Shown here piece after piece: positions 1 through 63,943 of a DNA stretch of 63,943 nt. The stretch lies in contig JAPONS010000048.1 of NCBI GenBank assembly GCA_026713825.1, forward strand, positions 1-63,943, in the 5' to 3' direction. The notes under the pieces were generated by a model that worked only from the letters and a program-made list of their open reading frames with translations, was not told the DNA's origin and searched no databases. How positions within the stretch are numbered: the first letter of the stretch is position 1; every line of letters starts with the position of its first letter. Source of the DNA: Chloroflexota bacterium (GTDB lineage Bacteria; Chloroflexota; Dehalococcoidia; Lucifugimonadales; UBA1127). The position numbers were made by a program, and so were the translations under genes.

Positions 1-9758
<9,758 letters not shown>

Positions 9759-9785
9759 ACCCCACCCAGGACGCCTTTAAATGCC

Positions 9786-9794
9786 AGTATACCA
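9786..9794 (-). promoter_or_regulatory. Extended -10 promoter of the PKS gene
   Basis: The minus strand reads TGGTATACT, an extended -10 (TGnTATACT). No good -35 hexamer sits 17 bases upstream, which is usual for extended -10 promoters. The predicted start of transcription is about 20 bases ahead of the GTG start, so the PKS can be transcribed apart from the permease gene. Confidence 0.5.
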
Positions 9795-9855
9795 ACGTAA
9801 GACACACAAATAGCATGTCTCTGGTGTCAGTTGCGGGACAAAGAGGTGAGGTGGT

Positions 9856-11628
9856 CTAAGGCTTTGGCGGCGCCACCCTCAGTGAGATGATCTCCGTTTC
9901 GAAGTACTGCCGGTGGCTCACCGACGCCGCGTAGTGCCGCATGAGCCTCAGCGAGGCGTCGCGCTCAAAGGCAGTCTCAATATCGAGCGACCCCAGCTCC
10001 GTCTCCCCCGGTAGCGGCTGGGAGAGCAGCGAGACCCGGTCCTCGATGTTCTCCGCGCCGCCGGACACGCAGATGAACTCCAGTTCCGCCACGGGACCCA
10101 CGCTGCCGATGTCCACCACCAGCCGCCGCGGCCTCCCTCCGTCGTCGCCCTCGTGCCCCTCCTGCAGGACGAGCATCGTCTCCTCCGTGACCGCCTGCAG
10201 CCGCGCCGCCATCTCCGGGCTCCAGCCGTGGCGAGAAGCGAATGCCTGCAGGAAGTCGTTGACCCTGGGGAGCTCGTCCATGCGCATGTCAACCTGGAGT
10301 CGGCTCCGGCGCTGCCGCCTGAACTCGGCGAAGATCGTCAGCAGGACCAGCACGAGCCCGCCGCCGGTCAGCGCCTTCTGCAGTACCGCCTCCCATAGGT
10401 CATCAATCGGCAGCGGCAACAGCCCCGTCTGCAGCCCCATTCCCACCACCAGCGCCGTCCCGATCACCAGGCTCGTCCGGTAGTCGGGCGCGTCTTGGAT
10501 GACCAGCCTCATCCCCTCGACCATGAGCGGCCCCATCAGCAGGATCATGTACACGGCAATCACAGTGTCGGGGATCCCCAGCAGCAGGCTCCACAGCTTC
10601 GGGAAGAACGCTGCGGCCACAATGAGCGCGCCCGTCGCGACGGCCACCTGCCGGGAGGCGCACCCCGTCTGCTGTACGAATGTGACGCCCCGCGGGCTTG
10701 TGGTGATGGGCATGATCCCGGCTATTCCCGACGCGACGTTCGCCACCCCCGTCATCCCCGCCGCGCCCTGCACCCGCCGGAAGTCCATCGCCCGCGGCGT
10801 CCGCCATGAGACCCGCTGCGTGGACAGAGCGATGGAGTTGCCCTGCAGCACGATGACTGTCGAGAGGAACAGGAACACCGGGAGCAGCGCCCAGAATGTC
10901 GCGTCAAAGCGCAGTCCCAGGCCCGGCCAGCCCCCCAGCGGGAACCCGGCGATGGCCGCTTCCCTGGCGGGCTCGAAGTCGTAGATGCCGAAGAAAACGG
11001 CCGTGATTGAGCCCGCAACGATGCCGATGATCGAGGCCCACACCCGCCACCCTGCCGATCCACGAACAAGCAGCCCAAGAATGACCGCGAAGGTCACCAG
11101 GATGCACACCGGCCCCGCCGCCTCATGCGCCCCCTCCGGCACGCTGTTCAGGTTGCGGAACAGCACCGGCACCAACGTGATCAAGAGCAGGATCAGGATG
11201 GCCCCGCTGACCGCCGGCGTGATGACGCGCCGCAGCAGCGACATCCGCAGCGACACTGCGATCTGGAACACCCCTGACACCAGCAGCAGCGCCGCAAGCG
11301 TCCCCGTCCCGCCCTCCTGCAACGCAAGGATGCAGAAAGGAATGGTCGTGGGCGAGGGGTACGGCACGACGAACAGCCCCGCGCCCATCGGCCCCACCCG
11401 GAACGCCTGCACGATGGTCGCCGCTCCGTTGACGACGAGCATGGCGAACACCGCCCACGCGGAGAACTCGTCGGAACTGTCGGCCGCCTGCGCCAGCAGG
11501 ATCGGGATCAGCGCTATCGGGGCCGTCGCCAGCAGCGCCGACTGCACGCCCAGCCCCAGCGCCACCAGGGACGGCGGCTGTTCGTCGACCTCGTATCTCG
11601 GGAAGGAGGAGGTTGCTTCGGTGGTCAT
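9856..11628 (-). CDS. NCS2-type (xanthine/uracil) permease with extra C-terminal soluble domain
   Basis: 590 residues. About residues 20-415 are a nucleobase:cation symporter-2-like membrane domain with many hydrophobic segments; MPITTSPRGVTFVQQTG matches the conserved loop region of NCS2 carriers, and substrates would be purines or pyrimidines taken up with H+ or Na+. After a basic stretch (FRRQRRSRLQ) about 160 soluble residues follow (DELPRVNDFLQAFASRHGW, LQAVTEETMLVLQEG), with the spacing of an RsbW/SpoIIAB-like GHKL ATPase domain but no clear N-box Asn. NCS2 proteins usually end near 430-460 residues, so the tail is unusual. The gene lies 97 bases upstream of the PKS on the same strand; a link between them is not shown. 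Confidence 0.8.
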   Translation of the reverse strand: MTTEATSSFPRYEVDEQPPSLVALGLGVQSALLATAPIALIPILLAQAADSSDEFSAWAVFAMLVVNGAATIVQAFRVGPMGAGLFVVPYPSPTTIPFCILALQEGGTGTLAALLLVSGVFQIAVSLRMSLLRRVITPAVSGAILILLLITLVPVLFRNLNSVPEGAHEAAGPVCILVTFAVILGLLVRGSAGWRVWASIIGIVAGSITAVFFGIYDFEPAREAAIAGFPLGGWPGLGLRFDATFWALLPVFLFLSTVIVLQGNSIALSTQRVSWRTPRAMDFRRVQGAAGMTGVANVASGIAGIMPITTSPRGVTFVQQTGCASRQVAVATGALIVAAAFFPKLWSLLLGIPDTVIAVYMILLMGPLMVEGMRLVIQDAPDYRTSLVIGTALVVGMGLQTGLLPLPIDDLWEAVLQKALTGGGLVLVLLTIFAEFRRQRRSRLQVDMRMDELPRVNDFLQAFASRHGWSPEMAARLQAVTEETMLVLQEGHEGDDGGRPRRLVVDIGSVGPVAELEFICVSGGAENIEDRVSLLSQPLPGETELGSLDIETAFERDASLRLMRHYAASVSHRQYFETEIISLRVAPPKP

Positions 11629-12063
11629 GCACGGACGGCGGCTGGATGCTCAATGGAAACCGGCCGCCTACTCCCTTTGCGCAGAGTTCGCCCCGACGCC
11701 GCATGCCTGGGGTACGACTTGGACATATACGTGGGCAGCGGCACGAGACACCGTGCGATTATAATGCACTCCTTTCCCTCCAACCAAACCGCCGGCTGCA
11801 CGAGACGCAGTTCGTTCGAGGCGCGCTCGAGGCGTTGCACGGGGCATCCAACTGAAGCCGCACACCTGTCAGCGCCCCTTCCTCGCTGCCCTCATCCTGT
11901 CCTTGGAACAATGCCGGTTGGTGGGCGGGAGAAGTGGAGCAATGATAAGATTGGGCCAAACAGGCCGCTCCTCCAGCTGTAAAGGCGGGTTGAATGACGC
12001 TTGTTGGAGCTGTCCAGCGCTGCGATCGAAGTGCCAGAGCGGGGAACTCTAAGGAGGCGCCAG
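11629..12063. other. Intergenic region between divergent permease and dioxygenase genes
   Basis: About 435 bases without a convincing gene. A minus-strand TATAAT (11758-11763) with TTGGTT 18 bases upstream (11782-11787) may drive the permease. No clear promoter is seen for the dioxygenase pair on the plus strand; only its AAGGAGG ribosome site at 12051-12057 is clear. Short ORFs in all frames look random. Confidence 0.5.
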
Positions 12064-13368
12064 GTGGAGACGAAAGACTTGATCATTGATGATGCCGACA
12101 GGGGCATATTTCGCTACCATCGCTCTTCCTTGACCTCGCCTGGCGTCCTTGAGTTGGAGAAGGAGCGCATATTCGATCGGTGCTGGCTGTACTTGGGACA
12201 CGAGTCGGAGGTGGAAAAGCCGGGTGACTACCGCCGGCGGAACGTGGCGGGGCGTCCGCTGTTTTTTGTCAGGGGTGAAGACGGCCGGGTAAGGGTGTTC
12301 CTGAACAGCTGCCCGCACCGCGGCGCCGTGCTATGCCGCCGGGATGAGGGCAACGCCAAAGTATTTCAGTGCTTCTACCATGCCTGGACCTTTGGCATCA
12401 ATGGAGAATTGGCCGGTTTTCCTGACAGGGAGGGCTATAGCGATCAGTTCGACTGGACCACGATGGGGTTGGTTTCTCCACCCCGTGTCGACAGCTACCG
12501 TGGCTTCTACTTTGTCAGCTTCAACCGACACGTTGAAGACCTTGAGACCTTCCTCGCCGGCGCCAAGGAATACATTGATATCATAGCCGATCAGTCAGAA
12601 GACGGCATGAGAGTAAGTAGTGGTTCTCACCAGTACTCCGTACAGTCAAATTGGAAACTGATGACTGAGAACGGCATCGACGGCTATCACCTTCTGCCGT
12701 TGCACAGATCCTACTTTGAGTACGTTTTCAATCTGGCCAGAGAGGTGCCGGGAGCAAGTTTGCTGGAAGATTGGGAGCCCGGAGGGGTCTTGTCTTTGGG
12801 GAACGGCCATGCAGTCGCGATTAGTGGTGGCTCGGCTGGCCGAACCGTTGCCCACTGGCACCCCCTCTTGGGTGAAGACACAAAGGAAGAGGTCACACGC
12901 ATCCGGGAGCGGCTGGTTGAGCGGTTCGGAGAGGAGCGGGCCTATCGAATAGCCGACTATAACCGGTTCATTTTGATCTACCCAAACTTGTTCATCTATG
13001 ACTTTATATATACCACCATCAAAGTCCACTGGCCTACTGCGCCAGACAGGTCGGAAGTAACTGGCTGGAGCCTCGTCCCCAGTGAGCATAGTTCGAACTT
13101 GCTGGCTCGCCGGCTGGACAACTTCCTCACTCTCGCGGGTCCAGGAGGTTTCGCCATTCCAGATGACATAGAAGCGGCTGAATCGTGCCAGGCCGGCATT
13201 CAGGCCGGTGGACCGGAATGGTCGGATGTCTCTCGGGGCATGCACCGCCAGGACTCGACTTCCGATGAGTTGCAAATGCGGACTTTCTGGCGGCAATGGC
13301 ACGGTCATCTGACGGGACGGGATAAGGTCGAGACGGCAGACCGGGTCCCGCAAAAGGCGGGTGATTGA
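12064..13368 (+). CDS. Ring-hydroxylating dioxygenase alpha subunit (Rieske, non-heme iron)
   Basis: 434 residues starting at GTG 12064, chosen because AAGGAGG lies 6 bases upstream. The Rieske [2Fe-2S] site is C83-P-H85-R-G and C103-F-Y-H106-A-W. The mononuclear iron site is in NGIDGYHLLPLH (H209, H214), with a candidate Asp in PDDIEAAE near the C-terminus. The family adds dioxygen to aromatic rings using electrons from a reductase/ferredoxin, which is not encoded nearby. The beta subunit follows after 3 bases. The pair is clearly AT-richer than its neighbours (for example a TTTATATATA run near 13004), which suggests recent acquisition. The substrate cannot be told. Confidence 0.92.
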   Translation: METKDLIIDDADRGIFRYHRSSLTSPGVLELEKERIFDRCWLYLGHESEVEKPGDYRRRNVAGRPLFFVRGEDGRVRVFLNSCPHRGAVLCRRDEGNAKVFQCFYHAWTFGINGELAGFPDREGYSDQFDWTTMGLVSPPRVDSYRGFYFVSFNRHVEDLETFLAGAKEYIDIIADQSEDGMRVSSGSHQYSVQSNWKLMTENGIDGYHLLPLHRSYFEYVFNLAREVPGASLLEDWEPGGVLSLGNGHAVAISGGSAGRTVAHWHPLLGEDTKEEVTRIRERLVERFGEERAYRIADYNRFILIYPNLFIYDFIYTTIKVHWPTAPDRSEVTGWSLVPSEHSSNLLARRLDNFLTLAGPGGFAIPDDIEAAESCQAGIQAGGPEWSDVSRGMHRQDSTSDELQMRTFWRQWHGHLTGRDKVETADRVPQKAGD

Positions 13369-13371
13369 GAC

Positions 13372-13866
13372 ATGCAGATAAGCCAACCCCGCTCTCTTAG
13401 AGAAGAGGTTGAGGATTTCCTCTACGAGGAAGCGGCGCTGTTGGACGAATGGCGCCTTGATGAGTGGGCCGCCCTCTTTACTGAGGATGCCAGATACGTG
13501 GTCCCTACCACTGACCTGCCCGAAGGAGACCCCTATCGGAACGTGGCCTTCATCAACGACGACATTGTGCGCCTCCGGGCCAGGGTCAGGCGCTTGAAGA
13601 GTCGCCACGCCCACCGGGAGAGTCCCTCGTCGCGCACCCGTCGCTTCATCAGCAATGTCCGGGTCAAAGAGACCGAAGACAACGATCTGGCGGTGACTGC
13701 CAACGCCCTCGTGTACCGGTTCCGCGACGGTGAGGACGCCCCCTTCGTGGGCCACTTCGAGTACAGGCTGAAGCGCGTCGACGGCGGGTTCAAGATCAGC
13801 TACCGGCGTGCGGTGCTGGACCATGAGTCGCTAACGCACCACGGGGCGGTAAGCATCATCTTCTAG
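13372..13866 (+). CDS. Ring-hydroxylating dioxygenase beta subunit
   Basis: 164 residues, the usual length for the small structural subunit (SnoaL/NTF2-like fold) of three-component aromatic dioxygenases. Typical stretches are EVEDFLYEEAALLDEW, LFTEDARYVVPTTD, SSRTRRFISNVRV and a C-terminal YRRAVLDHESL. It forms the alpha3beta3 oxygenase with the preceding gene, 3 bases away, and is probably cotranscribed. Its AT-richer composition matches the alpha gene rather than the surroundings. Downstream, GGCCC-GCATTAT-GGGGCC may be a weak terminator. Confidence 0.9.
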   Translation: MQISQPRSLREEVEDFLYEEAALLDEWRLDEWAALFTEDARYVVPTTDLPEGDPYRNVAFINDDIVRLRARVRRLKSRHAHRESPSSRTRRFISNVRVKETEDNDLAVTANALVYRFRDGEDAPFVGHFEYRLKRVDGGFKISYRRAVLDHESLTHHGAVSIIF

Positions 13867-14028
13867 GGAAACACAAGGCCCGCATTATGGGGCCGGTCGC
13901 CATGGTCCTTTTGGGCGCCGTCCACGTTTAGAAGAGACGGGTCGCAGCCATGTACTGGCTGGACAGTGGAAGGGTGAACTCCATTCTCGGCTGTTGTGGG
14001 AATGAGCGTGGGAAATTCAACCATTTGC

Positions 14029-14037
14029 TGCTATAAT
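14029..14037 (+). promoter_or_regulatory. Extended -10 promoter of the tRNA-Arg/tRNA-Trp pair
   Basis: TGCTATAAT is a perfect extended -10 (TGnTATAAT) 34 bases before the tRNA-Arg gene. No strong -35 is visible. Confidence 0.6.
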
Positions 14038-14071
14038 CGTATTTGCTTCTGACTCCCCCTATCTCCACCAG

Positions 14072-14147
14072 GCCCCTGTAGCTCAGAGGATAGAGCGCCT
14101 CCGTCCTAAGGAGGGCGTCGGGGGTTCGAGTCCCTCCAGGGGCGCCA
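14072..14147 (+). tRNA. tRNA-Arg (anticodon CCU)
   Basis: A full cloverleaf can be drawn: 7-base acceptor GCCCCTG/CAGGGGC, D stem GCTC/GAGC, anticodon stem CCTCC/GGAGG with loop GTCCTAA (anticodon CCT), T arm GGGGG-TTCGAGT-CCCTC. The CCA end is encoded. It reads the AGG codon. Confidence 0.95.
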
Positions 14148-14157
14148 TTGCCATCGC

Positions 14158-14234
14158 AGGAGCGTAGCTCAGCCTGGTAGAGCAGCGGTCTCCAAAACCG
14201 CCGGTCCGGGGTTCGAATCCTCGCGCTCCTGCCA
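14158..14234 (+). tRNA. tRNA-Trp (anticodon CCA)
   Basis: Cloverleaf with acceptor AGGAGCG/CGCTCCT, D stem GCTC/GAGC, anticodon stem GCGGT/ACCGC with loop CTCCAAA (anticodon CCA), T loop TTCGAAT and an encoded CCA end. It lies 10 bases after tRNA-Arg and is probably cotranscribed. Confidence 0.95.
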
Positions 14235-14246
14235 ACGACACTCGTT

Positions 14247-14273
14247 AAGAGGGCCGGCATCGCTGGCCCTCTT
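14247..14273 (+). terminator. Terminator of the tRNA-Arg/Trp unit
   Basis: A perfect 9-base-pair stem AAGAGGGCC/GGCCCTCTT with a 9-base loop lies 12 bases after tRNA-Trp and is followed by TGCTTTGC. Confidence 0.65.
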
Positions 14274-14411
14274 GCTTTGCCCGTCCGTCGGGCCGCCGTG
14301 TCCGCAAGCTTGAGATTCAGGCGCAACGGTTGCCATGCGTGCCCGAATATACATAAGCGGCAATGTGGCGTATGATGAGCGCGCGCCGGCGAGCGCGGAA
14401 AGGGGGCCCAT

Positions 14412-14705
14412 ATGTGGCCTTTTGACGGAGGGTCCAGCGGGAAAGCAGTGAGTCGGGAGATGCGAATCGAGTTGGCAACGCAGTGTGGTATTCCATACCC
14501 GGACTCGGAACACCTGCTGTCGGTTTCCCAGGGCGGCAAGCTGGCGGGCAGGAAGATAAGGAACTTCCGCGTATTTGCCCCCACCGGTGTCTCGGCCGAT
14601 GACGGCCGCGGCTACGCAGACGTGACGGGTGACACCATTCTCTATGACGGCATCATAGAAAAGGACGGCGTCATCACCCTCAACAAGGGCCGCAAGATGC
14701 GGTAG
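14412..14705 (+). CDS. Small hypothetical protein (97 aa)
   Basis: 97 residues starting at ATG 14412 after an AAAGGGGG-type ribosome site. It is soluble and mixed in charge, with no signal peptide and no family I recognise. A glycine-rich start (FDGGSSGK) and a basic end (LNKGRKMR) are visible. It lies between the tRNA terminator and a beta-propeller lipoprotein gene that begins 14 bases later, so the two may be cotranscribed. Composition and ribosome site support a real gene; function unknown. Confidence 0.55.
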   Translation: MWPFDGGSSGKAVSREMRIELATQCGIPYPDSEHLLSVSQGGKLAGRKIRNFRVFAPTGVSADDGRGYADVTGDTILYDGIIEKDGVITLNKGRKMR

Positions 14706-14718
14706 GCTCGGCTCTGCC

Positions 14719-16128
14719 GTGTTTTGCATAGGCGCTCTCTCCGCCGCCTCGCGCGGCGCTGGGCGTAGGTCGCTCTCCCGAACGCCCGGCGATGGTTCAG
14801 CCAGGCCCAATCGATGCCGTCTGTCGTTTGCCGTCCTGATCGCCTTCCTGGCGGTTGCCCTGCTGACCGTGTGCGGTGACTCGACCTCCGATGTCGCAGC
14901 GGTCCCCACGCCAACCCCTCAACCGGCTGTCGACCTCATCGCCTACGTCGGCGAAGACGGCAACGTCTACACGGTGAAGGGTGACGGCACGCTTCGCGAA
15001 CAGGTCACGCGCCTCGGCTCCGGCCCCGTCGCGAGTCTTGCGGTTGCTGGCCTCGCCCAAGCCCGTCCCTCCTCCTACTACGCATGGCCCGCGTGGTCGC
15101 CCGACGGCGCGCGGCTGGCCGTTTCCCGCGTCATAGTCGAAGGCTCGACGCTGGACGGCGTCGACCTCCGAGTGATTGATTTGGCGTCTGGCCAGGACAC
15201 CGTCGTGTTTGCCAACAACCCCCTTAACGTCGGCTACGTCGCGCAGCGTGCCCCGCACTACCCCTACTGGAGCCCCGGCGGCGAGCGCATCGGCTTCCTC
15301 GCGTCCGGGGCGTCCGGGCTGACGCTGTACACGGCCAGCGCGGACGGCGAAGGCGGTGCGGAGGAGGTCGTCTCCGGCGCGCCGCTCTACTTCATCTGGT
15401 CCCCCTCCGGCGACGGCGCCCTCCTGCATGTGCGGGACCGACTGCTCACTGCCGAGGGATCGGATGCGTTGGACACTTCCGTGTTGTCGGTCGGCGGCCT
15501 CGCTTTTCGCGCTCCCGGCCTCTCCCACGACGGCGAGCGCATGGCCTACGTCGGCGCCACCTCCTCCGGCGGCCTCGCGTTGCACACGGCGACGTCCGAC
15601 GGCGTCGGTGCGAGCGCCCTGACCGAGGCAGAGGGACTGCGGGCATTCCTCTGGTCGCCTACCGAACGCCACATCGCCGTCTCGAACGACCTGCTGCCGG
15701 GACTCGCCCTGTATGACGGGTTCAGCGTTCTGGACACAGGGTCCGGCGATGAGCTCCTCGCGGTGACCGACCGGACCTTGTCCTTTGTGTGGTCGCCGGA
15801 CGGCTCTCGTCTGGCCTACGCCGCGCTCGACCCGAGCGAGGAGTGGCTGGCATGGAAAGTTGTCAGTCTTGACGGGTCGGAGCCCCGGGAGCTGGTGCGT
15901 TTCCTGCCCACCCAGGAGATGTTCATCTGGCTCAGCTACTTCGACCAGTATTCCCACTCCCACGGCGTCTGGTCCCCGGATGGCTCACATCTCGTCTTCG
16001 CCGGGCGAATACCGGAGCCCGACGGCGCCGTCCGTCCCCGGGACCAGGTCATCGTGCTGGACGCCGACGGCTTTGCGGAGCCAAGAGCCATCGCGGAAGG
16101 GACCGTCGCCTTCTGGTCCTGGCGCTAG
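14719..16128 (+). CDS. Secreted or lipid-anchored PD40/TolB-like beta-propeller protein
   Basis: 469 residues from GTG 14719; the true start may lie further in, since the hydrophobic leader (LSFAVLIAFLAVALLTVCG) begins near residue 35 and ends in a lipobox-like LTVC. Seven blade-type repeats carry the PD40 signature: AWPAWSPDGARLAVS, PYWSPGGERIGFLA, FIWSPSGDGALLHV, GLSHDGERMAYVG, FLWSPTERHIAVS, FVWSPDGSRLAYAA and GVWSPDGSHLVFAG. This points to a six- or seven-bladed propeller outside the cytoplasmic membrane, probably a binding protein. No catalytic domain is seen. Confidence 0.75.
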   Translation: MFCIGALSAASRGAGRRSLSRTPGDGSARPNRCRLSFAVLIAFLAVALLTVCGDSTSDVAAVPTPTPQPAVDLIAYVGEDGNVYTVKGDGTLREQVTRLGSGPVASLAVAGLAQARPSSYYAWPAWSPDGARLAVSRVIVEGSTLDGVDLRVIDLASGQDTVVFANNPLNVGYVAQRAPHYPYWSPGGERIGFLASGASGLTLYTASADGEGGAEEVVSGAPLYFIWSPSGDGALLHVRDRLLTAEGSDALDTSVLSVGGLAFRAPGLSHDGERMAYVGATSSGGLALHTATSDGVGASALTEAEGLRAFLWSPTERHIAVSNDLLPGLALYDGFSVLDTGSGDELLAVTDRTLSFVWSPDGSRLAYAALDPSEEWLAWKVVSLDGSEPRELVRFLPTQEMFIWLSYFDQYSHSHGVWSPDGSHLVFAGRIPEPDGAVRPRDQVIVLDADGFAEPRAIAEGTVAFWSWR

Positions 16129-16140
16129 GGAAACCTCTCC

Positions 16141-16785
16141 TCACTCCGCTACCTTCCGTGCTGAGACCACGTAGAGCGGGTCGGAGGCGCCTTTCGGCTG
16201 CGGGCTGATGTCCAGAACGCGAGGCTGCTCCCAACCCCCAGCCACCGCGAAGTACGCGGTGATGAGCTGTGCGTGCTCGTAGTCGTCCAGCGAGCGCCAG
16301 ATTGCCGTTGCCTTGGTCGGGAACATGCGGTTGGAATAGATGATGTGGAAGCTTCCCCGGTCCTCCAGCACGCGGTGCACCTCCCGAAAGATCTCCACCG
16401 GGTGCGTGATGTACTGAATCGAGACGGTGATGACCGCCGCGTGCAGCGAGTTGTCCCGGAACGGCAGCCCTCGCACCGTGTTGATGTCGGCGAGCACCCG
16501 GTCGTCGAGCTGCGGGTTCTCGGCCAGCTCCACGCCGTTCAGGCCCAGGCCGATGAGCCGCTCCCGCGCGAAGTCCGCCGGCAGGTGCGACCGCCAGCTG
16601 CTCATCAGGTCGAGGATGATGCCTTCCGACGGCAGGCTCGTGCCGAAATACTCCCCCACCGCCTCGATGGCCCGGTCGTCGATGTGCACGACGAGCCTCG
16701 GATCCCGGTAGAAGAGGACGTCCGGCGACTCGTCCTCGCGTCGGAAGTACTCTGGGCGAAACGGGCTGTCCGGTCCGGTGCTCAT
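16141..16785 (-). CDS. Class I SAM-dependent methyltransferase
   Basis: 214 residues from ATG 16785 (MSTGPDSPFRPEYFRRE); longer upstream readings lack support. Features of the type 11/25 fold are visible: GIILDLMSSWRSHLP (motif I, less glycine-rich than usual), VLADINTVRGLPFRDNSLHAAVITVSIQ (motifs II-III) and FREVHRVLEDRGSFHIIYSN. The substrate is unknown; small-molecule or quinone-type methylation is typical of such proteins. It converges with the beta-propeller gene, 12 bases apart. Confidence 0.75.
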   Translation of the reverse strand: MSTGPDSPFRPEYFRREDESPDVLFYRDPRLVVHIDDRAIEAVGEYFGTSLPSEGIILDLMSSWRSHLPADFARERLIGLGLNGVELAENPQLDDRVLADINTVRGLPFRDNSLHAAVITVSIQYITHPVEIFREVHRVLEDRGSFHIIYSNRMFPTKATAIWRSLDDYEHAQLITAYFAVAGGWEQPRVLDISPQPKGASDPLYVVSARKVAE

Positions 16786-16835
16786 GGCGGGGCCTATGCT
16801 ACCGTACACGGGCTGGTGCGCCAAGCCGTCGCACG

Positions 16836-16865
16836 TTGACAGAAATGGCCCGGGAGTGGGAAGAT
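16836..16865 (+). promoter_or_regulatory. Possible promoter of the Leu-Cys-Leu tRNA cluster
   Basis: TTGACA (16836-16841) is followed after 18 bases by GAAGAT (16860-16865), about 42 bases ahead of tRNA-Leu(GAG). The -35 is perfect, the -10 weak. Confidence 0.4.
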
Positions 16866-16907
16866 TGCATAGCTGACACCCTCATGGTTTGGCCTGTTTG
16901 TCGTTTG

Positions 16908-16992
16908 GCCCAGGTGGTGGAACTGGTAGACACGCGGTCTTGAGGGGGCCGTGGGGCAACCCGTGTGGGTTCGAGTCCCGCCCTGGGCACCA
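16908..16992 (+). tRNA. tRNA-Leu (anticodon GAG)
   Basis: 85 bases with a long variable arm (GTGGGGCAACCCGTG), as for class II tRNAs. Acceptor GCCCAGG/CCTGGGC, anticodon stem CGGTC/GGCCG with loop TTGAGGG (anticodon GAG), T loop TTCGAGT, encoded CCA. Confidence 0.93.
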
Positions 16993-17001
16993 CCATCACG
17001 A

Positions 17002-17077
17002 GGCGACGTAGCCAAGTGGTTAAGGCGAGGGTCTGCAAAACCCTTATTCGGCGGTTCGATTCCGCCCGTCGCCTCCA
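17002..17077 (+). tRNA. tRNA-Cys (anticodon GCA)
   Basis: Acceptor GGCGACG/CGTCGCC, anticodon loop TCTGCAAAA region with anticodon GCA, T arm GGCGG-TTCGATT-CCGCC, discriminator T and encoded CCA. It lies 9 bases after tRNA-Leu(GAG). This tRNA would be the sensor in the proposed cysteine attenuation at 49463-49572. Confidence 0.94.
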
Positions 17078-17145
17078 CATCTCCTCTCCGCACTGCTGCT
17101 CCCGATTGCGCCGACGCTGCAATGGCTGCAAACTGTATCCATAGC

Positions 17146-17231
17146 GCCGAGGTGGCGGAACGGTAGACGCGGCGGACTTAAAATCCGCTGCCCGAAAGGG
17201 CGTGTGGGTTCGACACCCTCCCTCGGCACCA
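17146..17231 (+). tRNA. tRNA-Leu (anticodon UAA)
   Basis: 86 bases, class II. Acceptor GCCGAGG/CCTCGGC, anticodon stem GCGGA/TCCGC with loop CTTAAAA (anticodon TAA), variable arm TGCCCGAAAGGGCGT, T loop TTCGACA, encoded CCA. Third member of the tRNA cluster. Confidence 0.94.
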
Positions 17232-17368
17232 CCGACGCTCTCGCACGGGGTTTCGCTCCAACACCCTGCACCCCACACACAGCAACAGCCCCACCCTTGT
17301 GACCCTGTGTTTCCTTCAGGGCAAATGGATGGGGCCGTCAACACGCCTTTGACTGGCGCTTCCGCCGC

Positions 17369-17587
17369 CTAGATCGCCGTAAGCCAGCCTTCTGGCGCAG
17401 ACTTCGGCTGAGAGTCTCCGTCGAGCCAGACCATGTACTCCATTGGGTCCCCCGGCTTCTTGACGCCCTCGAAGAAGTCGATCACCTTGAAGACATAGCC
17501 CGTCCGGTCGTAGAGCACACCGGGGGCCGGCGGGTCCTTGGCCTCCCGGTTGATCTTTATGCGTTGTCCTTCCGCAAACAGGGCCAT
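17369..17587 (-). CDS. Small hypothetical protein, SH3/KOW-like (72 aa)
   Basis: 72 residues from ATG 17587, with a strong ribosome site (AGGAGG, 5 bases before the start). It begins MALFAEGQRIKINREAKD and has beta-rich stretches (GYVFKVIDFFEGVKK, YMVWLDGDSQ), as expected for a small SH3- or KOW-like barrel. The next gene upstream (17658-17846) starts the same way (FEPGQRVRVKEAIG), so the two look like diverged paralogues. Function unknown. A longer open frame upstream of the ATG lacks support. Confidence 0.6.
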   Translation of the reverse strand: MALFAEGQRIKINREAKDPPAPGVLYDRTGYVFKVIDFFEGVKKPGDPMEYMVWLDGDSQPKSAPEGWLTAI

Positions 17588-17657
17588 GACAACCTCCTGA
17601 ATCGCATGAATGCGCGTCCGCCGCCGATGATGCCGGACGCGGTATTGGCTCCGTAAG

Positions 17658-17846
17658 CTATGCCGCCTCCAGGCAGTCCTCCGCGACGGCGTATGTACGG
17701 TTGGGCTCGTCGTCGAAGCGCACCAGCAGGCCCAGGTCCCGCGGCGCCGGCTCCACCACGACGGCCTCTCGGCCCGTCCAACTGTCCGGCAACTCACCAA
17801 TGGCTTCTTTGACGCGCACGCGCTGACCTGGTTCAAACGCAGGCAT
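17658..17846 (-). CDS. Small hypothetical protein, SH3/KOW-like (62 aa)
   Basis: 62 residues from ATG 17846, with GGAGGG 7 bases upstream. The sequence MPAFEPGQRVRVKEAIGEL followed by REAVVVEP and GLLVRFDDEPNRTYAV fits a small beta-barrel. It is related in layout to the protein 70 bases downstream; the pair may form one transcript ending at 17369. Function unknown. Confidence 0.6.
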   Translation of the reverse strand: MPAFEPGQRVRVKEAIGELPDSWTGREAVVVEPAPRDLGLLVRFDDEPNRTYAVAEDCLEAA

Positions 17847-17921
17847 GAAGTCCCTCCAAGTTGGACGTGATGGCAAAAATGTACACAACGCCACCATCGA
17901 CGGCAAGGGCTGCCCGTAATG

Positions 17922-19223
17922 CTAGCCCTCTGCCGCTGCCCTCGCCCTGTCGCCCGGTCCCTCATACGTGCCCGGGTAGCGCTCCCGCAGCCGCAGCAGG
18001 AAGTAAAGGGCAGGCACCATCAGCGCCATCCCGAAGAACCCCAGGAAGTGCAACCCCATCGTCTCGATTACAACGCCGCCCACCAGCGGCATGCCGATGG
18101 CCGCCGTCGCCGTGAACGTGTCGTTCGCGCCGATGACGCGGCCGCGGGCTGCCGGCGCAGTCGTGTCCGCGTACAGCGCCGTCGCCGAGATGTTCACGCC
18201 CGACCAGCCCAGCCCCACCAGGAACGTGCCCATCGTGATGATCCAGTAGTAGGGTGTCGCCACGATGAACCATGTCCCGGCTGCCGCCACAAAGACCCCT
18301 ATCAGCATCATGTTGCGGCGGCCAATGCGGTCTGCAAGCCGCCCGATGGGAATGGAGAACCCGAACATGCCGATGACGTGAATGGCCACCGAGAGCGAGA
18401 TGCTTGACAGCGGAAACCCATGCTCGTTGAGGGCGAGGGAGGTCATCGCCATCATCATATTCATGTTGCCCTGTACGCTGAACATGGACACGAATGCCGT
18501 GAGCTTGGGGTACTCCTTCATGAACGTGACGATGCTCACCTTGGGCGGAGTTCCCTGAATCGCGGGCGGCGGGACATAGTCCGGGTAGTAGTCCGAGAGG
18601 TTGCTGGCGATCTCCTTGGGGTCCGGCCGCACCTGCAGGATGAGCGTCAAGCTGCCGATGACCGCCACGGGCACGAAGAACCAGGCAAGCGCGATCGGTT
18701 CCAGGTCGAACCCCGGCGCAGCCCATTCCGCAGTGCGAATGAGGATGGGCCCAAACACGGCCCCCACCAGCGAGCCCGTGAGCACGAGCCCCAGCCCCTC
18801 TGCGCGGCGGCTTGGCGGGTACATGTCCGCAGCCGCCACCCGAAGCTGCTGTACGGCCCCCGTTCCGAGCCCCATCACCAGCAGCCCGAAGAGCAGGATT
18901 GGGAAATTCGACAGAATTGCCGAGGTGCCTGTGATGCCCGCCCCTATTCCCGTCAGCAGCAGCCCCAGCACCACGCCCGCTCGCCGTCCGAACGCATCCG
19001 TCAGTCGCCCGATGGGATAGGCGATGATGAGCCGGCTCAGTCCCGTGATGCTCGTGCCGATACCCGCCAGCGACGCGTTGTTGATCATCTGCACCACGAG
19101 CACGGGCGCCAGCGTCGGCACCATCTGCCCGCCGGCTCCGCTGAACGCCTGCGATGAGGCAAGCAGAGCCGTATTCTTCTTGACGATGTAGGGTGTGCGC
19201 GTCCTGCCCTTGGTCTGCGCCAT
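17922..19223 (-). CDS. Major facilitator superfamily transporter
   Basis: 433 residues with about 12 hydrophobic segments. The loop-2 motif of the MFS is visible (YPIGRLTDAFGRRAGV) and recurs in the second half (PIGRLADRIGRRNMM), the usual internal duplication. The type resembles drug/sugar:H+ antiporters; the substrate is not evident. It follows the arylsulfotransferase-like gene on the same strand with a 105-base gap that contains two small palindromes. Confidence 0.88.
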   Translation of the reverse strand: MAQTKGRTRTPYIVKKNTALLASSQAFSGAGGQMVPTLAPVLVVQMINNASLAGIGTSITGLSRLIIAYPIGRLTDAFGRRAGVVLGLLLTGIGAGITGTSAILSNFPILLFGLLVMGLGTGAVQQLRVAAADMYPPSRRAEGLGLVLTGSLVGAVFGPILIRTAEWAAPGFDLEPIALAWFFVPVAVIGSLTLILQVRPDPKEIASNLSDYYPDYVPPPAIQGTPPKVSIVTFMKEYPKLTAFVSMFSVQGNMNMMMAMTSLALNEHGFPLSSISLSVAIHVIGMFGFSIPIGRLADRIGRRNMMLIGVFVAAAGTWFIVATPYYWIITMGTFLVGLGWSGVNISATALYADTTAPAARGRVIGANDTFTATAAIGMPLVGGVVIETMGLHFLGFFGMALMVPALYFLLRLRERYPGTYEGPGDRARAAAEG

Positions 19224-19264
19224 CCCGCCTCCTGCTAACCTATTCCCGAATGTAAGGTTGTCGC

Positions 19265-19322
19265 TCCCGCTGAAGCGGGAACTTCTTTCGCTGAGAAACC
19301 AGGCCTTGCCCTGAAGCAGGGA
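19265..19322. repeat. Two small palindromes between the sulfotransferase-like and MFS genes
   Basis: TCCCGC-TGAA-GCGGGA (19265-19280) and CCCTG-AAG-CAGGG (19310-19322). On the minus strand both sit in similar context (TTCCCnnCTTCAG), so they may be related repeat units or a weak terminator/attenuator. No T-run follows. Confidence 0.45.
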
Positions 19323-19328
19323 ACCTGC

Positions 19329-20411
19329 CTACCCGCCCGCCTCCGGCGTCAGGTCCCTTCCTGCCAGCGCCGGGTGGTCCGCAGTGTACCTGTGCGCCCG
19401 GAACACGGAGTTCATCGCGCCCGAACCGAACTGCGCCCCCTCCGGGATCTCGTGAGGGTTCACAAACTCCCACACGATCTCCTTGTCGCTTGTAACCTCG
19501 AAGATGCGTCCCGGCGCCCCCTCCGTAATCAGCGTGTTGCCGTTGGGCTGCCGCTCGCACCCGCTGATGTGGAAGCTGTAGAACGAGATCGGGGGATCGC
19601 CGACATAATCCCACGCAATTGCGTCCGTCTTCGGGTCAATCTCGATTACGCGCGAGAAGCTGGGGCCGCCACGGTGCGGCCCGTTGTCGAATAGCAGGAC
19701 GTTGCCGTTGTCCAAGAACGTCGGGTGGTGTTGGTGCGAGATCTGCCCCGGCCCCCACTTCCACGTGAATTGCCCCGTGTCCTTGTCCACGATGCCCACC
19801 GTGTCAATCTGTCGGAAACTGACGAGGAGGTCGCCGTCAGGCGTCATGGTCAGCGCGTTCTGGTGCAGCCAGTTGGCCCGGGACTCGAATGGGCACATGA
19901 CGTCCGTTTCGGGGTCGAGGGCCTGCCACATGCTGTAGTCGCGTACCGTCGAGCCCTCCACATCAACCTCGCGCACCATCTCGCCCGCCATTGGCGCGTC
20001 GATGTCGCCCCGCCCGCCGCGCACGCGCCGCGACACTTCCTCCGGCATCGGGTCCGACCGCACCACGAGGGTGTGGCCGTTCGGCAGCCGCTCGAAGTCG
20101 TGGTGCGCTCGCGCGTCCCAGTACTCCCACACGACGTTGCTGTCCCAGTCCAGCTCCATGATGCCCGACACCGGCTCGCCCGCCACCCCGGTGCCGCCGG
20201 CCCCGCGGCTGCGGCACAGCATATTCCCGTTCGGCAGCAGAAAGCCGTACGCCAGCCCCTGTTCCCTGAACCAGCGATGGCACACCCGCCCTTCCATGTC
20301 CAATAGGTACGCCGTGTGCCCCCCGGACATGGCAATGAGCGTATACCCCTGGAACGCCTGGGAGGCGTCATGGTATAGGAGTCCCCTAGGGTGATGTTCG
20401 GACCAACCCAT
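19329..20411 (-). CDS. Arylsulfotransferase (ASST)-like protein
   Basis: 360 residues from ATG 20411 (MGWSEHHPRG), chosen because a GGGGGAAG ribosome site precedes it; the open frame extends further but runs into the divergent transporter promoter. It has the repeated propeller blades of the arylsulfotransferase family (GHTAYLLDMEGRVCHRW, IMELDWDSNVVWEYWDA, HHDFERLPNGHTLVV, HQNALTMTPDGDLLVSFR, HHPTFLDNGNVLLFDNG, ERQPNGNTLITEG). Classical ASST is periplasmic and moves sulfate between phenols, but no signal peptide is seen here, so a cytoplasmic role or only a shared fold is possible. Confidence 0.75.
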   Translation of the reverse strand: MGWSEHHPRGLLYHDASQAFQGYTLIAMSGGHTAYLLDMEGRVCHRWFREQGLAYGFLLPNGNMLCRSRGAGGTGVAGEPVSGIMELDWDSNVVWEYWDARAHHDFERLPNGHTLVVRSDPMPEEVSRRVRGGRGDIDAPMAGEMVREVDVEGSTVRDYSMWQALDPETDVMCPFESRANWLHQNALTMTPDGDLLVSFRQIDTVGIVDKDTGQFTWKWGPGQISHQHHPTFLDNGNVLLFDNGPHRGGPSFSRVIEIDPKTDAIAWDYVGDPPISFYSFHISGCERQPNGNTLITEGAPGRIFEVTSDKEIVWEFVNPHEIPEGAQFGSGAMNSVFRAHRYTADHPALAGRDLTPEAGG

Positions 20412-20482
20412 GTCTTCCCCCTTCGGATCCCGCCCGGGTGCTTGCAGCGTGCCCAGTCTCAGCAAGCGTCGGAATGTGCCGC

Positions 20483-20488
20483 TATAAT
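20483..20488 (+). promoter_or_regulatory. Possible -10 element of the EamA transporter gene
   Basis: A perfect TATAAT lies 76 bases before the ATG at 20564. No clear -35 is present. Confidence 0.35.
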
Positions 20489-20563
20489 AGTCCCGTCCAT
20501 CCAACCCCTCAAGTGCGCCGAGTGAGGGGAAAAGTAGCAAAAGTCTTTGGCGTAGGAACTACC

Positions 20564-21532
20564 ATGCTGGGCGCCCTGTTTGCCGTGCTCTCGGCCCTCT
20601 CCTTCGCCTTCAGCACCATCACCGCGCGGCGAGGGGTGATTGGCAGTTCCGCATCGTTTGGACTCTACATAACTGTAATTCTCGGCGTCCCTCTCTTCGC
20701 CATCGCTGCCCTTGCCACTGGCCAGATCTTCGACACCTTCGACCTCTCGCCGGAGGCCATGTTGCTGCTGGCCGGCGCCGGCGTTCTGCACTTCCTCATC
20801 GGCCGGTACTGCAACTACCGCTGCATCGACGCCATCGGCTCGAACCGCTCCCAGCCTCTGCAGGCCACGAATACCATCTACTCCGTCGTCGTCGCAGTGA
20901 TCGTGCTGAGCGAGGAGGTCACCCCCTTGATGGGTGTTGGCATCGTCCTCCTCGTGGTCGGCCCCATGATCATGGTCGAGCGCCGACGCCAGCGGCAGCC
21001 GGAGCCGGTCGCCGCCCAGACCGCCGAACAGCCCGCCGCGGCGGCAACGCCAACCGCCGGCACGCCCAGGCCCAACGCCGCCACCAATCCCCGCTACGTC
21101 GAGGGGTACACTTTTGGGCTCCTCTCCGCCGCCGCCTACGGCACCAGCCCCATCATGATTCGCTACGCGCTTGAGGACACGGGGCTGGGCATCGCCGGCG
21201 GCTTGATTGCCTACATCGCCGCGGCGGGCCTCCTCATCGCGACGCTGGCCATTCCCGGCCAGCTGAAGAACATGCGCGGCTTCGACCTGAAGGTAGTGCC
21301 GATGTTCTCCGCCAGCGCCGTTGCCGTCTTCCTGGCGCAGCTCTTCCGGTTTGCAGCGCTGGCCATCGCCCCCGTGTCGCTGGTGACCCCTCTGACGCGC
21401 CTCGGCGTCGTCTTCGTCCCCACTCTCAGCTTCGTCTTCAACCGGAACCTGGAGAGCTTCAGCCTCCGTGTCCTCATCGGCATCGCGCTGTCAGGCCTGG
21501 GCGCCGTGCTCCTGGCCATCGGCGTCACCTAA
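20564..21532 (+). CDS. EamA-family (DMT) transporter, full length
   Basis: 322 residues from ATG 20564 (AGGA upstream), which places the first membrane segment (LFAVLSALSFAFSTITARRG) at the N-terminus. Two EamA repeats of about five segments each are joined by a Gln/Pro/Ala-rich linker near residues 145-180; the second repeat starts TFGLLSAAAYGTSPIMIRYAL. Total about 10 segments, the standard drug/metabolite transporter layout. Substrate unknown. It differs from the split version at 37966-38873. Confidence 0.85.
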   Translation: MLGALFAVLSALSFAFSTITARRGVIGSSASFGLYITVILGVPLFAIAALATGQIFDTFDLSPEAMLLLAGAGVLHFLIGRYCNYRCIDAIGSNRSQPLQATNTIYSVVVAVIVLSEEVTPLMGVGIVLLVVGPMIMVERRRQRQPEPVAAQTAEQPAAAATPTAGTPRPNAATNPRYVEGYTFGLLSAAAYGTSPIMIRYALEDTGLGIAGGLIAYIAAAGLLIATLAIPGQLKNMRGFDLKVVPMFSASAVAVFLAQLFRFAALAIAPVSLVTPLTRLGVVFVPTLSFVFNRNLESFSLRVLIGIALSGLGAVLLAIGVT

Positions 21533-21580
21533 CCCTTCGGTAACCGGTGCCCATCGGCAATATCTTCTTCGTGGAGTTAC

Positions 21581-22924
21581 ATGAGCAAACAGCAGCAAGA
21601 GCCCGCCCGTCCGTCAGGCATCTTCTACGGCTGGTGGATCGTTCTGGCGTCGATGAGCGTGCTGGTCATCGGCAGCGGCTTCTACTGGCAGGGGTTCGGT
21701 GTCTTCTTCCTCTCCCTGCAGGAGGAGTTCGCCACCAACCGGGCAGCCCTCAGCGGCGCCATCGCCCTCTCGCAGCTCGAGGGCGGCATGCTTGGGCCTC
21801 TCGGCGGCTACCTGGTCGACCGCTACGGCCCGAGGCGCATGATCACCATTGGGGCCATTACCATGGGCGTGGGATTCCTGCTCATGAGCCAGGTGACCTC
21901 CCTCCTCATGTTCTACATCGTCTTTCTGGGCGTCATCTCCGTGGGCATGTCCGTCGGCATTCGAGTGCCGGCGCTGGTGGCTCCGGCCAACTGGTTCGTC
22001 AAGAAGCGCGGCCTCGCGATTGGCATCTCCCTGACGGGCAGCGGCCTGGGAGGGCTTTTCATCCCAATCTTGGGGTTGCTCATAGTCAACTACGGTTGGC
22101 GCACAACCGCCGTGGCGGCCGGCATCGCCATCTGGGTGCTGGCGATCCCCCTCGCGCTGATCATGCGCACCCGCCCCGAGGACCACGGCCTCCTCCCCGA
22201 CGGCGAGCGCCCCAGCGAGCGGCAGCCGGCTCCCGCCGCGTCGGGCTCGACCGATGCGTCCAGCGCCGTCCGGGCCCCGGTGGACCACATGGAGGGCGAC
22301 TACACCCTGCGGAGCGCGCTGCGGCTGCCGGTGTTTTGGTTTCTGGCGGTTGCGTTCGGTCTGCGCCAGTTCGCCGTTGGGGCCATCTCCCTGCACGTCG
22401 TGCCCTTCATGGTCGACACCGGCCGCAGCCTCGAGGTCGCCTCGACCATCCTCGCCGCGACCACCTTGACCAGCGTTGTGGGACGCCTGGGCTTCGGGTG
22501 GCTGGCCGACCGCTTCCCGCCTCGCTACATCATGGCCGTCAGCATGGTGATGGTGGGCATTGGCGCCCTCATCCTGAGCAACGTCACGGACGGCTGGACG
22601 CTCCTGGTGCTGTACATCGTCGTCTACGCCATCGGCTGGGGCGGCGGCGCCGTCACCATGAACGCCACCCGCGGCGCCTACTTCGGCCGGCGGGCCTTCG
22701 GCACCATCTCCGGCACCATGGATTTCTTCCAGATGTTCGGGCTGGTGCTGGGGCCAATCTTTGCGGGCTTCGTCTTCGACATTACGGGGAACTACACAAT
22801 CGCCTTCACAAGCTTCGCGGTGTCCGCCGCGGCTTCGGGCGTGCTGATGGTGTTCTTGCGCCCGCCGAGACGCGCCCCGTCGACACGGCAGGACGCGACT
22901 GACACCGCGCTCCACGAGGGGTAG
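21581..22924 (+). CDS. MFS transporter, monocarboxylate/oxalate-formate antiporter-like
   Basis: 447 residues from ATG 21581. It opens with GIFYGWWIVLASMSVLVIGSG, typical of the oxalate:formate/monocarboxylate group, and has about 12 membrane segments. The MFS loop motif is seen as GGYLVDRYGPRRMI and again as GWLADRFPPRYIM. A hydrophilic loop near residues 205-235 separates the halves. It probably carries a small organic acid. It follows the EamA gene by 48 bases and may be cotranscribed. Confidence 0.87.
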   Translation: MSKQQQEPARPSGIFYGWWIVLASMSVLVIGSGFYWQGFGVFFLSLQEEFATNRAALSGAIALSQLEGGMLGPLGGYLVDRYGPRRMITIGAITMGVGFLLMSQVTSLLMFYIVFLGVISVGMSVGIRVPALVAPANWFVKKRGLAIGISLTGSGLGGLFIPILGLLIVNYGWRTTAVAAGIAIWVLAIPLALIMRTRPEDHGLLPDGERPSERQPAPAASGSTDASSAVRAPVDHMEGDYTLRSALRLPVFWFLAVAFGLRQFAVGAISLHVVPFMVDTGRSLEVASTILAATTLTSVVGRLGFGWLADRFPPRYIMAVSMVMVGIGALILSNVTDGWTLLVLYIVVYAIGWGGGAVTMNATRGAYFGRRAFGTISGTMDFFQMFGLVLGPIFAGFVFDITGNYTIAFTSFAVSAAASGVLMVFLRPPRRAPSTRQDATDTALHEG

Positions 22925-22954
22925 GGAGCTCCGGGGGAGTCCTATAAAAGGCAA

Positions 22955-22980
22955 GGCGCCCGCACGTCAGTGCGAGCGCC
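22955..22980. terminator. Terminator between convergent genes
   Basis: GGCGC/GCGCC outer stem and CGCAC-GTCA-GTGCG inner stem. On the minus strand it is followed by TTGCCTTTTAT, so it fits the small gene at 23016-23222 best and may also serve the MFS gene. Confidence 0.6.
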
Positions 22981-23015
22981 CCTGCTCTCGTGTTGACACC
23001 GCTGGCGCGGCGCGC

Positions 23016-23222
23016 CTAGGCGTACTTGCGCCCCTGCCCCTGTACTTCCAGTCCCGCCTGCTCGCCGGCCTCGATGTACGCCTCACCGATGTTGGAGCAC
23101 TTCACAGCCTTGTCCCCAGAGCGGACCTCAAATCCTACGAGACGGCCGCCGTCCCAGATCTCAATGATCTCTGCCTTGCCGTGTGGCCCTTCGAGTACTG
23201 CAATCTGTTCTTCTTCTGCCAT
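23016..23222 (-). CDS. Small hypothetical protein (68 aa)
   Basis: 68 residues from ATG 23222, acidic N-terminus (MAEEEQIAVLEGPHGKAEI) and a beta-rich body (IWDGGRLVGFEVRSGD), possibly a small barrel. GGGAGAAGGGA upstream is a good ribosome site. It lies downstream of the Rieske oxygenase and is separated from it by a strong hairpin. No family recognised. Confidence 0.6.
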   Translation of the reverse strand: MAEEEQIAVLEGPHGKAEIIEIWDGGRLVGFEVRSGDKAVKCSNIGEAYIEAGEQAGLEVQGQGRKYA

Positions 23223-23240
23223 AGTCCCTTCTCCCGTTAA

Positions 23241-23268
23241 GACGCCCAGCCCATGCGGGCTGGGCGTC
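23241..23268. terminator. Strong hairpin after the Rieske oxygenase gene
   Basis: A perfect 12-base-pair stem (GACGCCCAGCCC/GGGCTGGGCGTC) with a 4-base loop lies 50 bases after the oxygenase stop. Only a short TTAA follows on the minus strand, so it may be an RNA 3'-end stabiliser or a weak intrinsic terminator. Confidence 0.6.
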
Positions 23269-23317
23269 GAAATCGCTGTTTCGCCCTGGCTGGTTGCCTT
23301 GGCCTATACCGCCGCGA

Positions 23318-24673
23318 CTATACGGTTACCTTGTCGGTAATGTACTGCGACGTGCATTCAGCCTTGACCTGCTCCACCAGTTCCTCGACCGTTCCCTCCG
23401 TCGACATTGCCGCCGCGCGGTGGTAGGAGTAGGCCGCAGGCCGCCATGGCTCTTGGGGCTCTTCCCCTTCCATCATGTTCCGCGCCATCTTCAGCAAGCG
23501 CCTCCGGACCGCGATGATCATGAAGTCAGAGCTCGTCAGGTGCTCCTGCGTGCGGTCGGCGACGGCCCCCCACTGGTCCTCCATCATGGAGATGTCCTGG
23601 AGCGGGAAGCAGCTCAGGCCGGAGTAGTTGAAGTACCGCTGCATGTTGCGGTCGATCTGGTAGTGGTTGCCCATGTTCTTCACCGGCTTGAACGTGCCGG
23701 GAATGAGCTCCGGGAAGTACCAGCCGTCGTTCTTGTAGTGCTCAAGCTCGGCGTTGGGGATGGGCTCGTATGCCCACCGGACCCGGTAGAACATGAGGCT
23801 CTTGTTGTCGATGGGAATCCGGATGTTGCTCGAGTAGGTGTTCGGGCCCGCTGTCGTGCCGGCCGTCGGGAAGATGGGCGCCATCCAGGGGGACACACTG
23901 GCGAACTTGGTGCCGTCTGGCCGCTCGCCGGACCGGACGAAGAGGAGGCCGGAGTCGGAGTTTTCGACGTGGCCCCAGTTGTCCTTGTCATTCTCGGTCT
24001 GGCGCCGGGGCCCCACAGCGTTGGGGAACGGCTCGTTCTCAGGGGTCGGCCGCATCCGGTTCTGGTTGGGGATCACGTTGTATTGCGGCACCTGCGGCCC
24101 GCCGTCCAGCACCGTGTGCAGGAAGGGCCCGTGGCCGGGGTCGTAGTCGCCTTCCATCGCCTGCAGGTAGTTGCACTCCATGATGAACTTCCGCACGTAG
24201 ACGTGGTCCAGCGGCATCTTCGTCCACTCGAATTCCGGGAAGGGCGGCTGGCTCTCTGCCGGGCCCATGTAGGTCCAGATCAGGCGGCCGGCCTCCACGC
24301 ACGGGTATGCGCGAATCTTGATCTTGTCCTTGAACGTGTCTCCCTCCGGCGCGTTCGGCATGTCGACGCAGTTCCCGTCGACGTCGAACTTCCATCCGTG
24401 GTACACGCAGCGGATGCCGCACTCTTCGTTCCGGCCGAAGAACAGCGATGCGCCGCGGTGCGGACAGTACTTGTCCATCAGGCCGGGCCGGCCGTCCGTG
24501 TCGCGGAATGCCACCAAGCTCTCGCCCAGGAGCGTCATCTCTACGGGGTCGCAGTCCGGTCCCGCAAGCTCCTCGGCCAACAGGGCGGGAATCCAGAAGC
24601 GGCGGAACACCTCGCCCATAGGCGTGCCGCGGTCGATATTGGTAAGCAGCTCGTTGTCTTCCCTCGTCAGCAT
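23318..24673 (-). CDS. Rieske-type aromatic ring oxygenase, alpha subunit (phthalate dioxygenase-like)
   Basis: 451 residues from ATG 24673. The N-terminal Rieske site is CPHRGASLFF with ECGIRCVYHGWKF, ligands Cys-His...Cys-His. The catalytic iron region reads ECNYLQAMEGDYDPGHGPFLH, with the two-His pattern typical of homo-oligomeric phthalate 4,5-dioxygenase-like and demethylase-like enzymes (no beta subunit needed). It would hydroxylate or demethylate an aromatic or similar substrate with electrons from a separate reductase. It has its own sigma70-like promoter and no partner gene nearby. Substrate unknown. Confidence 0.9.
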   Translation of the reverse strand: MLTREDNELLTNIDRGTPMGEVFRRFWIPALLAEELAGPDCDPVEMTLLGESLVAFRDTDGRPGLMDKYCPHRGASLFFGRNEECGIRCVYHGWKFDVDGNCVDMPNAPEGDTFKDKIKIRAYPCVEAGRLIWTYMGPAESQPPFPEFEWTKMPLDHVYVRKFIMECNYLQAMEGDYDPGHGPFLHTVLDGGPQVPQYNVIPNQNRMRPTPENEPFPNAVGPRRQTENDKDNWGHVENSDSGLLFVRSGERPDGTKFASVSPWMAPIFPTAGTTAGPNTYSSNIRIPIDNKSLMFYRVRWAYEPIPNAELEHYKNDGWYFPELIPGTFKPVKNMGNHYQIDRNMQRYFNYSGLSCFPLQDISMMEDQWGAVADRTQEHLTSSDFMIIAVRRRLLKMARNMMEGEEPQEPWRPAAYSYHRAAAMSTEGTVEELVEQVKAECTSQYITDKVTV

Positions 24674-24726
24674 GGCCTACATCCTCCTATATTTGTGCTC
24701 AACACACACTGCGGGCAGTCTTACGG

Positions 24727-24755
24727 ATACTAATCACATAACGGAAGTATGTCAA
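24727..24755 (-). promoter_or_regulatory. Sigma70-type promoter of the Rieske oxygenase gene
   Basis: On the minus strand TTGACA (24750-24755), a 17-base spacer and TAGTAT (24727-24732). Transcription would start near 24720, about 46 bases before the ATG. Confidence 0.7.
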
Positions 24756-24799
24756 GACAGTTCGCAGCCTTCTTGCGCCTATACCTGAAATGTCGAATC

Positions 24800-25162
24800 T
24801 TACGACGTTGGTTCCCAGAGCTCGATCGCGTTTCCTTCGGGGTCGTGAATGCGGGCGAAGCGGCCTATCCCCTCCATCTCGCTCTCGTGACTGACCTCGA
24901 TATCCGCAGCCTTCAGTTGTGCGACCATCCCGTCCAGGTCAGCTACTCGGAAGTTCAGCATGAAACTCTTGTCGGCTGCGAAATAGTCCGTGCCGGCATC
25001 GAAGGGCGAGAAGACCGTGACCCCGGACTCGGTCACCCAGGGCTCCATCTCCATGTTCATCGGAGCAGGATTGATGCCAAGGTGGTCCTGATACCATTTC
25101 GCGAGCCCTTCCGGGTCCTTTGCCCGAAAGAAGAACCCGCCGAATCCCTGAACACTTTCCAT
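24800..25162 (-). CDS. VOC-family (glyoxalase/bleomycin resistance-like) protein
   Basis: 120 residues from ATG 25162, with GGGAAAGG upstream. The vicinal oxygen chelate pattern is visible: GFGGFFFRAKDPEGLAKWY at the start, then FRVADLDGMVAQLKAADIEV and the end IHDPEGNAIELWEP. The last Glu is a usual metal ligand. These small enzymes act on diverse substrates (isomerases, lyases, dioxygenases, binding proteins); no specific activity can be assigned. A second VOC gene lies 316 bases upstream on the same strand. Confidence 0.85.
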   Translation of the reverse strand: MESVQGFGGFFFRAKDPEGLAKWYQDHLGINPAPMNMEMEPWVTESGVTVFSPFDAGTDYFAADKSFMLNFRVADLDGMVAQLKAADIEVSHESEMEGIGRFARIHDPEGNAIELWEPTS

Positions 25163-25478
25163 GCTGCACCTTTCCCTGCGAAGGAGTTGTTGGCGGCCGT
25201 TTTGCCCTCGACCGGAGGGAGTCCACGAACAGGCCCTGCGCGCCCGCAATCCACAAGAGGCTGTCCGACACCCTGGCGGGCGAGAATTGCGTTAAGGGAT
25301 CCTGCTATGTCCACGAGCACGGCGGCTTGGCCGGAGCAACATTCGCTGTAATTCCCGGAAACGAGGCTCCGTTACTTCAAACTGAAACACTACCCGCAAA
25401 CCCGCGGGGCGAATCTTCGCAAGAGGGCTGTTTGAGAATGGACCTCAGTAGCCGTAGGCCTTTTCGAGATGTGCCGAG
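25163..25478. other. Gap between two VOC genes
   Basis: About 316 bases without a supported gene or clear promoter. Only the ribosome site of the downstream VOC gene is clear, near 25170. Short open frames here resemble no family I know. Confidence 0.5.
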
Positions 25479-25847
25479 CTAGTTGGGTACAGTCAGAATC
25501 TCCCAGCTGTGGCCGTTGGCGTCCTTCCAGTAGAGCCCTCGGCCGCCGCGGCGGTGGTTGATCTGCATGTCGCCCTGCGACCCCGGCAGGCTGCCGTACA
25601 CGACGCCCTCCGCCTGGATGCGCCCGAAGATGTCGTCAAACTCCTCCTCGGTCACCTGGAACGCGTAATGGTGCGACTCGAAGTTCTCCCGGTTGTCGAA
25701 GTCCAGCGTGAATCGCTCGTCCACGCGCACCGGAGCGAAGTGCCCCATGGCGCCCTCATACTTCAGGCCGAGGATGTGCGCGATGTGCTTTGCCGACGCC
25801 TCCTTGTCGTGCGCCGGGACGATGGTGTGGTTGAGAGAAATGGCCAT
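25479..25847 (-). CDS. VOC-family protein
   Basis: 122 residues from ATG 25847 with AGGAGGG upstream. It begins MAISLNHTIVPAHDKEASAKHI, the common VOC start with a metal-ligand His, and ends LYWKDANGHSWEILTVPN, the second metal-ligand Glu region. HHYAFQVTEEEFDDIFGRI is the central strand-helix. It is probably a metal-dependent enzyme of unknown specificity. It is not closely similar to the neighbouring VOC protein. A consensus-like promoter precedes it. Confidence 0.87.
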   Translation of the reverse strand: MAISLNHTIVPAHDKEASAKHIAHILGLKYEGAMGHFAPVRVDERFTLDFDNRENFESHHYAFQVTEEEFDDIFGRIQAEGVVYGSLPGSQGDMQINHRRGGRGLYWKDANGHSWEILTVPN

Positions 25848-25884
25848 TGCTTCCCTCCTGCCTGTGCTGTTGCCGTTTCGAGTA

Positions 25885-25913
25885 AAGGTATGCCTGCAGA
25901 TTTGGGGTGTCAA
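25885..25913 (-). promoter_or_regulatory. Promoter of the VOC gene at 25479-25847
   Basis: Minus strand TTGACA (25908-25913), 17-base spacer, TACCTT (25885-25890). Confidence 0.6.
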
Positions 25914-25955
25914 GCGCGCGCGAGGGCGTGACGCGCGGCTGTTCAGCAGGCTACC

Positions 25956-25976
25956 ATTGCCGGGTAGACCGGCAAT
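25956..25976 (+). promoter_or_regulatory. Hairpin in the leader of the cysteine synthase gene
   Basis: ATTGCCGG-GTAGA-CCGGCAAT is a perfect 8-base-pair stem ending 18 bases before the cysM-like ATG. No T-run follows. It may be an mRNA-stability or regulatory element; no cysteine-codon leader ORF is seen here. Confidence 0.35.
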
Positions 25977-25994
25977 CCTCCAACAGAGGCCAGC

Positions 25995-26927
25995 ATGAGC
26001 GGACTCGACTACTTCTCGACCGTGGGCGGAACGCCCCTGGTGGAGCTGGCACACTCCAGCCCCAGGCCCGGCGTGCGCCTCTTCGCCAAGCTGGAGGGCA
26101 ACAACCCCAGCGGCAGCGTCAAGGATCGCGTGGCCCTGCGCATCATCCAGGCCGCCGAGGAGAGCGGCGCCCTCTCGCCGGGACAGACCATCGTTGAGGC
26201 CAGCACCGGCAACATGGCCCTCGCCCTCGCCGCCTGCGCCAAGCACCGCGGCTACACAATGTGCGCCATCGTCCCGCCCCAGGTCGCCCCCGGCATCCCG
26301 GAGCTGCTGGAGCTGTTCGGCGTCGAGATCCTCTGGGTCGAGCCCCGCTCCGGCATGCTCGGCCCCATCGAGGAGGCGCAGCGTTTGGCGCAGGAGAACG
26401 GCTGGTGGTTCGCGCAGCAGTTCGCCAGCCCAACGAACCTCCAGGCCCACTATGAGGGCACGGGTCCGGAGATCCTCTCCGCGCTGCCGCAGGTCGACGC
26501 CTTCGTGGCCGGCATCGGCACCGGCGGCACGGTCACCGGCGCGGGCCGCCGCCTGAAGGAGCGCAACCCCGCGACCGTCGTAGTCGGCGTCGAGCCCCAC
26601 TTCGGCGAGCGGCTGCAGGGCCTCCGCAGTCTGGAGGAGGGCTACATTCCGCCCCTGCTCGACATGTCCCTCCTCGACCGCCGCTTCATGGTCGACAGCG
26701 CCTCCGCCTTCGAGGCCGTCCGCCGCTTGGTGGAGGTTGAGGGCATCTTCGCGGGCATCTCCTCCGGCGCGGTCTTCCATGCGGCTCGCCGCGTCGCAGC
26801 CGACGTGGAGTCCGGCAACGTCGTCATGGTCTTCGCCGACCATGGCTGGAAGTACCTCAACGCCTTCCCGTGGATGCCCGCGCCCGAGCGCCCCCAGGGT
26901 GCCCCCGACGACGTTGCGTGGTGGTAG
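25995..26927 (+). CDS. cysM: Cysteine synthase family protein (O-acetyl/O-phosphoserine sulfhydrylase)
   Basis: 310 residues, the usual length of fold-type II PLP cysteine synthases. The PLP lysine lies in NPSGSVKDRVALRII. The substrate loop reads EASTGNMALALA, where most enzymes have TSGNTG, and the PLP-phosphate loop is GIGTGGTVTGAGRRLKE. GISSGAVFHAA near residue 255 is the conserved C-terminal loop. It joins sulfide to an activated serine to make L-cysteine, using sulfide that the reductase at 49593-51362 would produce. Whether the donor is O-acetylserine or O-phosphoserine cannot be decided, so the symbol is tentative. Confidence 0.85.
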   Translation: MSGLDYFSTVGGTPLVELAHSSPRPGVRLFAKLEGNNPSGSVKDRVALRIIQAAEESGALSPGQTIVEASTGNMALALAACAKHRGYTMCAIVPPQVAPGIPELLELFGVEILWVEPRSGMLGPIEEAQRLAQENGWWFAQQFASPTNLQAHYEGTGPEILSALPQVDAFVAGIGTGGTVTGAGRRLKERNPATVVVGVEPHFGERLQGLRSLEEGYIPPLLDMSLLDRRFMVDSASAFEAVRRLVEVEGIFAGISSGAVFHAARRVAADVESGNVVMVFADHGWKYLNAFPWMPAPERPQGAPDDVAWW

Positions 26928-26932
26928 CCGCG

Positions 26933-26976
26933 CCATACCGTTCGCCCTGTGGGAAATCGAAAGGGGAACGGTATGG
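26933..26976. repeat. Palindromic repeat, family with GTTC-CCCTG-TCGAA-GGG core (copy 1)
   Basis: Perfect 11-base inverted repeats CCATACCGTTC and GAACGGTATGG flank a core GCCCTGTGGGAAATCGAAAGG. The element follows cysM by 5 bases. The same core recurs at 28508 and inside the RlmD-Maf gene at 34763. Confidence 0.75.
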
Positions 26977-26990
26977 TCTAAAGCACAAAA

Positions 26991-27593
26991 GTGAGAACGG
27001 AGCACCCGGTGGCAATCAGCATGAGCTTGGCCGAGCTTGTTGACCTCATCAACGTGCTCGCGGAGCGCGCCCCGCTGACCATGGTCGCCTTCGACGGCCC
27101 AAGCGGCTCCGGCAAGTCCACCCTCACCCTGAATCTGCAGAAGTTGCTGCCTGGCAGCCAGGTCGTTGACATCGAGTTCTTCTACAGCGACGTTGGCGTA
27201 GACCCGCCCGACGGCCTCTCGCCGGAGGAGTGCTACGAGCAGCACGTAGACTGGCGAGCGCTCGACGAGCAAGTCCTCCGCCCCCTCCGCCGGGGCGAGA
27301 CGGGCAGCTACCAGCTCTACGATTGGATAGCGGAGCAGAAGGGCGACTGGGTAAGCGTCACGCCTGAGGGGATCGTGCTGATAAACGGCCTCTACGCCAT
27401 GCGCCCTGAGCTCATGGACGTCTACGACCTCACCGTCTACGTGGACACGCCCCCCACTGAGCGCACAGCCCGGCTCGCCACGCGTCCCGACAATCCCGTC
27501 TGGGTCGAGCGCTGGGCCATCGGCTTCGACTGGTACATCGACCACATGCGCGTCGAGGAGCGCGCGGACATCGTCATCTCCGGCGTTCTGTGA
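26991..27593 (+). CDS. P-loop kinase, uridine kinase-like
   Basis: 200 residues from GTG 26991; later in-frame starts (GTG 27009, ATG 27021) are possible. A Walker A motif reads FDGPSGSGKST near residue 36, DIEFFYSD is a Walker B-like acidic segment and VLINGLYAMRPEL matches the uridine kinase/phosphoribulokinase strand that precedes the lid. VDTPPTERTARLATRP and RVEERADIVI complete the fold. It likely phosphorylates a nucleoside or a small hydroxyl compound; the exact substrate is unknown. Confidence 0.75.
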   Translation: MRTEHPVAISMSLAELVDLINVLAERAPLTMVAFDGPSGSGKSTLTLNLQKLLPGSQVVDIEFFYSDVGVDPPDGLSPEECYEQHVDWRALDEQVLRPLRRGETGSYQLYDWIAEQKGDWVSVTPEGIVLINGLYAMRPELMDVYDLTVYVDTPPTERTARLATRPDNPVWVERWAIGFDWYIDHMRVEERADIVISGVL

Positions 27594-27600
27594 TCCTTAG

Positions 27601-27665
27601 CCTCTTCCCCTGCGAGCGGAGGAAGAGCCTGCCCCGTACTCGATACGGGGTTGGGATGGGGGAGC
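27601..27665. repeat. Intergenic palindromes before fabI
   Basis: CTCTTCC...GGAAGAG (about 27601-27630), then CCCCGTA-CTCGA-TACGGGG (27632-27650), then GTTGGGATGGGGGAG. The tail matches a family also found at 31532, 32984, 36918 and 37022 (CTCCC..GGGGAAGGTTGGGATGG). Confidence 0.55.
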
Positions 27666-27722
27666 CTGCGTATGCTATCCTTTTCCCGCGCAAGCCCGGA
27701 AATCCTGCCCCTTGGAGGCTGC

Positions 27723-28496
27723 ATGTACACCGTCGACCTCAGCGGGAAGAACGCCCTCGTATTCGGCGTCGCCAACCAGCGGAGCATCGCATGGGCGATT
27801 GCCCAGGCGCTCCACGGCGCCGGCGCCACCGTCGCCCTTGCCTACCAGAACGAGCGCCTCCGCGAGCCCGTCCAGGCCCTCGCCGCCGAGATCGGCGACG
27901 CCCCGCTCTTCCAGTGCGACATGTCGGTCGACGAGGACGTCGTCAACCTCTACAAGCAGGTCGGCGAGTCGATGGGTTCGCTGTCCATCCTCGTCCACAG
28001 CATCGCCTTCGCCAACCGCGACGACCTTGGCGGAGACTTCTCCAAGACTGACCGCGAGGGCTTTCGTCTGGCGCTGGACGTCAGCGCCTACTCCATCATC
28101 CCCATGGTCCGCCACGCGGCCCCGCTGATGACGGAAGGCGCCACGGTGGTCGCGATGACGTTCCTGGCAGCCGAGAAGGTCTTTCCGGGCTACAACGTGA
28201 TGGGCGTCGCCAAGGCGGCATTGGAGAATTCAGTGAGGCAGCTCGCAGCCGAGTACGGCCCCGCGGGAATCCGCGTGAACGCCATCTCAGCGGGGCCGCT
28301 GGACACACTCTCGTCGAGGGTCATCTCCGGCTACCGCGACATGAAGCGCATCCACGCCGAGCGCGCTTCCATGGGGCGCAACATAACGCACGAAGACGTC
28401 GGCGGCACGGCCCTCTACCTGTGCAGCAACCTCTCCTCCGGCGTCACCGGCGAGGTTATTCACGTAGATGCTGGCTACAGCATCATGGGCATCTAG
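27723..28496 (+). CDS. fabI: Enoyl-[acyl-carrier-protein] reductase (NADH)
   Basis: 257 residues from ATG 27723 with TTGGAGG upstream; an open frame further upstream has no support. The FabI-type nucleotide site is GKNALVFGVANQRSIAWAIA, and the catalytic Tyr and Lys are in YNVMGVAKAALE (Tyr-x6-Lys). IRVNAISAGPLDTLSSRVI and TGEVIHVDAGYSIMGI are characteristic. It performs the last step of each fatty-acid elongation cycle, reducing enoyl-ACP. It is the only FAS II gene in the window. Confidence 0.93.
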   Translation: MYTVDLSGKNALVFGVANQRSIAWAIAQALHGAGATVALAYQNERLREPVQALAAEIGDAPLFQCDMSVDEDVVNLYKQVGESMGSLSILVHSIAFANRDDLGGDFSKTDREGFRLALDVSAYSIIPMVRHAAPLMTEGATVVAMTFLAAEKVFPGYNVMGVAKAALENSVRQLAAEYGPAGIRVNAISAGPLDTLSSRVISGYRDMKRIHAERASMGRNITHEDVGGTALYLCSNLSSGVTGEVIHVDAGYSIMGI

Positions 28497-28507
28497 CCGA
28501 GTCCGTT

Positions 28508-28531
28508 CGCCCTGAGGGAAGTCGAAGGGCG
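28508..28531. repeat. Palindromic repeat with GTTC-CCCTG-TCGAA-GGG core (copy 2)
   Basis: CGCCCTGAGGGAAGTCGAAGG(GCG) forms CGCCCT/AGGGCG arms. It lies between the convergent fabI and TPP-enzyme genes and is preceded by CCGTT, as in the other copies. Outer arms are degenerate here. Confidence 0.65.
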
Positions 28532-28554
28532 TACCGAGTATGCCAACGCCCCCG

Positions 28555-30186
28555 CTACCGGAACCCCGCGAAGTCGTTCGGCATCGACACCTCGATCAGG
28601 TGGAAGCCCCGCGACTTGATCGCTCCGTCCAGCGTCGTCTCCAGCTCGGCCAGCGTGTCCACCCGCGTCGCCGCAAGCCCGTAGGACTCGGCCAGCCGCA
28701 CGAAGTCGGGGTTCACCAGGTCGGACGCCATGTAACGCTCGCTGAAGAGCGTTCGCTGCTGACCCCTGAGCACGCCCCACGAGTTGTTGTTCCACACGAT
28801 GGCCGTCAGAGGGATGTCGTACTGCGCCGCCGTGCCAAGCTCCTGCAGGTTGAGCTGGAACCCGCCGTCGCCGCTGAACAGCACCACCGGCACGTCCGGC
28901 CGCCCGACGGCCGCGCCCAGCGACGCCGGGAACCCGAAGCCGATGTCCGCCCACCCGTGCGGCCCCATGTACGTGCGCGGCTCGTACACCGGGAACGCCT
29001 GCACCGCCGAGTATGCCGGCAGCGTCGCGTCTGCCACGACGATGGCGTCGCGCGGTATGACCCGCCGCACGGCGTCGAGCGTCCGCTGCTGGTTCGGCTC
29101 GCTTGCCCCGAACGCCTCGCGCACCTGCCGCCGCAGCTCGGCGGCCTCCTCGCTGCTGTCGCCGCCCGCCGAGTCTGGCAGCGCCGCCGTGAACTGCTGC
29201 AGCACGAGCGCCGCATCGCCCTGCACGCCCGCCGTCACCGGGTAGTTCTTCCCCAGCTCGGTCGCGTCAATGTCGATCTGCACGATGGTCTCCGGCAGCT
29301 TTATGCCCACCATCTTCGTCATGTGGTACGGCATCCGGCTGCCCACGATGACCACGGCGTCGGCTTCCGGCAGCGCCTTCTGGATCGGGTTGGGTCCGTA
29401 CGGTCCGCGCCCTCCCCACGTCACGCCCGCGTACAGCGGGTGGTCCGCCGGAAACGCGCCCTTGCCGCCGTACGTCGTCACCACCACCGCCCCCAGCCGC
29501 TCGGCGAGCGCCCTGAGCTGCGCCGTCGCCTCCGCCGAGATGACGCCGCCGCCCGCCCAGATGACGATGCGCTTGCACCCTGCCAGCGTCTGCGCGGCCT
29601 TCTCGACCGCCGCCGGGTCGCCCGCGCTCTTGGCCTGCTCCTGCCGCCCCAGCACCTCCACGTCCGCATCGGAGTGGAGGATGTCCGTGGGCACCTCGAT
29701 CTCGATGGGCCCCGGCCGCTCCGTTTGGAAGCGGTTGAACGCGTCCAGCATCGTCTGCGAGATCTCCTGGTGCGTCCGCGGCATCGCCTGCCACCGCGTC
29801 ACCGACTCGAACATCTGCTGCTGCTTGAACGGCTCGTGCAGGAAGCCGAGCCCCTTGTCCACCAGCGCCAGATCGACGTTGCTCGTGACCTGCAGCACCG
29901 GCGACGACGCCGACCACGCCTCGCCCAGCGCACCCAGCGTGTTCGCCGCGCCGGGGCCCGTGCTCGTGAAGCATACCCCCGGCTTCCCCGTAGCCCGCGC
30001 ATAGCCGTCCGCCTCGTACGCCGCAGCCTGCTCGTGCCGGGCGCTGATGAAGCGGAACTTGTCCTGAAGGTCGTACAGCGCGTCATACACGGACATCATG
30101 TGCACGGAAATGATGCCGAAGGCCGTGTCCACGCCCTGCGCCATCAGGGAATCGATGACTGCTTTGCCTCCGCTCATGCGGGCCAC
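28555..30186 (-). CDS. Thiamine pyrophosphate enzyme of the acetolactate synthase/pyruvate oxidase family
   Basis: 543 residues from GTG 30186, which has GGAGGTGAT just upstream. The N-terminal Pyr domain has the catalytic Glu region RHEQAAAYEADGYAR and GVCFTSTGPGAANTLG; the middle domain (190-330) holds AGGGVISAEA; the C-terminal PP domain has FSGDGGFQLNLQELGTAAQYDIPLTAIVWNNNSWG, the GDG...N Mg-TPP motif. It decarboxylates a 2-oxo acid. It directly follows the E2 and E3 genes (38-base gap), where an E1 would be expected. No small regulatory subunit (IlvN) is nearby, so it may not be the biosynthetic acetolactate synthase. Confidence 0.85.
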   Translation of the reverse strand: MARMSGGKAVIDSLMAQGVDTAFGIISVHMMSVYDALYDLQDKFRFISARHEQAAAYEADGYARATGKPGVCFTSTGPGAANTLGALGEAWSASSPVLQVTSNVDLALVDKGLGFLHEPFKQQQMFESVTRWQAMPRTHQEISQTMLDAFNRFQTERPGPIEIEVPTDILHSDADVEVLGRQEQAKSAGDPAAVEKAAQTLAGCKRIVIWAGGGVISAEATAQLRALAERLGAVVVTTYGGKGAFPADHPLYAGVTWGGRGPYGPNPIQKALPEADAVVIVGSRMPYHMTKMVGIKLPETIVQIDIDATELGKNYPVTAGVQGDAALVLQQFTAALPDSAGGDSSEEAAELRRQVREAFGASEPNQQRTLDAVRRVIPRDAIVVADATLPAYSAVQAFPVYEPRTYMGPHGWADIGFGFPASLGAAVGRPDVPVVLFSGDGGFQLNLQELGTAAQYDIPLTAIVWNNNSWGVLRGQQRTLFSERYMASDLVNPDFVRLAESYGLAATRVDTLAELETTLDGAIKSRGFHLIEVSMPNDFAGFR

Positions 30187-30224
30187 AGATCACCTCCAGT
30201 GGTTCGAAATGGTGCTTGTTCCAA

Positions 30225-31442
30225 TTACCGCAGCTCCTCGGGCAGCAGTTCCGACGGCCGCTCCAGCAGCCGCTTCAGCTCACCGAGGAACCGGGCCGCG
30301 GTGACGCCGTCCTCCACCCGGTGGTCGACTGAGATGGTGAGGTTCATCATCTGCCCCACGACAATCTCGTCGCCCCGCACGACGGGCTCCTTACGGATGG
30401 CCCCCACCGCGAGGATCGCAGCGTTGGGTGGGTGCACCACCGCTTGGAAGGTGTGCACGCCCAGGCTGCCGAGGTTGCTGATGGCGAACGTCGCGCTCGT
30501 CAGCTCCTCCGGCCGCAGCGCGTTCTCTTTTGCGCGCCGCACCAGATCGCGGCCCGCCGTTGACAGCTCGATGATGCTCTTGTCCTGGCACTCCAGCAGC
30601 GCCGGGACCATGATCCCCTCTTGGTCCATGTCCACCACAACGCCGATGTTGATTGAGGGGTGGAACAGCAGCGAGTCGCCCGCAAAGCTCGCGTTCAGCG
30701 TGGGGTACTTCTGCAGCGCCAACGCGCACGCTTTGACCACCATGTCGTTGACGCTGAGGCGCACGTTCTGCGATTGCAGCTTGGGGTTGACCTCGCTTCG
30801 CAGGGCCAGCGCCGGGTCAGCCGACACCTCGATGGCCATGTAGAAGTGCGGGATCTCGCTCTTGCTGTGCGACGTTAGCCGCGCAATCGCCAACCGCATC
30901 CGGCTCAGGGGCACTGTCTCGGCGGCCGTCGTTGGCTCCGTCGCCTCCGACAGCAGTTGCTCGGCATACGCTGCGACATCGGCCTCCGTGATCCGCCCGC
31001 CCGGCCCCGAGCCCGTCACGTGCGCCAGGTCGATGCCGCGCTCCGCCGCCAGCTTCCGCGCAATCGGCGAGGCCCGCACGCCGGCCGGCGCCGCCGAGGG
31101 AGCGGTGGGTGTGGAAGGCGCAGGCGCCGTTGCCCGTTCCGGTTGCGCCGGTGCCGCCTGCGCTGTTGCCGCCGCACTTGCCAGCGCCTCCGAGACGTCC
31201 TCGCCCGGCTGTCCGATGATTGCGAGCAGTTGCCCGACTGGAACGGTGTCGCCCTCCGCGGCAACCTGCTTGAGGAGCGTGCCGGTCGCCCCGGACGGCA
31301 TCGGCACAATCGCCTTGTCCGTCTCGATCTCGGCAATGTCATCGCCGAGGTTCACGTGTTCGCCCTCGGCCTTCAGCCACTTGACGACAATGGCCTCTTG
31401 CGTGTCATAGCCCATGCGGGGCATGAGGACGGTGATGGCCAC
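30225..31442 (-). CDS. 2-oxo acid dehydrogenase E2 (dihydrolipoyl acyltransferase)
   Basis: 405 residues. One N-terminal lipoyl domain (lipoylated Lys in EIETDKAIVPM, about residue 43), a Pro/Ala/Thr-rich linker (90-125), a peripheral-subunit binding domain (VRASPIARKLAAERGIDL to GPGGRITEADV), then the catalytic domain ending with DHRVEDGVTAARFL; the catalytic His and Asp are present, with Glu for the usual Val in DHRVVDG. It moves acyl groups from E1 to CoA. The gene lies between lpd (128 bases upstream) and the TPP enzyme. The acyl substrate (acetyl, acetoin-derived or branched-chain) cannot be told. Confidence 0.9.
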   Translation of the reverse strand: MAITVLMPRMGYDTQEAIVVKWLKAEGEHVNLGDDIAEIETDKAIVPMPSGATGTLLKQVAAEGDTVPVGQLLAIIGQPGEDVSEALASAAATAQAAPAQPERATAPAPSTPTAPSAAPAGVRASPIARKLAAERGIDLAHVTGSGPGGRITEADVAAYAEQLLSEATEPTTAAETVPLSRMRLAIARLTSHSKSEIPHFYMAIEVSADPALALRSEVNPKLQSQNVRLSVNDMVVKACALALQKYPTLNASFAGDSLLFHPSINIGVVVDMDQEGIMVPALLECQDKSIIELSTAGRDLVRRAKENALRPEELTSATFAISNLGSLGVHTFQAVVHPPNAAILAVGAIRKEPVVRGDEIVVGQMMNLTISVDHRVEDGVTAARFLGELKRLLERPSELLPEELR

Positions 31443-31531
31443 TTCGCGCTCCTTGTGGGGAAGTCAACTTGCTTATGGGCGCCACGATTCTACCACAGCG
31501 TTGCCGCCCGAACCCTGGAGGCGACAATGTT

Positions 31532-31551
31532 CCCTCCCCCTCGGGGGAGGG
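31532..31551. repeat. Palindrome between lpd and E2 genes
   Basis: CCCTCCCCC-TC-GGGGGAGGG followed by TTAGGGTGGGGGAG. It belongs to the same family as the element at 32984. It could modulate readthrough between the two genes. Confidence 0.6.
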
Positions 31552-31569
31552 TTAGGGTGGGGGAGCCCC

Positions 31570-32958
31570 CTACCCGTGCAGCGCCTCGCCGACCGCCGCC
31601 AGCGCCGCCTCCTTGACCACCTCCGAGAGACTCGGGTGTGCGTGCACCATCTCCCCGAGCTCCCGCGCCGTCCCTTCCAGCAGTCGAGTCATCGAGAGCT
31701 CGCCCAGCAGCTCCGTTACTTCCGGCCCGACAAGGTGCGCGCCCAAGATGCGCTCCGAGCCCTCTTCCACGACCACCTTTGCAAAACCCTCGTAGTCTGC
31801 TGCCCCCAGCGCCTTGCCGTTGGGCCGGAACGGGAATTTCCCCACGCGTACAGCCAGCCCCGCGTCCCGCGCCGCCTCCTCCGTCATCCCGAAGCTCGCC
31901 ACCTGCGGCTGGCAGTACACGGCCCGCGGCATCAAGCCATGGTCCAGCGGTGTCGGGTTCAGCCCCGCCAGCCGCTCCACGACGTACACGCCCTGCGCCG
32001 ACGCCACGTGTGCCAGCGCCAGCTTCCCGTTGACGTCCCCCACGGCGTAGACGCCCTCGGCCGTCGTCTGCAGGTGCTCGTCGACGGTAATGAGCCCCCG
32101 CTCCGTCGAGATGCCCGCTTCCTCCAGCCCCAGCCCCTCAACGTTGCCCTGAATGCCCACCGCCACCACAACGCGGTCCGTGAGCACCTCTTCCTCGCCC
32201 TCGTCGTCGACTGTGAACACCGTCAGGACGGCCTTGTCGCTCTCGCGACGGTGGCTCACCAGGTGCGTGCCGGGCCTGCAATTGATGCCCTGCCTCTTGA
32301 AGACCCGCTCCACCTCCGCGCTCACCTCCGCGTCCTCCAGCGGCAGCAGCCGCGGCAGCGCCTCGATGATGGTGGTGTCGACGCCATAGGCGTTGTACAC
32401 GAATGCCAGCTCGCACCCGATCGCCCCGCCGCCGACGAAGACCGCCGAAGCGGGCATGGCCCTCGCCTCCAGCGCCTCACGGCTCGTCATCACCAGTTCG
32501 CCGTCGACGTCCAGCCCCGGCAGCGACCGTGGCCGCGCCCCAGTCGCGATGATGATGGTCGATGCCTCCAGCAGCTCCTCCGAGCCCTCGACTGCCACCG
32601 TGTGCGCGTCCCGCAGGCGCGCATGCCCGTTGACCACGTCAACCCCGTTCTTGCGGAAGAGGTAGTTGACGCCCCTTGTCATCCGGTCCACCACCCCGCG
32701 GCTCCGGTCGACGGCCGCGCCGAAGTCCACCTGCATCCCCTCGATGTTGACCCCCCAGAAGTTCGCATTCTTGAAGAGGCTGACCACCTCGGCGTTGCGG
32801 ATGAGCGCCTTGCTCGGAATGCACCCCCAGTTGAGGCACGTCCCGCCGACGCTGTCGCGCTCCACCACGGCAACCTTCATGCCCAGCTGTGCCGCACGCA
32901 GCGCCGCCACGTAGCCGCCGGGCCCCGCGCCGATGATGACAACGTCGTATGTGGCCAT
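31570..32958 (-). CDS. lpdA: Dihydrolipoyl dehydrogenase (E3)
   Basis: 462 residues from ATG 32958 (GGAGG upstream). FAD site YDVVIIGAGPGGYVAALRAAQ, redox-active disulfide GGTCLNWGCIPSKAL, NAD site VFVGGGAIGCELAFVY, and C-terminal HAHPSLSEVVKEAALA with the catalytic His-Glu region. It reoxidises the lipoyl group of E2. It is the first gene of the lpd-E2-TPP set, and a short palindrome separates it from tatC upstream. Confidence 0.95.
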   Translation of the reverse strand: MATYDVVIIGAGPGGYVAALRAAQLGMKVAVVERDSVGGTCLNWGCIPSKALIRNAEVVSLFKNANFWGVNIEGMQVDFGAAVDRSRGVVDRMTRGVNYLFRKNGVDVVNGHARLRDAHTVAVEGSEELLEASTIIIATGARPRSLPGLDVDGELVMTSREALEARAMPASAVFVGGGAIGCELAFVYNAYGVDTTIIEALPRLLPLEDAEVSAEVERVFKRQGINCRPGTHLVSHRRESDKAVLTVFTVDDEGEEEVLTDRVVVAVGIQGNVEGLGLEEAGISTERGLITVDEHLQTTAEGVYAVGDVNGKLALAHVASAQGVYVVERLAGLNPTPLDHGLMPRAVYCQPQVASFGMTEEAARDAGLAVRVGKFPFRPNGKALGAADYEGFAKVVVEEGSERILGAHLVGPEVTELLGELSMTRLLEGTARELGEMVHAHPSLSEVVKEAALAAVGEALHG

Positions 32959-32983
32959 CCCGTCCTCCATGTCTGCCAAAGCT

Positions 32984-33004
32984 CCTTCTCCCTCTGGGGG
33001 AAGG
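32984..33004. repeat. Palindrome between tatC and lpd
   Basis: CCTTCTCCC-TCT-GGGGGAAGG followed by TTGGGATGGGG. Same family as 27601, 31532 and the two units near 36920 and 37025. Confidence 0.6.
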
Positions 33005-33019
33005 TTGGGATGGGGGGCG

Positions 33020-33772
33020 CTACGCCGAGCCCTCCGCCGCTTCCTCGCGCCGCGCCTTTGGCCGCGCGAACCGCGCCAGCCGCAGGCCGACCTCGTAGAG
33101 CACGAGGAAAGGCAGCGCGACCAGCGTCTGGTTCAGCGGGTCGAACGTGGGCGTGATCATCGCGCCCAGCAGGAACGCCACCACGATGATGAGCCGCCGG
33201 GCCCGCGCCATTGCGTCCGGACTGACGATGCCCGCCTTTGCCGCGGTGAACATGATGAGCGGCGTCTCAAAGACCACCCCCATCCAGAATACCAGTGTGA
33301 TGAGCAGGTTGACGTAGTTGCTGATGCGGATCATCGGCACTGCAACGTCCGCGCCGTAGGTCAGCAGGAACTTCAGCATCGGCGGGATGAGCACGAAGTA
33401 CGCGAACGCCGCCCCCGCCGCGAAGCACAGCAGCGCCGCCGGCGTCATCGAAATCAGGTACGTCTTCTCCCGCCTCGTAAGCCCCGGCGACACGAATGCC
33501 ACGACTTGGTACGTGAGCACCGGCAGCGCGATGACCAGCCCGCCCAGCAGCGCCACCTTCACGGTCACGCCCAGCAGCTCCGTGACCTCCGTGTAGATCG
33601 GCCCGCCCGTGTCCGAGAGATACCCCTCGCCCGGGCGCAGCAGTGCCTGCACAAGCGGCTCGAAGAACACGACGCTGACCACCGCGCCGACGATGACCGC
33701 CATCACCACCACAAACAGCCGCCAGCGCAGCTCCTCCAGGTGTTTCCGCAGCGGTCGGGGTTCGGCGGCCAC
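33020..33772 (-). CDS. tatC: Sec-independent protein translocase TatC
   Basis: 250 residues with six membrane segments. The family start LRKHLEELRWRLFVVVMA, with the conserved HLxELRxR, and the loop FVSPGLTRREKTYL are present; the end is basic. TatC is the receptor for twin-arginine signal peptides and works with the TatA/B protein encoded 2 bases upstream. Confidence 0.95.
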   Translation of the reverse strand: MAAEPRPLRKHLEELRWRLFVVVMAVIVGAVVSVVFFEPLVQALLRPGEGYLSDTGGPIYTEVTELLGVTVKVALLGGLVIALPVLTYQVVAFVSPGLTRREKTYLISMTPAALLCFAAGAAFAYFVLIPPMLKFLLTYGADVAVPMIRISNYVNLLITLVFWMGVVFETPLIMFTAAKAGIVSPDAMARARRLIIVVAFLLGAMITPTFDPLNQTLVALPFLVLYEVGLRLARFARPKARREEAAEGSA

Positions 33773-33774
33773 GG

Positions 33775-34041
33775 CTACGCCCCGTCACCGGCGTCGGTTG
33801 AGCGCCGTCGTCGCGGCCGCGCGACGCCCGGACTCTCGTCGCCCTCGTCCTTGCCGCCCGCCTCCGGCTCCTCGAGCAGGTCGTCCAGCGTCCGAGGGAT
33901 GCTCGCGAACGTCTGCCGCAGGTCGGCCACCACCTTCGCCACGTCCCGCGCCGAGGTCATCATGCGCTCAGGCCCCAGCACCAGAAACGCGACCAGCAGC
34001 ACCACGAACAGCTCCATCGGCCCGACGCCCATCACGTTCAT
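33775..34041 (-). CDS. Twin-arginine translocase TatA/TatB-type subunit
   Basis: 88 residues from ATG 34041. One N-terminal membrane helix, GVGPMELFVVLLVAFLVLGPERMM, with the Gly-Pro hinge, then an amphipathic helix (SARDVAKVVADLRQTFASI) and an acidic-to-basic tail. The Glu in the helix start and the long tail lean towards TatB, but single TatA proteins can do both jobs. The start codon overlaps the stop of the RlmD-Maf gene by 4 bases (ATGA), and tatC follows at once, so translation is coupled. Confidence 0.85.
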   Translation of the reverse strand: MNVMGVGPMELFVVLLVAFLVLGPERMMTSARDVAKVVADLRQTFASIPRTLDDLLEEPEAGGKDEGDESPGVARPRRRRSTDAGDGA

Positions 34042-36044
34042 GGCCCCGGCTCCTTGTCGCCGCCCGAATTTCCCCGAGTCTGTTGAAGGGAGCCGGGCAG
34101 CGGCCACCCCCGCTCCGGAATGGACGCGCACCCCGAGCATGCGCCGGGCGCACCCCATTCCCCGCCCTGCGCCGTCTCGACGCCGCAATCCAGCAGTATC
34201 GAGCGCACCCGGCACAGCGGCAGCCCGATGACGTTCGTCCAACACCCATCGATGGCTGCAGCAGGGTGGAAAGCCGCGTCCTGCGCCGCGTACGCCCCCG
34301 CCTTGTCCATCGGGTTGCCGGAGGCGATGTACGCTGCCATCTCCTCGTCCGAGTACTCCCGCATCGTGACCCGAGTCGCATCGAACGCCGTCGTGCTCTC
34401 GCCCGTCGCCGCGTCCACGATGGCCACGCCCGTGATGACGGTGTGCGTCCTCCCCCGCAGCGCCCGCAGCGTCGCCGCCGCCTGGGCCGCGTCCGCCGGC
34501 TTGCCGTACACGACGCCGTCCAGCGCCACGACCGTGTCCGCACCCAGTGCCAGCCCTGACGTTCGCTCCGCCGCGACGGCCTGCGCCTTCCGCAGCGCCA
34601 GCGATTCCGCAATCCGCTCCGGCGTGTCCTCACCCTCCCCCGGCGTTTCGTCCACCCCGGACACCGCCACGTCGTAGTCCAGTCCCAGCAGTTGCAGCAG
34701 CTCCCGCCGCCGCGGTGACGCCGATGCCAGCGTCAGCGATGTGGCCTCACCGCTCCCACGTAGGCCAATCCGTTCACCCTGAGGTTCTCGAAGGGTCTCT
34801 CGAACGGATTGGCCGGTGCCCGCCGACCTATCGCCCTCCCGTGAAAGCACTGCAATCGCCTCGATGTGGTGCGTGTGCGGGAACAGGTCCACCGGCTGCA
34901 CCATCTCGACGCGATACCCGCCCTCCACCAGCACGGCCAGGTCCCGCGCCAGCGCGTCCGGCTCGCACGAGACATACGCACCCCGGCGCGGCCCCAGCCG
35001 CACGACAGCGTCCAGCGCCCGCCGGTCGCACCCGGCCCGCGGCGGGTCGAGGATGAGCGCGTCCGGCGCCTCCGCCAGCGTCCCCAGCACGTCCTCCGTC
35101 TTCCCCAGCCGGAACTCCACGGTCGGCGAGTCCTCCGCGTTCACCCGCGCGTCCTTCACCGCGGCGGACGACTCCTCGATGGCGATGACCCGCCGGCATC
35201 GGTCAGCCAGCAGCCGCGCAAACACCCCTACGCCCGCGTACGCGTCGATGAGCATGTCCGTTGGCCGCAGCCGGAGCTGCTCTCCGACGAACTCCACCAT
35301 CGCCTCCGCCGTCGGCGTGTTCACTTGGAAGAACGACGGCGACGCCACGCGGAACCGCTGCCCGTGCATCGCCTCCGTGTAGTGCTTCTGTCCGCTCTCC
35401 AGTTCGATGCCCTGACCCACCAGTCGCGGCTGCACCAGGTACTCACCCGTGTTCACGCCGTAGCGCACCGAGAGCTGCGTCGTCTCCGCGCACCGTTCCT
35501 GCAGCTTGCCCAGCGCCTCGTTGATCCACGGGTGCATCAGGTCGCACCGGTCGACGCGCAGGAACCGCCGCGTGGTGTGGTTGACGTAACCCAGCGTCCC
35601 GCCCGGCCCGATGGTGAACCGGGCATGGTTCCGGTACCCGGACGTCGACCGGCTCGGCATCGTCGGCAGCACGTCGATGTCCGCGAGCCCCGGCGCCCCA
35701 CGCAGTGTCGCCTCCACACGCTCGCGCTTGATCTCAAGCTGCTGCTCGTACGAGATATGCCGCCATTGGCACCCCGTGCACGGCCAGAAGTACGCGCAGT
35801 CCGACTCGACTCGGTGCGGCGATGCCTCCAGCACCTCCACCACCCGCGCCGCGACGTGGTCGCGACGTATTCGCACCGCCTCGGCCACGACGCGCTCGGC
35901 CGGAATGCCGCCGAACACCGTCGCTGGCTCGCCGTCCCACACGGCCGTGCATTCGCCGGTGGGAGTCAGCTCGCCGAGGGTGATCTCGATGCGGTCACCG
36001 GGCGCGGGGCCCGCGTGCGCGGCGCGTGGCGTTGCTTCAGTCAT
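34038..36044 (-). CDS. Fusion: 23S rRNA (uracil-C5) methyltransferase (RlmD/RumA-like) + Maf nucleotide pyrophosphatase
   Basis: 668 residues from ATG 36044, only about 4 bases after a predicted transcription start. N-terminal part (1-400): TRAM-like domain, [4Fe-4S] ligands in CAYFWPCTGC plus VDRCD, SAM site MLIDAYAGVGVFARLLADRC, DPPRAGCDRRAL, and the catalytic Cys in GAYVSCEPDALARDLA. C-terminal part (about 430-620): Maf, TLASASPRRRELLQLLGL, GADTVVALDGVVYGKP and GNPMDKAGAYAAQD, a house-cleaning NTP pyrophosphatase fold. The linker contains a 52-base palindromic repeat (34763-34814). The two enzymes are normally separate proteins and I know of no standard fusion of them. Confidence 0.88.
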   Translation of the reverse strand: MTEATPRAAHAGPAPGDRIEITLGELTPTGECTAVWDGEPATVFGGIPAERVVAEAVRIRRDHVAARVVEVLEASPHRVESDCAYFWPCTGCQWRHISYEQQLEIKRERVEATLRGAPGLADIDVLPTMPSRSTSGYRNHARFTIGPGGTLGYVNHTTRRFLRVDRCDLMHPWINEALGKLQERCAETTQLSVRYGVNTGEYLVQPRLVGQGIELESGQKHYTEAMHGQRFRVASPSFFQVNTPTAEAMVEFVGEQLRLRPTDMLIDAYAGVGVFARLLADRCRRVIAIEESSAAVKDARVNAEDSPTVEFRLGKTEDVLGTLAEAPDALILDPPRAGCDRRALDAVVRLGPRRGAYVSCEPDALARDLAVLVEGGYRVEMVQPVDLFPHTHHIEAIAVLSREGDRSAGTGQSVRETLREPQGERIGLRGSGEATSLTLASASPRRRELLQLLGLDYDVAVSGVDETPGEGEDTPERIAESLALRKAQAVAAERTSGLALGADTVVALDGVVYGKPADAAQAAATLRALRGRTHTVITGVAIVDAATGESTTAFDATRVTMREYSDEEMAAYIASGNPMDKAGAYAAQDAAFHPAAAIDGCWTNVIGLPLCRVRSILLDCGVETAQGGEWGAPGACSGCASIPERGWPLPGSLQQTRGNSGGDKEPGP
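34763..34814. repeat. Palindromic repeat inside the RlmD-Maf coding region (copy 3)
   Basis: Perfect 13-base inverted repeats GGCCAATCCGTTC (34763-34775) and GAACGGATTGGCC (34802-34814) flank ACCCTGAGGTTCTCGAAGGGT. The core is the one seen in the intergenic copies at 26933 and 28508. Here it is translated in frame as part of the interdomain linker. Confidence 0.85.
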
Positions 36045-36054
36045 GGTAATTTCT

Positions 36055-36083
36055 ACTATAGGTGCTGCCCCTACCCCTGCCAA
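36055..36083 (-). promoter_or_regulatory. Promoter of the RlmD-Maf/tat operon
   Basis: Minus strand TTGGCA (36078-36083), 17-base spacer, TATAGT (36055-36060). Transcription would start near 36048, so the mRNA is close to leaderless at ATG 36044. Confidence 0.65.
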
Positions 36084-36093
36084 GGCGCACAGC

Positions 36094-36123
36094 TTGACAC
36101 CCCCTACGAAATCCGCCTACAAT
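36094..36123 (+). promoter_or_regulatory. Promoter of rpsU-yqeY
   Basis: TTGACA (36094-36099), 18-base spacer, TACAAT (36118-36123), divergent from the RlmD-Maf promoter. Confidence 0.7.
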
Positions 36124-36155
36124 GCGGTGTTCAAGCAAACGAAGTGAGGCAACCA

Positions 36156-36338
36156 TTGTCTGAAGTCCACCAGATGGAAGGCGAGACCTTCGAGAGCATG
36201 CTCCGCCGCTTCAACAAGCGCGTTCAGCAGGACGGCGTCCTGTCCGAGGCGCGCCGGCGGGCCCACTTTGAGCCCCCCAGTGTGACGCGGAAGAAGAAGG
36301 AAGCCGCCAAGCGCCGCAAGAGCCGCAAGAACTCGTAG
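36156..36338 (+). CDS. rpsU: 30S ribosomal protein S21
   Basis: 60 residues from TTG 36156 (GTGAGG upstream); an in-frame GTG at 36144 is the alternative start. ETFESMLRRFNKRVQQDGVLSEARRR matches the S21 core, followed by AHFEPPSVTRKKKEAAKRRKSR, the basic tail. It binds the 16S rRNA platform near the anti-Shine-Dalgarno end. It is followed after 7 bases by the YqeY gene, a common rpsU neighbour. Confidence 0.93.
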   Translation: MSEVHQMEGETFESMLRRFNKRVQQDGVLSEARRRAHFEPPSVTRKKKEAAKRRKSRKNS

Positions 36339-36345
36339 CCCCGCC

Positions 36346-36792
36346 ATGACGCTCCAGGACCGACTGTCTGAGGACCTGCGGGAGGCCATGCGCTCCGGCG
36401 ATACTCTGCGCCGCGACGTCGTTCGCATGGCGCGCAACGCCATCGCTTACGCCGAGAAGGCCAAGGGCGCCCCGCTCGACGACGCCGAAGCCCTCACCGC
36501 CCTCCAGCAGCAGGCACGCCAGCGCCGCGACTCCATCGAGGCCTACCGCGCCGCCGGCCGCGAGGACCGCATGGCGCAGGAGTCGTCGGAGTTGGCCGTG
36601 CTGGAGCACTATCTCCCCCAGATGATGGAGCGTGAAGAGGTCGAGGCGGTCGCCCGCGCAGTCATCGAGCAGCTCGGAGCGTCCGGCCCCGGCGACAAGG
36701 GCAAGGTGATGGGCCGCCTCATGTCGGAGCTCAAGGGCAAGGCCGACGGCGGCCTCGTAAACGCAACAGTCACGGAGTTGCTCCAAGCCTAG
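36346..36792 (+). CDS. GatB/YqeY domain protein
   Basis: 148 residues, the usual length. LQDRLSEDLREAMRSGDTLRRDVVRMARNAI and EHYLPQMMEREEVEAV are the family's two conserved stretches; the C-terminal half (GKVMGRLMSELKGKADGGLVNATV) resembles the tRNA-binding tail of GatB. It is often linked to rpsU, as here; its exact role is unsettled (possible tRNA or translation quality-control function). Confidence 0.9.
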   Translation: MTLQDRLSEDLREAMRSGDTLRRDVVRMARNAIAYAEKAKGAPLDDAEALTALQQQARQRRDSIEAYRAAGREDRMAQESSELAVLEHYLPQMMEREEVEAVARAVIEQLGASGPGDKGKVMGRLMSELKGKADGGLVNATVTELLQA

Positions 36793-36821
36793 CAGTGGAG
36801 GCGAGCAATCTGAGGGAACCG

Positions 36822-36852
36822 GCCCCAACCACATGAACGGTTGGGGTCTTTT
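36822..36852 (+). terminator. Terminator of rpsU-yqeY
   Basis: CCCCAACC-ACATGAAC-GGTTGGGG followed by TCTTTTGT, an 8-base-pair intrinsic terminator 30 bases after the stop codon. Confidence 0.8.
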
Positions 36853-36858
36853 GTACTC

Positions 36859-37106
36859 CGCCCCCATCCCCTCATACCGGCGAATACCGGTATCCAGAAG
36901 GGCGGTGGCGGCGGGTCCCTCTTCCCTCATGATGGTGGAAGGTTGGGATGGAGGTGAACCCCCGCCCCCATCCCCTCATACCGGCGAATGCCGGTATCCA
37001 GAAGGGCGGTGGCGGCGGGTCCCTCTTCCCTCATGATGGTGGAAGGTTGGGATGGAGGTGAACCCCCGCCCCCATCCCTCATACCGGCGAATGCCGGTAT
37101 CCAGAG
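36859..37106. repeat. Tandem array of a 104-base unit (2.4 copies) carrying palindromes
   Basis: Two complete units start at 36859 and 36963 and a partial third at 37067, each 104 bases apart and nearly identical. Each begins CGCCCCCATCCC and contains the palindrome ATACCGGCGAATGCCGGTAT (36874, 36978, 37081), then CTTCCCTCATGATGGTGGAAGG. The gap 36793-37273 otherwise holds only the terminator before it and one more palindrome. Confidence 0.85.
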
Positions 37107-37160
37107 GCCTGTGGTACCGTAGTGGCGACCCTCGTGGTCGCCCGCTCGCCCCCTCCCGTC

Positions 37161-37180
37161 ATTCCTGCGAAGGCAGGAAT
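37161..37180. repeat. Palindrome ATTCCTGCGAAGGCAGGAAT
   Basis: A 20-base palindromic element preceded by CGTC and followed by CCAGAGG. Related copies are at 48246, 59229 and 63764. Its ATTCC...GGAAT form resembles dispersed repeats described in other bacteria, such as the dRS3-like elements of Neisseria. Confidence 0.75.
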
Positions 37181-37273
37181 CCAGAGGGGCTGGGTGGGGC
37201 CGAGGCCCAAACACCCATGGTTATTTCAAGGAAACAACCGCCCGGCTAATCTCGGCAAAGGAACGGAGGATGC

Positions 37274-37969
37274 ATGCGGTTCGGCGTGGTGGTCTTCCCC
37301 GGCACATGGAGCGACCGTGACTTCGGTGTCGCCCTGAAGGAGTCGCTGGAGCAGGACGTCCGCTTCGTCTGGCACCGGGAGCGCGACCTCACCGGCTACG
37401 ACTGCGTCGTCCTCCCCGGCGGCTTCGCGTATGGCGACTACCTCCGAACCGGCGCCATCGCCAGCCTCTCGCCCGTCATGGAGTCCGTCGTCACCTACGC
37501 CGAGCGCGGCGGTCTCGTCCTTGGAAGCTGCAATGGTTTCCAGATCCTCTGCGAGGCCGGCATGCTCCCCGGCGCCCTTCTCCGCAACGACCACCTCGAG
37601 TTTCGGAACGAGTGGACACACCTGCGCGTCGAGAACGCCGACACGCCCTTCACCCGCGCCTGCGCCGTCGGCGACGCCCTCTGCATGCCCGTCTCCCACG
37701 GCGAGGGCCGCTACTTCGCCGACCCCAAGGACCTCGTCGACCTCGAGCTCAACGGCCAGGTCGTCTTCCGCTACGCCGACGCCAACGGCGTGCCCACCGC
37801 CGAGTCCAACCCCAACGGCTCCTTCAACAACATCGCCGGCATCATCAACAAGCGCGGCAACGTCCTCGGCATGATGCCGCACCCGGAGCGCGCCTCCTCC
37901 GCGCTCCTCGGCGGCGCCGACGGCCTCCGCATCTTCCACTCCATCCTCGGCGAGCGTACCTTCGCATGA
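37274..37969 (+). CDS. purQ: Phosphoribosylformylglycinamidine synthase, glutaminase subunit
   Basis: 231 residues from ATG 37274 (GGAACGGAGG upstream). Class I glutamine amidotransferase: nucleophile in VLGSCNGFQILCEAG, oxyanion loop VLPGGFAYGDYLRTGAIA and catalytic His-Glu in MMPHPERASS. It supplies ammonia to PurL in purine synthesis step 4; purL and purS are not in the window. Its stop overlaps the start of the first EamA half by 4 bases. Confidence 0.94.
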   Translation: MRFGVVVFPGTWSDRDFGVALKESLEQDVRFVWHRERDLTGYDCVVLPGGFAYGDYLRTGAIASLSPVMESVVTYAERGGLVLGSCNGFQILCEAGMLPGALLRNDHLEFRNEWTHLRVENADTPFTRACAVGDALCMPVSHGEGRYFADPKDLVDLELNGQVVFRYADANGVPTAESNPNGSFNNIAGIINKRGNVLGMMPHPERASSALLGGADGLRIFHSILGERTFA

Positions 37970-38391
37970 CGGGCATCCTCTTTGCCCTGGGAGCCTCTAC
38001 GGTCTGGGGCATGGCGAATGTGTGGATCCGCCTGGCGTTGCGGGACATGCGGCCGACCACCAGCGCCGTCTTTTCGCTCTTTGCGGGACTCCTGCTGCTC
38101 ATACCGCTGTCACTTGTGCTGCACTGGAGCGACCTGACCGCGATGACCGTTGGCGCCATCGTCGCCGTCTTCTTCTACGGCATGTCGAATTTCCTGTTGG
38201 GCAGGTTCCTCAACTACTCCAGCATCAGCCGCATCGGCCTCAGCCGCTCAGTCCCCATCGTATCGGCGTCGCCGGTCCCCGCATTGCTGCTGGCCATCCT
38301 CCTTCTTGGTGAAGAGGTCAACCTGCTGCTCATCGTCGGGGCGATGGTCGTCTTGTCCGGCGTGCTGCTGATTGTGACGGAACGGCGATGA
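37966..38391 (+). CDS. EamA-type transporter half, N-terminal-like (5 segments)
   Basis: 141 residues from ATG 37966, overlapping purQ by ATGA. One EamA unit with about five membrane segments (GILFALGASTVWGMANVWIRLAL at the start, LLGEEVNLLLIVGAMVVLSGVLLI at the end). A standard DMT protein has two such units in one chain; here the second unit is the next gene, again with a 4-base overlap. The two halves probably form a heterodimer. Substrate unknown. Confidence 0.78.
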   Translation: MTGILFALGASTVWGMANVWIRLALRDMRPTTSAVFSLFAGLLLLIPLSLVLHWSDLTAMTVGAIVAVFFYGMSNFLLGRFLNYSSISRIGLSRSVPIVSASPVPALLLAILLLGEEVNLLLIVGAMVVLSGVLLIVTERR

Positions 38392-38873
38392 GGCCGCCCC
38401 AACAGACCCCCGAAGCACGCCCGTCTGGGCTCACCAGATCGCACGTCATCGGGTACGCGCTGGCCGGAGCGGCGTGCCTCGCCTATGGCGCCAGCCTCAT
38501 CCTGGCGAAGCAGGTGGTGGAGGACACGCCGCCCCTCTTGGGTGCCACGTTGGGGATGAGCTTCGGCCTCGTGGTGTTGGCGGTCATCTCCGCGCCCGAC
38601 GTCCGCCGCGACAAGGGGACGCGGCAACGAGCATGGGTGTGGGCCGCATTGGGCGGCTTGGCCGCGGGCGGTGGCATCACCCTCATGTTCCTCGCCGTTT
38701 CAAACGCTCCCGTTGTCGTGGTCGCGCCCATCCTCGCAATGAACCCCCTGACCGCCATCCTCTTCTCCCAGATCTTCATCCGGGGCATGGAGCGCCTCAC
38801 CCCGCGAGTGCTCATCGGCGCCGTGCTGGTGGTTACCGGCGTCATCATCATCAGCCTTGGCCAGAACATCTAG
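38388..38873 (+). CDS. EamA-type transporter half, C-terminal-like (5 segments)
   Basis: 161 residues from ATG 38388. After a soluble start (MRPPQQTPEARPSGLTRS) come about five membrane segments (VIGYALAGAACLAYGASLI ... MNPLTAILFSQIFIRGMERL ... VLVVTGVIIISLGQ), the closing unit of an EamA transporter. It is translationally coupled to the preceding half by ATGA, which supports one two-subunit transporter. No frameshift is needed to explain the split: both reading frames are intact from start to stop. Confidence 0.78.
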   Translation: MRPPQQTPEARPSGLTRSHVIGYALAGAACLAYGASLILAKQVVEDTPPLLGATLGMSFGLVVLAVISAPDVRRDKGTRQRAWVWAALGGLAAGGGITLMFLAVSNAPVVVVAPILAMNPLTAILFSQIFIRGMERLTPRVLIGAVLVVTGVIIISLGQNI

Positions 38874-38883
38874 GCCCACCGCT

Positions 38884-38906
38884 CGCCCCGAGCCTGCCGA
38901 GGGGCG
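38884..38906. repeat. Palindrome CGCCCC/GGGGCG
   Basis: CGCCCC-GAGCCTGCCGA-GGGGCG directly after the transporter. Related in layout to the CCCTGAG...TCGAAGGG family. It could also act as a terminator stem, but no T-run follows. Confidence 0.5.
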
Positions 38907-38958
38907 GAATCGGGCCATTCCTGAAGCAGCTACCCCGCCCCGGCCCATCCCGTTACGC

Positions 38959-38964
38959 TATAAT
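38959..38964 (+). promoter_or_regulatory. -10 element ahead of htpX
   Basis: A perfect TATAAT lies 61 bases before the htpX ATG at 39025. The -35 is not recognisable. Confidence 0.4.
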
Positions 38965-39024
38965 GGACCTGTCACAACGGCGCGCTTTGGACGCAACGGG
39001 CATGCCGCGCCGCAGGGGGGAAGA

Positions 39025-39948
39025 ATGTCCATGAACCCGCGCTGGACCTACAGAAGGGACGGCGGCCTGCAGGTCCGCATGTACTTCACCATGTTCATGC
39101 TGGCCGCCCTCTACCTCTTCTTCGTCACCGTCATGTTCGGCCTCGGCATGCCCATCGAGTTTGTCATAATCATCGCGGCCGTCATGCTCGGCATCCAGTA
39201 TTTCGCCTCGGACAAGCTTGTCCTGCGCGCCATGAACGCCAAAGTCGTCACGCCAGAGGAGGAACCCCAGCTCCACGCCATGATCGACCGCCTCGTCGAG
39301 CGCGCCGGCATGCAGAAGCCCAAGGTCGCCGTCGCCATGACGAACATCCCCAACGCCTTCGCGACGGGCCGCAACCAGGCCAACGCCCTCGTCTGCGTCA
39401 CCCAGGGCATCAGGGATAGGCTCGACGACGACGAGCTCGAGGGCGTGCTGGGCCACGAGCTCATGCACATCAAGAACAACGACGTCCGCGTCATGACCAT
39501 GGCGAGCTTCTTTGCGACGGTCGCCGCCATGCTGATGAACATGCTCATGTGGATGAGCCTCTTCGGCGGCATGGGCCGCCATCGCGCGGGCGGAGGCAAC
39601 TTTGCCGCTGCCCTCATGATCGCCTACCTCGTCTCCATCCTCGTCTACTTCATTGCGACCCTGCTCATCCTTGCCCTCTCCCGCTACCGCGAGTACGCCG
39701 CCGACCATGGTGGGGCGCATCTCACCGGCGCGCCCTCCAAGCTCGCCTCCGCGCTGCAGAAGATTTCCGGCGTCATCTCGCGCATCCCCACTGATGACCT
39801 CCGCAAGGTGGAGACCGCCAACGCCTTCTTTATCGTGTCCGCCCTCAAGGGCGAGTCCCTCGCCGGCCTCTTTGCCTCCCACCCGCCAATGGACAAGCGC
39901 GTCGCCCGCCTCCATCAGCTCGCTGAAGACTTGGAGGGCCGGCGCTGA
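39025..39948 (+). CDS. htpX: Membrane zinc metalloprotease HtpX
   Basis: 307 residues from ATG 39025 (GGGGGGAAGA upstream); the open frame extends upstream but without support. Two N-terminal membrane segments (TMFMLAALYLFFVTVMFGLG and VIIIAAVMLGIQYF), the zinc motif GHELMHIKNND, then two more segments and the third zinc ligand region SRYREYAADHGGAHLTG. ASHPPMDKRVARL is the M48 C-terminal signature. It degrades damaged membrane proteins. The next gene overlaps its stop codon (TGATG). Confidence 0.93.
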   Translation: MSMNPRWTYRRDGGLQVRMYFTMFMLAALYLFFVTVMFGLGMPIEFVIIIAAVMLGIQYFASDKLVLRAMNAKVVTPEEEPQLHAMIDRLVERAGMQKPKVAVAMTNIPNAFATGRNQANALVCVTQGIRDRLDDDELEGVLGHELMHIKNNDVRVMTMASFFATVAAMLMNMLMWMSLFGGMGRHRAGGGNFAAALMIAYLVSILVYFIATLLILALSRYREYAADHGGAHLTGAPSKLASALQKISGVISRIPTDDLRKVETANAFFIVSALKGESLAGLFASHPPMDKRVARLHQLAEDLEGRR

Positions 39949-40520
39949 TGCCCCTCTTCGGCAAGGGTAAGGGCAACTCCGGCCAGCCGTCCGGCGGCGA
40001 CGCCATCCTCGCCATCGCCGTCTCCGAGCCGACGCTCTCGACGTTGCAGATGTACAGCGCCGGCCGCGCGGGTCTCACCTACAAGCCCGCCGGCGGCGAG
40101 GCGTTCGAGGAGCTCGAGCAGGAGGTGCGCGGCCTGTTGCACTCCGGGCAGCAGACGACCGGCACGCGCTACGCAGTCGAGACGGACGAGTACGGCTACC
40201 GATGGGTCCTGGTCGCTGATGAGCAGTTCGAGAACATGGCGATGGGCCTCTACGTCATCGGCCAGAGCTTCATCGAGCGTGGGGGCAGCGATATGCTGCT
40301 GGCGGCCGTCTTCCCCTTTACCTATCAGGGGCAGGAGGTCCACTGGATCTTCACGTTCAAGCGCGGGACCTTCTACCCCTTCGCCCCCATCCCGGAGACC
40401 CAGCGCCGCAACAATGAGCTCGAAATGGAACTGGCCGCCAAAGTCGCAGAGCACCTCCCCGTGGAGAAGCGGCTGGAGCAGTGGTTTGCCCTGTGGGGAG
40501 CGCCCTTTGACGCAATCTAG
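39948..40520 (+). CDS. PspA-associated protein PspAB-like
   Basis: 190 residues. Its stretches LSTLQMYSAGRAGLTYKP, EELEQEVRGLL, TDEYGYRWVLV, FIERGGSDMLLAAVFPF, and NNELEMELAAKVAEHLPVEKR match the layout of PspAB, a protein often encoded next to htpX in Actinobacteria and relatives and tied to the PspA envelope-stress system. Here it starts inside the htpX stop codon, so the two are coupled. No membrane segment is seen. No pspA gene is present in the window. The family name rests on memory of the motif pattern. Confidence 0.7.
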   Translation: MPLFGKGKGNSGQPSGGDAILAIAVSEPTLSTLQMYSAGRAGLTYKPAGGEAFEELEQEVRGLLHSGQQTTGTRYAVETDEYGYRWVLVADEQFENMAMGLYVIGQSFIERGGSDMLLAAVFPFTYQGQEVHWIFTFKRGTFYPFAPIPETQRRNNELEMELAAKVAEHLPVEKRLEQWFALWGAPFDAI

Positions 40521-40576
40521 GACATCGCCCGTCCGTTGCGCCGCCAGCTACGGCCCGATATACTTGATGTGAGCCT

Positions 40577-41086
40577 ATGGATAACGCATTGCAGCCCGCA
40601 TACCCGGTGGAACAACCCCAGGAGGAGCGCCGCTCCGTGCTGCGCCGCCATGGCCGTCTCATCATCGGCGGCACGCTGTTCCTTGGGGCGCTCGTCTACT
40701 TCGCCTGGCTCGCCTTCCAGGGCTCCACGGTCTACTACCTCACCGTAGACGAGATCCGCACGCAGGGCGCAGCCGCCTACGGTGTCCAGAACCGCGTCTC
40801 CGGCAAGCTCGTGCCCGAAAGCTTCGAGCGCGAGCCCCAGGGCACCCTCGCCAGCTTCGCCCTCGCCGACGAGGGCGGCAGCCACACCCTGCCTACCCAG
40901 TACAACGGCGTCGTGCCCGACCTCTTCTTTAACGAGCACTCGGAGATCATCGCGGAGGGCAGCTACGGCCCCGACGGCGTCTTCCATGCCGACCAGGTCA
41001 TCGTGAAGTGCCCCTCCAAGTACGCATCCCAGGCCGAGGCGGAGACCCAGCCTGACTACTCCCGGTTGGAGATCGAGTCCAGCTAG
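40577..41086 (+). CDS. ccmE: Cytochrome c maturation heme chaperone CcmE, CxxxY type
   Basis: 169 residues: short cytoplasmic start, one membrane anchor (RLIIGGTLFLGALVYFAWLAF), then the OB-fold periplasmic domain (YLTVDEIRTQG, VSGKLVPESFERE, YNGVVPDLFFNEHSEIIAEGSYGPDGVFHADQVIV). The heme-handling motif reads CPSKY, i.e. CxxxY instead of the usual HxxxY. CcmE carries heme to apocytochromes c. Cys variants are known in archaea and some bacteria such as Desulfovibrio. The other ccm genes are not in the window. Confidence 0.88.
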   Translation: MDNALQPAYPVEQPQEERRSVLRRHGRLIIGGTLFLGALVYFAWLAFQGSTVYYLTVDEIRTQGAAAYGVQNRVSGKLVPESFEREPQGTLASFALADEGGSHTLPTQYNGVVPDLFFNEHSEIIAEGSYGPDGVFHADQVIVKCPSKYASQAEAETQPDYSRLEIESS

Positions 41087-41172
41087 CGGCCGTGACCGCC
41101 TCGCCGCTGTCGCCGGCCGGGCTGCCGGCAACAATCCTGAACATTCGCGCCTGTTTTTCGTGAGCCGTGAAT

Positions 41173-41192
41173 TGTAACATCACTGTAACATC
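41173..41192 (+). promoter_or_regulatory. Direct repeats upstream of the Lrp/AsnC gene, possible operator
   Basis: TGTAACATC occurs twice (41173-41181 and 41184-41192), 11 bases apart, so on one face of the helix, immediately upstream of the -35. This fits a binding site for an activator or autoregulator. Confidence 0.5.
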
Positions 41193-41198
41193 CAGTAT

Positions 41199-41228
41199 TT
41201 GACAGATTTCGTCGCGACTTCGTACGAT
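41199..41228 (+). promoter_or_regulatory. Promoter of the Lrp/AsnC gene
   Basis: TTGACA (41199-41204), 18-base spacer, TACGAT (41223-41228), 33 bases ahead of the ATG at 41262. Confidence 0.65.
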
Positions 41229-41261
41229 GGTTGTACTACTTTGCAATAGAGGTAATGTCGC

Positions 41262-41702
41262 ATGGATGAACTGGACCGCAAGATCATCCAGATCCTTCAG
41301 GAGAACGGCCGGGCCAGCAACGCCCGCATCGCCCGTGATGTCGGCGTGAGTGAGGGCACCGTCCGCAGGCGCCTCCAGTCGCTGCTCCAGGAGGGCATCA
41401 TCAAGGTCGTCGCTCTGCCCGACCCCGAGGTCCTCGGGTACAACACTGAGGCGCTGGTTGGCATCCAGGTTGACCCGGACAAGATCGACGAGGTCGCCCG
41501 CCAGCTTGCGGCGCTGCGGGAGAGCTCCTGGGTCTCCGTCACCACCGGCTCATTCGACATCTTCTGCTGGGTGACCCTCCCCTCTTCCGAGGATCTCGGC
41601 AACTTCCTCAAGTCGGAGGTCGGCACCATCTCAGGCGTGCGGCGCACAGAGACCTTCGTCAACTTGACGGTCCTCAAGCGCAACTACGGAATCAGTCTCT
41701 AG
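41262..41702 (+). CDS. Lrp/AsnC-family transcriptional regulator
   Basis: 146 residues. The N-terminal helix-turn-helix is MDELDRKIIQILQENGRASNARIARDVGVSEGTVRRRL and the C-terminal RAM domain (residues 65-146) contains GIQVDPDKIDEVARQLAA and TGSFDIFCWVTLPS. Such proteins sense amino acids or related ligands as dimers/octamers. The target is unknown; two direct repeats upstream suggest autoregulation. It lies just ahead of the two ferredoxin genes. Confidence 0.9.
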   Translation: MDELDRKIIQILQENGRASNARIARDVGVSEGTVRRRLQSLLQEGIIKVVALPDPEVLGYNTEALVGIQVDPDKIDEVARQLAALRESSWVSVTTGSFDIFCWVTLPSSEDLGNFLKSEVGTISGVRRTETFVNLTVLKRNYGISL

Positions 41703-41731
41703 TCGCCCTACTCCCGTTTACGAAATGCGTG

Positions 41732-41740
41732 TGGTACAAT
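41732..41740 (+). promoter_or_regulatory. Extended -10 promoter of the first ferredoxin gene
   Basis: TGGTACAAT (TGnTACAAT) 65 bases ahead of ATG 41805; a small hairpin CGCCGA/TCGGCG follows in the leader. Confidence 0.5.
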
Positions 41741-41804
41741 CGCCGATGTTTCGGCGCATGAGTGCGTCTTCAATACATTCCCAAATAGAGGAGGCTCGCC
41801 CGCG

Positions 41805-42104
41805 ATGACTCACGTTATTGTCACTCCGTGCATCGGGTTGAAGGAAGGCAGTTGCATCGACGTCTGCCCCGTGGACTGCATTTACACCACGGACGATGAC
41901 GACCAGATGTTCATCGCCCCGGACGAGTGCATAGACTGCGGCGCCTGTGTCCCCGCCTGCCCGGTCAACGCCATCTTCCTCGAGGACCGCATTCCCGCCG
42001 ACCAGAAGGAGTTCCTCGAGCTCAACGCCGCCTACTTTGAGGGCAAGGACATGGCCTTCCTCAAGCAGGCCACCAAGACGGCGAAGAGGAACATCGGAGG
42101 GTAG
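41805..42104 (+). CDS. 7Fe-type ferredoxin
   Basis: 99 residues. Cysteine pattern PCIGLKEGSCIDVCP (Cx7Cx3CP, 3Fe-4S type, with CPVDCI downstream) and CIDCGACVPACP (Cx2Cx2Cx3CP, 4Fe-4S). This is the FdxA-like layout with a C-terminal extension (residues 60-99). It would shuttle electrons at low potential, for example to the sulfite reductase or KorAB encoded here. A near copy follows 105 bases later. Confidence 0.9.
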   Translation: MTHVIVTPCIGLKEGSCIDVCPVDCIYTTDDDDQMFIAPDECIDCGACVPACPVNAIFLEDRIPADQKEFLELNAAYFEGKDMAFLKQATKTAKRNIGG

Positions 42105-42123
42105 GCGAGGCGCATTCGCGCTG

Positions 42124-42132
42124 TGCTATACT
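42124..42132 (+). promoter_or_regulatory. Extended -10 promoter of the second ferredoxin gene
   Basis: TGCTATACT (TGnTATACT), 78 bases ahead of ATG 42210. This lets the second ferredoxin be made independently of the first. Confidence 0.5.
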
Positions 42133-42209
42133 CGATATGCGCATTGGCGGCTGAGGCGTAGCCGCTCGGCGCCCAATTGACAGAGAGCCGAAAGGGGGAT
42201 TCCCAACTC

Positions 42210-42512
42210 ATGACCTACATCATCGTTTCACCGTGTGTCGGCGTGAAGGACGGCGCCTGCATTGATGTCTGCCCGGTCGACTGCATCTACACCACCGCAG
42301 ACGACAATCAGATGTACATCGCCCCCGACGAGTGCATCGACTGCGCGGCCTGCGAGCCCGTCTGCCCCGTCACCGCCATCTTCGCCGAGGACCAGGTCCC
42401 CGCGGAAGAGGAGTCCTTCATCCAGATCAACTATGACTACTTTGAGGGCAAGGACATGGACGCCCTCAGGGTCGCCACCCAGGAAGCCCCACGCAACATC
42501 GGCGAGGGTTAG
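42210..42512 (+). CDS. 7Fe-type ferredoxin (tandem paralogue)
   Basis: 100 residues from ATG 42210; an in-frame start at 42177 is less likely. It has the same layout as its neighbour: PCVGVKDGACIDVCPVDCI and CIDCAACEPVCP, then an acidic C-terminus (ending APRNIGEG). The tail is the most variable part. Duplication followed by separate promoters suggests different partners or conditions. A strong terminator follows. Confidence 0.9.
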   Translation: MTYIIVSPCVGVKDGACIDVCPVDCIYTTADDNQMYIAPDECIDCAACEPVCPVTAIFAEDQVPAEEESFIQINYDYFEGKDMDALRVATQEAPRNIGEG

Positions 42513-42538
42513 ACCCCCGGCGCATCCCTCCGAACATG

Positions 42539-42570
42539 AGAAGCCCCGCCTGATTAAGGGCGGGGCTTCT
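42539..42570. terminator. Bidirectional terminator between ferredoxin and aconitase
   Basis: A perfect 12-base-pair stem AGAAGCCCCGCC/GGCGGGGCTTCT with an 8-base loop between convergent genes. Confidence 0.8.
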
Positions 42571-42593
42571 GTCGTGCTTGGTCTTTGAGTCGG

Positions 42594-45293
42594 CTACCCC
42601 TCGCGCAGCAGCCGCCGCAGCACGGTGTGCAGCACCCCGCCTTGCTTGTAGTAGTCAATCTCGACCTGGTTGTCGATGCGCAGCGTCGAGTCGAACGCGA
42701 GCAGGGTGCCGTCGTCGCGGACGGCCTGCACCTGCACCGTCTGCCCCGGCGTCAGCCCCTCCGAGATGCCGATGACCTCGAAGGTCTCCCGCCCCGTCAG
42801 CCCGAGGCTCTCCGCGCTCTCGCCCGGCTTGAACTGTAGCGGCATGACGCCCATGCCCACGAGGTTGTTCCGGTGGATGCGCTCGTAGCTCTCCGCCACC
42901 ACCGCGTACACGCCCAGCAGGTTCGGTCCCTTCGCCGCCCAGTCGCGAGAGCTGCCCGAGCCATACTCCTTGCCCGCGATGATCATCGTCGGCGTCCCAC
43001 TCTCGATGTACTTTTGGGAAGCCTCAAAGATGCTCGTCTCCTCGTCGTTCGGCAGGAAAACCGACCAATCGCCCTCCTTCTCGGGCGTCAGCCGGTTGCG
43101 AAGCCGGATGTTGCCGAAGGTGCCCCGCACCATCCCCTCGTGGTTGCCGCGTCGTGAGCCGTAGATGTTGAAGTCAACTGGCTCCACGCCCTTCTCCAGC
43201 AGGTACCGCCCCGCCGGCCGGTCGACGGGGATCGCCCCCGCCGGCGAGATGTGGTCCGTCGTGATGGAATCGCCCAGCATCGCCAGCACCCGCGCTCCGA
43301 GGATGTCCGTCGGCTCGTCCACGTCCATCTTGAGGTCCAGGAAGTACGGAGCCTCCCGGATGTAGGTCGAGTTCAGGTCCCAGTCGAACAGGTCACCCGT
43401 CGGCGCCGGGACCGCCTTCCACGCGTCCGAGCCCTCGGTGACCGTGCTGTACCGCGACCGGAACATCTCCGGGTTCAGCGACTGTGCGATGGTGTCCTGG
43501 ATCTCGCTCTGCGACGGCCAGATGTCGCGAAGGAACACTGGCTGCCCACCCTCATCCTCACCGAGTGGCTCTGTCGACAGGTCGAGGTCCACCGTCCCCG
43601 CGATGGCGTAGGCCACCACCAGCATCGGCGAGGCGAGGTAGTTTGCCTTCACCAGCGGGTGAATGCGCCCCTCGAAGTTGCGGTTGCCGCTGAGCACGGA
43701 CACGGCCACAAGGTCGTTGTCCTCCGTCGCGGTCGCCACCGGCATCGGCATCGGCCCGCTGTTGCCGATGCACGTCGTGCACCCGTACCCGACGGTGTGG
43801 AACCCCAGCGCCTCCAGCGACGGCGTCAGCCCTGCGGTTGCCAGGTAGTCGGTCACCACCTGCGACCCGGGCGCCAGGCTCGTCTTGACCCACGGCTTCG
43901 ACGACAGCCCCTTCTCGACGGCTTTCTTGGCCAGCAGTCCCGCGCCGATGATCACCGACGGGTTGGAAGTGTTTGTGCAGCTGGTAATCGCCGCGATGAC
44001 CACCGCCCCGTGCCCAATCTTGTGAGTCTCGCCCTCGATCTCCGCGTCCGCCGTGAGCGGGATGTTGCCGTTCGCCCCCGCCGTCTGGTCCGGGAAGGTG
44101 CTGCGGAAGCTCCGCTTCATCTCGCCGAGCGCCACCCGGTCGTGCGGCCTCCGCGGCCCGGACAGGCTTGACTCCACGTCGCCAAGGTCCAGTTGCAGCA
44201 CGTCCGTGTACTCCGGGTCCGGCGAATCGTCCGTGCGAAAGAGCCCCTGCGCCTTCGCGTACGCCTCGACCAGCGCCACCTGTGCCTCTTCCCTGCCCGT
44301 GCCCCGCAGGTAGTCGAGCGTGACGGAGTCGATGGGGAAGTACCCGCACGTCGCCCCGTATTCCGGCGACATGTTCGCTACCGTAGCCCTGTCGGCCAGC
44401 GGGATGTTCGACAGTCCGGGTCCGAAGAACTCCACAAACTTCTCCACAACGCCCCGCGCCCGCAGCATCTGCGTCAGCGTCAGCACCATGTCTGTGGTCG
44501 TCACGCCCTCGCGCAGCGTGCCGTTCAGCTTGACCCCGATGACCTCCGGCACCTGCATGTAGTAAGGCTGCCCCAGCAGCACGGCCTCCGCCTCGATGCC
44601 CCCGACGCCCCAGCCCAGCACGCCCAGCCCGTTGACCATCGTCGTGTGCGAGTCCGTGCCGATGACCGTGTCCGGGAAGATGGTCAGTCCGTCGGACGTC
44701 TCTCGTGCCGTTACAACGTCCGCCAGGTACTCCAGGTTCACCTGGTGCACGATGCCCGCGCCCGGCGGCACCAGCCGGAAGTTCTTGAATGCGTTCTGCG
44801 CCCACCGAAGGAAGCTGTACCGCTCCATATTGCGCTCGTACTCGCGCTCCACGTTCCGCTGCAGCGCCACCTGCGACCCGAAGAAGTCGATCTGCACCGA
44901 GTGGTCGATGACCAGGTCGCATGGGATGAGCGGGTTGATCTTCTGCGGGTCGCCGCCCAGCCGCGCCATCGCGTTCCGCATCGCCGCCAGGTCGACGAGC
45001 GCCGGGATGCCGGTCAGGTCCTGCATCAGCACCCGCGCCAACATGAAGGGGAAGGTGCGGTCCGGCTGCTGGCTTGGTTTCCAGCTCGCCACCGCCGCGA
45101 TGTCCTCTTCCTCCACCAGGTACCCGTCCACGCTCCGAAGCGCGTTCTCCAGCAGGATGCGAATGGTGTAGGGCAGCCGGTCAAGGTTGGTCAGGCCCTC
45201 CTTCTCCAGGTGCGGCAGGCTGTAGTAGACCCGGTCGCCCTGCGGCGTGCTCAACGTCGATCGGGCGCCAACGTGATAGCTCTGGCTGGTCAT
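42594..45293 (-). CDS. acnA: Aconitate hydratase A
   Basis: 899 residues from ATG 45293 (AAGAGGAG upstream), the size of AcnA/IRP1-type enzymes. The first [4Fe-4S] cysteine region is SCTNTSNPSVIIGAGLLAKKA with GCTTCIGNSGP later, and the C-terminal swivel domain has GSSRDWAAKGPNLLGVYAVVAESYERIHRNNLVGMG. It converts citrate to isocitrate in the TCA cycle. Convergent with the ferredoxins. Confidence 0.97.
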   Translation of the reverse strand: MTSQSYHVGARSTLSTPQGDRVYYSLPHLEKEGLTNLDRLPYTIRILLENALRSVDGYLVEEEDIAAVASWKPSQQPDRTFPFMLARVLMQDLTGIPALVDLAAMRNAMARLGGDPQKINPLIPCDLVIDHSVQIDFFGSQVALQRNVEREYERNMERYSFLRWAQNAFKNFRLVPPGAGIVHQVNLEYLADVVTARETSDGLTIFPDTVIGTDSHTTMVNGLGVLGWGVGGIEAEAVLLGQPYYMQVPEVIGVKLNGTLREGVTTTDMVLTLTQMLRARGVVEKFVEFFGPGLSNIPLADRATVANMSPEYGATCGYFPIDSVTLDYLRGTGREEAQVALVEAYAKAQGLFRTDDSPDPEYTDVLQLDLGDVESSLSGPRRPHDRVALGEMKRSFRSTFPDQTAGANGNIPLTADAEIEGETHKIGHGAVVIAAITSCTNTSNPSVIIGAGLLAKKAVEKGLSSKPWVKTSLAPGSQVVTDYLATAGLTPSLEALGFHTVGYGCTTCIGNSGPMPMPVATATEDNDLVAVSVLSGNRNFEGRIHPLVKANYLASPMLVVAYAIAGTVDLDLSTEPLGEDEGGQPVFLRDIWPSQSEIQDTIAQSLNPEMFRSRYSTVTEGSDAWKAVPAPTGDLFDWDLNSTYIREAPYFLDLKMDVDEPTDILGARVLAMLGDSITTDHISPAGAIPVDRPAGRYLLEKGVEPVDFNIYGSRRGNHEGMVRGTFGNIRLRNRLTPEKEGDWSVFLPNDEETSIFEASQKYIESGTPTMIIAGKEYGSGSSRDWAAKGPNLLGVYAVVAESYERIHRNNLVGMGVMPLQFKPGESAESLGLTGRETFEVIGISEGLTPGQTVQVQAVRDDGTLLAFDSTLRIDNQVEIDYYKQGGVLHTVLRRLLREG

Positions 45294-45332
45294 GGGGACA
45301 TTCTCCTCTTGCGGGGTAATTTGGACACCTGC

Positions 45333-45341
45333 ACTATACCA
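45333..45341 (-). promoter_or_regulatory. Extended -10 promoter of acnA
   Basis: Minus strand TGGTATAGT (TGnTATAGT) about 40 bases ahead of the start codon. Confidence 0.5.
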
Positions 45342-45385
45342 CACGCAGAAGCCGCCCCGGTGCCCTCCCAACCCGCTGTGCTACC

Positions 45386-46207
45386 ATGCCCGTACCTGCT
45401 CCGAGGAAGCGAATCGTGCGGCGGCGACAGTTCGTGCCCCATATCCTCCTCGCCATCGCGATGGCCCTCGCCGTCGCGGCGACGGCATGCGCCGACGAGG
45501 AGCGCCCCCCGATAACCGTCTTCGCTGCCGCCAGCCTCGCCGATGCCCTCCAGCCCCTCGGCGACACGTTTGCCGCCGAGCACGGAGTCGAGGTCCGCTT
45601 CAGCTTCGGCGGCTCCACCACGCTGGCCCAACAGCTCGTCCGCGGCGCGCCCGCCGACCTCTTCATCTCCGCCGGCGAGCTCCCCATGGACCACGTCGAG
45701 TCCGCCCGCCTCCTGGCGTCCGGCAGCCGCGTCGACCTGCTCGGCAACGCCCTCGCGCTCGTCGGCCCGGTCGATGGCGCCGCAACCATCGTCACCCCCG
45801 AGGACCTCCTCGGCGACGACGTGCGCCGCATCGCGATGGCCGACCCTGCGCTGGCCCCCGCCGGTGTCTACACCCAGGAGGCGCTCGAGACCCTGGGGCT
45901 GTGGGACTCGATTCAGCCGAAGCTTATCTATGGCCCGGACGTCCGCACCGCCCTGCAGTACGCCGCCACCGCCGCCGTCGACGCAGCCATCGTCTACGCA
46001 TCCGACGCCTCCAACGCCGAGGGCGTCCGCGATCTGTGGCGCTTCCCTGCCGGGAGCCACGTCCCGGTGACCTACCCCGCGGCAGTCCTCGCCGAGAGTG
46101 GCAACCGCGACGGTGCCGCCACCTTCCTGGCCTTCCTGGGCATTGAGGAGTCGCTGGCCGTCTTCCGCGCCCACGGCTTCACCACGCCCCGGTCTCCCGC
46201 CCCGTAA
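45386..46207 (+). CDS. modA: Molybdate ABC transporter, substrate-binding lipoprotein
   Basis: 273 residues. Basic start, then a hydrophobic signal (HILLAIAMALAVAATAC) with a lipobox Cys near residue 36. Mature part begins PPITVFAAASLADAL, the ModA signature; FSFGGSTTLAQQLVRGAPADLFISA holds the ligand-binding Ser/Gly loop, and PAGVYTQEALETLGLW is also conserved. It captures molybdate or tungstate outside the membrane. First gene of modABC. Confidence 0.93.
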   Translation: MPVPAPRKRIVRRRQFVPHILLAIAMALAVAATACADEERPPITVFAAASLADALQPLGDTFAAEHGVEVRFSFGGSTTLAQQLVRGAPADLFISAGELPMDHVESARLLASGSRVDLLGNALALVGPVDGAATIVTPEDLLGDDVRRIAMADPALAPAGVYTQEALETLGLWDSIQPKLIYGPDVRTALQYAATAAVDAAIVYASDASNAEGVRDLWRFPAGSHVPVTYPAAVLAESGNRDGAATFLAFLGIEESLAVFRAHGFTTPRSPAP

Positions 46208-46252
46208 ACACCCGCTGCGCCTTGGCACGCTCGCCCGCACCCGCTACCATTT

Positions 46253-46951
46253 GTGCATCCCATTGCGAAAGGGTATCCCGTATTGCCAACGCCTGAAGAG
46301 TATTCCGTCCTCTTCCTCTCGCTCCGCGTTGCGCTCGTCGGCACGCTCCTCGGGCTGCCCATCGGCCTCGCGGTGGCATGGGCCCTCGCGAAGACCTCCA
46401 TGCGCGGCAAGGTGCTCCTGGACACCCTCGTCTCCTTCCCGCTGGTGCTGCCCCCCGTCGTCACCGGCTACGCGCTCCTTCTCCTTCTCGGCCGCAGCGG
46501 CCCCCTCGCCGGGCTGCAGCAGAGCCTCGACGTCGAGCTCCTCTTCACCTGGTTCGCCGCCGCGATGGCCGCCGGCCTCGTCGCCCTGCCCCTCATGGTG
46601 CGCTCGATGGAGGTCGCCATGGCCGGCGTCGACACCCGCATCGAGATGGCCGCCCGCCCCCTCGGCGCGAGCCGCTGGAAGGTCTTCACCGGCGTCACCG
46701 TCCCCCTCGCCTTCCGTGGCATCGCCGCCGGCACGCTCCTCGCCTTCGCCCGCGGCCTCGGCGAGTTCGGCGCGACGATCATCGTCGCGGGCAACATCCC
46801 CGGTTCCACCCAGACCCTCCCCCTCGCCATCTACACCAACCTGCAGACCGGCAACGATGACGCGGCCGTGCGCTTCATCGTCTTCTCCCTCGTGCTGGCG
46901 CTGGCCGCATTGCTCGTGCACCGGTGGCTGATCAAGAAGGCGGTGGCGTAG
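46253..46951 (+). CDS. modB: Molybdate ABC transporter, permease
   Basis: 232 residues from GTG 46253; TTG 46282 is out of frame, and an alternative start near residue 11 is possible. Five or six membrane segments and the ABC-permease EAA loop ARPLGASRWKVFTGVTVPLAFRGIAAG, which contacts ModC. GEFGATIIVAGNIPGSTQTLPLAIY is typical of ModB. It follows modA by 45 bases and modC follows after 2 bases. Confidence 0.92.
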   Translation: MHPIAKGYPVLPTPEEYSVLFLSLRVALVGTLLGLPIGLAVAWALAKTSMRGKVLLDTLVSFPLVLPPVVTGYALLLLLGRSGPLAGLQQSLDVELLFTWFAAAMAAGLVALPLMVRSMEVAMAGVDTRIEMAARPLGASRWKVFTGVTVPLAFRGIAAGTLLAFARGLGEFGATIIVAGNIPGSTQTLPLAIYTNLQTGNDDAAVRFIVFSLVLALAALLVHRWLIKKAVA

Positions 46952-46953
46952 TC

Positions 46954-48045
46954 ATGGGCGAGCCATACCTTGAGCTGCACTTTCGCAAGAGCTATCCGGG
47001 CTTCAATTTGGAGCTCGACGCCTCGTTCACCGCGGGCATCACCGCCGTATTCGGCCCCTCCGGCAGCGGCAAGAGCACGACGCTCAACTGCATCGCGGGC
47101 ACGGCCCGCCCCGACTCCGGCGTGCTGCAACTCTGGGACCGCACCCTCTTCTCCAACGAGAACCGTTTCCTGTCCGTCAACCGCCCGCCGGAGAAGCGCC
47201 GAGTGGGCTACGTGCACCAGGACGGCCTCCTCTTCCCCCACCTGCGAGTGCGGGAGAACATCCTATTCGGCTACAACCACACGCCCAAGCAGCGCCGCTA
47301 CTTGCAGCCCAACGACCTCGTGCGGATCCTCGAGGTCGAGCCCCTCCTGCACCGCATGCCCGCCACCCTCTCAGGCGGCGAGCGCCAGCGCGTCGCCCTC
47401 GCCCGCGCCCTCGCCGCCTCCCCCGAGGTGCTTCTGCTCGACGAGCCCCTCGCCTCCCTCGACCTGCCGTCGCGAGGCCGCATCCTCCGCCGCCTGCGTG
47501 CCGTCCACAAGGAGACGGGCATCCCGATGGTCTACGTCTCCCACGCCCTCTCGGAGGTTACTGCAATCGCAGAGCAAGCCCTCGTGCTCGACAAGGGCCG
47601 GCAAGTCGCGCTGGATTCGCCACGGAAAGTGTTGCATGAGACGCCGGTGTTGCCCCTGCTGGAGCCCGCGCACATGGAGACGCTGCTGGAGGGGCGTGTG
47701 GTTGGCCATCACCCGGACAGCGGCCTGACGGAGGCGGCCTTCGCCGGCTTCACCCTCTGGCTGCCCGCCGTCGACCGCCAGGAGGGCGAGGAGATCGCCG
47801 TGTCCGTGCCCGCTTCCGACGTCCTCGTCGCCGCCGAGCCGCCCCACGGCCTCAGTGCCCGCAACGTCCTCCGCGCGACGGTCTCCGCGATCGATAGGGT
47901 GGGTGACAGCGTCCTCGTCTCGGCGGACGCGGGCGCGACGGTCCTCGCGGCCCTCTCGCCGGAAGCGGCATCGTCCCTGGAGCTGCGACCGGGCGCGGAG
48001 GTGATCCTCGTCCTCAAGTCCACCAGCATCATCGTGCTGGGTTAA
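46954..48045 (+). CDS. modC: Molybdate ABC transporter, ATP-binding protein
   Basis: 363 residues from ATG 46954. Walker A GPSGSGKSTTLN, signature LSGGERQRVALARAL, Walker B VLLLDEPLASLD, switch His in VYVSHALSEV. The C-terminal part (residues about 290-363) is a TOBE domain (LSARNVLRATVSAIDRV ... LVLKSTSIIVLG), which in ModC can bind molybdate and slow transport. Confidence 0.95.
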   Translation: MGEPYLELHFRKSYPGFNLELDASFTAGITAVFGPSGSGKSTTLNCIAGTARPDSGVLQLWDRTLFSNENRFLSVNRPPEKRRVGYVHQDGLLFPHLRVRENILFGYNHTPKQRRYLQPNDLVRILEVEPLLHRMPATLSGGERQRVALARALAASPEVLLLDEPLASLDLPSRGRILRRLRAVHKETGIPMVYVSHALSEVTAIAEQALVLDKGRQVALDSPRKVLHETPVLPLLEPAHMETLLEGRVVGHHPDSGLTEAAFAGFTLWLPAVDRQEGEEIAVSVPASDVLVAAEPPHGLSARNVLRATVSAIDRVGDSVLVSADAGATVLAALSPEAASSLELRPGAEVILVLKSTSIIVLG

Positions 48046-48359
48046 AGGCCCCCTTGACACCCAACCCCTCATACCGGCGAATGCCGGTATCCAGAGGGGG
48101 GCGGGGCGGGAGTCCGTAGGGGCGATTCGTGAATTGCCCGCCTACGTGTGAATAGCTTGAGTCCCTCGCTGACACTTCTAATACCCCGGTGCGCCTCCCG
48201 GCGACGCCCTCCATCGCTACCGTCATTCCCGCGACTGCTACCGTCATCCCGCGAAGGCGGGAATCCAGAAAGCTCGCCGCAAGTCACGCTCGCGATTGAA
48301 ATAGCCTGATAGCCAGAAGGCTGCTGCTGGCGTGAACGCTCTCCCGCAGCAGCTAACCC
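48046..48359. repeat. Intergenic repeats after modC
   Basis: About 314 bases without a supported gene. It contains the palindromes ATACCGGCGAATGCCGGTAT (48071-48090) and ATCCCGCGAAGGCGGGAAT (48246-48264), and at 48186-48214 a near copy (about 3 mismatches in 29) of the 3' end of the small membrane-protein gene at 48360. Confidence 0.7.
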
Positions 48360-48569
48360 CTACCCCCCGGTGCGCCTCCCTGCGACGCCCTCGATGAAGA
48401 AGTACACCGTCAACCCGAAGCCCAACATCAACAGCCCAAGACCGCCCATGATGTAGATGATCCCTGGACGCCCTTCGGCAATGAGCGCGATCAGCACACC
48501 CAGCCCAAACAGCGTCGCCCCAACTGACATAAGGGCCCGCGGAGCGTGCTTCAGCATGTCCGGCTGCAT
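48360..48569 (-). CDS. Small two-segment membrane protein (69 aa)
   Basis: 69 residues from ATG 48569. Two hydrophobic segments: LMSVGATLFGLGVLIALIAE and IIYIMGGLGLLMLGFGLTVYFFI, with a short loop (GRPG) and a basic end (GRRTGG). The start codon overlaps the stop of the HemQ-like gene (TAATG), so it is translated from the same message. It could be a membrane partner of the heme enzyme; no family recognised. Confidence 0.65.
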   Translation of the reverse strand: MQPDMLKHAPRALMSVGATLFGLGVLIALIAEGRPGIIYIMGGLGLLMLGFGLTVYFFIEGVAGRRTGG

Positions 48570-49279
48570 TACCCGATTCCTCTCAGGATGTCGTCCAGCC
48601 CCCGCGCGATGCAGGTGAAGATCGGCGTGTCGCGCTCCGTGTACGGCCGAGCCTCCGCCTCCCGCAGCTCCATCAGCAGGTCCAGAAACTCGTCGATGTT
48701 GGACACGTCGAACGCCACAATATGCTCCTGGTCGTCGATGCCGAAGGAGTAGGTGGTGTTGTTGCGCACCCCCGGGTACTTGTGCCCGATGGTGAAGTGC
48801 TGGTTCATCATCTCCTGCCGCCGCTCCAGCGGAAGCTGGTACCAGTCCGCAATCTTCACGAAGGGATAGACGACCAGGTACGGGTGGTCGGCGCTCTGCG
48901 GCCGCACCACCTTGGACCGCCCCTCCTGCCCCGCGTGCACGTGGTCGTCCACATACGGCGACGGCCGCGTCAGCGAGAGGTACGAGTACGCCGTCCGCAG
49001 GTACTTGCCGAGCCCCGTGCCGTTCACCGCCGCCGCGAATTCCTGCATCCCGTCCAGCGTCCATCCCAGCAGCCACAGCAGGAAGTCGGTGTCCCCGCGC
49101 AGCCCGACCAGCGAGTACGTCCGCACCTCGATGCGGTCGGAGAACTCGCCCACCATGGCGGCAAACTCCCGCCGGTGGTCATCCCGCTCGGTCTCGGGCA
49201 GGCGGCGCCACGCCGGGTCCACCTGGTAGAAGTTGTACTTCACCACCTGCCGCCGCATCACGGGCTGTGCCTCGGTCAT
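48569..49279 (-). CDS. hemQ: Chlorite dismutase-family heme protein, HemQ-like
   Basis: 236 residues from ATG 49279 (CGGAGGACGG upstream). It has the family's stretches VKYNFYQVDPAWRRL, RTYSLVGLRGDTDFLLWLLG, YPFVKIADWYQLPLERRQEMMNQHFTIGHKYPGVRNNTTYSFGIDDQEHIVAFD and the end. The His in HFTIGHKYPG region fits the proximal ligand. In Gram-positive-type pathways HemQ converts coproheme to heme b; chlorite dismutases share the fold. The distal residue that separates the two is not certain from this read, so the symbol is tentative. Confidence 0.78.
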   Translation of the reverse strand: MTEAQPVMRRQVVKYNFYQVDPAWRRLPETERDDHRREFAAMVGEFSDRIEVRTYSLVGLRGDTDFLLWLLGWTLDGMQEFAAAVNGTGLGKYLRTAYSYLSLTRPSPYVDDHVHAGQEGRSKVVRPQSADHPYLVVYPFVKIADWYQLPLERRQEMMNQHFTIGHKYPGVRNNTTYSFGIDDQEHIVAFDVSNIDEFLDLLMELREAEARPYTERDTPIFTCIARGLDDILRGIG

Positions 49280-49307
49280 GCCGTCCTCCGGGCAGAATTC
49301 AGCCACC

Positions 49308-49313
49308 ATTATA
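49308..49313 (-). promoter_or_regulatory. -10 element of the HemQ-like gene
   Basis: TATAAT on the minus strand, about 29 bases ahead of ATG 49279; no consensus -35. Confidence 0.4.
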
Positions 49314-49424
49314 GTCGTACGCGGCAACCAAGCGGCATCTTCCGCTTCGATTGGCCGCGCGATGCTCGAACATTACATAATTTCTGCACATACAACCCCA
49401 AACCGCGCCCAGATAGCCCGTCGC

Positions 49425-49453
49425 TTGACACGTTAGCTACGGAACCCTAGACT
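49425..49453 (+). promoter_or_regulatory. Sigma70-type promoter of the cysteine leader/sulfite reductase unit
   Basis: TTGACA (49425-49430), exactly 17 bases, TAGACT (49448-49453). Transcription should start near 49460, only about 3 bases before the leader ORF. Confidence 0.8.
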
Positions 49454-49462
49454 AACGGCACT

Positions 49463-49513
49463 ATGGTGACCGTATTAGTCAACAACTGTTGCTGTCGACT
49501 GCACACGGGGTAA
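49463..49513 (+). CDS. Poly-cysteine leader peptide MVTVLVNNCCCRLHTG (16 aa)
   Basis: 17 codons including TAA. Codons 9-11 are TGT TGC TGT, three consecutive cysteines. The ATG is about 3 bases after the predicted transcription start, so the ORF is nearly leaderless. A stem able to form across it and an intrinsic terminator follow, then the sulfite reductase gene. By analogy with poly-cysteine leaderless short ORFs reported ahead of sulfur-assimilation operons in mycobacteria, ribosome stalling on Cys codons at low Cys-tRNA would prevent termination. That the ORF is translated is inferred. Confidence 0.75.
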   Translation: MVTVLVNNCCCRLHTG

Positions 49514-49572
49514 GCCGAAACACAATTCCGGTGCAGCCCCGCTCGCCGATGAACTGAGCGGGGTTTTGTTTT
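49499..49572 (+). promoter_or_regulatory. Transcription attenuator ahead of sulfite reductase
   Basis: Terminator: CCCCGCTC (49537-49544) with GAGCGGGG (49556-49563), followed by TTTTGTTTT (49564-49572). Competing stems: CTGCAC-A-CGG (49499-49508) with CCGGTGCAG (49528-49536), and CGGGG (49506-49510) with CCCCG (49537-49541), which would block the terminator's left arm. A ribosome held at the Cys codons leaves CGGGG free; one that runs to the TAA at 49513 covers it. Mechanism inferred from base pairing. Confidence 0.75.
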
Positions 49573-49592
49573 GGAAGTCAAAAGGAGGGCCC

Positions 49593-51362
49593 ATGACCAC
49601 GTCTTCTGACAACCGATTTCAACCCAACGTCATCATCCCGGTTCTTCCGGAAGAGATAGACCACTTTGACAACGAGGCCAAGCGGTTCCGCTCCGGCGAC
49701 CTCGACGCCGCCGAATTCCGCGCCTTCCGCCTCCGCCAGGGCGTCTACGGCCAGCGCCAGCCCGACAACCAGATGATGCGCGTCAAGGTGCCCCTCGGCC
49801 GCATGACCCCCGACCAGCTCGAGTCCCTCGGCCGCATCGCCCGCGACTACACGCCGCTCAAGCGCGGCCACATCACCACGCGAGAGAACGTGCAGTACCA
49901 CTTCCTCAACCTGGACGACGCCGCGGAGGTCATGCGCACCCTCGGCTCGACCGGCCTCGGCAGCCGAGAGGCCTGCGGCAACACCGTCCGCAACGTCACC
50001 AGCTGCCCGCTGACCGGCGTCTGCCCGGAGGAGGTCTTTGACCCCAGCCCATACGCCGTCGCATACGTGCGCAACTTCGTGCGCCGCGACTTCACCAACA
50101 ACATGCCCCGCAAGTGGAAGACTGCCTTCAGCGGCTGCACCCACGACTGGGTCATGACCGCCATCCACGACATCGGCTTCCACGCCGTCATCCGCGAGAT
50201 CGACGGTGTCGAGCGCAAGGGCTTCCGCATCGTCGTTGGCGGCGGCACCAGCATCCAGCCGCTCATCGCCCAGGAGCTCTACGAGTTCGTGCCTGTCGAG
50301 GACTTCCTCAAGGTCTCCGAGGCATGCCTGCGGGTCTTCAACGCCGCGGACGAGCTCCGCAAGAACAAGATGAAGGCCCGCGTGAAGGTGCTCATCAACC
50401 GCATCGGCATCGACGCCTTCCGCGAGATGGTCGAGAAGGTCATGGAAGAGGAGCTCGCGGACGTCACCTATGACCTCGACGAGCTCTCCGCCGGTGAGTA
50501 CGAGGACCCCACGCCGCCGCCTCCCGCCGACTACCCGCCCTTCCCGAATGATGACCCCGCTTTTGAGCGTTGGCTCGGCAGCAACGTCATCGGGCAGAAG
50601 CAGGACGGCTATAGCGCGGTCTTCATCAAGCTCCGCCTCGGCAACGTCACTGATGAGCAGTTCTTCCAGCTTGCCGACATCTCCCGCGACTTGGCGGGCA
50701 GCATCCGCATGACGCTGCGCCAGGACATGACGCTCCAGTGGGTCCCCAACAACGCCCTGCACGTCCTGTACGAGAAGCTCGTCGCCGTCGGCATGGCCGA
50801 GCCCGGCGCCAACGAGTTGAGCGACATCGTCTCCTGCCCCGGCACCGAGAGCTGTGCCCTCGGCATCACCTCCTCACAGGGCCTAGCCGGCAACCTGTGG
50901 GACGCCCTCAGCGACTACAAGTCCCACGACGAGCTTGCCCGCAACATCCGCATCAACATCTCCGGTTGCCCGGACGGCTGCGGCCAGCACCACCTCGGCA
51001 ACATCGGCTTCCACGGCGCCGCCATCAGGGTCGGCAGCGCCCAGGTGCCCGCCTACGAGGTCTACATCGGCGGCAGCCAGATCAAGCCCGTCCGCATCGG
51101 CCAGCACCTGCGCGTCAAGGTCCCGTCCAAGCGCATCGAGGAAGCAATCAAGCTCATCGTCGACGACTACGTGGAGCACCGGAACAGCGGTGAAGTCTTC
51201 AACGACTACGTCGACCGCATCGGCGCGGCGACCTACGAGGATCTGCTGAAACCCGTCTCCACTGTGCCGGAGCTCGGTCGCGAGACCATCCACTACTACA
51301 TCGACTGGAACCGCGACGTCCTCTACAAGGTCGAGCGCGGCGAGGGTGAGTGCGCAGCCTAG
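49593..51362 (+). CDS. Ferredoxin-type sulfite/nitrite reductase, assimilatory sulfite reductase likely
   Basis: 589 residues from ATG 49593 (AAAAGGAGG upstream). Two ferredoxin-like half domains each with a SiR repeat, then the siroheme/[4Fe-4S] motif: SCPGTESCALGIT and INISGCPDGCGQHHLGNIGFHG (Cys-x5-Cys ... Cys-x3-Cys). VRNVTSCPLTGVCPEEVFD and KRGHITTRENVQYHF are siroheme-pocket stretches. It reduces sulfite to sulfide using ferredoxin, cytoplasmically. Nitrite reductases of this family look similar; the upstream cysteine leader favours sulfite reduction. A ferredoxin pair is encoded at 41805-42512. Confidence 0.9.
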   Translation: MTTSSDNRFQPNVIIPVLPEEIDHFDNEAKRFRSGDLDAAEFRAFRLRQGVYGQRQPDNQMMRVKVPLGRMTPDQLESLGRIARDYTPLKRGHITTRENVQYHFLNLDDAAEVMRTLGSTGLGSREACGNTVRNVTSCPLTGVCPEEVFDPSPYAVAYVRNFVRRDFTNNMPRKWKTAFSGCTHDWVMTAIHDIGFHAVIREIDGVERKGFRIVVGGGTSIQPLIAQELYEFVPVEDFLKVSEACLRVFNAADELRKNKMKARVKVLINRIGIDAFREMVEKVMEEELADVTYDLDELSAGEYEDPTPPPPADYPPFPNDDPAFERWLGSNVIGQKQDGYSAVFIKLRLGNVTDEQFFQLADISRDLAGSIRMTLRQDMTLQWVPNNALHVLYEKLVAVGMAEPGANELSDIVSCPGTESCALGITSSQGLAGNLWDALSDYKSHDELARNIRINISGCPDGCGQHHLGNIGFHGAAIRVGSAQVPAYEVYIGGSQIKPVRIGQHLRVKVPSKRIEEAIKLIVDDYVEHRNSGEVFNDYVDRIGAATYEDLLKPVSTVPELGRETIHYYIDWNRDVLYKVERGEGECAA

Positions 51363-51384
51363 TCAACCATCCCGCTGAAACACG

Positions 51385-51415
51385 AAGAGGCCCCGGCGCA
51401 TAGCCGAGGCCTCTT
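51385..51415 (+). terminator. Terminator of the sulfite reductase unit
   Basis: AAGAGGCC (51385-51392)/GGCCTCTT (51408-51415) with inner CGGC/GCCG, followed by GCTCT, 22 bases after the stop. Confidence 0.7.
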
Positions 51416-51543
51416 GCTCTAGACTAAGGGTCTCCGGCGGCCGCGTCCCGGGTGCATTGAGTGCGCCGAGTTGCCTCGAGACGCACAACTCGGTAAGCTA
51501 GCCGCAGGCACTACACCGAAGCTGGAACAGATGGGAGCGCGAG

Positions 51544-51789
51544 ATGCAGGACGCCATGCTGCTCCAACGGATCACGGTTCGCCCGGAGGTTTTCGGCGGC
51601 AAGCCGATCATCCGGGACATGCGCATCGCTGTTGAACATGTGCTGGGCATGCTCGCCGCCGGGGAGAGCGCGGACACAATCTTGAGTGAGTATCCGGCCT
51701 TGGAGGGCGAGGACATCCAGGCGTGCCTGCTGTTCGCGCACCGTTCCATGTCCGGAGAGCAGGTGCATGACCGGATGTCGATCCGGTAG
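51544..51789 (+). CDS. DUF433-type antitoxin
   Basis: 81 residues from ATG 51544. ITVRPEVFGGKPIIRDMRIAVEHVLGMLAAGESADTILSEYPALEGEDIQACLLFA is the DUF433 pattern (PxxxxGKPxIxxxRIxVxxVLxxLAxGxSxxxIL), a helix-turn-helix antitoxin. The toxin-like PIN protein begins 5 bases later, the usual antitoxin-first order. Confidence 0.85.
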   Translation: MQDAMLLQRITVRPEVFGGKPIIRDMRIAVEHVLGMLAAGESADTILSEYPALEGEDIQACLLFAHRSMSGEQVHDRMSIR

Positions 51790-51793
51790 TGCA

Positions 51794-52168
51794 ATGAAGT
51801 TCCTGCTGGACGTATGCGCAGCTTCACATGCAATGCATGCCGCGCTGGTGCGTTGGGGCCATGACGTGGCCTCTGCGCTGGAGACCGCCCCACAAGCCGA
51901 CGATGAGGCGATTCTGGATTGGGCAAGGGCGGAGCAGCGGATTCTTGTTACTGAGGACAAGGATTTTGGGGAACTGGTCTTTGTCCGGCGCTTGCCTCAT
52001 TCCTGCATCATTCGCATTGTGGACATGCGGGTCCAGGACAAGGTTGCGGCAATGCAGGATTTGATTGAAGGTTACTCGGACTCGCTGCGTGACGGCATGC
52101 TGATAGTGGTCACGGAGAACAGGGTTCGCATTCGGTCCTCTGAAGCCGCTGAAACAGGCGGCACGTAG
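51794..52168 (+). CDS. DUF5615 PIN-like toxin
   Basis: 124 residues from ATG 51794. KFLLDVCAASHAMHAALVRWGHDV is the first PIN-like strand-helix (acidic Asp), DDEAILDWARAEQRILVTEDKDFGELVF holds the second and third acidic residues. Such proteins are VapC-like ribonucleases of toxin-antitoxin pairs. Upstream frame start at 51686 overlaps the antitoxin and is not favoured. Confidence 0.82.
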   Translation: MKFLLDVCAASHAMHAALVRWGHDVASALETAPQADDEAILDWARAEQRILVTEDKDFGELVFVRRLPHSCIIRIVDMRVQDKVAAMQDLIEGYSDSLRDGMLIVVTENRVRIRSSEAAETGGT

Positions 52169-52187
52169 CACACACCCAGCGCCACCC

Positions 52188-52565
52188 CTACTTCCGAAAC
52201 CGCCGCGTCAGCTTGTCCCAGAACGACGGCCCGCTCGGCGGCGCATCGTACTCCACCGGCTGGCCTCGCCAGTGCAGCTTGTTCTCCGCCCTGTCCGCCC
52301 GCACGAAGAAGAAGGCGTACCCCAGGACCCCGACGACCAGCCCAGCCCACAGGAAGACCGTCGCCAGCGTGCCGTCGAAGATGAGGGCAAACGTCAGGAG
52401 GAGAAGCACCGCGGCGATGATGAGGCGTCCCGGCGTAATGACGCCGCCGGCGCCGGAGGGCCCGTCGCCCTTGGCCCGCTGCGCCCGCTTGGGTCGAGAC
52501 AGTGGAGCTTGCGCCTCGGACTGCTCCAGGATCTCTTCGATCTCTTGCTGGAATCGCTCAGGCAT
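52188..52565 (-). CDS. Two-segment membrane protein (125 aa)
   Basis: 125 residues from ATG 52565. An acidic, charged start (MPERFQQEIEEILEQSEA) and a basic stretch precede two membrane segments (ITPGRLIIAAVLLLLTFALIFDG and VFLWAGLVVGVLGYAFFFV); the end is basic (WDKLTRRFRK). No family recognised. It resembles small proteins of unknown role that are common in Chloroflexota and Actinobacteria. It has its own promoter and converges with the PIN toxin. Confidence 0.65.
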   Translation of the reverse strand: MPERFQQEIEEILEQSEAQAPLSRPKRAQRAKGDGPSGAGGVITPGRLIIAAVLLLLTFALIFDGTLATVFLWAGLVVGVLGYAFFFVRADRAENKLHWRGQPVEYDAPPSGPSFWDKLTRRFRK

Positions 52566-52880
52566 CGCCCACCCCCGGGCTCCGCGTCTTGTGCCCTTGT
52601 CCCCGGAGCCCTGCAAATGCGAAGACGCCGGTACGGAAGATAGTAGAAGTGGCTGCTTCCGGGATGTACGCCGTTGCCCGCCACGAGCAACGGTCTCTAT
52701 ACGCGAATCGTAGTCACAATCAAGGGTAAATGTCAAGATTTGGAATAACGCCATATGCGCCAAGCGAAAGGCGTCGGACGCGCCGGAATTCCTGTAACCC
52801 CGCCCATCCTGCCCAACGCAACCGGTCTGTTTGTCGGGTACACTGGACGAATTCACAGGCAGCAGCATCAGGACGAAATC
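52566..52880. other. Divergent intergenic region ahead of the tandem ThyX gene
   Basis: About 315 bases. It holds the minus-strand promoter for the membrane protein (52707-52736). For thyX a TACACT at 52839-52844 could be a -10, but no -35 matches. Otherwise nothing recognised. Confidence 0.5.
52707..52736 (-). promoter_or_regulatory. Promoter of the small membrane-protein gene
   Basis: Minus strand TTGACA (52731-52736), 18-base spacer, TACGAT (52707-52712), with a leader of about 135 bases. Confidence 0.6.
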
Positions 52881-54290
52881 ATGGCCACCCATCAAGCCTC
52901 GTTCACCCGGCGCGTCTATCCGCTGGACCCAAAGGAGGTCTCGGAGGAGGAGCTGGCCGTCGTCTTTGCCATGACCTCGCGTCGGCCGGAGCCCTTTGAC
53001 GAGATCAAGGACATGGTAACGGCTGAGAAGGCGTCCGACTTCCATGAGCGCTGGGTCCTCGGCTACGGCCACGCCTCCGTCGCCGAGCACGCAATCGTCC
53101 ACCTCGCCGTGGAGAACGTCTCCCGCCTCGCCTGCGACACCCTGGAGGACAACCGCCTCGCCTCGTACACGGAAAAGTCCTCCCGCTACCAGGTCCTTGA
53201 ACGCAACGCTTTCTACACGCCGCCCGAGCTCGACGCCGCCCCGGACCTCCGCGCCGCCTACGCCACCGCCTGTGAGCGTCTCTTCGACCTCTACCACGAC
53301 CTCGTCGAGCGTACGCAGGCCTACCTCGCTGCCGTCCACCCGCAGCGCGATGGCGAGCGCGATGGCGCCTACCGCCTCCGCCTCCGCCGCATCGCGACCG
53401 ACGTCTGCCGTTTCGTCCTCCCCGCGTCGACCCTGACCAACGTCGGCGTCACCATGAACACCCGCTCCCTTGAGCACGCCGTCCGCAAGCTCCTCTCCTC
53501 CGACCTCCAGGAGGAGCGAGAGGTCGGCGAGGAGATGAAGGAGCAGGCCAGGACCATCACCCCCACCCTCGTCCGCTACGCAGACCGCAACGAGTACATC
53601 GTGCGCAGCCGCGAGGCTCTGCAGGCGCAGTCGGCCGCGCTCCAGCCGCCGCCGCCCGCACTGCCCGGCCCGCGCTCCGTCGAGGCCCGCCTCGTCGACT
53701 ACCCCGCGGACGCCGAGACCCGTCTCGTCGCCGCCCTCCTCTACCGCAACGCGCACGAGCCCTACGAAGCCGTCCGCACCCGCGCCGGGAATCTGTCCGT
53801 CGAGGACCGCGCCGCGGTGCTCGCCGCCGCCCTCGACAGCCTCGGCCCCCACGACCCCACCGTCCGCGAGCTCGAGCAGATTGAGTACACCTTCGAGTAC
53901 CTCATGGACTACGGCGCCTACCGCGAGTTCAAGCGCCACCGTATGCAGTCGTACCTCCCCCAGCCGCTCACCGTCGCCGAGGGCTACGTGGAGCCGGATC
54001 TCATCCGGCAGAGCGGCCTCTCTGCGTCCTACCGCGAGGCCATGGACGTCTCCGCCAACGCCTACGCCTGCGTCGCCGCCCTGTCGCCCAGGCTCGCCGA
54101 GTACGCCGTGACCCACGCCCACCTGCGCCGGTTGTTCACCCGCATGAACCTCCGGGAGTGCTATCACTACTTCAAGCTGCGCACGCAGCCCCAGGCACAC
54201 TTCACCATCCGCGACGCCGCACAGCAGGCAATGGACGCCGTGGCGCAAGTCCACCCGACACTCCTCCAGTTCATCAACTTGCGGGAGTAG
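52881..54290 (+). CDS. Tandem ThyX-like (flavin-dependent thymidylate synthase family) protein
   Basis: 469 residues from ATG 52881; the open frame reaches 52755 but without support. Two ThyX-type halves. The first (1-200) has GHASVAEHAIVHLAVENVSR and DNRLASYTEKSSRY (90-103), where ThyX normally reads RHRxxSxxExSxRY: the first two residues of RHR are changed. The second half (about 260-469) has intact RHR at 352-354 in EFKRHRMQSYLPQPL but lacks the ExSxRY part. The halves look complementary, so a single composite site or a non-thymidylate activity is possible. Family function is dUMP methylation with FAD and folate. Confidence 0.75.
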   Translation: MATHQASFTRRVYPLDPKEVSEEELAVVFAMTSRRPEPFDEIKDMVTAEKASDFHERWVLGYGHASVAEHAIVHLAVENVSRLACDTLEDNRLASYTEKSSRYQVLERNAFYTPPELDAAPDLRAAYATACERLFDLYHDLVERTQAYLAAVHPQRDGERDGAYRLRLRRIATDVCRFVLPASTLTNVGVTMNTRSLEHAVRKLLSSDLQEEREVGEEMKEQARTITPTLVRYADRNEYIVRSREALQAQSAALQPPPPALPGPRSVEARLVDYPADAETRLVAALLYRNAHEPYEAVRTRAGNLSVEDRAAVLAAALDSLGPHDPTVRELEQIEYTFEYLMDYGAYREFKRHRMQSYLPQPLTVAEGYVEPDLIRQSGLSASYREAMDVSANAYACVAALSPRLAEYAVTHAHLRRLFTRMNLRECYHYFKLRTQPQAHFTIRDAAQQAMDAVAQVHPTLLQFINLRE

Positions 54291-54296
54291 CGTCCC

Positions 54297-55052
54297 ATGC
54301 GCCTCCCCCCGCTCCTCGCGGCCCGCTTCGTCTGCCGCCTCAACCGCTTCGCCGCGATGGTCTCCCTCGACGGCCGCGAAGTCACCGTCCACGTCGCCAA
54401 CTCCGGCCGAATGCGTGAGCTCTTCCAGCCCGGCAACCTCTGCTACCTCACGGAAATGCCCGGCGCCCATCGCAAGACCCGCTACGACCTCTCGCTAGTC
54501 GCCATCGACCGCCCCGCCAACACCGCTATCCGCGAGCGCCCGGCGTCCTATGCTGCGAGCAGCGAGCCTCCCCCCAACCGCACCCTCGTCTCCGCCGACG
54601 CCCGCCTCCCGAACGCCCTCGTGTGGGAGGCTTGGCGCGACGGCACTCTCCCCCACCTCGACGGCTACCCCAACGCCCGCCGTGAGGTCCGCTACCACGA
54701 CAGCCGCCTTGACCTCCTCCTCGAATCGCCGGACGGGCTGTGCTACGTCGAGATCAAGTCCGTGACGCTCGTCCAGGACGGCCTCGCCCGCTTCCCGGAC
54801 GCGCCCACCGACCGCGGCCGTCGCCACGTCACAACCCTCGTCCGCGCCGTCGAGGAGGGCCACCGCGCCGCCGCCGTCTTCGTCGTCCAGCGCGATGATG
54901 CCCGCGCCCTCTCGCCCTACGACGCCAACGACCCGCTCTTCGGCGAAGCCCTGCGCGAGGCCGTCGCTGCCGGCGTCGAGGCCTACGCCTTCACCTGCGC
55001 CGTCACCCGCGAGTCCATCGCAATCGCCGGTGAAGTGCCCGTGTTGCTGTAA
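54297..55052 (+). CDS. sfsA: SfsA-family protein (DNA/RNA nuclease SfsA)
   Basis: 251 residues. N-terminal OB-like part ARFVCRLNRFAAMVSLDGREVTVHVANSGRMRELFQPGN, then the nuclease core HDSRLDLLLESPDGLCYVEIKSVTLV with the PD-(D/E)xK residues, and RFPDAPTDRGRRHVTTLV. It starts 6 bases after the ThyX-like gene and ends one base before the next ATG. The role in sugar fermentation that gave the name is indirect; recent family descriptions call it a nuclease. Confidence 0.9.
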   Translation: MRLPPLLAARFVCRLNRFAAMVSLDGREVTVHVANSGRMRELFQPGNLCYLTEMPGAHRKTRYDLSLVAIDRPANTAIRERPASYAASSEPPPNRTLVSADARLPNALVWEAWRDGTLPHLDGYPNARREVRYHDSRLDLLLESPDGLCYVEIKSVTLVQDGLARFPDAPTDRGRRHVTTLVRAVEEGHRAAAVFVVQRDDARALSPYDANDPLFGEALREAVAAGVEAYAFTCAVTRESIAIAGEVPVLL

Positions 55053-55053
55053 C

Positions 55054-55938
55054 ATGGAAGCCATGCTGGAGAACGCAAACACCCACCCGCACGACGCGCC
55101 GCACCTCGCGCGGCTGCGAGAGATCGCCCACACCCACCGCATGCTTTTCATCGCCGGTCTCCCCGGCGTGGGCAAGAGCCTGCTGCTCAGAGAGCTCGCC
55201 GAATCCGCCCACGCCGATGGCCGCGCCGTCTACCTGCTGCAGTGGGACGTCGCCCGCTGCCCAATTTGTTCGCCCACCCTGCTGGCTCGCTATCCCGAGA
55301 CCAACGGCATCACCCACGCCGTCCTCCGCAAGGCCGCCGGCCTCTGGGCGCGCGACGCCGTCGCTGCATGGGCAGCCGAGCACGCGGACGACGGCGCCCT
55401 CCTCGCCGGCGAGACCCCCCTCGTCGGCCACCGCTTTGTCGAGCTCGCCAGGCCCGCCGCCGACGCCGCCGAGCCCGCGCTCAGCTCCGGCTCGACCCGC
55501 TTCCTCGTCCCCGTCCCCACCGTCGAGGTGCGCCGCGCCATCGAGGCCGCCCGCGCCGCCACAACCGAGCGCCCCCGCCACGAGCGTGAACAAAACGACG
55601 CCATCCCCGGCGTCCTCCGCATCCTCTGGGCCGAGCTCTTCGTCGCGGCCGCCCAGGTCGCCGCCGAGCGCGGCGACCCGCCGCCCGTCGACATCGGCTA
55701 CGACCCCGAGACCTACAAAGCCGTGTACAGCCGCGCGTTGAGGGTTCGCCATTGGGAGCCGCTGCGGGTGGAGACTGCCCTGCCGCCACAGGATCGCTCC
55801 GTCTACGACGTCCAGGCGCCCGCTCAGGACCTCGCGCCGTCCGAAGCCGAAGCCGAGGCCTACGTCGCCCGCGTCGAGCGCGAGTACCCTGACCTCGCCG
55901 TCCTCCAGCGCGAGACCGAGACGTGGTGGCGCGCATGA
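55054..55938 (+). CDS. P-loop NTPase of unknown function
   Basis: 294 residues from ATG 55054, one base after the sfsA stop. Walker A GLPGVGKS near residue 38; RAVYLLQWDVARCPIC and GETPLVGHRFVELARP follow, the latter a likely Walker B/switch region. A Cys pair (CPICS) is unusual. The C-terminal third is helical and acidic (SEAEAEAYVARVEREYPDL). It lies between sfsA and the EndoIII-like gene in a compact operon and may have a nucleic-acid-related role. I do not recognise a named family. Confidence 0.65.
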   Translation: MEAMLENANTHPHDAPHLARLREIAHTHRMLFIAGLPGVGKSLLLRELAESAHADGRAVYLLQWDVARCPICSPTLLARYPETNGITHAVLRKAAGLWARDAVAAWAAEHADDGALLAGETPLVGHRFVELARPAADAAEPALSSGSTRFLVPVPTVEVRRAIEAARAATTERPRHEREQNDAIPGVLRILWAELFVAAAQVAAERGDPPPVDIGYDPETYKAVYSRALRVRHWEPLRVETALPPQDRSVYDVQAPAQDLAPSEAEAEAYVARVEREYPDLAVLQRETETWWRA

Positions 55939-56615
55939 CTCCGCCAACTGGCGAGTTCCTCATGGACGTCTACCAGCGCCTCTTCGACGCCTACGGCCCG
56001 CAACACTGGTGGCCCGGCGCCGAAACCCCAATCGAGGTCTGCATCGGCGCCATCCTCACCCAGTCCGCCGCGTGGACCAACGTCGAGTTGGCCCTCGCCC
56101 GCCTCCGGGAGGCCGGCGTCCTCTCGCTGCAGGGCATTCACGAAACGCCGCAGGAGCAGCTCGCCCAGCTCGTGCACTCATCCGGCTACTTCAACGTCAA
56201 GGCCCGCAAGCTCAAGGCCTTCGCACAGCACGTCTACGACCACCACAACGGCGAACTTGACGTAATGCTTGCTCAGCCGTGGGAGGAGCTCCGGGCAGAG
56301 CTCCTCGGCATCTACGGCATCGGCGAGGAGACCGCCGACGACATCGTCCTCTACGCCGCCAACGCCCCCAGCTTTGTCGTCGACGCCTACACCTTCCGCA
56401 TCTTCACACGCCTCGGCGCGCCCGCCCCGGAACAGCGCTACGAGAGCTACCGCCGCCTCTTCATGGACGCCCTCCTGCCCGACGCCCATCTCTACAACGA
56501 GTACCACGCGCTGCTCGACAACCTCGGCAAGGAAGTCTGCCGCAAGCGGGCCCCCCGCTGCGCCGAGTGCCCCCTGCTTGACCTCTGCCCGACGGGCATT
56601 GGAGATGTGGGATGA
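55935..56615 (+). CDS. EndoIII-like HhH-GPD DNA glycosylase
   Basis: 226 residues from ATG 55935, overlapping the previous stop (ATGA). The helix-hairpin-helix reads LLGIYGIGEETADDIVLYAA and the catalytic Asp is D150 in VVDAYTFRIF. The position of the EndoIII catalytic Lys (GVGRKTAN) is Glu132 here, so beta-lyase activity is unlikely; this form fits monofunctional 3-methyladenine/uracil-type glycosylases. The [4Fe-4S] cluster ligands are CRKRAPRCAECPLLDLC (Cx6Cx2Cx5C). Last gene of the ThyX-SfsA-ATPase operon. Confidence 0.87.
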   Translation: MTPPTGEFLMDVYQRLFDAYGPQHWWPGAETPIEVCIGAILTQSAAWTNVELALARLREAGVLSLQGIHETPQEQLAQLVHSSGYFNVKARKLKAFAQHVYDHHNGELDVMLAQPWEELRAELLGIYGIGEETADDIVLYAANAPSFVVDAYTFRIFTRLGAPAPEQRYESYRRLFMDALLPDAHLYNEYHALLDNLGKEVCRKRAPRCAECPLLDLCPTGIGDVG

Positions 56616-56649
56616 TTTGCACTTGCACGCTCGACCAGATCCTTTGAGA

Positions 56650-57048
56650 TTAGGGTGTGCTCAATCGTCCCTCAGTCAGTTTTTGGAAGGCCTGTCGGTC
56701 AATTTCATAGACCCATTTCGCGCCTGAACGGGGCATTGTTAACTTGGCAAGCACTGCAACGTCGTTGAACTCACGCATTGCCTGCTCCAATTCACTACGA
56801 GGAAGTGCAGGCTTCATCCACCGTGTAGAGTAGCGGATCAACTTGGTTGACTTGTCGGCGTCTAAGACCAAGCCCACTGCGGGGGCGCAGCTAGCATATT
56901 CTTTGTAGTTTTCGAAACAGTACAGGAGGAGGTAGTCTCCTTGGGCTATCCCATCTGGCCACACGTTGTGGACAGGATATCTACCGGACCCTACCTTAGT
57001 TCTATTGTCTCCCCTTGGATTCCCATGGAACGCAATGAAGCAGAGCAA
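56650..57048 (-). CDS. EVE/PUA-like small protein, diverged copy
   Basis: 132 residues from TTG 57048, with GGAGG 5 bases upstream. Layout matches the next protein: CFIAFHGNPRGDNRTKVG, NVWPDGIAQGDYLLLYCFENY, AVGLVLDADK. EVE domains are PUA-like folds that bind modified bases. The gene is clearly AT-richer than its neighbours, which suggests transfer or relaxed selection. Function unknown. Confidence 0.55.
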   Translation of the reverse strand: MLCFIAFHGNPRGDNRTKVGSGRYPVHNVWPDGIAQGDYLLLYCFENYKEYASCAPAVGLVLDADKSTKLIRYSTRWMKPALPRSELEQAMREFNDVAVLAKLTMPRSGAKWVYEIDRQAFQKLTEGRLSTP

Positions 57049-57106
57049 GCCATCCTCCGTCCCTTGAGTTTGCTATTACTCACTCTCGAATTACTCAACG
57101 CATGCC

Positions 57107-57496
57107 CTAGTCCATCACCCCGCCCACCGCCGCGAAGAAGGACGCCGCCCCAATCTCGAACAGCCAGTGGTTGTTGAACCGGATGTTGTCGAGCTTCCGA
57201 GCGTCCACGGCCTCGAACACCAGCCGCAGGTCATCCAGCGGCACAGGCTGCGAGAGCCGCTCGTACTCGAAGGTGAATGACTGCTGCCGGTGGTCGACGT
57301 CTTCCACAACGCCTAGGCCGGGCACGCTCTTGGGGTACCGGGCATACCCGCCCGTGCAGTACAGCAGCACGAGGTCCCCCGGCACGATGCCCTTGGGCCA
57401 CCCGGCATTCACGCCGAAGTGCCCCTCCTCCACCGTCACGTGCCCCGGCTTTGTCGGGTCGCCGAACACAGCCAGGTAGTAGCGAGGTTCTCTCAT
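57107..57496 (-). CDS. EVE/PUA-like small protein
   Basis: 129 residues from ATG 57496. Reads REPRYYLAVFGDPTKPG, NAGWPKGIVPGDLVLLYCTGGY, PGLGVVEDVD, then IRFNNHWLFEIGAASFFAAVG. It shares layout with the gene 58 bases downstream, so they are tandem paralogues. A close link to base modification or restriction is possible for EVE-type proteins but not shown; no methylase or nuclease lies next to it. Confidence 0.6.
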   Translation of the reverse strand: MREPRYYLAVFGDPTKPGHVTVEEGHFGVNAGWPKGIVPGDLVLLYCTGGYARYPKSVPGLGVVEDVDHRQQSFTFEYERLSQPVPLDDLRLVFEAVDARKLDNIRFNNHWLFEIGAASFFAAVGGVMD

Positions 57497-57523
57497 GGCG
57501 AGGGCCGTACCGTCCGCAGCTCT

Positions 57524-58360
57524 CTAGTCCGTCGTCAGCGCCGTGTCCTCCAGGTTCGCCCACTCGCCCATAGAGCCGTCGTAGTTGCGGACGTTGTCGT
57601 AGCCAACCAGCCGCAGCGTCAGCAGTCCGTGCGCCGCACGGATGCCGCCCTGTCAGTAGGTGATCACCTCTTTGTCCGGCGTCACCCCCGCCGCGTCCAG
57701 CAGCGCCCGGATCTCCTCCGCCGTCTTCCACGAGCGGTTGGGCTCCGGGTTCATGAAGTTCGTCCACTCCAGGTGGACCGATCCCGGCACGTGCCCGATG
57801 CGCTTGTTCCCGCGCGAGTTGTCGCCCGTCCACTCCCCGTCCGATCGCACGTCCAGGAAGATGACGCCGCCATCCCCCACATGCGCCTTCCCGTAGTCCA
57901 GCGAGCATAGCACCGAGTCGTCCACGACGGGCGTGAACGTCGCCGCCGCCGGGCTCGCGACCTCCCGGGAAATCGGACGTCCCTCGCGGAACCACCGCTC
58001 CCAGCCCCCGTTCAGCACCTTCGCGTTGGTGTGCCCGTAGTAGTTGAGCGCCCACCACATCCGGCACGCCGGCACGCCGCCTGCCGTGTCGTACGACACC
58101 ACCGTCGTGTCCGGCCCGACGCCCAGGTCTCCCATCAGCTTCGCGAACTGGTCCGGCGGCATGACGTGCAGCGAGTCGTTCGCGTCCTTGATGAACGGGT
58201 TCACCCTCAGCCCCACGGCGCCCTTGATGTGCGCCTTCTGGTACAGGTCGAACGTCGCGCAGTCGATGACGCGCACGTTGGGGTCGTCCAGGTGTTCCTC
58301 CAGCCAGTCGGGCTCGGCAAGGAGCTCCGGCCTCGTGTAGCCTGCGGTTGATTGAGTCAC
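57524..58360 (-). CDS. Two-domain rhodanese (thiosulfate/3-mercaptopyruvate sulfurtransferase) with in-frame TGA at the active-site Cys: selenoprotein candidate
   Basis: 278 residues reading TGA 57653-57655 as residue 236; without recoding the protein stops at 235. Start GTG 58360 has GGGAGGTGG upstream. N-terminal rhodanese domain: VRVIDCATFDLYQKAHIKGAV; C-terminal: VIFLDVRSDGEWTG, IGHVPGSVHLEW. The active-site loop reads VITY-TGA-QGGIRAAHGLL, where relatives have YCxxGxRAAH, and conserved sequence continues (GYDNVRNYDGSMGEWAN) to TAG 57524. The residue lost to TGA is exactly the persulfide-forming Cys. A hairpin follows the TGA. Alternatives: a pseudogene or a sequence error. No selABCD genes are in the window. 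Confidence 0.8.
57620..57647 (-). promoter_or_regulatory. Candidate bacterial SECIS hairpin after the rhodanese TGA
   Basis: Starting 6 bases after TGA, the mRNA can form CGGCAUCCGUGC/GCACGG..UGCUG, about 12 base pairs with one bulged C, closing on a GGC loop whose first base lies 18 bases after the TGA. Bacterial SECIS loops usually sit about 16-37 bases after UGA and carry a G in the first two loop positions, as here. GC-rich coding sequence forms such stems by chance often, so it is supportive rather than decisive. Confidence 0.6.
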
Positions 58361-58467
58361 CAACCACCTCCCGGTGCGGAATGTCGCCAGTATACTCCAC
58401 ACGCCCCCCGCATATGCACTATCATGGAAGCGCGAACGCAATTGCGGCCGGCAGGCCGGGAGGACAC

Positions 58468-59127
58468 ATGCTCTTTGACTTTCACACCCACACGTTTCTC
58501 AGCGACGGCGTGCTCTCGCCGATAGAGCTCATCCGGCGCGCCGTCAGCAACGGCTACACGTCCATCGCCGTCACCGACCACGCCGGCATCAACGACCAGG
58601 AGCGTGTCCTCGACATCCTCGTCAAGGAGTGCGCCGAGGCCACCGAGAACATGGGCATCACCGCCGTCCCCGGTGTCGAGCTCACCCACGTCCCGCCGCA
58701 CCGCATCGCCGAGGCCGCCCGCCGCGCTAGGGCCAACGGCGCCCGCATCGTCCTCGTCCACGGTGAGACCATCAAGGAACCCGTCGCCAGGGGCACCAAC
58801 CGCGCCGCCTTGGAGAGCCCCGATGTCGACATCCTCGTCCACCCCGGCATGATCACGGAGGAGGAGGCCGACATCGCGCGCCAGGCCGGCATCTACCTCG
58901 AGCTCTCCGCCCGCGCCGGCCACAGCCTCACCAACGGCCACGTCGCCCGCACCGCGATGGAAGTCGGCGCCAACCTCGTCGTCGACTCCGACGGCCACGC
59001 CCCCGGCGACCTGCTGACTGAGGAACTTGTTCGCCAAATCGTCATCGGCGCCGGACTCTCGGAGGCGGAGTTCACCCCAATCCTGGAGACCAACCCGATG
59101 GCGCTCCTCTCCAAGGCCACCGCCTAG
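58468..59127 (+). CDS. PHP-domain metal-dependent phosphatase-like protein
   Basis: 219 residues from ATG 58468 (GGGAGGACAC upstream). Metal-ligand motifs of the PHP fold are LFDFHTHTFLSDG, VTDHAG, GVELTHV, VHGE, VHPGMI and DSDGHAP near the end. Members include histidinol phosphatase (HisK type), the PolC/PolX editing domain and nucleotide phosphodiesterases. Length and absence of other domains fit a stand-alone phosphoesterase. Substrate not assigned. It diverges from the rhodanese. Confidence 0.85.
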   Translation: MLFDFHTHTFLSDGVLSPIELIRRAVSNGYTSIAVTDHAGINDQERVLDILVKECAEATENMGITAVPGVELTHVPPHRIAEAARRARANGARIVLVHGETIKEPVARGTNRAALESPDVDILVHPGMITEEEADIARQAGIYLELSARAGHSLTNGHVARTAMEVGANLVVDSDGHAPGDLLTEELVRQIVIGAGLSEAEFTPILETNPMALLSKATA

Positions 59128-59372
59128 CGCCGGAAGAACAGCCGGGCCCAACGCTCCCGCTGCCGTCATCCCCCGGCTACCGTCATTCCCGCCCCCCCCC
59201 ATCGCGTCATTCCTGCCTCCCGTGCGTCATTCCTGCGAAGGCAGGAATCCATAGGGGCGTGGTGCGGGCCGCCCCCTTGCCCAGGCATCACCCTCCCCCC
59301 GCCCCCTGCCAACCCTGAGTATTGGGCCGGCCAATCCCGCAGGCCCTCACAGCTATCCAAATGCAAGGCAAT
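59128..59372. repeat. Intergenic region with CGTCATTCC-type palindromes
   Basis: Several incomplete copies of CGTCATTCC near 59162-59220 and a full palindrome ATTCCTGCGAAGGCAGGAAT at 59229-59248. The stretch to the gene at 59493 is about 365 bases; its right end holds the promoter/operator listed next. Confidence 0.7.
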
Positions 59373-59400
59373 TTGACTTTTGTACCCCAGGGGGTATACT
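59373..59400 (+). promoter_or_regulatory. Promoter overlapping a CsoR/CstR-like operator
   Basis: TTGACT (59373-59378), 16-base spacer, TATACT (59395-59400). The spacer contains the near-palindrome TACCCCAGGGGGTA (59383-59396). CsoR/RcnR/CstR-family repressors bind G-tract palindromes of this shape between -35 and -10. No such repressor gene is in the window. Confidence 0.5.
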
Positions 59401-59492
59401 GACACCAACAGGCTAGGATACTGTGCTAGCCGGAATTGCCGCGCACGGCCACACCGTGACGCGCCGAAGTATCGAGTAGATAGGAGGGTTTC

Positions 59493-59969
59493 ATGCAACA
59501 GCCGCGTGTTGATTCCGCTTTTACCCGCTCCCGCGGTTCCTCTGTCCTTTTGGGCCGCCACCCGTCTGAGCGCTTCTCCGACGAGATTGAGGCCGAGGAC
59601 GCGGCCCCGGAGGAGCGCGCTTCCGCGATGGAACGCCGCTTTCGCCCCCAGCTTCAACCGCCCCGCCCGAACATGGACTGGCCGGACTGGGCTGTCCGCA
59701 CCCAGCGGGTTCAGGAGCGTCTCGCTTCCACGCTGGAGCAGTTGATATGGGGCAGCATCGGCGCCCTCGCCGGCACGGCAATAGCCGCCGTTCCCCCCGT
59801 CGTGGGTGTCGTGCAGGGCAGCTATCCCTATGTGTTCTTCCAGCCGTTGGGGGCCGCGGTGGGCGCCGTCGCCGCCATCGTCGCGCTGGCGATTGCGCGC
59901 AGCAGCCGGAAGGTCGAGCGAGAGCGGCTGGCGCCTCCGTCGCCGTGGACGACGCACCCGGACCGCTAA
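59493..59969 (+). CDS. Two-segment membrane protein of unknown function (158 aa)
   Basis: 158 residues from ATG 59493 (TAGGAGGG upstream). A charged, Pro/Arg-rich N-terminal half (RFRPQLQPPRPNMDWPDW) precedes two membrane segments (IWGSIGALAGTAIAAVPPVVGVV and PLGAAVGAVAAIVALAIA) and a basic tail. No family recognised. The promoter contains a CsoR/CstR-like operator, which hints at control by metal or sulfur species. Confidence 0.65.
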   Translation: MQQPRVDSAFTRSRGSSVLLGRHPSERFSDEIEAEDAAPEERASAMERRFRPQLQPPRPNMDWPDWAVRTQRVQERLASTLEQLIWGSIGALAGTAIAAVPPVVGVVQGSYPYVFFQPLGAAVGAVAAIVALAIARSSRKVERERLAPPSPWTTHPDR

Positions 59970-60012
59970 GACGAGACACGCGTAGGCACGGAAAAGTGGC
60001 CGGGAGGGGCCG

Positions 60013-60570
60013 TCACCGGGGGATGTCGTCAACCATCTCCCGGTGGTATCCGTTGGTGCGTACGCACTGGTGGCCCTCCGGCCCCATCGGCGTCCCGCAC
60101 AGCGGACACCGGGGCCGCCCGGCTGCGCACACCTCCAGCGCACGCTCCGACAGCAGTTTTAGCTGGTCGATGTCAACCAGCGTCCCCACCGTCGCTTCGG
60201 CGGTATCGGCGTCCTCCTGGTCCTTGGCCAGCAGGTTCAGGATGGGGCCGCGGACATCCTCGCTGATCATCAGCCGTCCCACCTGGAACTCGTGGTATGC
60301 GTCGCCGGAGCGCGATGGAACGCTGGCGGGCCCGCCGCCCGATGCCATGTCCATCGTCGACAGCAGCCGCTGGATGGCTATCGCAAGCTGGAAGAGCTGC
60401 TCCTTCTCCAGCCAAAGGCAGGCGCCCCCGTGTTCGGCCTCCACCAGCAGCCGGAACCGGCGGCTGCCCGGCTCGCCGACGGCGTCCGCCGTCAGTGTGA
60501 TAGCGCGTCCAAGGTCGTTTTTCGTCCCAGGCAATCGGACCCTCCCCGTATGTAGCTGCCGATGCATCAT
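60013..60570 (-). CDS. DUF3090/TIGR03847-like protein with C-terminal zinc ribbon
   Basis: 185 residues from ATG 60570; a start a little further in is possible. LTADAVGEPGSRRFRLLVEAEHGGACLWLEKEQLFQLAIAIQRLL is the DUF3090 core and the end CPLCGTPMGPEGHQCVRTNGYHR is its zinc-binding tail (CPxCGxPxxPxGHxCxRxNG). In Actinobacteria this family occurs with a histidine phosphatase and a kinase-like protein; none is adjacent here. Function unknown. Confidence 0.85.
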   Translation of the reverse strand: MMHRQLHTGRVRLPGTKNDLGRAITLTADAVGEPGSRRFRLLVEAEHGGACLWLEKEQLFQLAIAIQRLLSTMDMASGGGPASVPSRSGDAYHEFQVGRLMISEDVRGPILNLLAKDQEDADTAEATVGTLVDIDQLKLLSERALEVCAAGRPRCPLCGTPMGPEGHQCVRTNGYHREMVDDIPR

Positions 60571-60981
60571 AGCATAGCGGCGTCCGTACTGCGCCGCCCG
60601 CCGTCACCCGCGCCCGCCGCCGCGATGCCCACAGCGCAAGTTCGCAAAAGACCGTTGAATCCCGCGCGGTTCCCCAAATCGACTACGGCGTGCGAGCGGC
60701 GGCACGACTTCGCCGAGCCTGAATCACAGCGTTACGAATTTCGTGATTCAAGTGCGATTGTGAAGCTCTGCACATACGAAATCGTGTTGACACGCACTCC
60801 GCGCAATGCTACTTTGACTGTTGGGTTTTGGAAGGGCGAGTTCTACTTTGACGCTCGCCGTGAGGTAGTGTTGCGGCGGCAAACGACGCTCCGGAATCGA
60901 CGGCCCCTTACTCCACCTGCGTGAGTAGCGGGCCGCAGTCGGCGCGATAGCCGGGAACGCAGCAATGCATGGGAGGTCCAA
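60571..60981 (+). promoter_or_regulatory. Upstream region and promoter of korAB
   Basis: About 411 bases. TTGACA (60787-60792), 17-base spacer and TACTTT (60810-60815) give a sigma70-like promoter with a leader of about 160 bases to the TTG start at 60982. The ORF readable at 60562-60924 has no homology I recognise and is probably chance. Nothing else is seen. Confidence 0.55.
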
Positions 60982-62697
60982 TTGAAGCGGGACGATTTCA
61001 TCATCCGGTTCGCGGGAGAGGGCGGTCAGGGCATGGTCACCTCCGCCGACGGACTGGCTCAAGCGGCGTCTATGGCAGGTTTCCACGTCCAGACCTTTTC
61101 CACCTTCCCGTCCCAGATCCTCGGCGGTCCCACGTGGACGCAGACACGCATCTCGACGAGGCCCGTGCGCAGTTCGGGCGACCAGATCGACGTCCTTGTT
61201 TGTTTCAACCGCGAGGCCTACGACACCCACAAGGAAGAGGTGGCGGGGGACGGGGTCATCATCTACAACCTCGGTGACTTCCAGCTCGACGGCGACGGCA
61301 AGAGCTTCGGCATCCCCTTCGAGGAGCTGGCCAAGTCCACCGGCAACGCCCGCGCCGAGAACATGGTCGTCATCGGCGCCTTCGCCCACCTCGTCAACAT
61401 GCCCCAGGAGTTCCTCGACGAGTTCGTCACCAAGCGTTTCACCCGTGGCCGCGCCGGTGACGAGGAGATCATTCGCTCCAACATTGAGGCGATGCTCCTC
61501 GGCCGAAGCCACGCGGCCGCCAGCGGCTTCACCCTCGCCGAGATGGCCCCGCCCGTGAAGCCCGAGTACCCCCAGATCCTCATCAAGGGCAATGAGGCCG
61601 TCTCGGCCGGCGCCCTTGCGGCGGGCATCAACTTCTACGTCGGCTACCCCATCTCCCCCGCCACGCCAATCCTCATCTTCATGGAGCGCAACCTCGCCGG
61701 TGAGGGCAACTTCGCCTACCAGGCCAGCTCCGAGATCGAGGCCATCAACGCCGTCATCGGCGCCGGCTACTCCGGCAAGAAGGCGATGACCGCCACCAGC
61801 GGCCCCGGCCTCTCCCTCATGAGCGAGGCCGTAGGCATGTCCTGGATGACCGAGATCCCCTACGTCCTCGTCAACGTGCAGCGCGGCGGCCCCGCCACCG
61901 GCCTGCCCACCAAGACCGAGCAGTCGGACTTCCAGGTGGCCCTCCACCCGGCCCACGGCGACTCCGCAATGCCCGTCATCGCCCCCGGCACCGTCGAGGA
62001 GTGCTTCTACGCCACCGTCGCTGCCTTCAACTGGGCCGAGCGCTACCAGGGCCCCGTCATCATGCTCAGCGAGCAAATGCTGGCAGAGCGAGCCCAGAAC
62101 ATCCCGCGGCCTGACGTCTCCAAGGTCCATGTGGAGAATCGAGAGGTCTACACTGGCGACAACGGTTACCTCCGCTACGAAGCCCGTGAGATCTCCCCCA
62201 TGCCCATCCCCGGTGGCCCCGGCCCCTACATCGCAAACGCCAGCGAGCACGACCCCTTCGGCGACACCACCCACCTCCCCGAGCGCCATGTCCACATGAT
62301 GGAACGCCGCTTCTCCAAGCTGAAGCTGCTCGAGGACGGCTACTACGAGTCCCGGAACACGGACAGCCCCGTCGCAGTCATGCCTTGGGGCGGCTCCAAG
62401 GGCCCCACGGAAGAGGCCTATGAGGTCCTGCAGGGCTACGGCCTGAACGTCGCCTGGTACTACACCATGTACCTCCACCCGCTGCCGGCCAAGCTCCTGG
62501 AGGAGCTCCTGCAGAAGGACCTTGTGATAGTCCCGGAGCTGAACTTCCAGGGACAGTTCTCCAGCTACCTCCGGTCCCTGGGAGTCAAGGCGGAGTCCAT
62601 CACCCAGTACACCGGACTGCCCTTCAACGTGAGCAACCTGGCCAGCAAGCTCGAGGAGCGCCTGGGCGCTGGTGCGAGAGGAATGGTGAACGTATGA
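60982..62697 (+). CDS. korA: 2-oxoacid:ferredoxin oxidoreductase, alpha subunit (gamma-alpha fused)
   Basis: 571 residues from TTG 60982 with GGGAGGT 6 bases upstream. Residues 1-180 form the gamma-type domain (FAGEGGQGMVTSADGLAQAASMAG) and 195-571 the alpha-type pyrimidine domain (GNEAVSAGALAAGINFYVGYPISPATPILIFMER, then GPGLSLMSEAVGMSWMTEIP). It works with KorB (next, ATGA overlap) to oxidise 2-oxoglutarate or another 2-oxo acid to acyl-CoA, passing electrons to ferredoxin. The specificity cannot be fixed from sequence alone. Confidence 0.93.
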   Translation: MKRDDFIIRFAGEGGQGMVTSADGLAQAASMAGFHVQTFSTFPSQILGGPTWTQTRISTRPVRSSGDQIDVLVCFNREAYDTHKEEVAGDGVIIYNLGDFQLDGDGKSFGIPFEELAKSTGNARAENMVVIGAFAHLVNMPQEFLDEFVTKRFTRGRAGDEEIIRSNIEAMLLGRSHAAASGFTLAEMAPPVKPEYPQILIKGNEAVSAGALAAGINFYVGYPISPATPILIFMERNLAGEGNFAYQASSEIEAINAVIGAGYSGKKAMTATSGPGLSLMSEAVGMSWMTEIPYVLVNVQRGGPATGLPTKTEQSDFQVALHPAHGDSAMPVIAPGTVEECFYATVAAFNWAERYQGPVIMLSEQMLAERAQNIPRPDVSKVHVENREVYTGDNGYLRYEAREISPMPIPGGPGPYIANASEHDPFGDTTHLPERHVHMMERRFSKLKLLEDGYYESRNTDSPVAVMPWGGSKGPTEEAYEVLQGYGLNVAWYYTMYLHPLPAKLLEELLQKDLVIVPELNFQGQFSSYLRSLGVKAESITQYTGLPFNVSNLASKLEERLGAGARGMVNV

Positions 62698-63560
62698 GCA
62701 AGAAGAACCCCGAGTACGATTTCAAGTGGTGCCCCGGCTGCGGCGACTTCGGCGTCCGCCGGGCCCTTGAAATGGCCATGCAGCAGTGGAACGTCAAGAC
62801 GGAGATGCCCATCGAGCAGAACGTCGTCGTCGCCGGCATCGGCTGCTCCGGCAACCTCGTCCACCTGCTTGAGGGCCAGCAGCCCTACGGCTTCCACGGC
62901 ATCCACGGCCGTTCCCTGCCCCTCGCCATGGGCGTCAAGATGGGCAACCCGGACCTCAACGTCGTCGTCGTCGCCGGTGACGGCGACTTCCTGAGCATCG
63001 GCGGCGAGCACATCGGCCCTCAGGCCGCTCGCAACCTGAACGTCTGCGTCGTCGTCATGGACAACGGCGTCTACGGCCTCACCAAGGGCCAGAGCTCCCC
63101 CACCACGGTCGAGGGCACCATCACCTCCTCCACGCCCTACGGCAAGATGGAGGCCCAGATAAGCCCGCTGCACCTGTACATGACCCTCGGCGTCTCCTTC
63201 GTCGCCTCCAGCTTCTCCGCCAAGGTCCGTGACATGGCCAGCCTCATCCTCCAGGGCATGGAGCACCCCGGCTTCGCCATCGTCCACGTCCAGTCCCCGT
63301 GCACGACCTACAACAACACCTACGACGTCCTCAAGGGCGACCCGGCCAAGGGCGTCGCCCCCGTCATCTACGACGTCCCCGACGACCACGACCCGGCCGA
63401 CCGATCCGCCGCTCTCGCCATGGTCGACGCCCCCGGCCTCCCCTTGGGCCTCATCTACCAGGACCCCAACTCCAAGCCCCTCGAGCGGCGCGTCGCCGAC
63501 GCCACCGTAAACGCCCGCGCCCGCCGCGCAGAAGACGTATTCGACGCCCTGATGATCTAA
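62694..63560 (+). CDS. korB: 2-oxoacid:ferredoxin oxidoreductase, beta subunit
   Basis: 288 residues from ATG 62694, which overlaps the korA stop. TPP/[4Fe-4S] site: FKWCPGCGDFGVRRAL, GIGCSGNLVHLL, HGIHGRSLPLAMGVKMGNPDLNVVVVAGDGDFLSIGGEH, the GDG...N-type motif, with DNGVYGLTKGQSSPTT. CTTYNNTYD near residue 203 holds the usual extra Cys. It carries the TPP reaction and the electron route out. A strong terminator follows. Confidence 0.95.
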   Translation: MSKKNPEYDFKWCPGCGDFGVRRALEMAMQQWNVKTEMPIEQNVVVAGIGCSGNLVHLLEGQQPYGFHGIHGRSLPLAMGVKMGNPDLNVVVVAGDGDFLSIGGEHIGPQAARNLNVCVVVMDNGVYGLTKGQSSPTTVEGTITSSTPYGKMEAQISPLHLYMTLGVSFVASSFSAKVRDMASLILQGMEHPGFAIVHVQSPCTTYNNTYDVLKGDPAKGVAPVIYDVPDDHDPADRSAALAMVDAPGLPLGLIYQDPNSKPLERRVADATVNARARRAEDVFDALMI

Positions 63561-63584
63561 GCCCCCATATCAAACGCAAAAGGA

Positions 63585-63610
63585 GAGGGGCGCCGATTTC
63601 GGCGCCCCTC
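63585..63610 (+). terminator. Terminator of korAB
   Basis: A perfect 11-base-pair stem GAGGGGCGCCG/CGGCGCCCCTC with loop ATTT, 25 bases after the stop; CTGCTATTCC follows. Confidence 0.8.
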
Positions 63611-63631
63611 CTGCTATTCCGTTCCTGATCA

Positions 63632-63943
63632 CCCTACGCCGACACCCCCTGCGCCGACTCTCCATACCGGCGAAAGCCGGTATCCAGGATGGTGGAAAGG
63701 AACCGCCCCCTACGCGACAACCCGCCAACCGCTACCGTCATTCCTGCTCCCCCTCCCATCGTCATTCCTGCGAAGGCAGGAATCCAGAGGTGCGGGGCAG
63801 TGGGGCGCCCTCGCCTTGAGCTCCCTACGCCGACACCCCCTGCGCCGACTCTCCATACCGGCGGAAGCCGGTATCCAGGATGGTGGAAAGGAACCGCCCC
63901 CTACGCGACAACCCGCCAACCGCTACCGTCATTCCTGCTCCCC
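63632..63943. repeat. Tandem 191-base repeat running off the right edge
   Basis: The unit beginning CCCTACGCCGACACCCCC occurs at 63632 and again at 63823, 191 bases apart. Each contains ATACCGGCGAAAGCCGGTAT (63664-63683) or ATACCGGCGGAAGCCGGTAT (63855-63874) and CCGTCATTCCTGC; the first also has ATTCCTGCGAAGGCAGGAAT (63764-63783). The second copy is cut by the window end. Confidence 0.8.

Follow-up and report, generated by a model that had tools for sequence, protein, structure and literature searches.

Known and proposed Cys leader peptides

In mycobacteria, leaderless short ORFs with runs of Cys codons are cysteine-responsive (Canestrari et al., 2020, Mol Microbiol 114:93; cited through PMC9031893, PMC9094748, and PMC13236596). 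Six of these poly-Cys ORFs were analyzed in M. tuberculosis (PMC9094748), and the mycobacterial attenuators are described as translational (PMC13236596, PMC9031893). As early as 2005, cys leader peptides were proposed for Mycobacterium, Propionibacterium acnes, and Bifidobacterium longum (Seliverstov, PMC1262725); no terminators were found for these leaders, and Rho-dependent control was suggested. For the ORF uORFC-8-2, located upstream of cysS in the Rhodobacterales, tandem Cys codons and an intrinsic terminator led to a proposal of ribosome-mediated transcription attenuation (PMC8632094).

The leader described here is located in a 63,943-nt stretch of DNA (the window), which is contig C48 in a 2.64-Mb, 114-contig genome. 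The preliminary description had proposed that a poly-Cys leader controls a sulfite reductase gene in this window through Cys-tRNA, following the mycobacterial precedent in what looked like a different phylum. The phylum was recognized correctly, as the named relatives of the reductase come from Chloroflexota, namely from the SAR202 cluster and the Dehalococcoidia. The precedent applies to poly-Cys sensing: as in mycobacteria, near-contiguous Cys codons are located near the end of the short ORF, ahead of sulfur or cysteine genes, and the leaders form a multi-locus regulon. The 2005 leaders likewise have Cys-codon runs near the leader stop, theirs being ahead of cys/cbs genes (PMC1262725). The precedent does not extend to the effector step, since the mycobacterial ORFs are described as acting translationally and lack conserved terminator hairpins (PMC1262725), whereas the Chloroflexota leaders carry strong intrinsic terminators together with a covarying antiterminator. 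The uORFC-8-2 leader shares a short ORF with Cys codons followed by an intrinsic terminator, but it belongs to the Alphaproteobacteria, precedes only cysS, has no sulfur-assimilation regulon, and is not described as leaderless in the accessible part of PMC8632094; the window leader, by contrast, lies ahead of a sulfite reductase gene. Thus, the device works like the mycobacterial ORFs at the sensing step but is set apart from them by its terminator; it also resembles uORFC-8-2, from which it is set apart by its gene context.

The likeness to trp attenuation is closer, because the effector is an intrinsic terminator. In both systems, the leader ORF carries codons for the amino acid whose shortage is sensed, and the RNA can pair in alternative ways (1:2, 2:3, and 3:4) to give a protector, an antiterminator, or a terminator, although here Cys is sensed and initiation is apparently leaderless, with almost no 5′ UTR. 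The control-codon leader ORF, the intrinsic terminator, an exclusive antiterminator beyond the stalled ribosome, and downstream genes of the corresponding pathway are all found. Judged by comparison of leaders across the order, the window device is, with high probability, a trp-operon-like ribosome-mediated transcription attenuator that senses cysteinyl-tRNA through a mostly leaderless leader ORF; the comparison strongly supports the Cys-tRNA attenuation put forward in the preliminary description. A device that couples a leaderless poly-Cys ORF to attenuation at an intrinsic terminator, and does so for a broad sulfur regulon of a further phylum, appears to be new. Our literature coverage was partial, so that finding no earlier report of leader peptides and cysteine attenuation for Chloroflexota is weak evidence of novelty; within the same partial coverage, no paper was found that joins cysteine, leader peptide, cysH, and terminator.

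Leader locus upstream of the sulfite reductase gene

The features of the locus are collected in Table 1. The promoter, the ATG about 3 nt past the expected start, the 16-codon ORF, and the TGT TGC TGT run of the preliminary description were present and accurate within 1–2 bases; the terminator with its U-tract and the competing CGGGG/CCCCG pairing were also located. The leader ATG is 10 nt past the last base of the −10 element (9 nt between them), and transcription is expected to start at ~49460, implying a 5′ UTR of ~3 nt.

Table 1. Features of the sulfite reductase leader locus in the window
Feature	Position	Strand	Basis and remarks
Sigma-70-type promoter, TTGACA-17-TAGACT	49425..49453	+	Sequence; −35 TTGACA 49425-49430, 17-nt spacer, −10 TAGACT 49448-49453; 17/18 spacing also at most homologous leaders
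Nearly leaderless leader ORF, MVTVLVNNCCCRLHTG	49463..49513	+	Sequence; 16 codons, TAA stop 49511-49513; frame selected across the order
Regulatory Cys codons, TGT TGC TGT	49487..49495	+	Sequence; two Cys kept in L004 (CC) and L005 (CC)
Protector hairpin, CUGCAC/GUGCAG with CGGGGU/AUUCCG extension	49499..49536	+	RNA folding; kept in L004
Antiterminator strand, CGGGGU	49506..49511	+	Partner GCCCCG 49536-49541; duplex −12.0 kcal/mol; fold; homologue covariation
Intrinsic terminator hairpin and U-rich tract	49536..49572	+	−17.4 kcal/mol; arms GCCCCGCTCG (49536-49545) and TGAGCGGGGT (49555-49564), then TTTTGTTTT
Shine-Dalgarno AGGAGGG of the sulfite reductase gene	~49583..49589	+	Sequence; lies past the terminator and is not part of it
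Ferredoxin-type (NirA-like) sulfite/nitrite reductase, 589 aa, siroheme	49593..51362	+	Pfam NIR_SIR, NIR_SIR_ferr

The nearest solved relative of the reductase is M. tuberculosis NirA (1zj8, E 6e-49). The protein scores under every NCBIfam equivalog cut-off, including that of the NirA family, and the assignment of sulfite rather than nitrite as its substrate therefore rests mainly on co-regulation with cysteine-pathway genes. A chlorite dismutase-family protein (PF06778) is encoded divergently from the leader, at 48569-49327 on the minus strand.

Within the 2.64-Mb genome, a loose promoter-plus-CxC pattern gave 18 matches, including the window leader. Two further matches are short Cys-containing ORFs that begin at a promoter-spaced start, and neither has a comparable leader terminator in its next 90 nt, indicating that the window leader is more than a chance occurrence. 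An Rfam covariance-model search of the window at the gathering score returned tRNAs only, and thus no riboswitch or T-box in the window. One of the window's tRNA genes, at 17002-17077 between two tRNA-Leu genes, encodes tRNA-Cys (GCA anticodon), which should be the species whose charging is sensed by the attenuator.

Conservation of the leader and selection of the Cys frame

The window layout is conserved in three congeners. In two of these, L004 and L005, other leader residues differ while two Cys persist, the third Cys codon being missing in L004. The L005 leader has the textbook set of elements, with ACCCCTCAGGGGT (1:2) right behind the Cys codons and the terminator ACCCCGC...GCGGGGT (3:4). 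Congener sulfite reductase leaders include MVTAPVNNCCRRLHTG and MLTQLINNHWCCTPQG, and those of other families MSINYSFNCCCSL, MTTTHIYKVCVCSNGP, and MLRIPKTYSLVCTCRP. Upstream sequence was available for 30 sulfite reductase loci of the order; a Cys-rich leader was found at 22 of them, and none was recognized at the other eight. The genome that contains the window has three Cys leaders, ahead of two sulfite reductase genes and cysH. The second sulfite reductase gene, L130 (G000:C99), starts at 3677, is incomplete at a contig edge, and is preceded by the leader MNIAVTTCACCRRP and a terminator.

To assess the reading frame, we searched 147 genomes of the order (SAR202-type Chloroflexota) with a frame-blind pattern, TTGACA-N17-TANNNT-N3..10-ATG-N15..42-TGYNNNTGY, which was present in 74 of them; the backwards control gave four matches. 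Among the matches listed, with tRNA-Phe promoters left out as irrelevant, there were 80 places, and the frame was open at 67 of them. The Cys codons were in the ATG frame at 70 of these 80 listed places (binomial p 1e-23), compared to 10 of 49 in Chloroflexota outside the order, where six were open (Fisher p 3e-16), and although both p-values are overstated because related genomes are not independent, the contrast is still very large. The in-frame rate outside the order is no more than chance. Matches at L201, L205, L209, L212, L213, and L214 look like chance or coding matches.

Selection for Cys was also seen when Cys was not required by the search. Among 104 sulfite reductase upstream regions scanned for a promoter-spaced ATG, 26 contained one, and 23 of these 26 directly read as Cys-rich peptides. 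In the frame of the promoter-spaced ATG, the Cys share was 15.6%, compared to 5.0% and 2.3% for the two remaining frames. The Trp version of the pattern (TGGTGG) was found in two of 59 genomes of the order, and a general strategy of leaderless attenuation for other amino acids was rejected at least for Trp. In genome G007, the promoter-spaced ORF ahead of the sulfite reductase gene (L010) contains no Cys codons, and a Cys leader is present at the cysH-sat locus (L188); control may have passed from one gene to another.

In a window of 64 kb, chance alone could place one ORF of 16 codons, three of them for Cys, downstream of a promoter and upstream of an ordinary terminator. Homologous leaders across the order retain both the Cys codons and the terminator, a check that the preliminary description had named. 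This conservation, together with the frame selection and the regulon, refutes a spurious short ORF, and we regard that explanation as having a negligible probability.

Terminators and covarying antiterminators

A terminator of −14 kcal/mol or stronger was found in 58 of 62 leaders, compared to 45 of 930 block shuffles, at a median distance of 29 nt past the leader stop. No terminator was detected under the strict U-tract rule at L012, L015, and L018, and L009 has a weak hairpin only. For the antiterminator, a zone of 24 nt beginning 12 nt past the first Cys codon was paired with the terminator arm. Zones paired with their own arm gave −12.69 kcal/mol vs. −11.09 kcal/mol for permuted arms (z −5.5; 0 of 5000 permutations), and own-arm pairing gave z −4.0 in a non-redundant set of 29 leaders. 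The controls were flat for reversed sequence (z −1.2), the 5′ half of the ORF (+0.5), and the pre-terminator spacer (−0.7). The antiterminator pairing usually begins 12–28 nt past the first Cys codon, and its two strands covary, as in GGAGGGU/ACCCUCC (L220), TGAGAGCC/GGCCTCA (L208), and GGGGGAGGGGTCTCC/GAGGCCCCTCTCCG (L196).

In the window itself, folding without a ribosome gave the protector hairpin and the terminator. The antiterminator formed when a ribosome was placed at the first of the Cys codons (−16.1 kcal/mol, 49499-49545), and with a ribosome at the stop codon, the terminator arm was nearly free (−2.0). The window antiterminator duplex alone is not unusual, as 13% of shuffles in one test and 28% in another were as strong, and the attenuation claim accordingly rests on the leader set rather than on the window locus. 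In an energy simulation, the starved and released states differed by at least 4 kcal/mol in 25 of 61 leaders, a result that rests on MFE differences and gives moderate support per leader.

These observations bear on the alternative of translational attenuation in the mycobacterial style, in which stalling on the poly-Cys run would expose a downstream ribosome-binding site and the terminator would be incidental. The mycobacterial leaderless poly-Cys ORFs are described as translational (PMC9031893; PMC13236596), and the gene downstream of the window leader has its own Shine-Dalgarno sequence. That sequence is outside the terminator, however, and neither the prevalence of a strong hairpin with a T-tract nor the covariation of the post-Cys strand with the terminator arm fits an incidental terminator; we consider translational attenuation quite improbable.

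In the favored trp-like mechanism, transcription would begin ~3 nt upstream of the AUG of the leader, and the ribosome would load at the 5′ end of the transcript. If Cys-tRNA is plentiful, the translating ribosome would get to the UAA codon and mask the CGGGG strand, so that the terminator (49536-49564) would form and RNA polymerase would halt ahead of the sulfite reductase gene. If Cys-tRNA is scarce, the ribosome would stall on the Cys codons and occlude the 5′ strand of the protector hairpin, leaving CGGGG free to pair with the CCCCG of the terminator 5′ arm; the resulting antiterminator would allow readthrough and the production of sulfide for cysteine. If the leader is not translated, the protector hairpin would sequester CGGGG, making termination the default.

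Leaders of cysH in the same genus

The cysH gene of the same genome (L225:1501-2010; G000:C47) has a different kind of candidate Cys attenuator, with a long poly-Cys leader, MTLARQAQTIVNSATAFSCVCCCCCMPASAGMEGLSG, which contains CVCCCCC and is followed by a terminator. Its antiterminator strand, TCCGCCGGG, forms 9 bp with the terminator arm (−19 kcal/mol). In this genus, the cysH leader starts well downstream of the promoter, and a clear Shine-Dalgarno sequence is located ahead of it in the congeners L226 and L227, in contrast to the short 5′ UTR implied at the window leader. The proposed leaderless start thus appears to be common in the order but not essential, because such leaders do without it.

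Sulfur regulon downstream of the leaders

We read the genes downstream of 40 pattern places, six of which look like chance matches; Pfam was run on one representative per gene group, and the remaining members were assigned by likeness. Sulfite reductase is located behind the leader at eight of the 40 places. PAPS reductase was also found behind leaders; at L188 and L193, where a longer stretch was read, it is followed by ATP sulfurylase and APS kinase. Other genes behind leaders encode TauE/SafE, TusA followed by a DsrE-like protein, rhodanese lipoproteins, a PF03601 transporter, and, at L220, ThiF followed by a PLP-dependent CysK/M-type enzyme. The gene cysS was not identified among the sampled Cys-leader loci examined. 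Together, the genes behind the leaders form a sulfur regulon of cysteine-pathway genes. The order's bacteria very probably switch on sulfur assimilation when cysteine-charged tRNA is short.

The composition of the regulon is relevant to another possible mode of sensing, such as ribosome stalling caused by a nascent Cys-rich peptide once a metal, sulfide, or an oxidant is bound to it. CxC and CCC motifs generally bind metals, and the regulon members TauE, rhodanese, and DsrE handle reactive sulfur. On the other hand, many of the targets are assimilatory cysteine-pathway genes, and the peptides have little in common but Cys, which occurs as CCC, CC, CxC, CCCCC, or CVCCCCC at varied spacing. Such variation in form and spacing is easier to reconcile with the reading of codons than with a peptide motif, and we consider peptide sensing very unlikely.

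A DUF4395 protein is encoded behind Cys leaders three times (L190, L200, and L224), which suggests a role of this family in sulfur or thiol metabolism. More uncharacterized proteins were observed behind Cys leaders at L210 and L211 (both CMD family), L196 (DUF3303), and L186. The leaders offer a means of recognizing further sulfur genes through guilt by regulation.

In the dark ocean, SAR202 bacteria are an abundant group whose part in the sulfur cycle has been discussed. No paper on the regulation of SAR202 sulfur assimilation was found within our partial literature coverage. The leaders extend Cys leader-peptide attenuation to the Chloroflexota; they also give a regulon that is open to testing, has a defined signal (cysteinyl-tRNA), and is readable from sequence alone. 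Taken jointly, it is somewhat probable that mostly leaderless poly-Cys/terminator attenuation is the main, regulon-wide control of sulfur assimilation in the SAR202 order, that it originated or was retained in several phyla, and that uncharacterized families such as DUF4395 have sulfur-related roles.

Cys-rich leaders in other phyla

Similar arrangements were noticed outside the Chloroflexota. In a Flavobacteriales MAG (L100), a Cys-rich leader, MNAMMNCCACVAVCCCKHKERFFVPC, is located 172 nt upstream of a sulfite reductase match at 3001, accompanied by a terminator of low GC content and an antiterminator of 12 bp without mismatches, AAGAAAGGTTTT/AAAGCCTTTCTT. In three Acidobacteria MAGs (L105, L107, and L108), sulfite reductase is preceded by a Cys-rich leader ORF that is spaced appropriately from a promoter (upstream of 3001), with strong terminators also present at L105 and L107.

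Follow-up and report, generated by a model that had tools for sequence, protein, structure and literature searches.

The rhodanese-like gene examined here, from the window (the whole stretch of 63,943 nucleotides of Chloroflexota DNA that was analyzed), raises the question of whether an in-frame TGA ends the protein or is decoded as selenocysteine (Sec) and, if it is decoded, what the resulting enzyme would do. Standard gene calling stops the frame at this codon. Translation with TGA read as U reveals a single in-frame TGA followed by 42 sense codons before the TAG, and the positions are collected in the table below. The UGA at codon 236 of this rhodanese gene is, with strong support from sequence comparison, probably recoded to Sec. 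The gene very probably encodes a Sec-containing two-domain rhodanese-type sulfurtransferase, in which the UGA would be decoded by way of SelB and a hairpin and Sec would serve as the nucleophile.

Table. Features of the Sec rhodanese locus (positions of the window)
Feature	Position	Strand	Details
Small protein	57107..57496	-	129 aa without a Pfam match; adjacent gene on the downstream side; kept in the genus
Predicted two-domain Sec rhodanese CDS	57527..58360	-	278 aa; GTG start; U236; stop TAG 57524-57526
Putative SECIS hairpin	57620..57647	-	upper stem of 7 bp; apical loop GGC (57635-57633); single bulged base; lower stem of 5 bp
Predicted Sec codon 236, in-frame TGA	57653..57655	-	at the catalytic residue of the CxxGxR loop, here YUQGGIR
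Shine-Dalgarno-like GGGAGG ahead of the GTG start	58367..58372	-	seen in the sequence
PHP-domain protein	58456..59127	+	divergent upstream neighbor; kept in the genus

The product matches the Pfam family Rhodanese (PF00581) in a profile search, with an E value of 1.6e-39 over two stretches. U236 lies in the second rhodanese domain and aligns with the catalytic Cys in the rhodanese structures 1uar and 1e0c, in agreement with an earlier note on this DNA, which had given the start of the open frame and the position of the TGA at the active-site Cys correctly. An AlphaFold model built with 37 relatives as input reaches a pLDDT of 93.8, and a fold search with this model returns 1uar (TM 0.90) and 1e0c (TM 0.88) as the best PDB matches, both over the whole length. 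Alignment and predicted structure establish the fold and the catalytic position of a rhodanese. The presence of two domains, a catalytic residue in the second of them, and a loop of the CxxxxR/T type is that of two-domain rhodaneses of the COG2897 type. The best NCBIfam match is NF008557 (PRK11493, SseA), which covers residues 15 to 274 with 123.9 bits, below the curated cutoff of 250 for 3-mercaptopyruvate sulfurtransferase; no NCBIfam model scores above its own cutoff for the product. The UQGGIR loop of the window protein differs from the MST loop of SseA (NF008557/PRK11493). The name "persulfidase," under which the gene had been described, is wrong, the family being that of the two-domain rhodaneses (sulfurtransferases).

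The host genome, a draft of 114 contigs and 2.64 Mb with 96% completeness, contains selA (544 bits), selB (315 bits, or 347 bits including a C-terminal piece), the tRNA-Sec gene selC (68.5 bits, anticodon UCA), and selD (380 bits), all four of the genes for which a search had been suggested. With these genes, the organism has what it needs to decode UGA as Sec. The selD gene has a Sec codon of its own within the motif CAGUAAKF, and host SelD is thus predicted to be a selenoprotein as well (L138:277-1383, contig C17), with a predicted SECIS hairpin whose GGA loop lies 20 nt past the TGA. Elsewhere in the window, the sole other in-frame TGA flanked on both sides by a coding signature, at 27591 (+), was considered as a second selenoprotein candidate but rejected; it is an ordinary stop between genes that, judging by their translations, are uridine-kinase-like and FabI-like.

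Codon 236 is TGA in each of the five genomes of the genus. Among 118 fetched homologous places, some of which were fetched twice from two collections, this codon is TGA in 108, TGC in 9, and TGT in 1; the tree takes 89 rows. The in-frame UGA stands where homologues have Cys, as in bacterial selenoproteins. The 79 Sec-form rows, mostly 40 to 60% identical to the window protein, read through without a second stop. The conservation of the 42 codons past the TGA up to the TAG, which the earlier note had described, is confirmed, and the decay after the TGA that would have spoken against its reading is absent from these rows. Across 250 genomes of the order, exactly one TGA is present in all but 10 of the best ∼150 places listed, its exact position being confirmed for the fetched loci, and selA scores above its curated cutoff in 199 of 247 genomes. 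Most homologues in the wider phylum have no stop.

With three more distant Cys paralogues as the outgroup, the distribution of Sec and Cys over the 89-row tree needs three changes. Within the Sec-rich part, Cys occurs on one long single branch (L060) and in a clade of six rows that nests within the Sec forms, and Sec was apparently lost to Cys at at least two places in the tree. The return to Cys is not simply due to a loss of the Sec machinery because most of these Cys genomes retain tRNA-Sec and selB; only the genome of L102 has neither above the cutoff, and machinery loss was rejected as the cause of the Cys forms. Additional Sec rhodaneses were observed in some genomes. One genome of the genus encodes a second Sec rhodanese that has diverged deeply (L029; G004 contig C101:15240-16049), with 41% identity, the sequence UHGGARAA, and its own paired hairpin, GGGC-GGC-GCTC. 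In L072, L081, L090, and L093, a pair of Sec rhodanese genes, both with TGA, lies in tandem or close together on one contig.

In rhodanese chemistry, the catalytic residue takes up a sulfane sulfur and hands it on to a thiol or another acceptor. The mechanism proposed for the window protein follows this scheme. With the hairpin that begins 5 nt downstream (7-bp upper stem, GGC loop) as its guide, SelB would deliver Sec-tRNA(UCA) to the UGA of codon 236, and the ribosome would continue for 42 codons to the TAG, completing the catalytic domain. The Sec selenolate would then act as the nucleophile and take the sulfane sulfur from thiosulfate, 3-mercaptopyruvate, or a persulfide donor, and a presumed Sec-Se-SH intermediate would pass the sulfur to a thiol acceptor. 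Donor, acceptor, and physiological role beyond sulfane-sulfur transfer are putative.

A selenoprotein whose main task is different, either thiol peroxidase or reductase activity or the delivery of selenium to SelD through a perselenide, is a real possibility, albeit an unlikely one. Rhodanese has been considered a carrier of both selenium and sulfur (PMC9369223), and a redox function is assumed for the majority of predicted selenoproteins (PMC9312934). The Sec form may also have a special task beside the Cys rhodanese paralogue of the same genome (L032). Against such a role stand the retention of the full two-domain rhodanese fold with its CxxGxR loop, the location of the gene away from the sel genes, and the persistence of Cys versions where selB and tRNA-Sec are kept. 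A resolving Cys partnered with U236 was considered and rejected, since no candidate resolving Cys is invariant in the 79 Sec-form rows (C34 is present in 57 and C152 in 48), which speaks mildly in favor of sulfur transfer rather than a redox cycle of two thiols. Sulfur transfer by a Sec rhodanese is the preferred reading. The genomic context is uninformative in this respect: the neighbors, mostly conserved in the genus, are the PHP protein, two small proteins without a Pfam match, and a HhH-GPD DNA glycosylase-like protein, with no sulfur genes among them. A nitrite/sulfite reductase family protein with NIR_SIR domains is encoded ∼6 kb away at 49566-51362 (+); any link to the rhodanese would be conjectural.

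The hairpin downstream of the UGA is the minimum free energy fold and has 12 bp, with one G-U pair in the 5-bp lower stem and an energy of -16.7 kcal/mol when folded alone. This largely agrees with the 12-bp hairpin with a GGC loop noted earlier, except that it begins 5 rather than 6 bases past the TGA and contains one bulged base. The bSECIS model calls for a loop of 3 to 9 nt that has G in its first two positions, a stem of 4 to 16 bp, a spacing of 16 to 37 nt, and a minimum free energy of at most -7.5 (PMC13188914). The window hairpin fits every one of these constraints, with its GGC loop, 7-bp upper stem, spacing of 17 nt from the UGA to the loop, and energies of -14.4 to -24.0 kcal/mol, so that the comparison with published SECIS models proposed in the earlier note comes out in favor of the element. 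An Rfam scan of the window returned five tRNAs only and no match to a SECIS family.

The energy of the hairpin by itself is weak evidence for a SECIS in such GC-rich coding DNA. Compared with dinucleotide shuffles, it is mildly unusual (z of -1.55); among synonymous shuffles, the window gene reaches a z of -3.8, while 73 Sec genes show a mean z of -0.92 and a median rank of 0.3. Fold energy was rejected as proof because it is too weak in both shuffle tests, and tests of codon entropy and codon usage were used instead. Across the 126 columns in which 50 or more of the 78 Sec genes have a residue in common, codon entropy is lowest at A243, H244, and A242, all within the hairpin, followed by Q237. 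Of the 9 Arg columns, R241 varies least, and the same holds for G245 among the 19 Gly columns. The residues RAAH are spelled CGT-GCG-GCG-CAC in 52 of 53 genes, compared to 0.28 expected from the codon use of the genes themselves. The conservation of synonymous codons in the hairpin is far beyond chance, with the remainder of the gene serving as the control for the part of this conservation that reflects shared ancestry. Together with the fit to the bSECIS model, this constraint supports the hairpin as the SECIS element.

Changes in the stem are often two-sided and sometimes cost an amino acid change. A G-C pair is replaced by T-A in L075 and L076, accompanied by Ala-to-Ser and His-to-Asn changes, and a C-G pair is replaced by G-C in nine rows. 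Cys homologues do not have the stem. About 12 rows break several stem pairs and show an alternative hairpin further 3', which points to an apparent relocation of the SECIS inside the coding sequence in subclades. The usual stem is gone in L074 to L089, except for L075, L076, L078, L081, and L084, as well as in L094, L098, and L099. The alternative stem in most of L074 to L089 has a G-containing loop ∼8 nt further 3'; L098 and L099 show a third stem, whose loop is GTTC, and a similar one forms in L094.

These data also bear on the remaining explanations of the TGA. That it is a genuine stop or a mutation inactivating the gene, leaving the 3' part as a remnant of a pseudogene or behind a truncated protein, would agree with standard gene calling, which ends there, and with the use of TGA as an ordinary stop elsewhere in the window; this is nevertheless very improbable. 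The 42 C-terminal codons are conserved in the 79 rows of the Sec form, none of which has another stop, and this refutes a pseudogene; the TGA is common to scores of genomes and replaced by Cys codons only, and synonymous constraint is highest just past it. Insertion of another amino acid, such as Trp or one from near-cognate readthrough, is extremely improbable, even though readthrough of UGA is possible without Sec. Non-Sec recoding was rejected on the replacement in homologues, which is always Cys and never Trp, on the role of TGA as a terminator of ordinary genes, and on the synonymous constraint; tRNA-Sec, SelA, SelB, and SelD are present besides, and the SECIS hairpin is conserved. A sequencing or assembly error, conceivable in a draft of 114 contigs, has a negligible probability and is refuted by independent assemblies, with the same TGA in four other species-level genomes of the genus from different projects. 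That five genomes of the genus, each assembled independently, and scores of genomes beyond it share the TGA bears out the earlier argument that neither a random stop nor an error would be expected at this codon. Decoding of the UGA as Sec is the reading retained here.

The Sec form appears close to universal in one Chloroflexota order, which is rich in SAR202 and apparently sponge-associated genomes. A Sec rhodanese is also encoded in two complete "Candidatus Binatia" chromosomes and two draft genomes labeled Deltaproteobacteria (L037, L038, L041, and L049), all nested inside Chloroflexota in the tree. Of these four genomes, all contain selB and three contain tRNA-Sec, in each case above the cutoff. 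The nesting suggests horizontal transfer of the Sec gene together with its SECIS, and transfer is likelier than contamination because two of the four are complete chromosomes. A further-reaching proposal is distinctly unlikely: a lineage-defining Sec rhodanese with a chemistry beyond that of Cys, for example, carriage of selenium as a perselenide for making selenophosphate or rapid turnover of sulfane sulfur under oxidation, which would have been passed with its SECIS to Binatota while the SECIS shifted along the mRNA and stayed functional. For the Sec sulfurtransferase itself, standard annotation drops the catalytic end, and abundant uncultured bacteria are recorded with a truncated rhodanese. 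The order-wide set provides a natural laboratory for Sec/Cys exchange, with dozens of Sec forms, a nested Cys-reverted clade mostly keeping the Sec machinery, and hairpins with co-changed or relocated base pairs. It also offers testable evidence for selenium in the sulfane-sulfur metabolism of marine and sponge-associated Chloroflexota.

The reading of the gene as a Sec enzyme is strongly supported, but the Sec form of the family has already been published (PMC1088965, PMC9312934, and PMC13188914). The Sargasso Sea study of 2005 counted a Sec COG2897 rhodanese, with three sequences, among its new predicted families (PMC1088965), and this form was found again in the Global Ocean Sampling set (PMC2398784). 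A 2022 review has an entry for COG2897/SseA with MQG53192.1 (PMC9312934), and a 2026 review has one for rhodanese form 4 with the motif UxxG and MCY3690685.1 (PMC13188914). The window gene probably belongs to this published family, for which AACY01016424, MQG53192.1, and MCY3690685.1 are the reference records. It shares with Sec COG2897/SseA form 4, as characterized in that entry, the PF00581 domain, the UxxG motif (here UQGG in a protein of the COG2897 type), and a SECIS just downstream. In the passages on this family, the published reports give few sequences and no lineage, and the titles and abstracts of open-licence papers on SAR202 and selenocysteine give nothing on the rhodanese gene.

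Compared with solved structures, the window protein shows the same fold and loop position as the rhodanese of Thermus thermophilus (1uar; 37% identity) and RhdA of Azotobacter vinelandii (1e0c; 33% identity), both of which use Cys, in the loops CRIAER and CQTHHR, respectively. Other Sec proteins also carry Sec in a rhodanese domain, but the PspE forms belong to a different COG, COG0607, and TsoB, a rhodanese/DsbD fusion, has a different domain arrangement, neither being a two-domain SseA protein (PMC13188914). New in the present analysis are the near fixation of the Sec form in one Chloroflexota order, the constraint at the RNA level, the reversions to Cys, the moved hairpin, and the presence in Binatia. 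The prediction for this rhodanese is better supported by evolution at the RNA level than most predictions of this kind.
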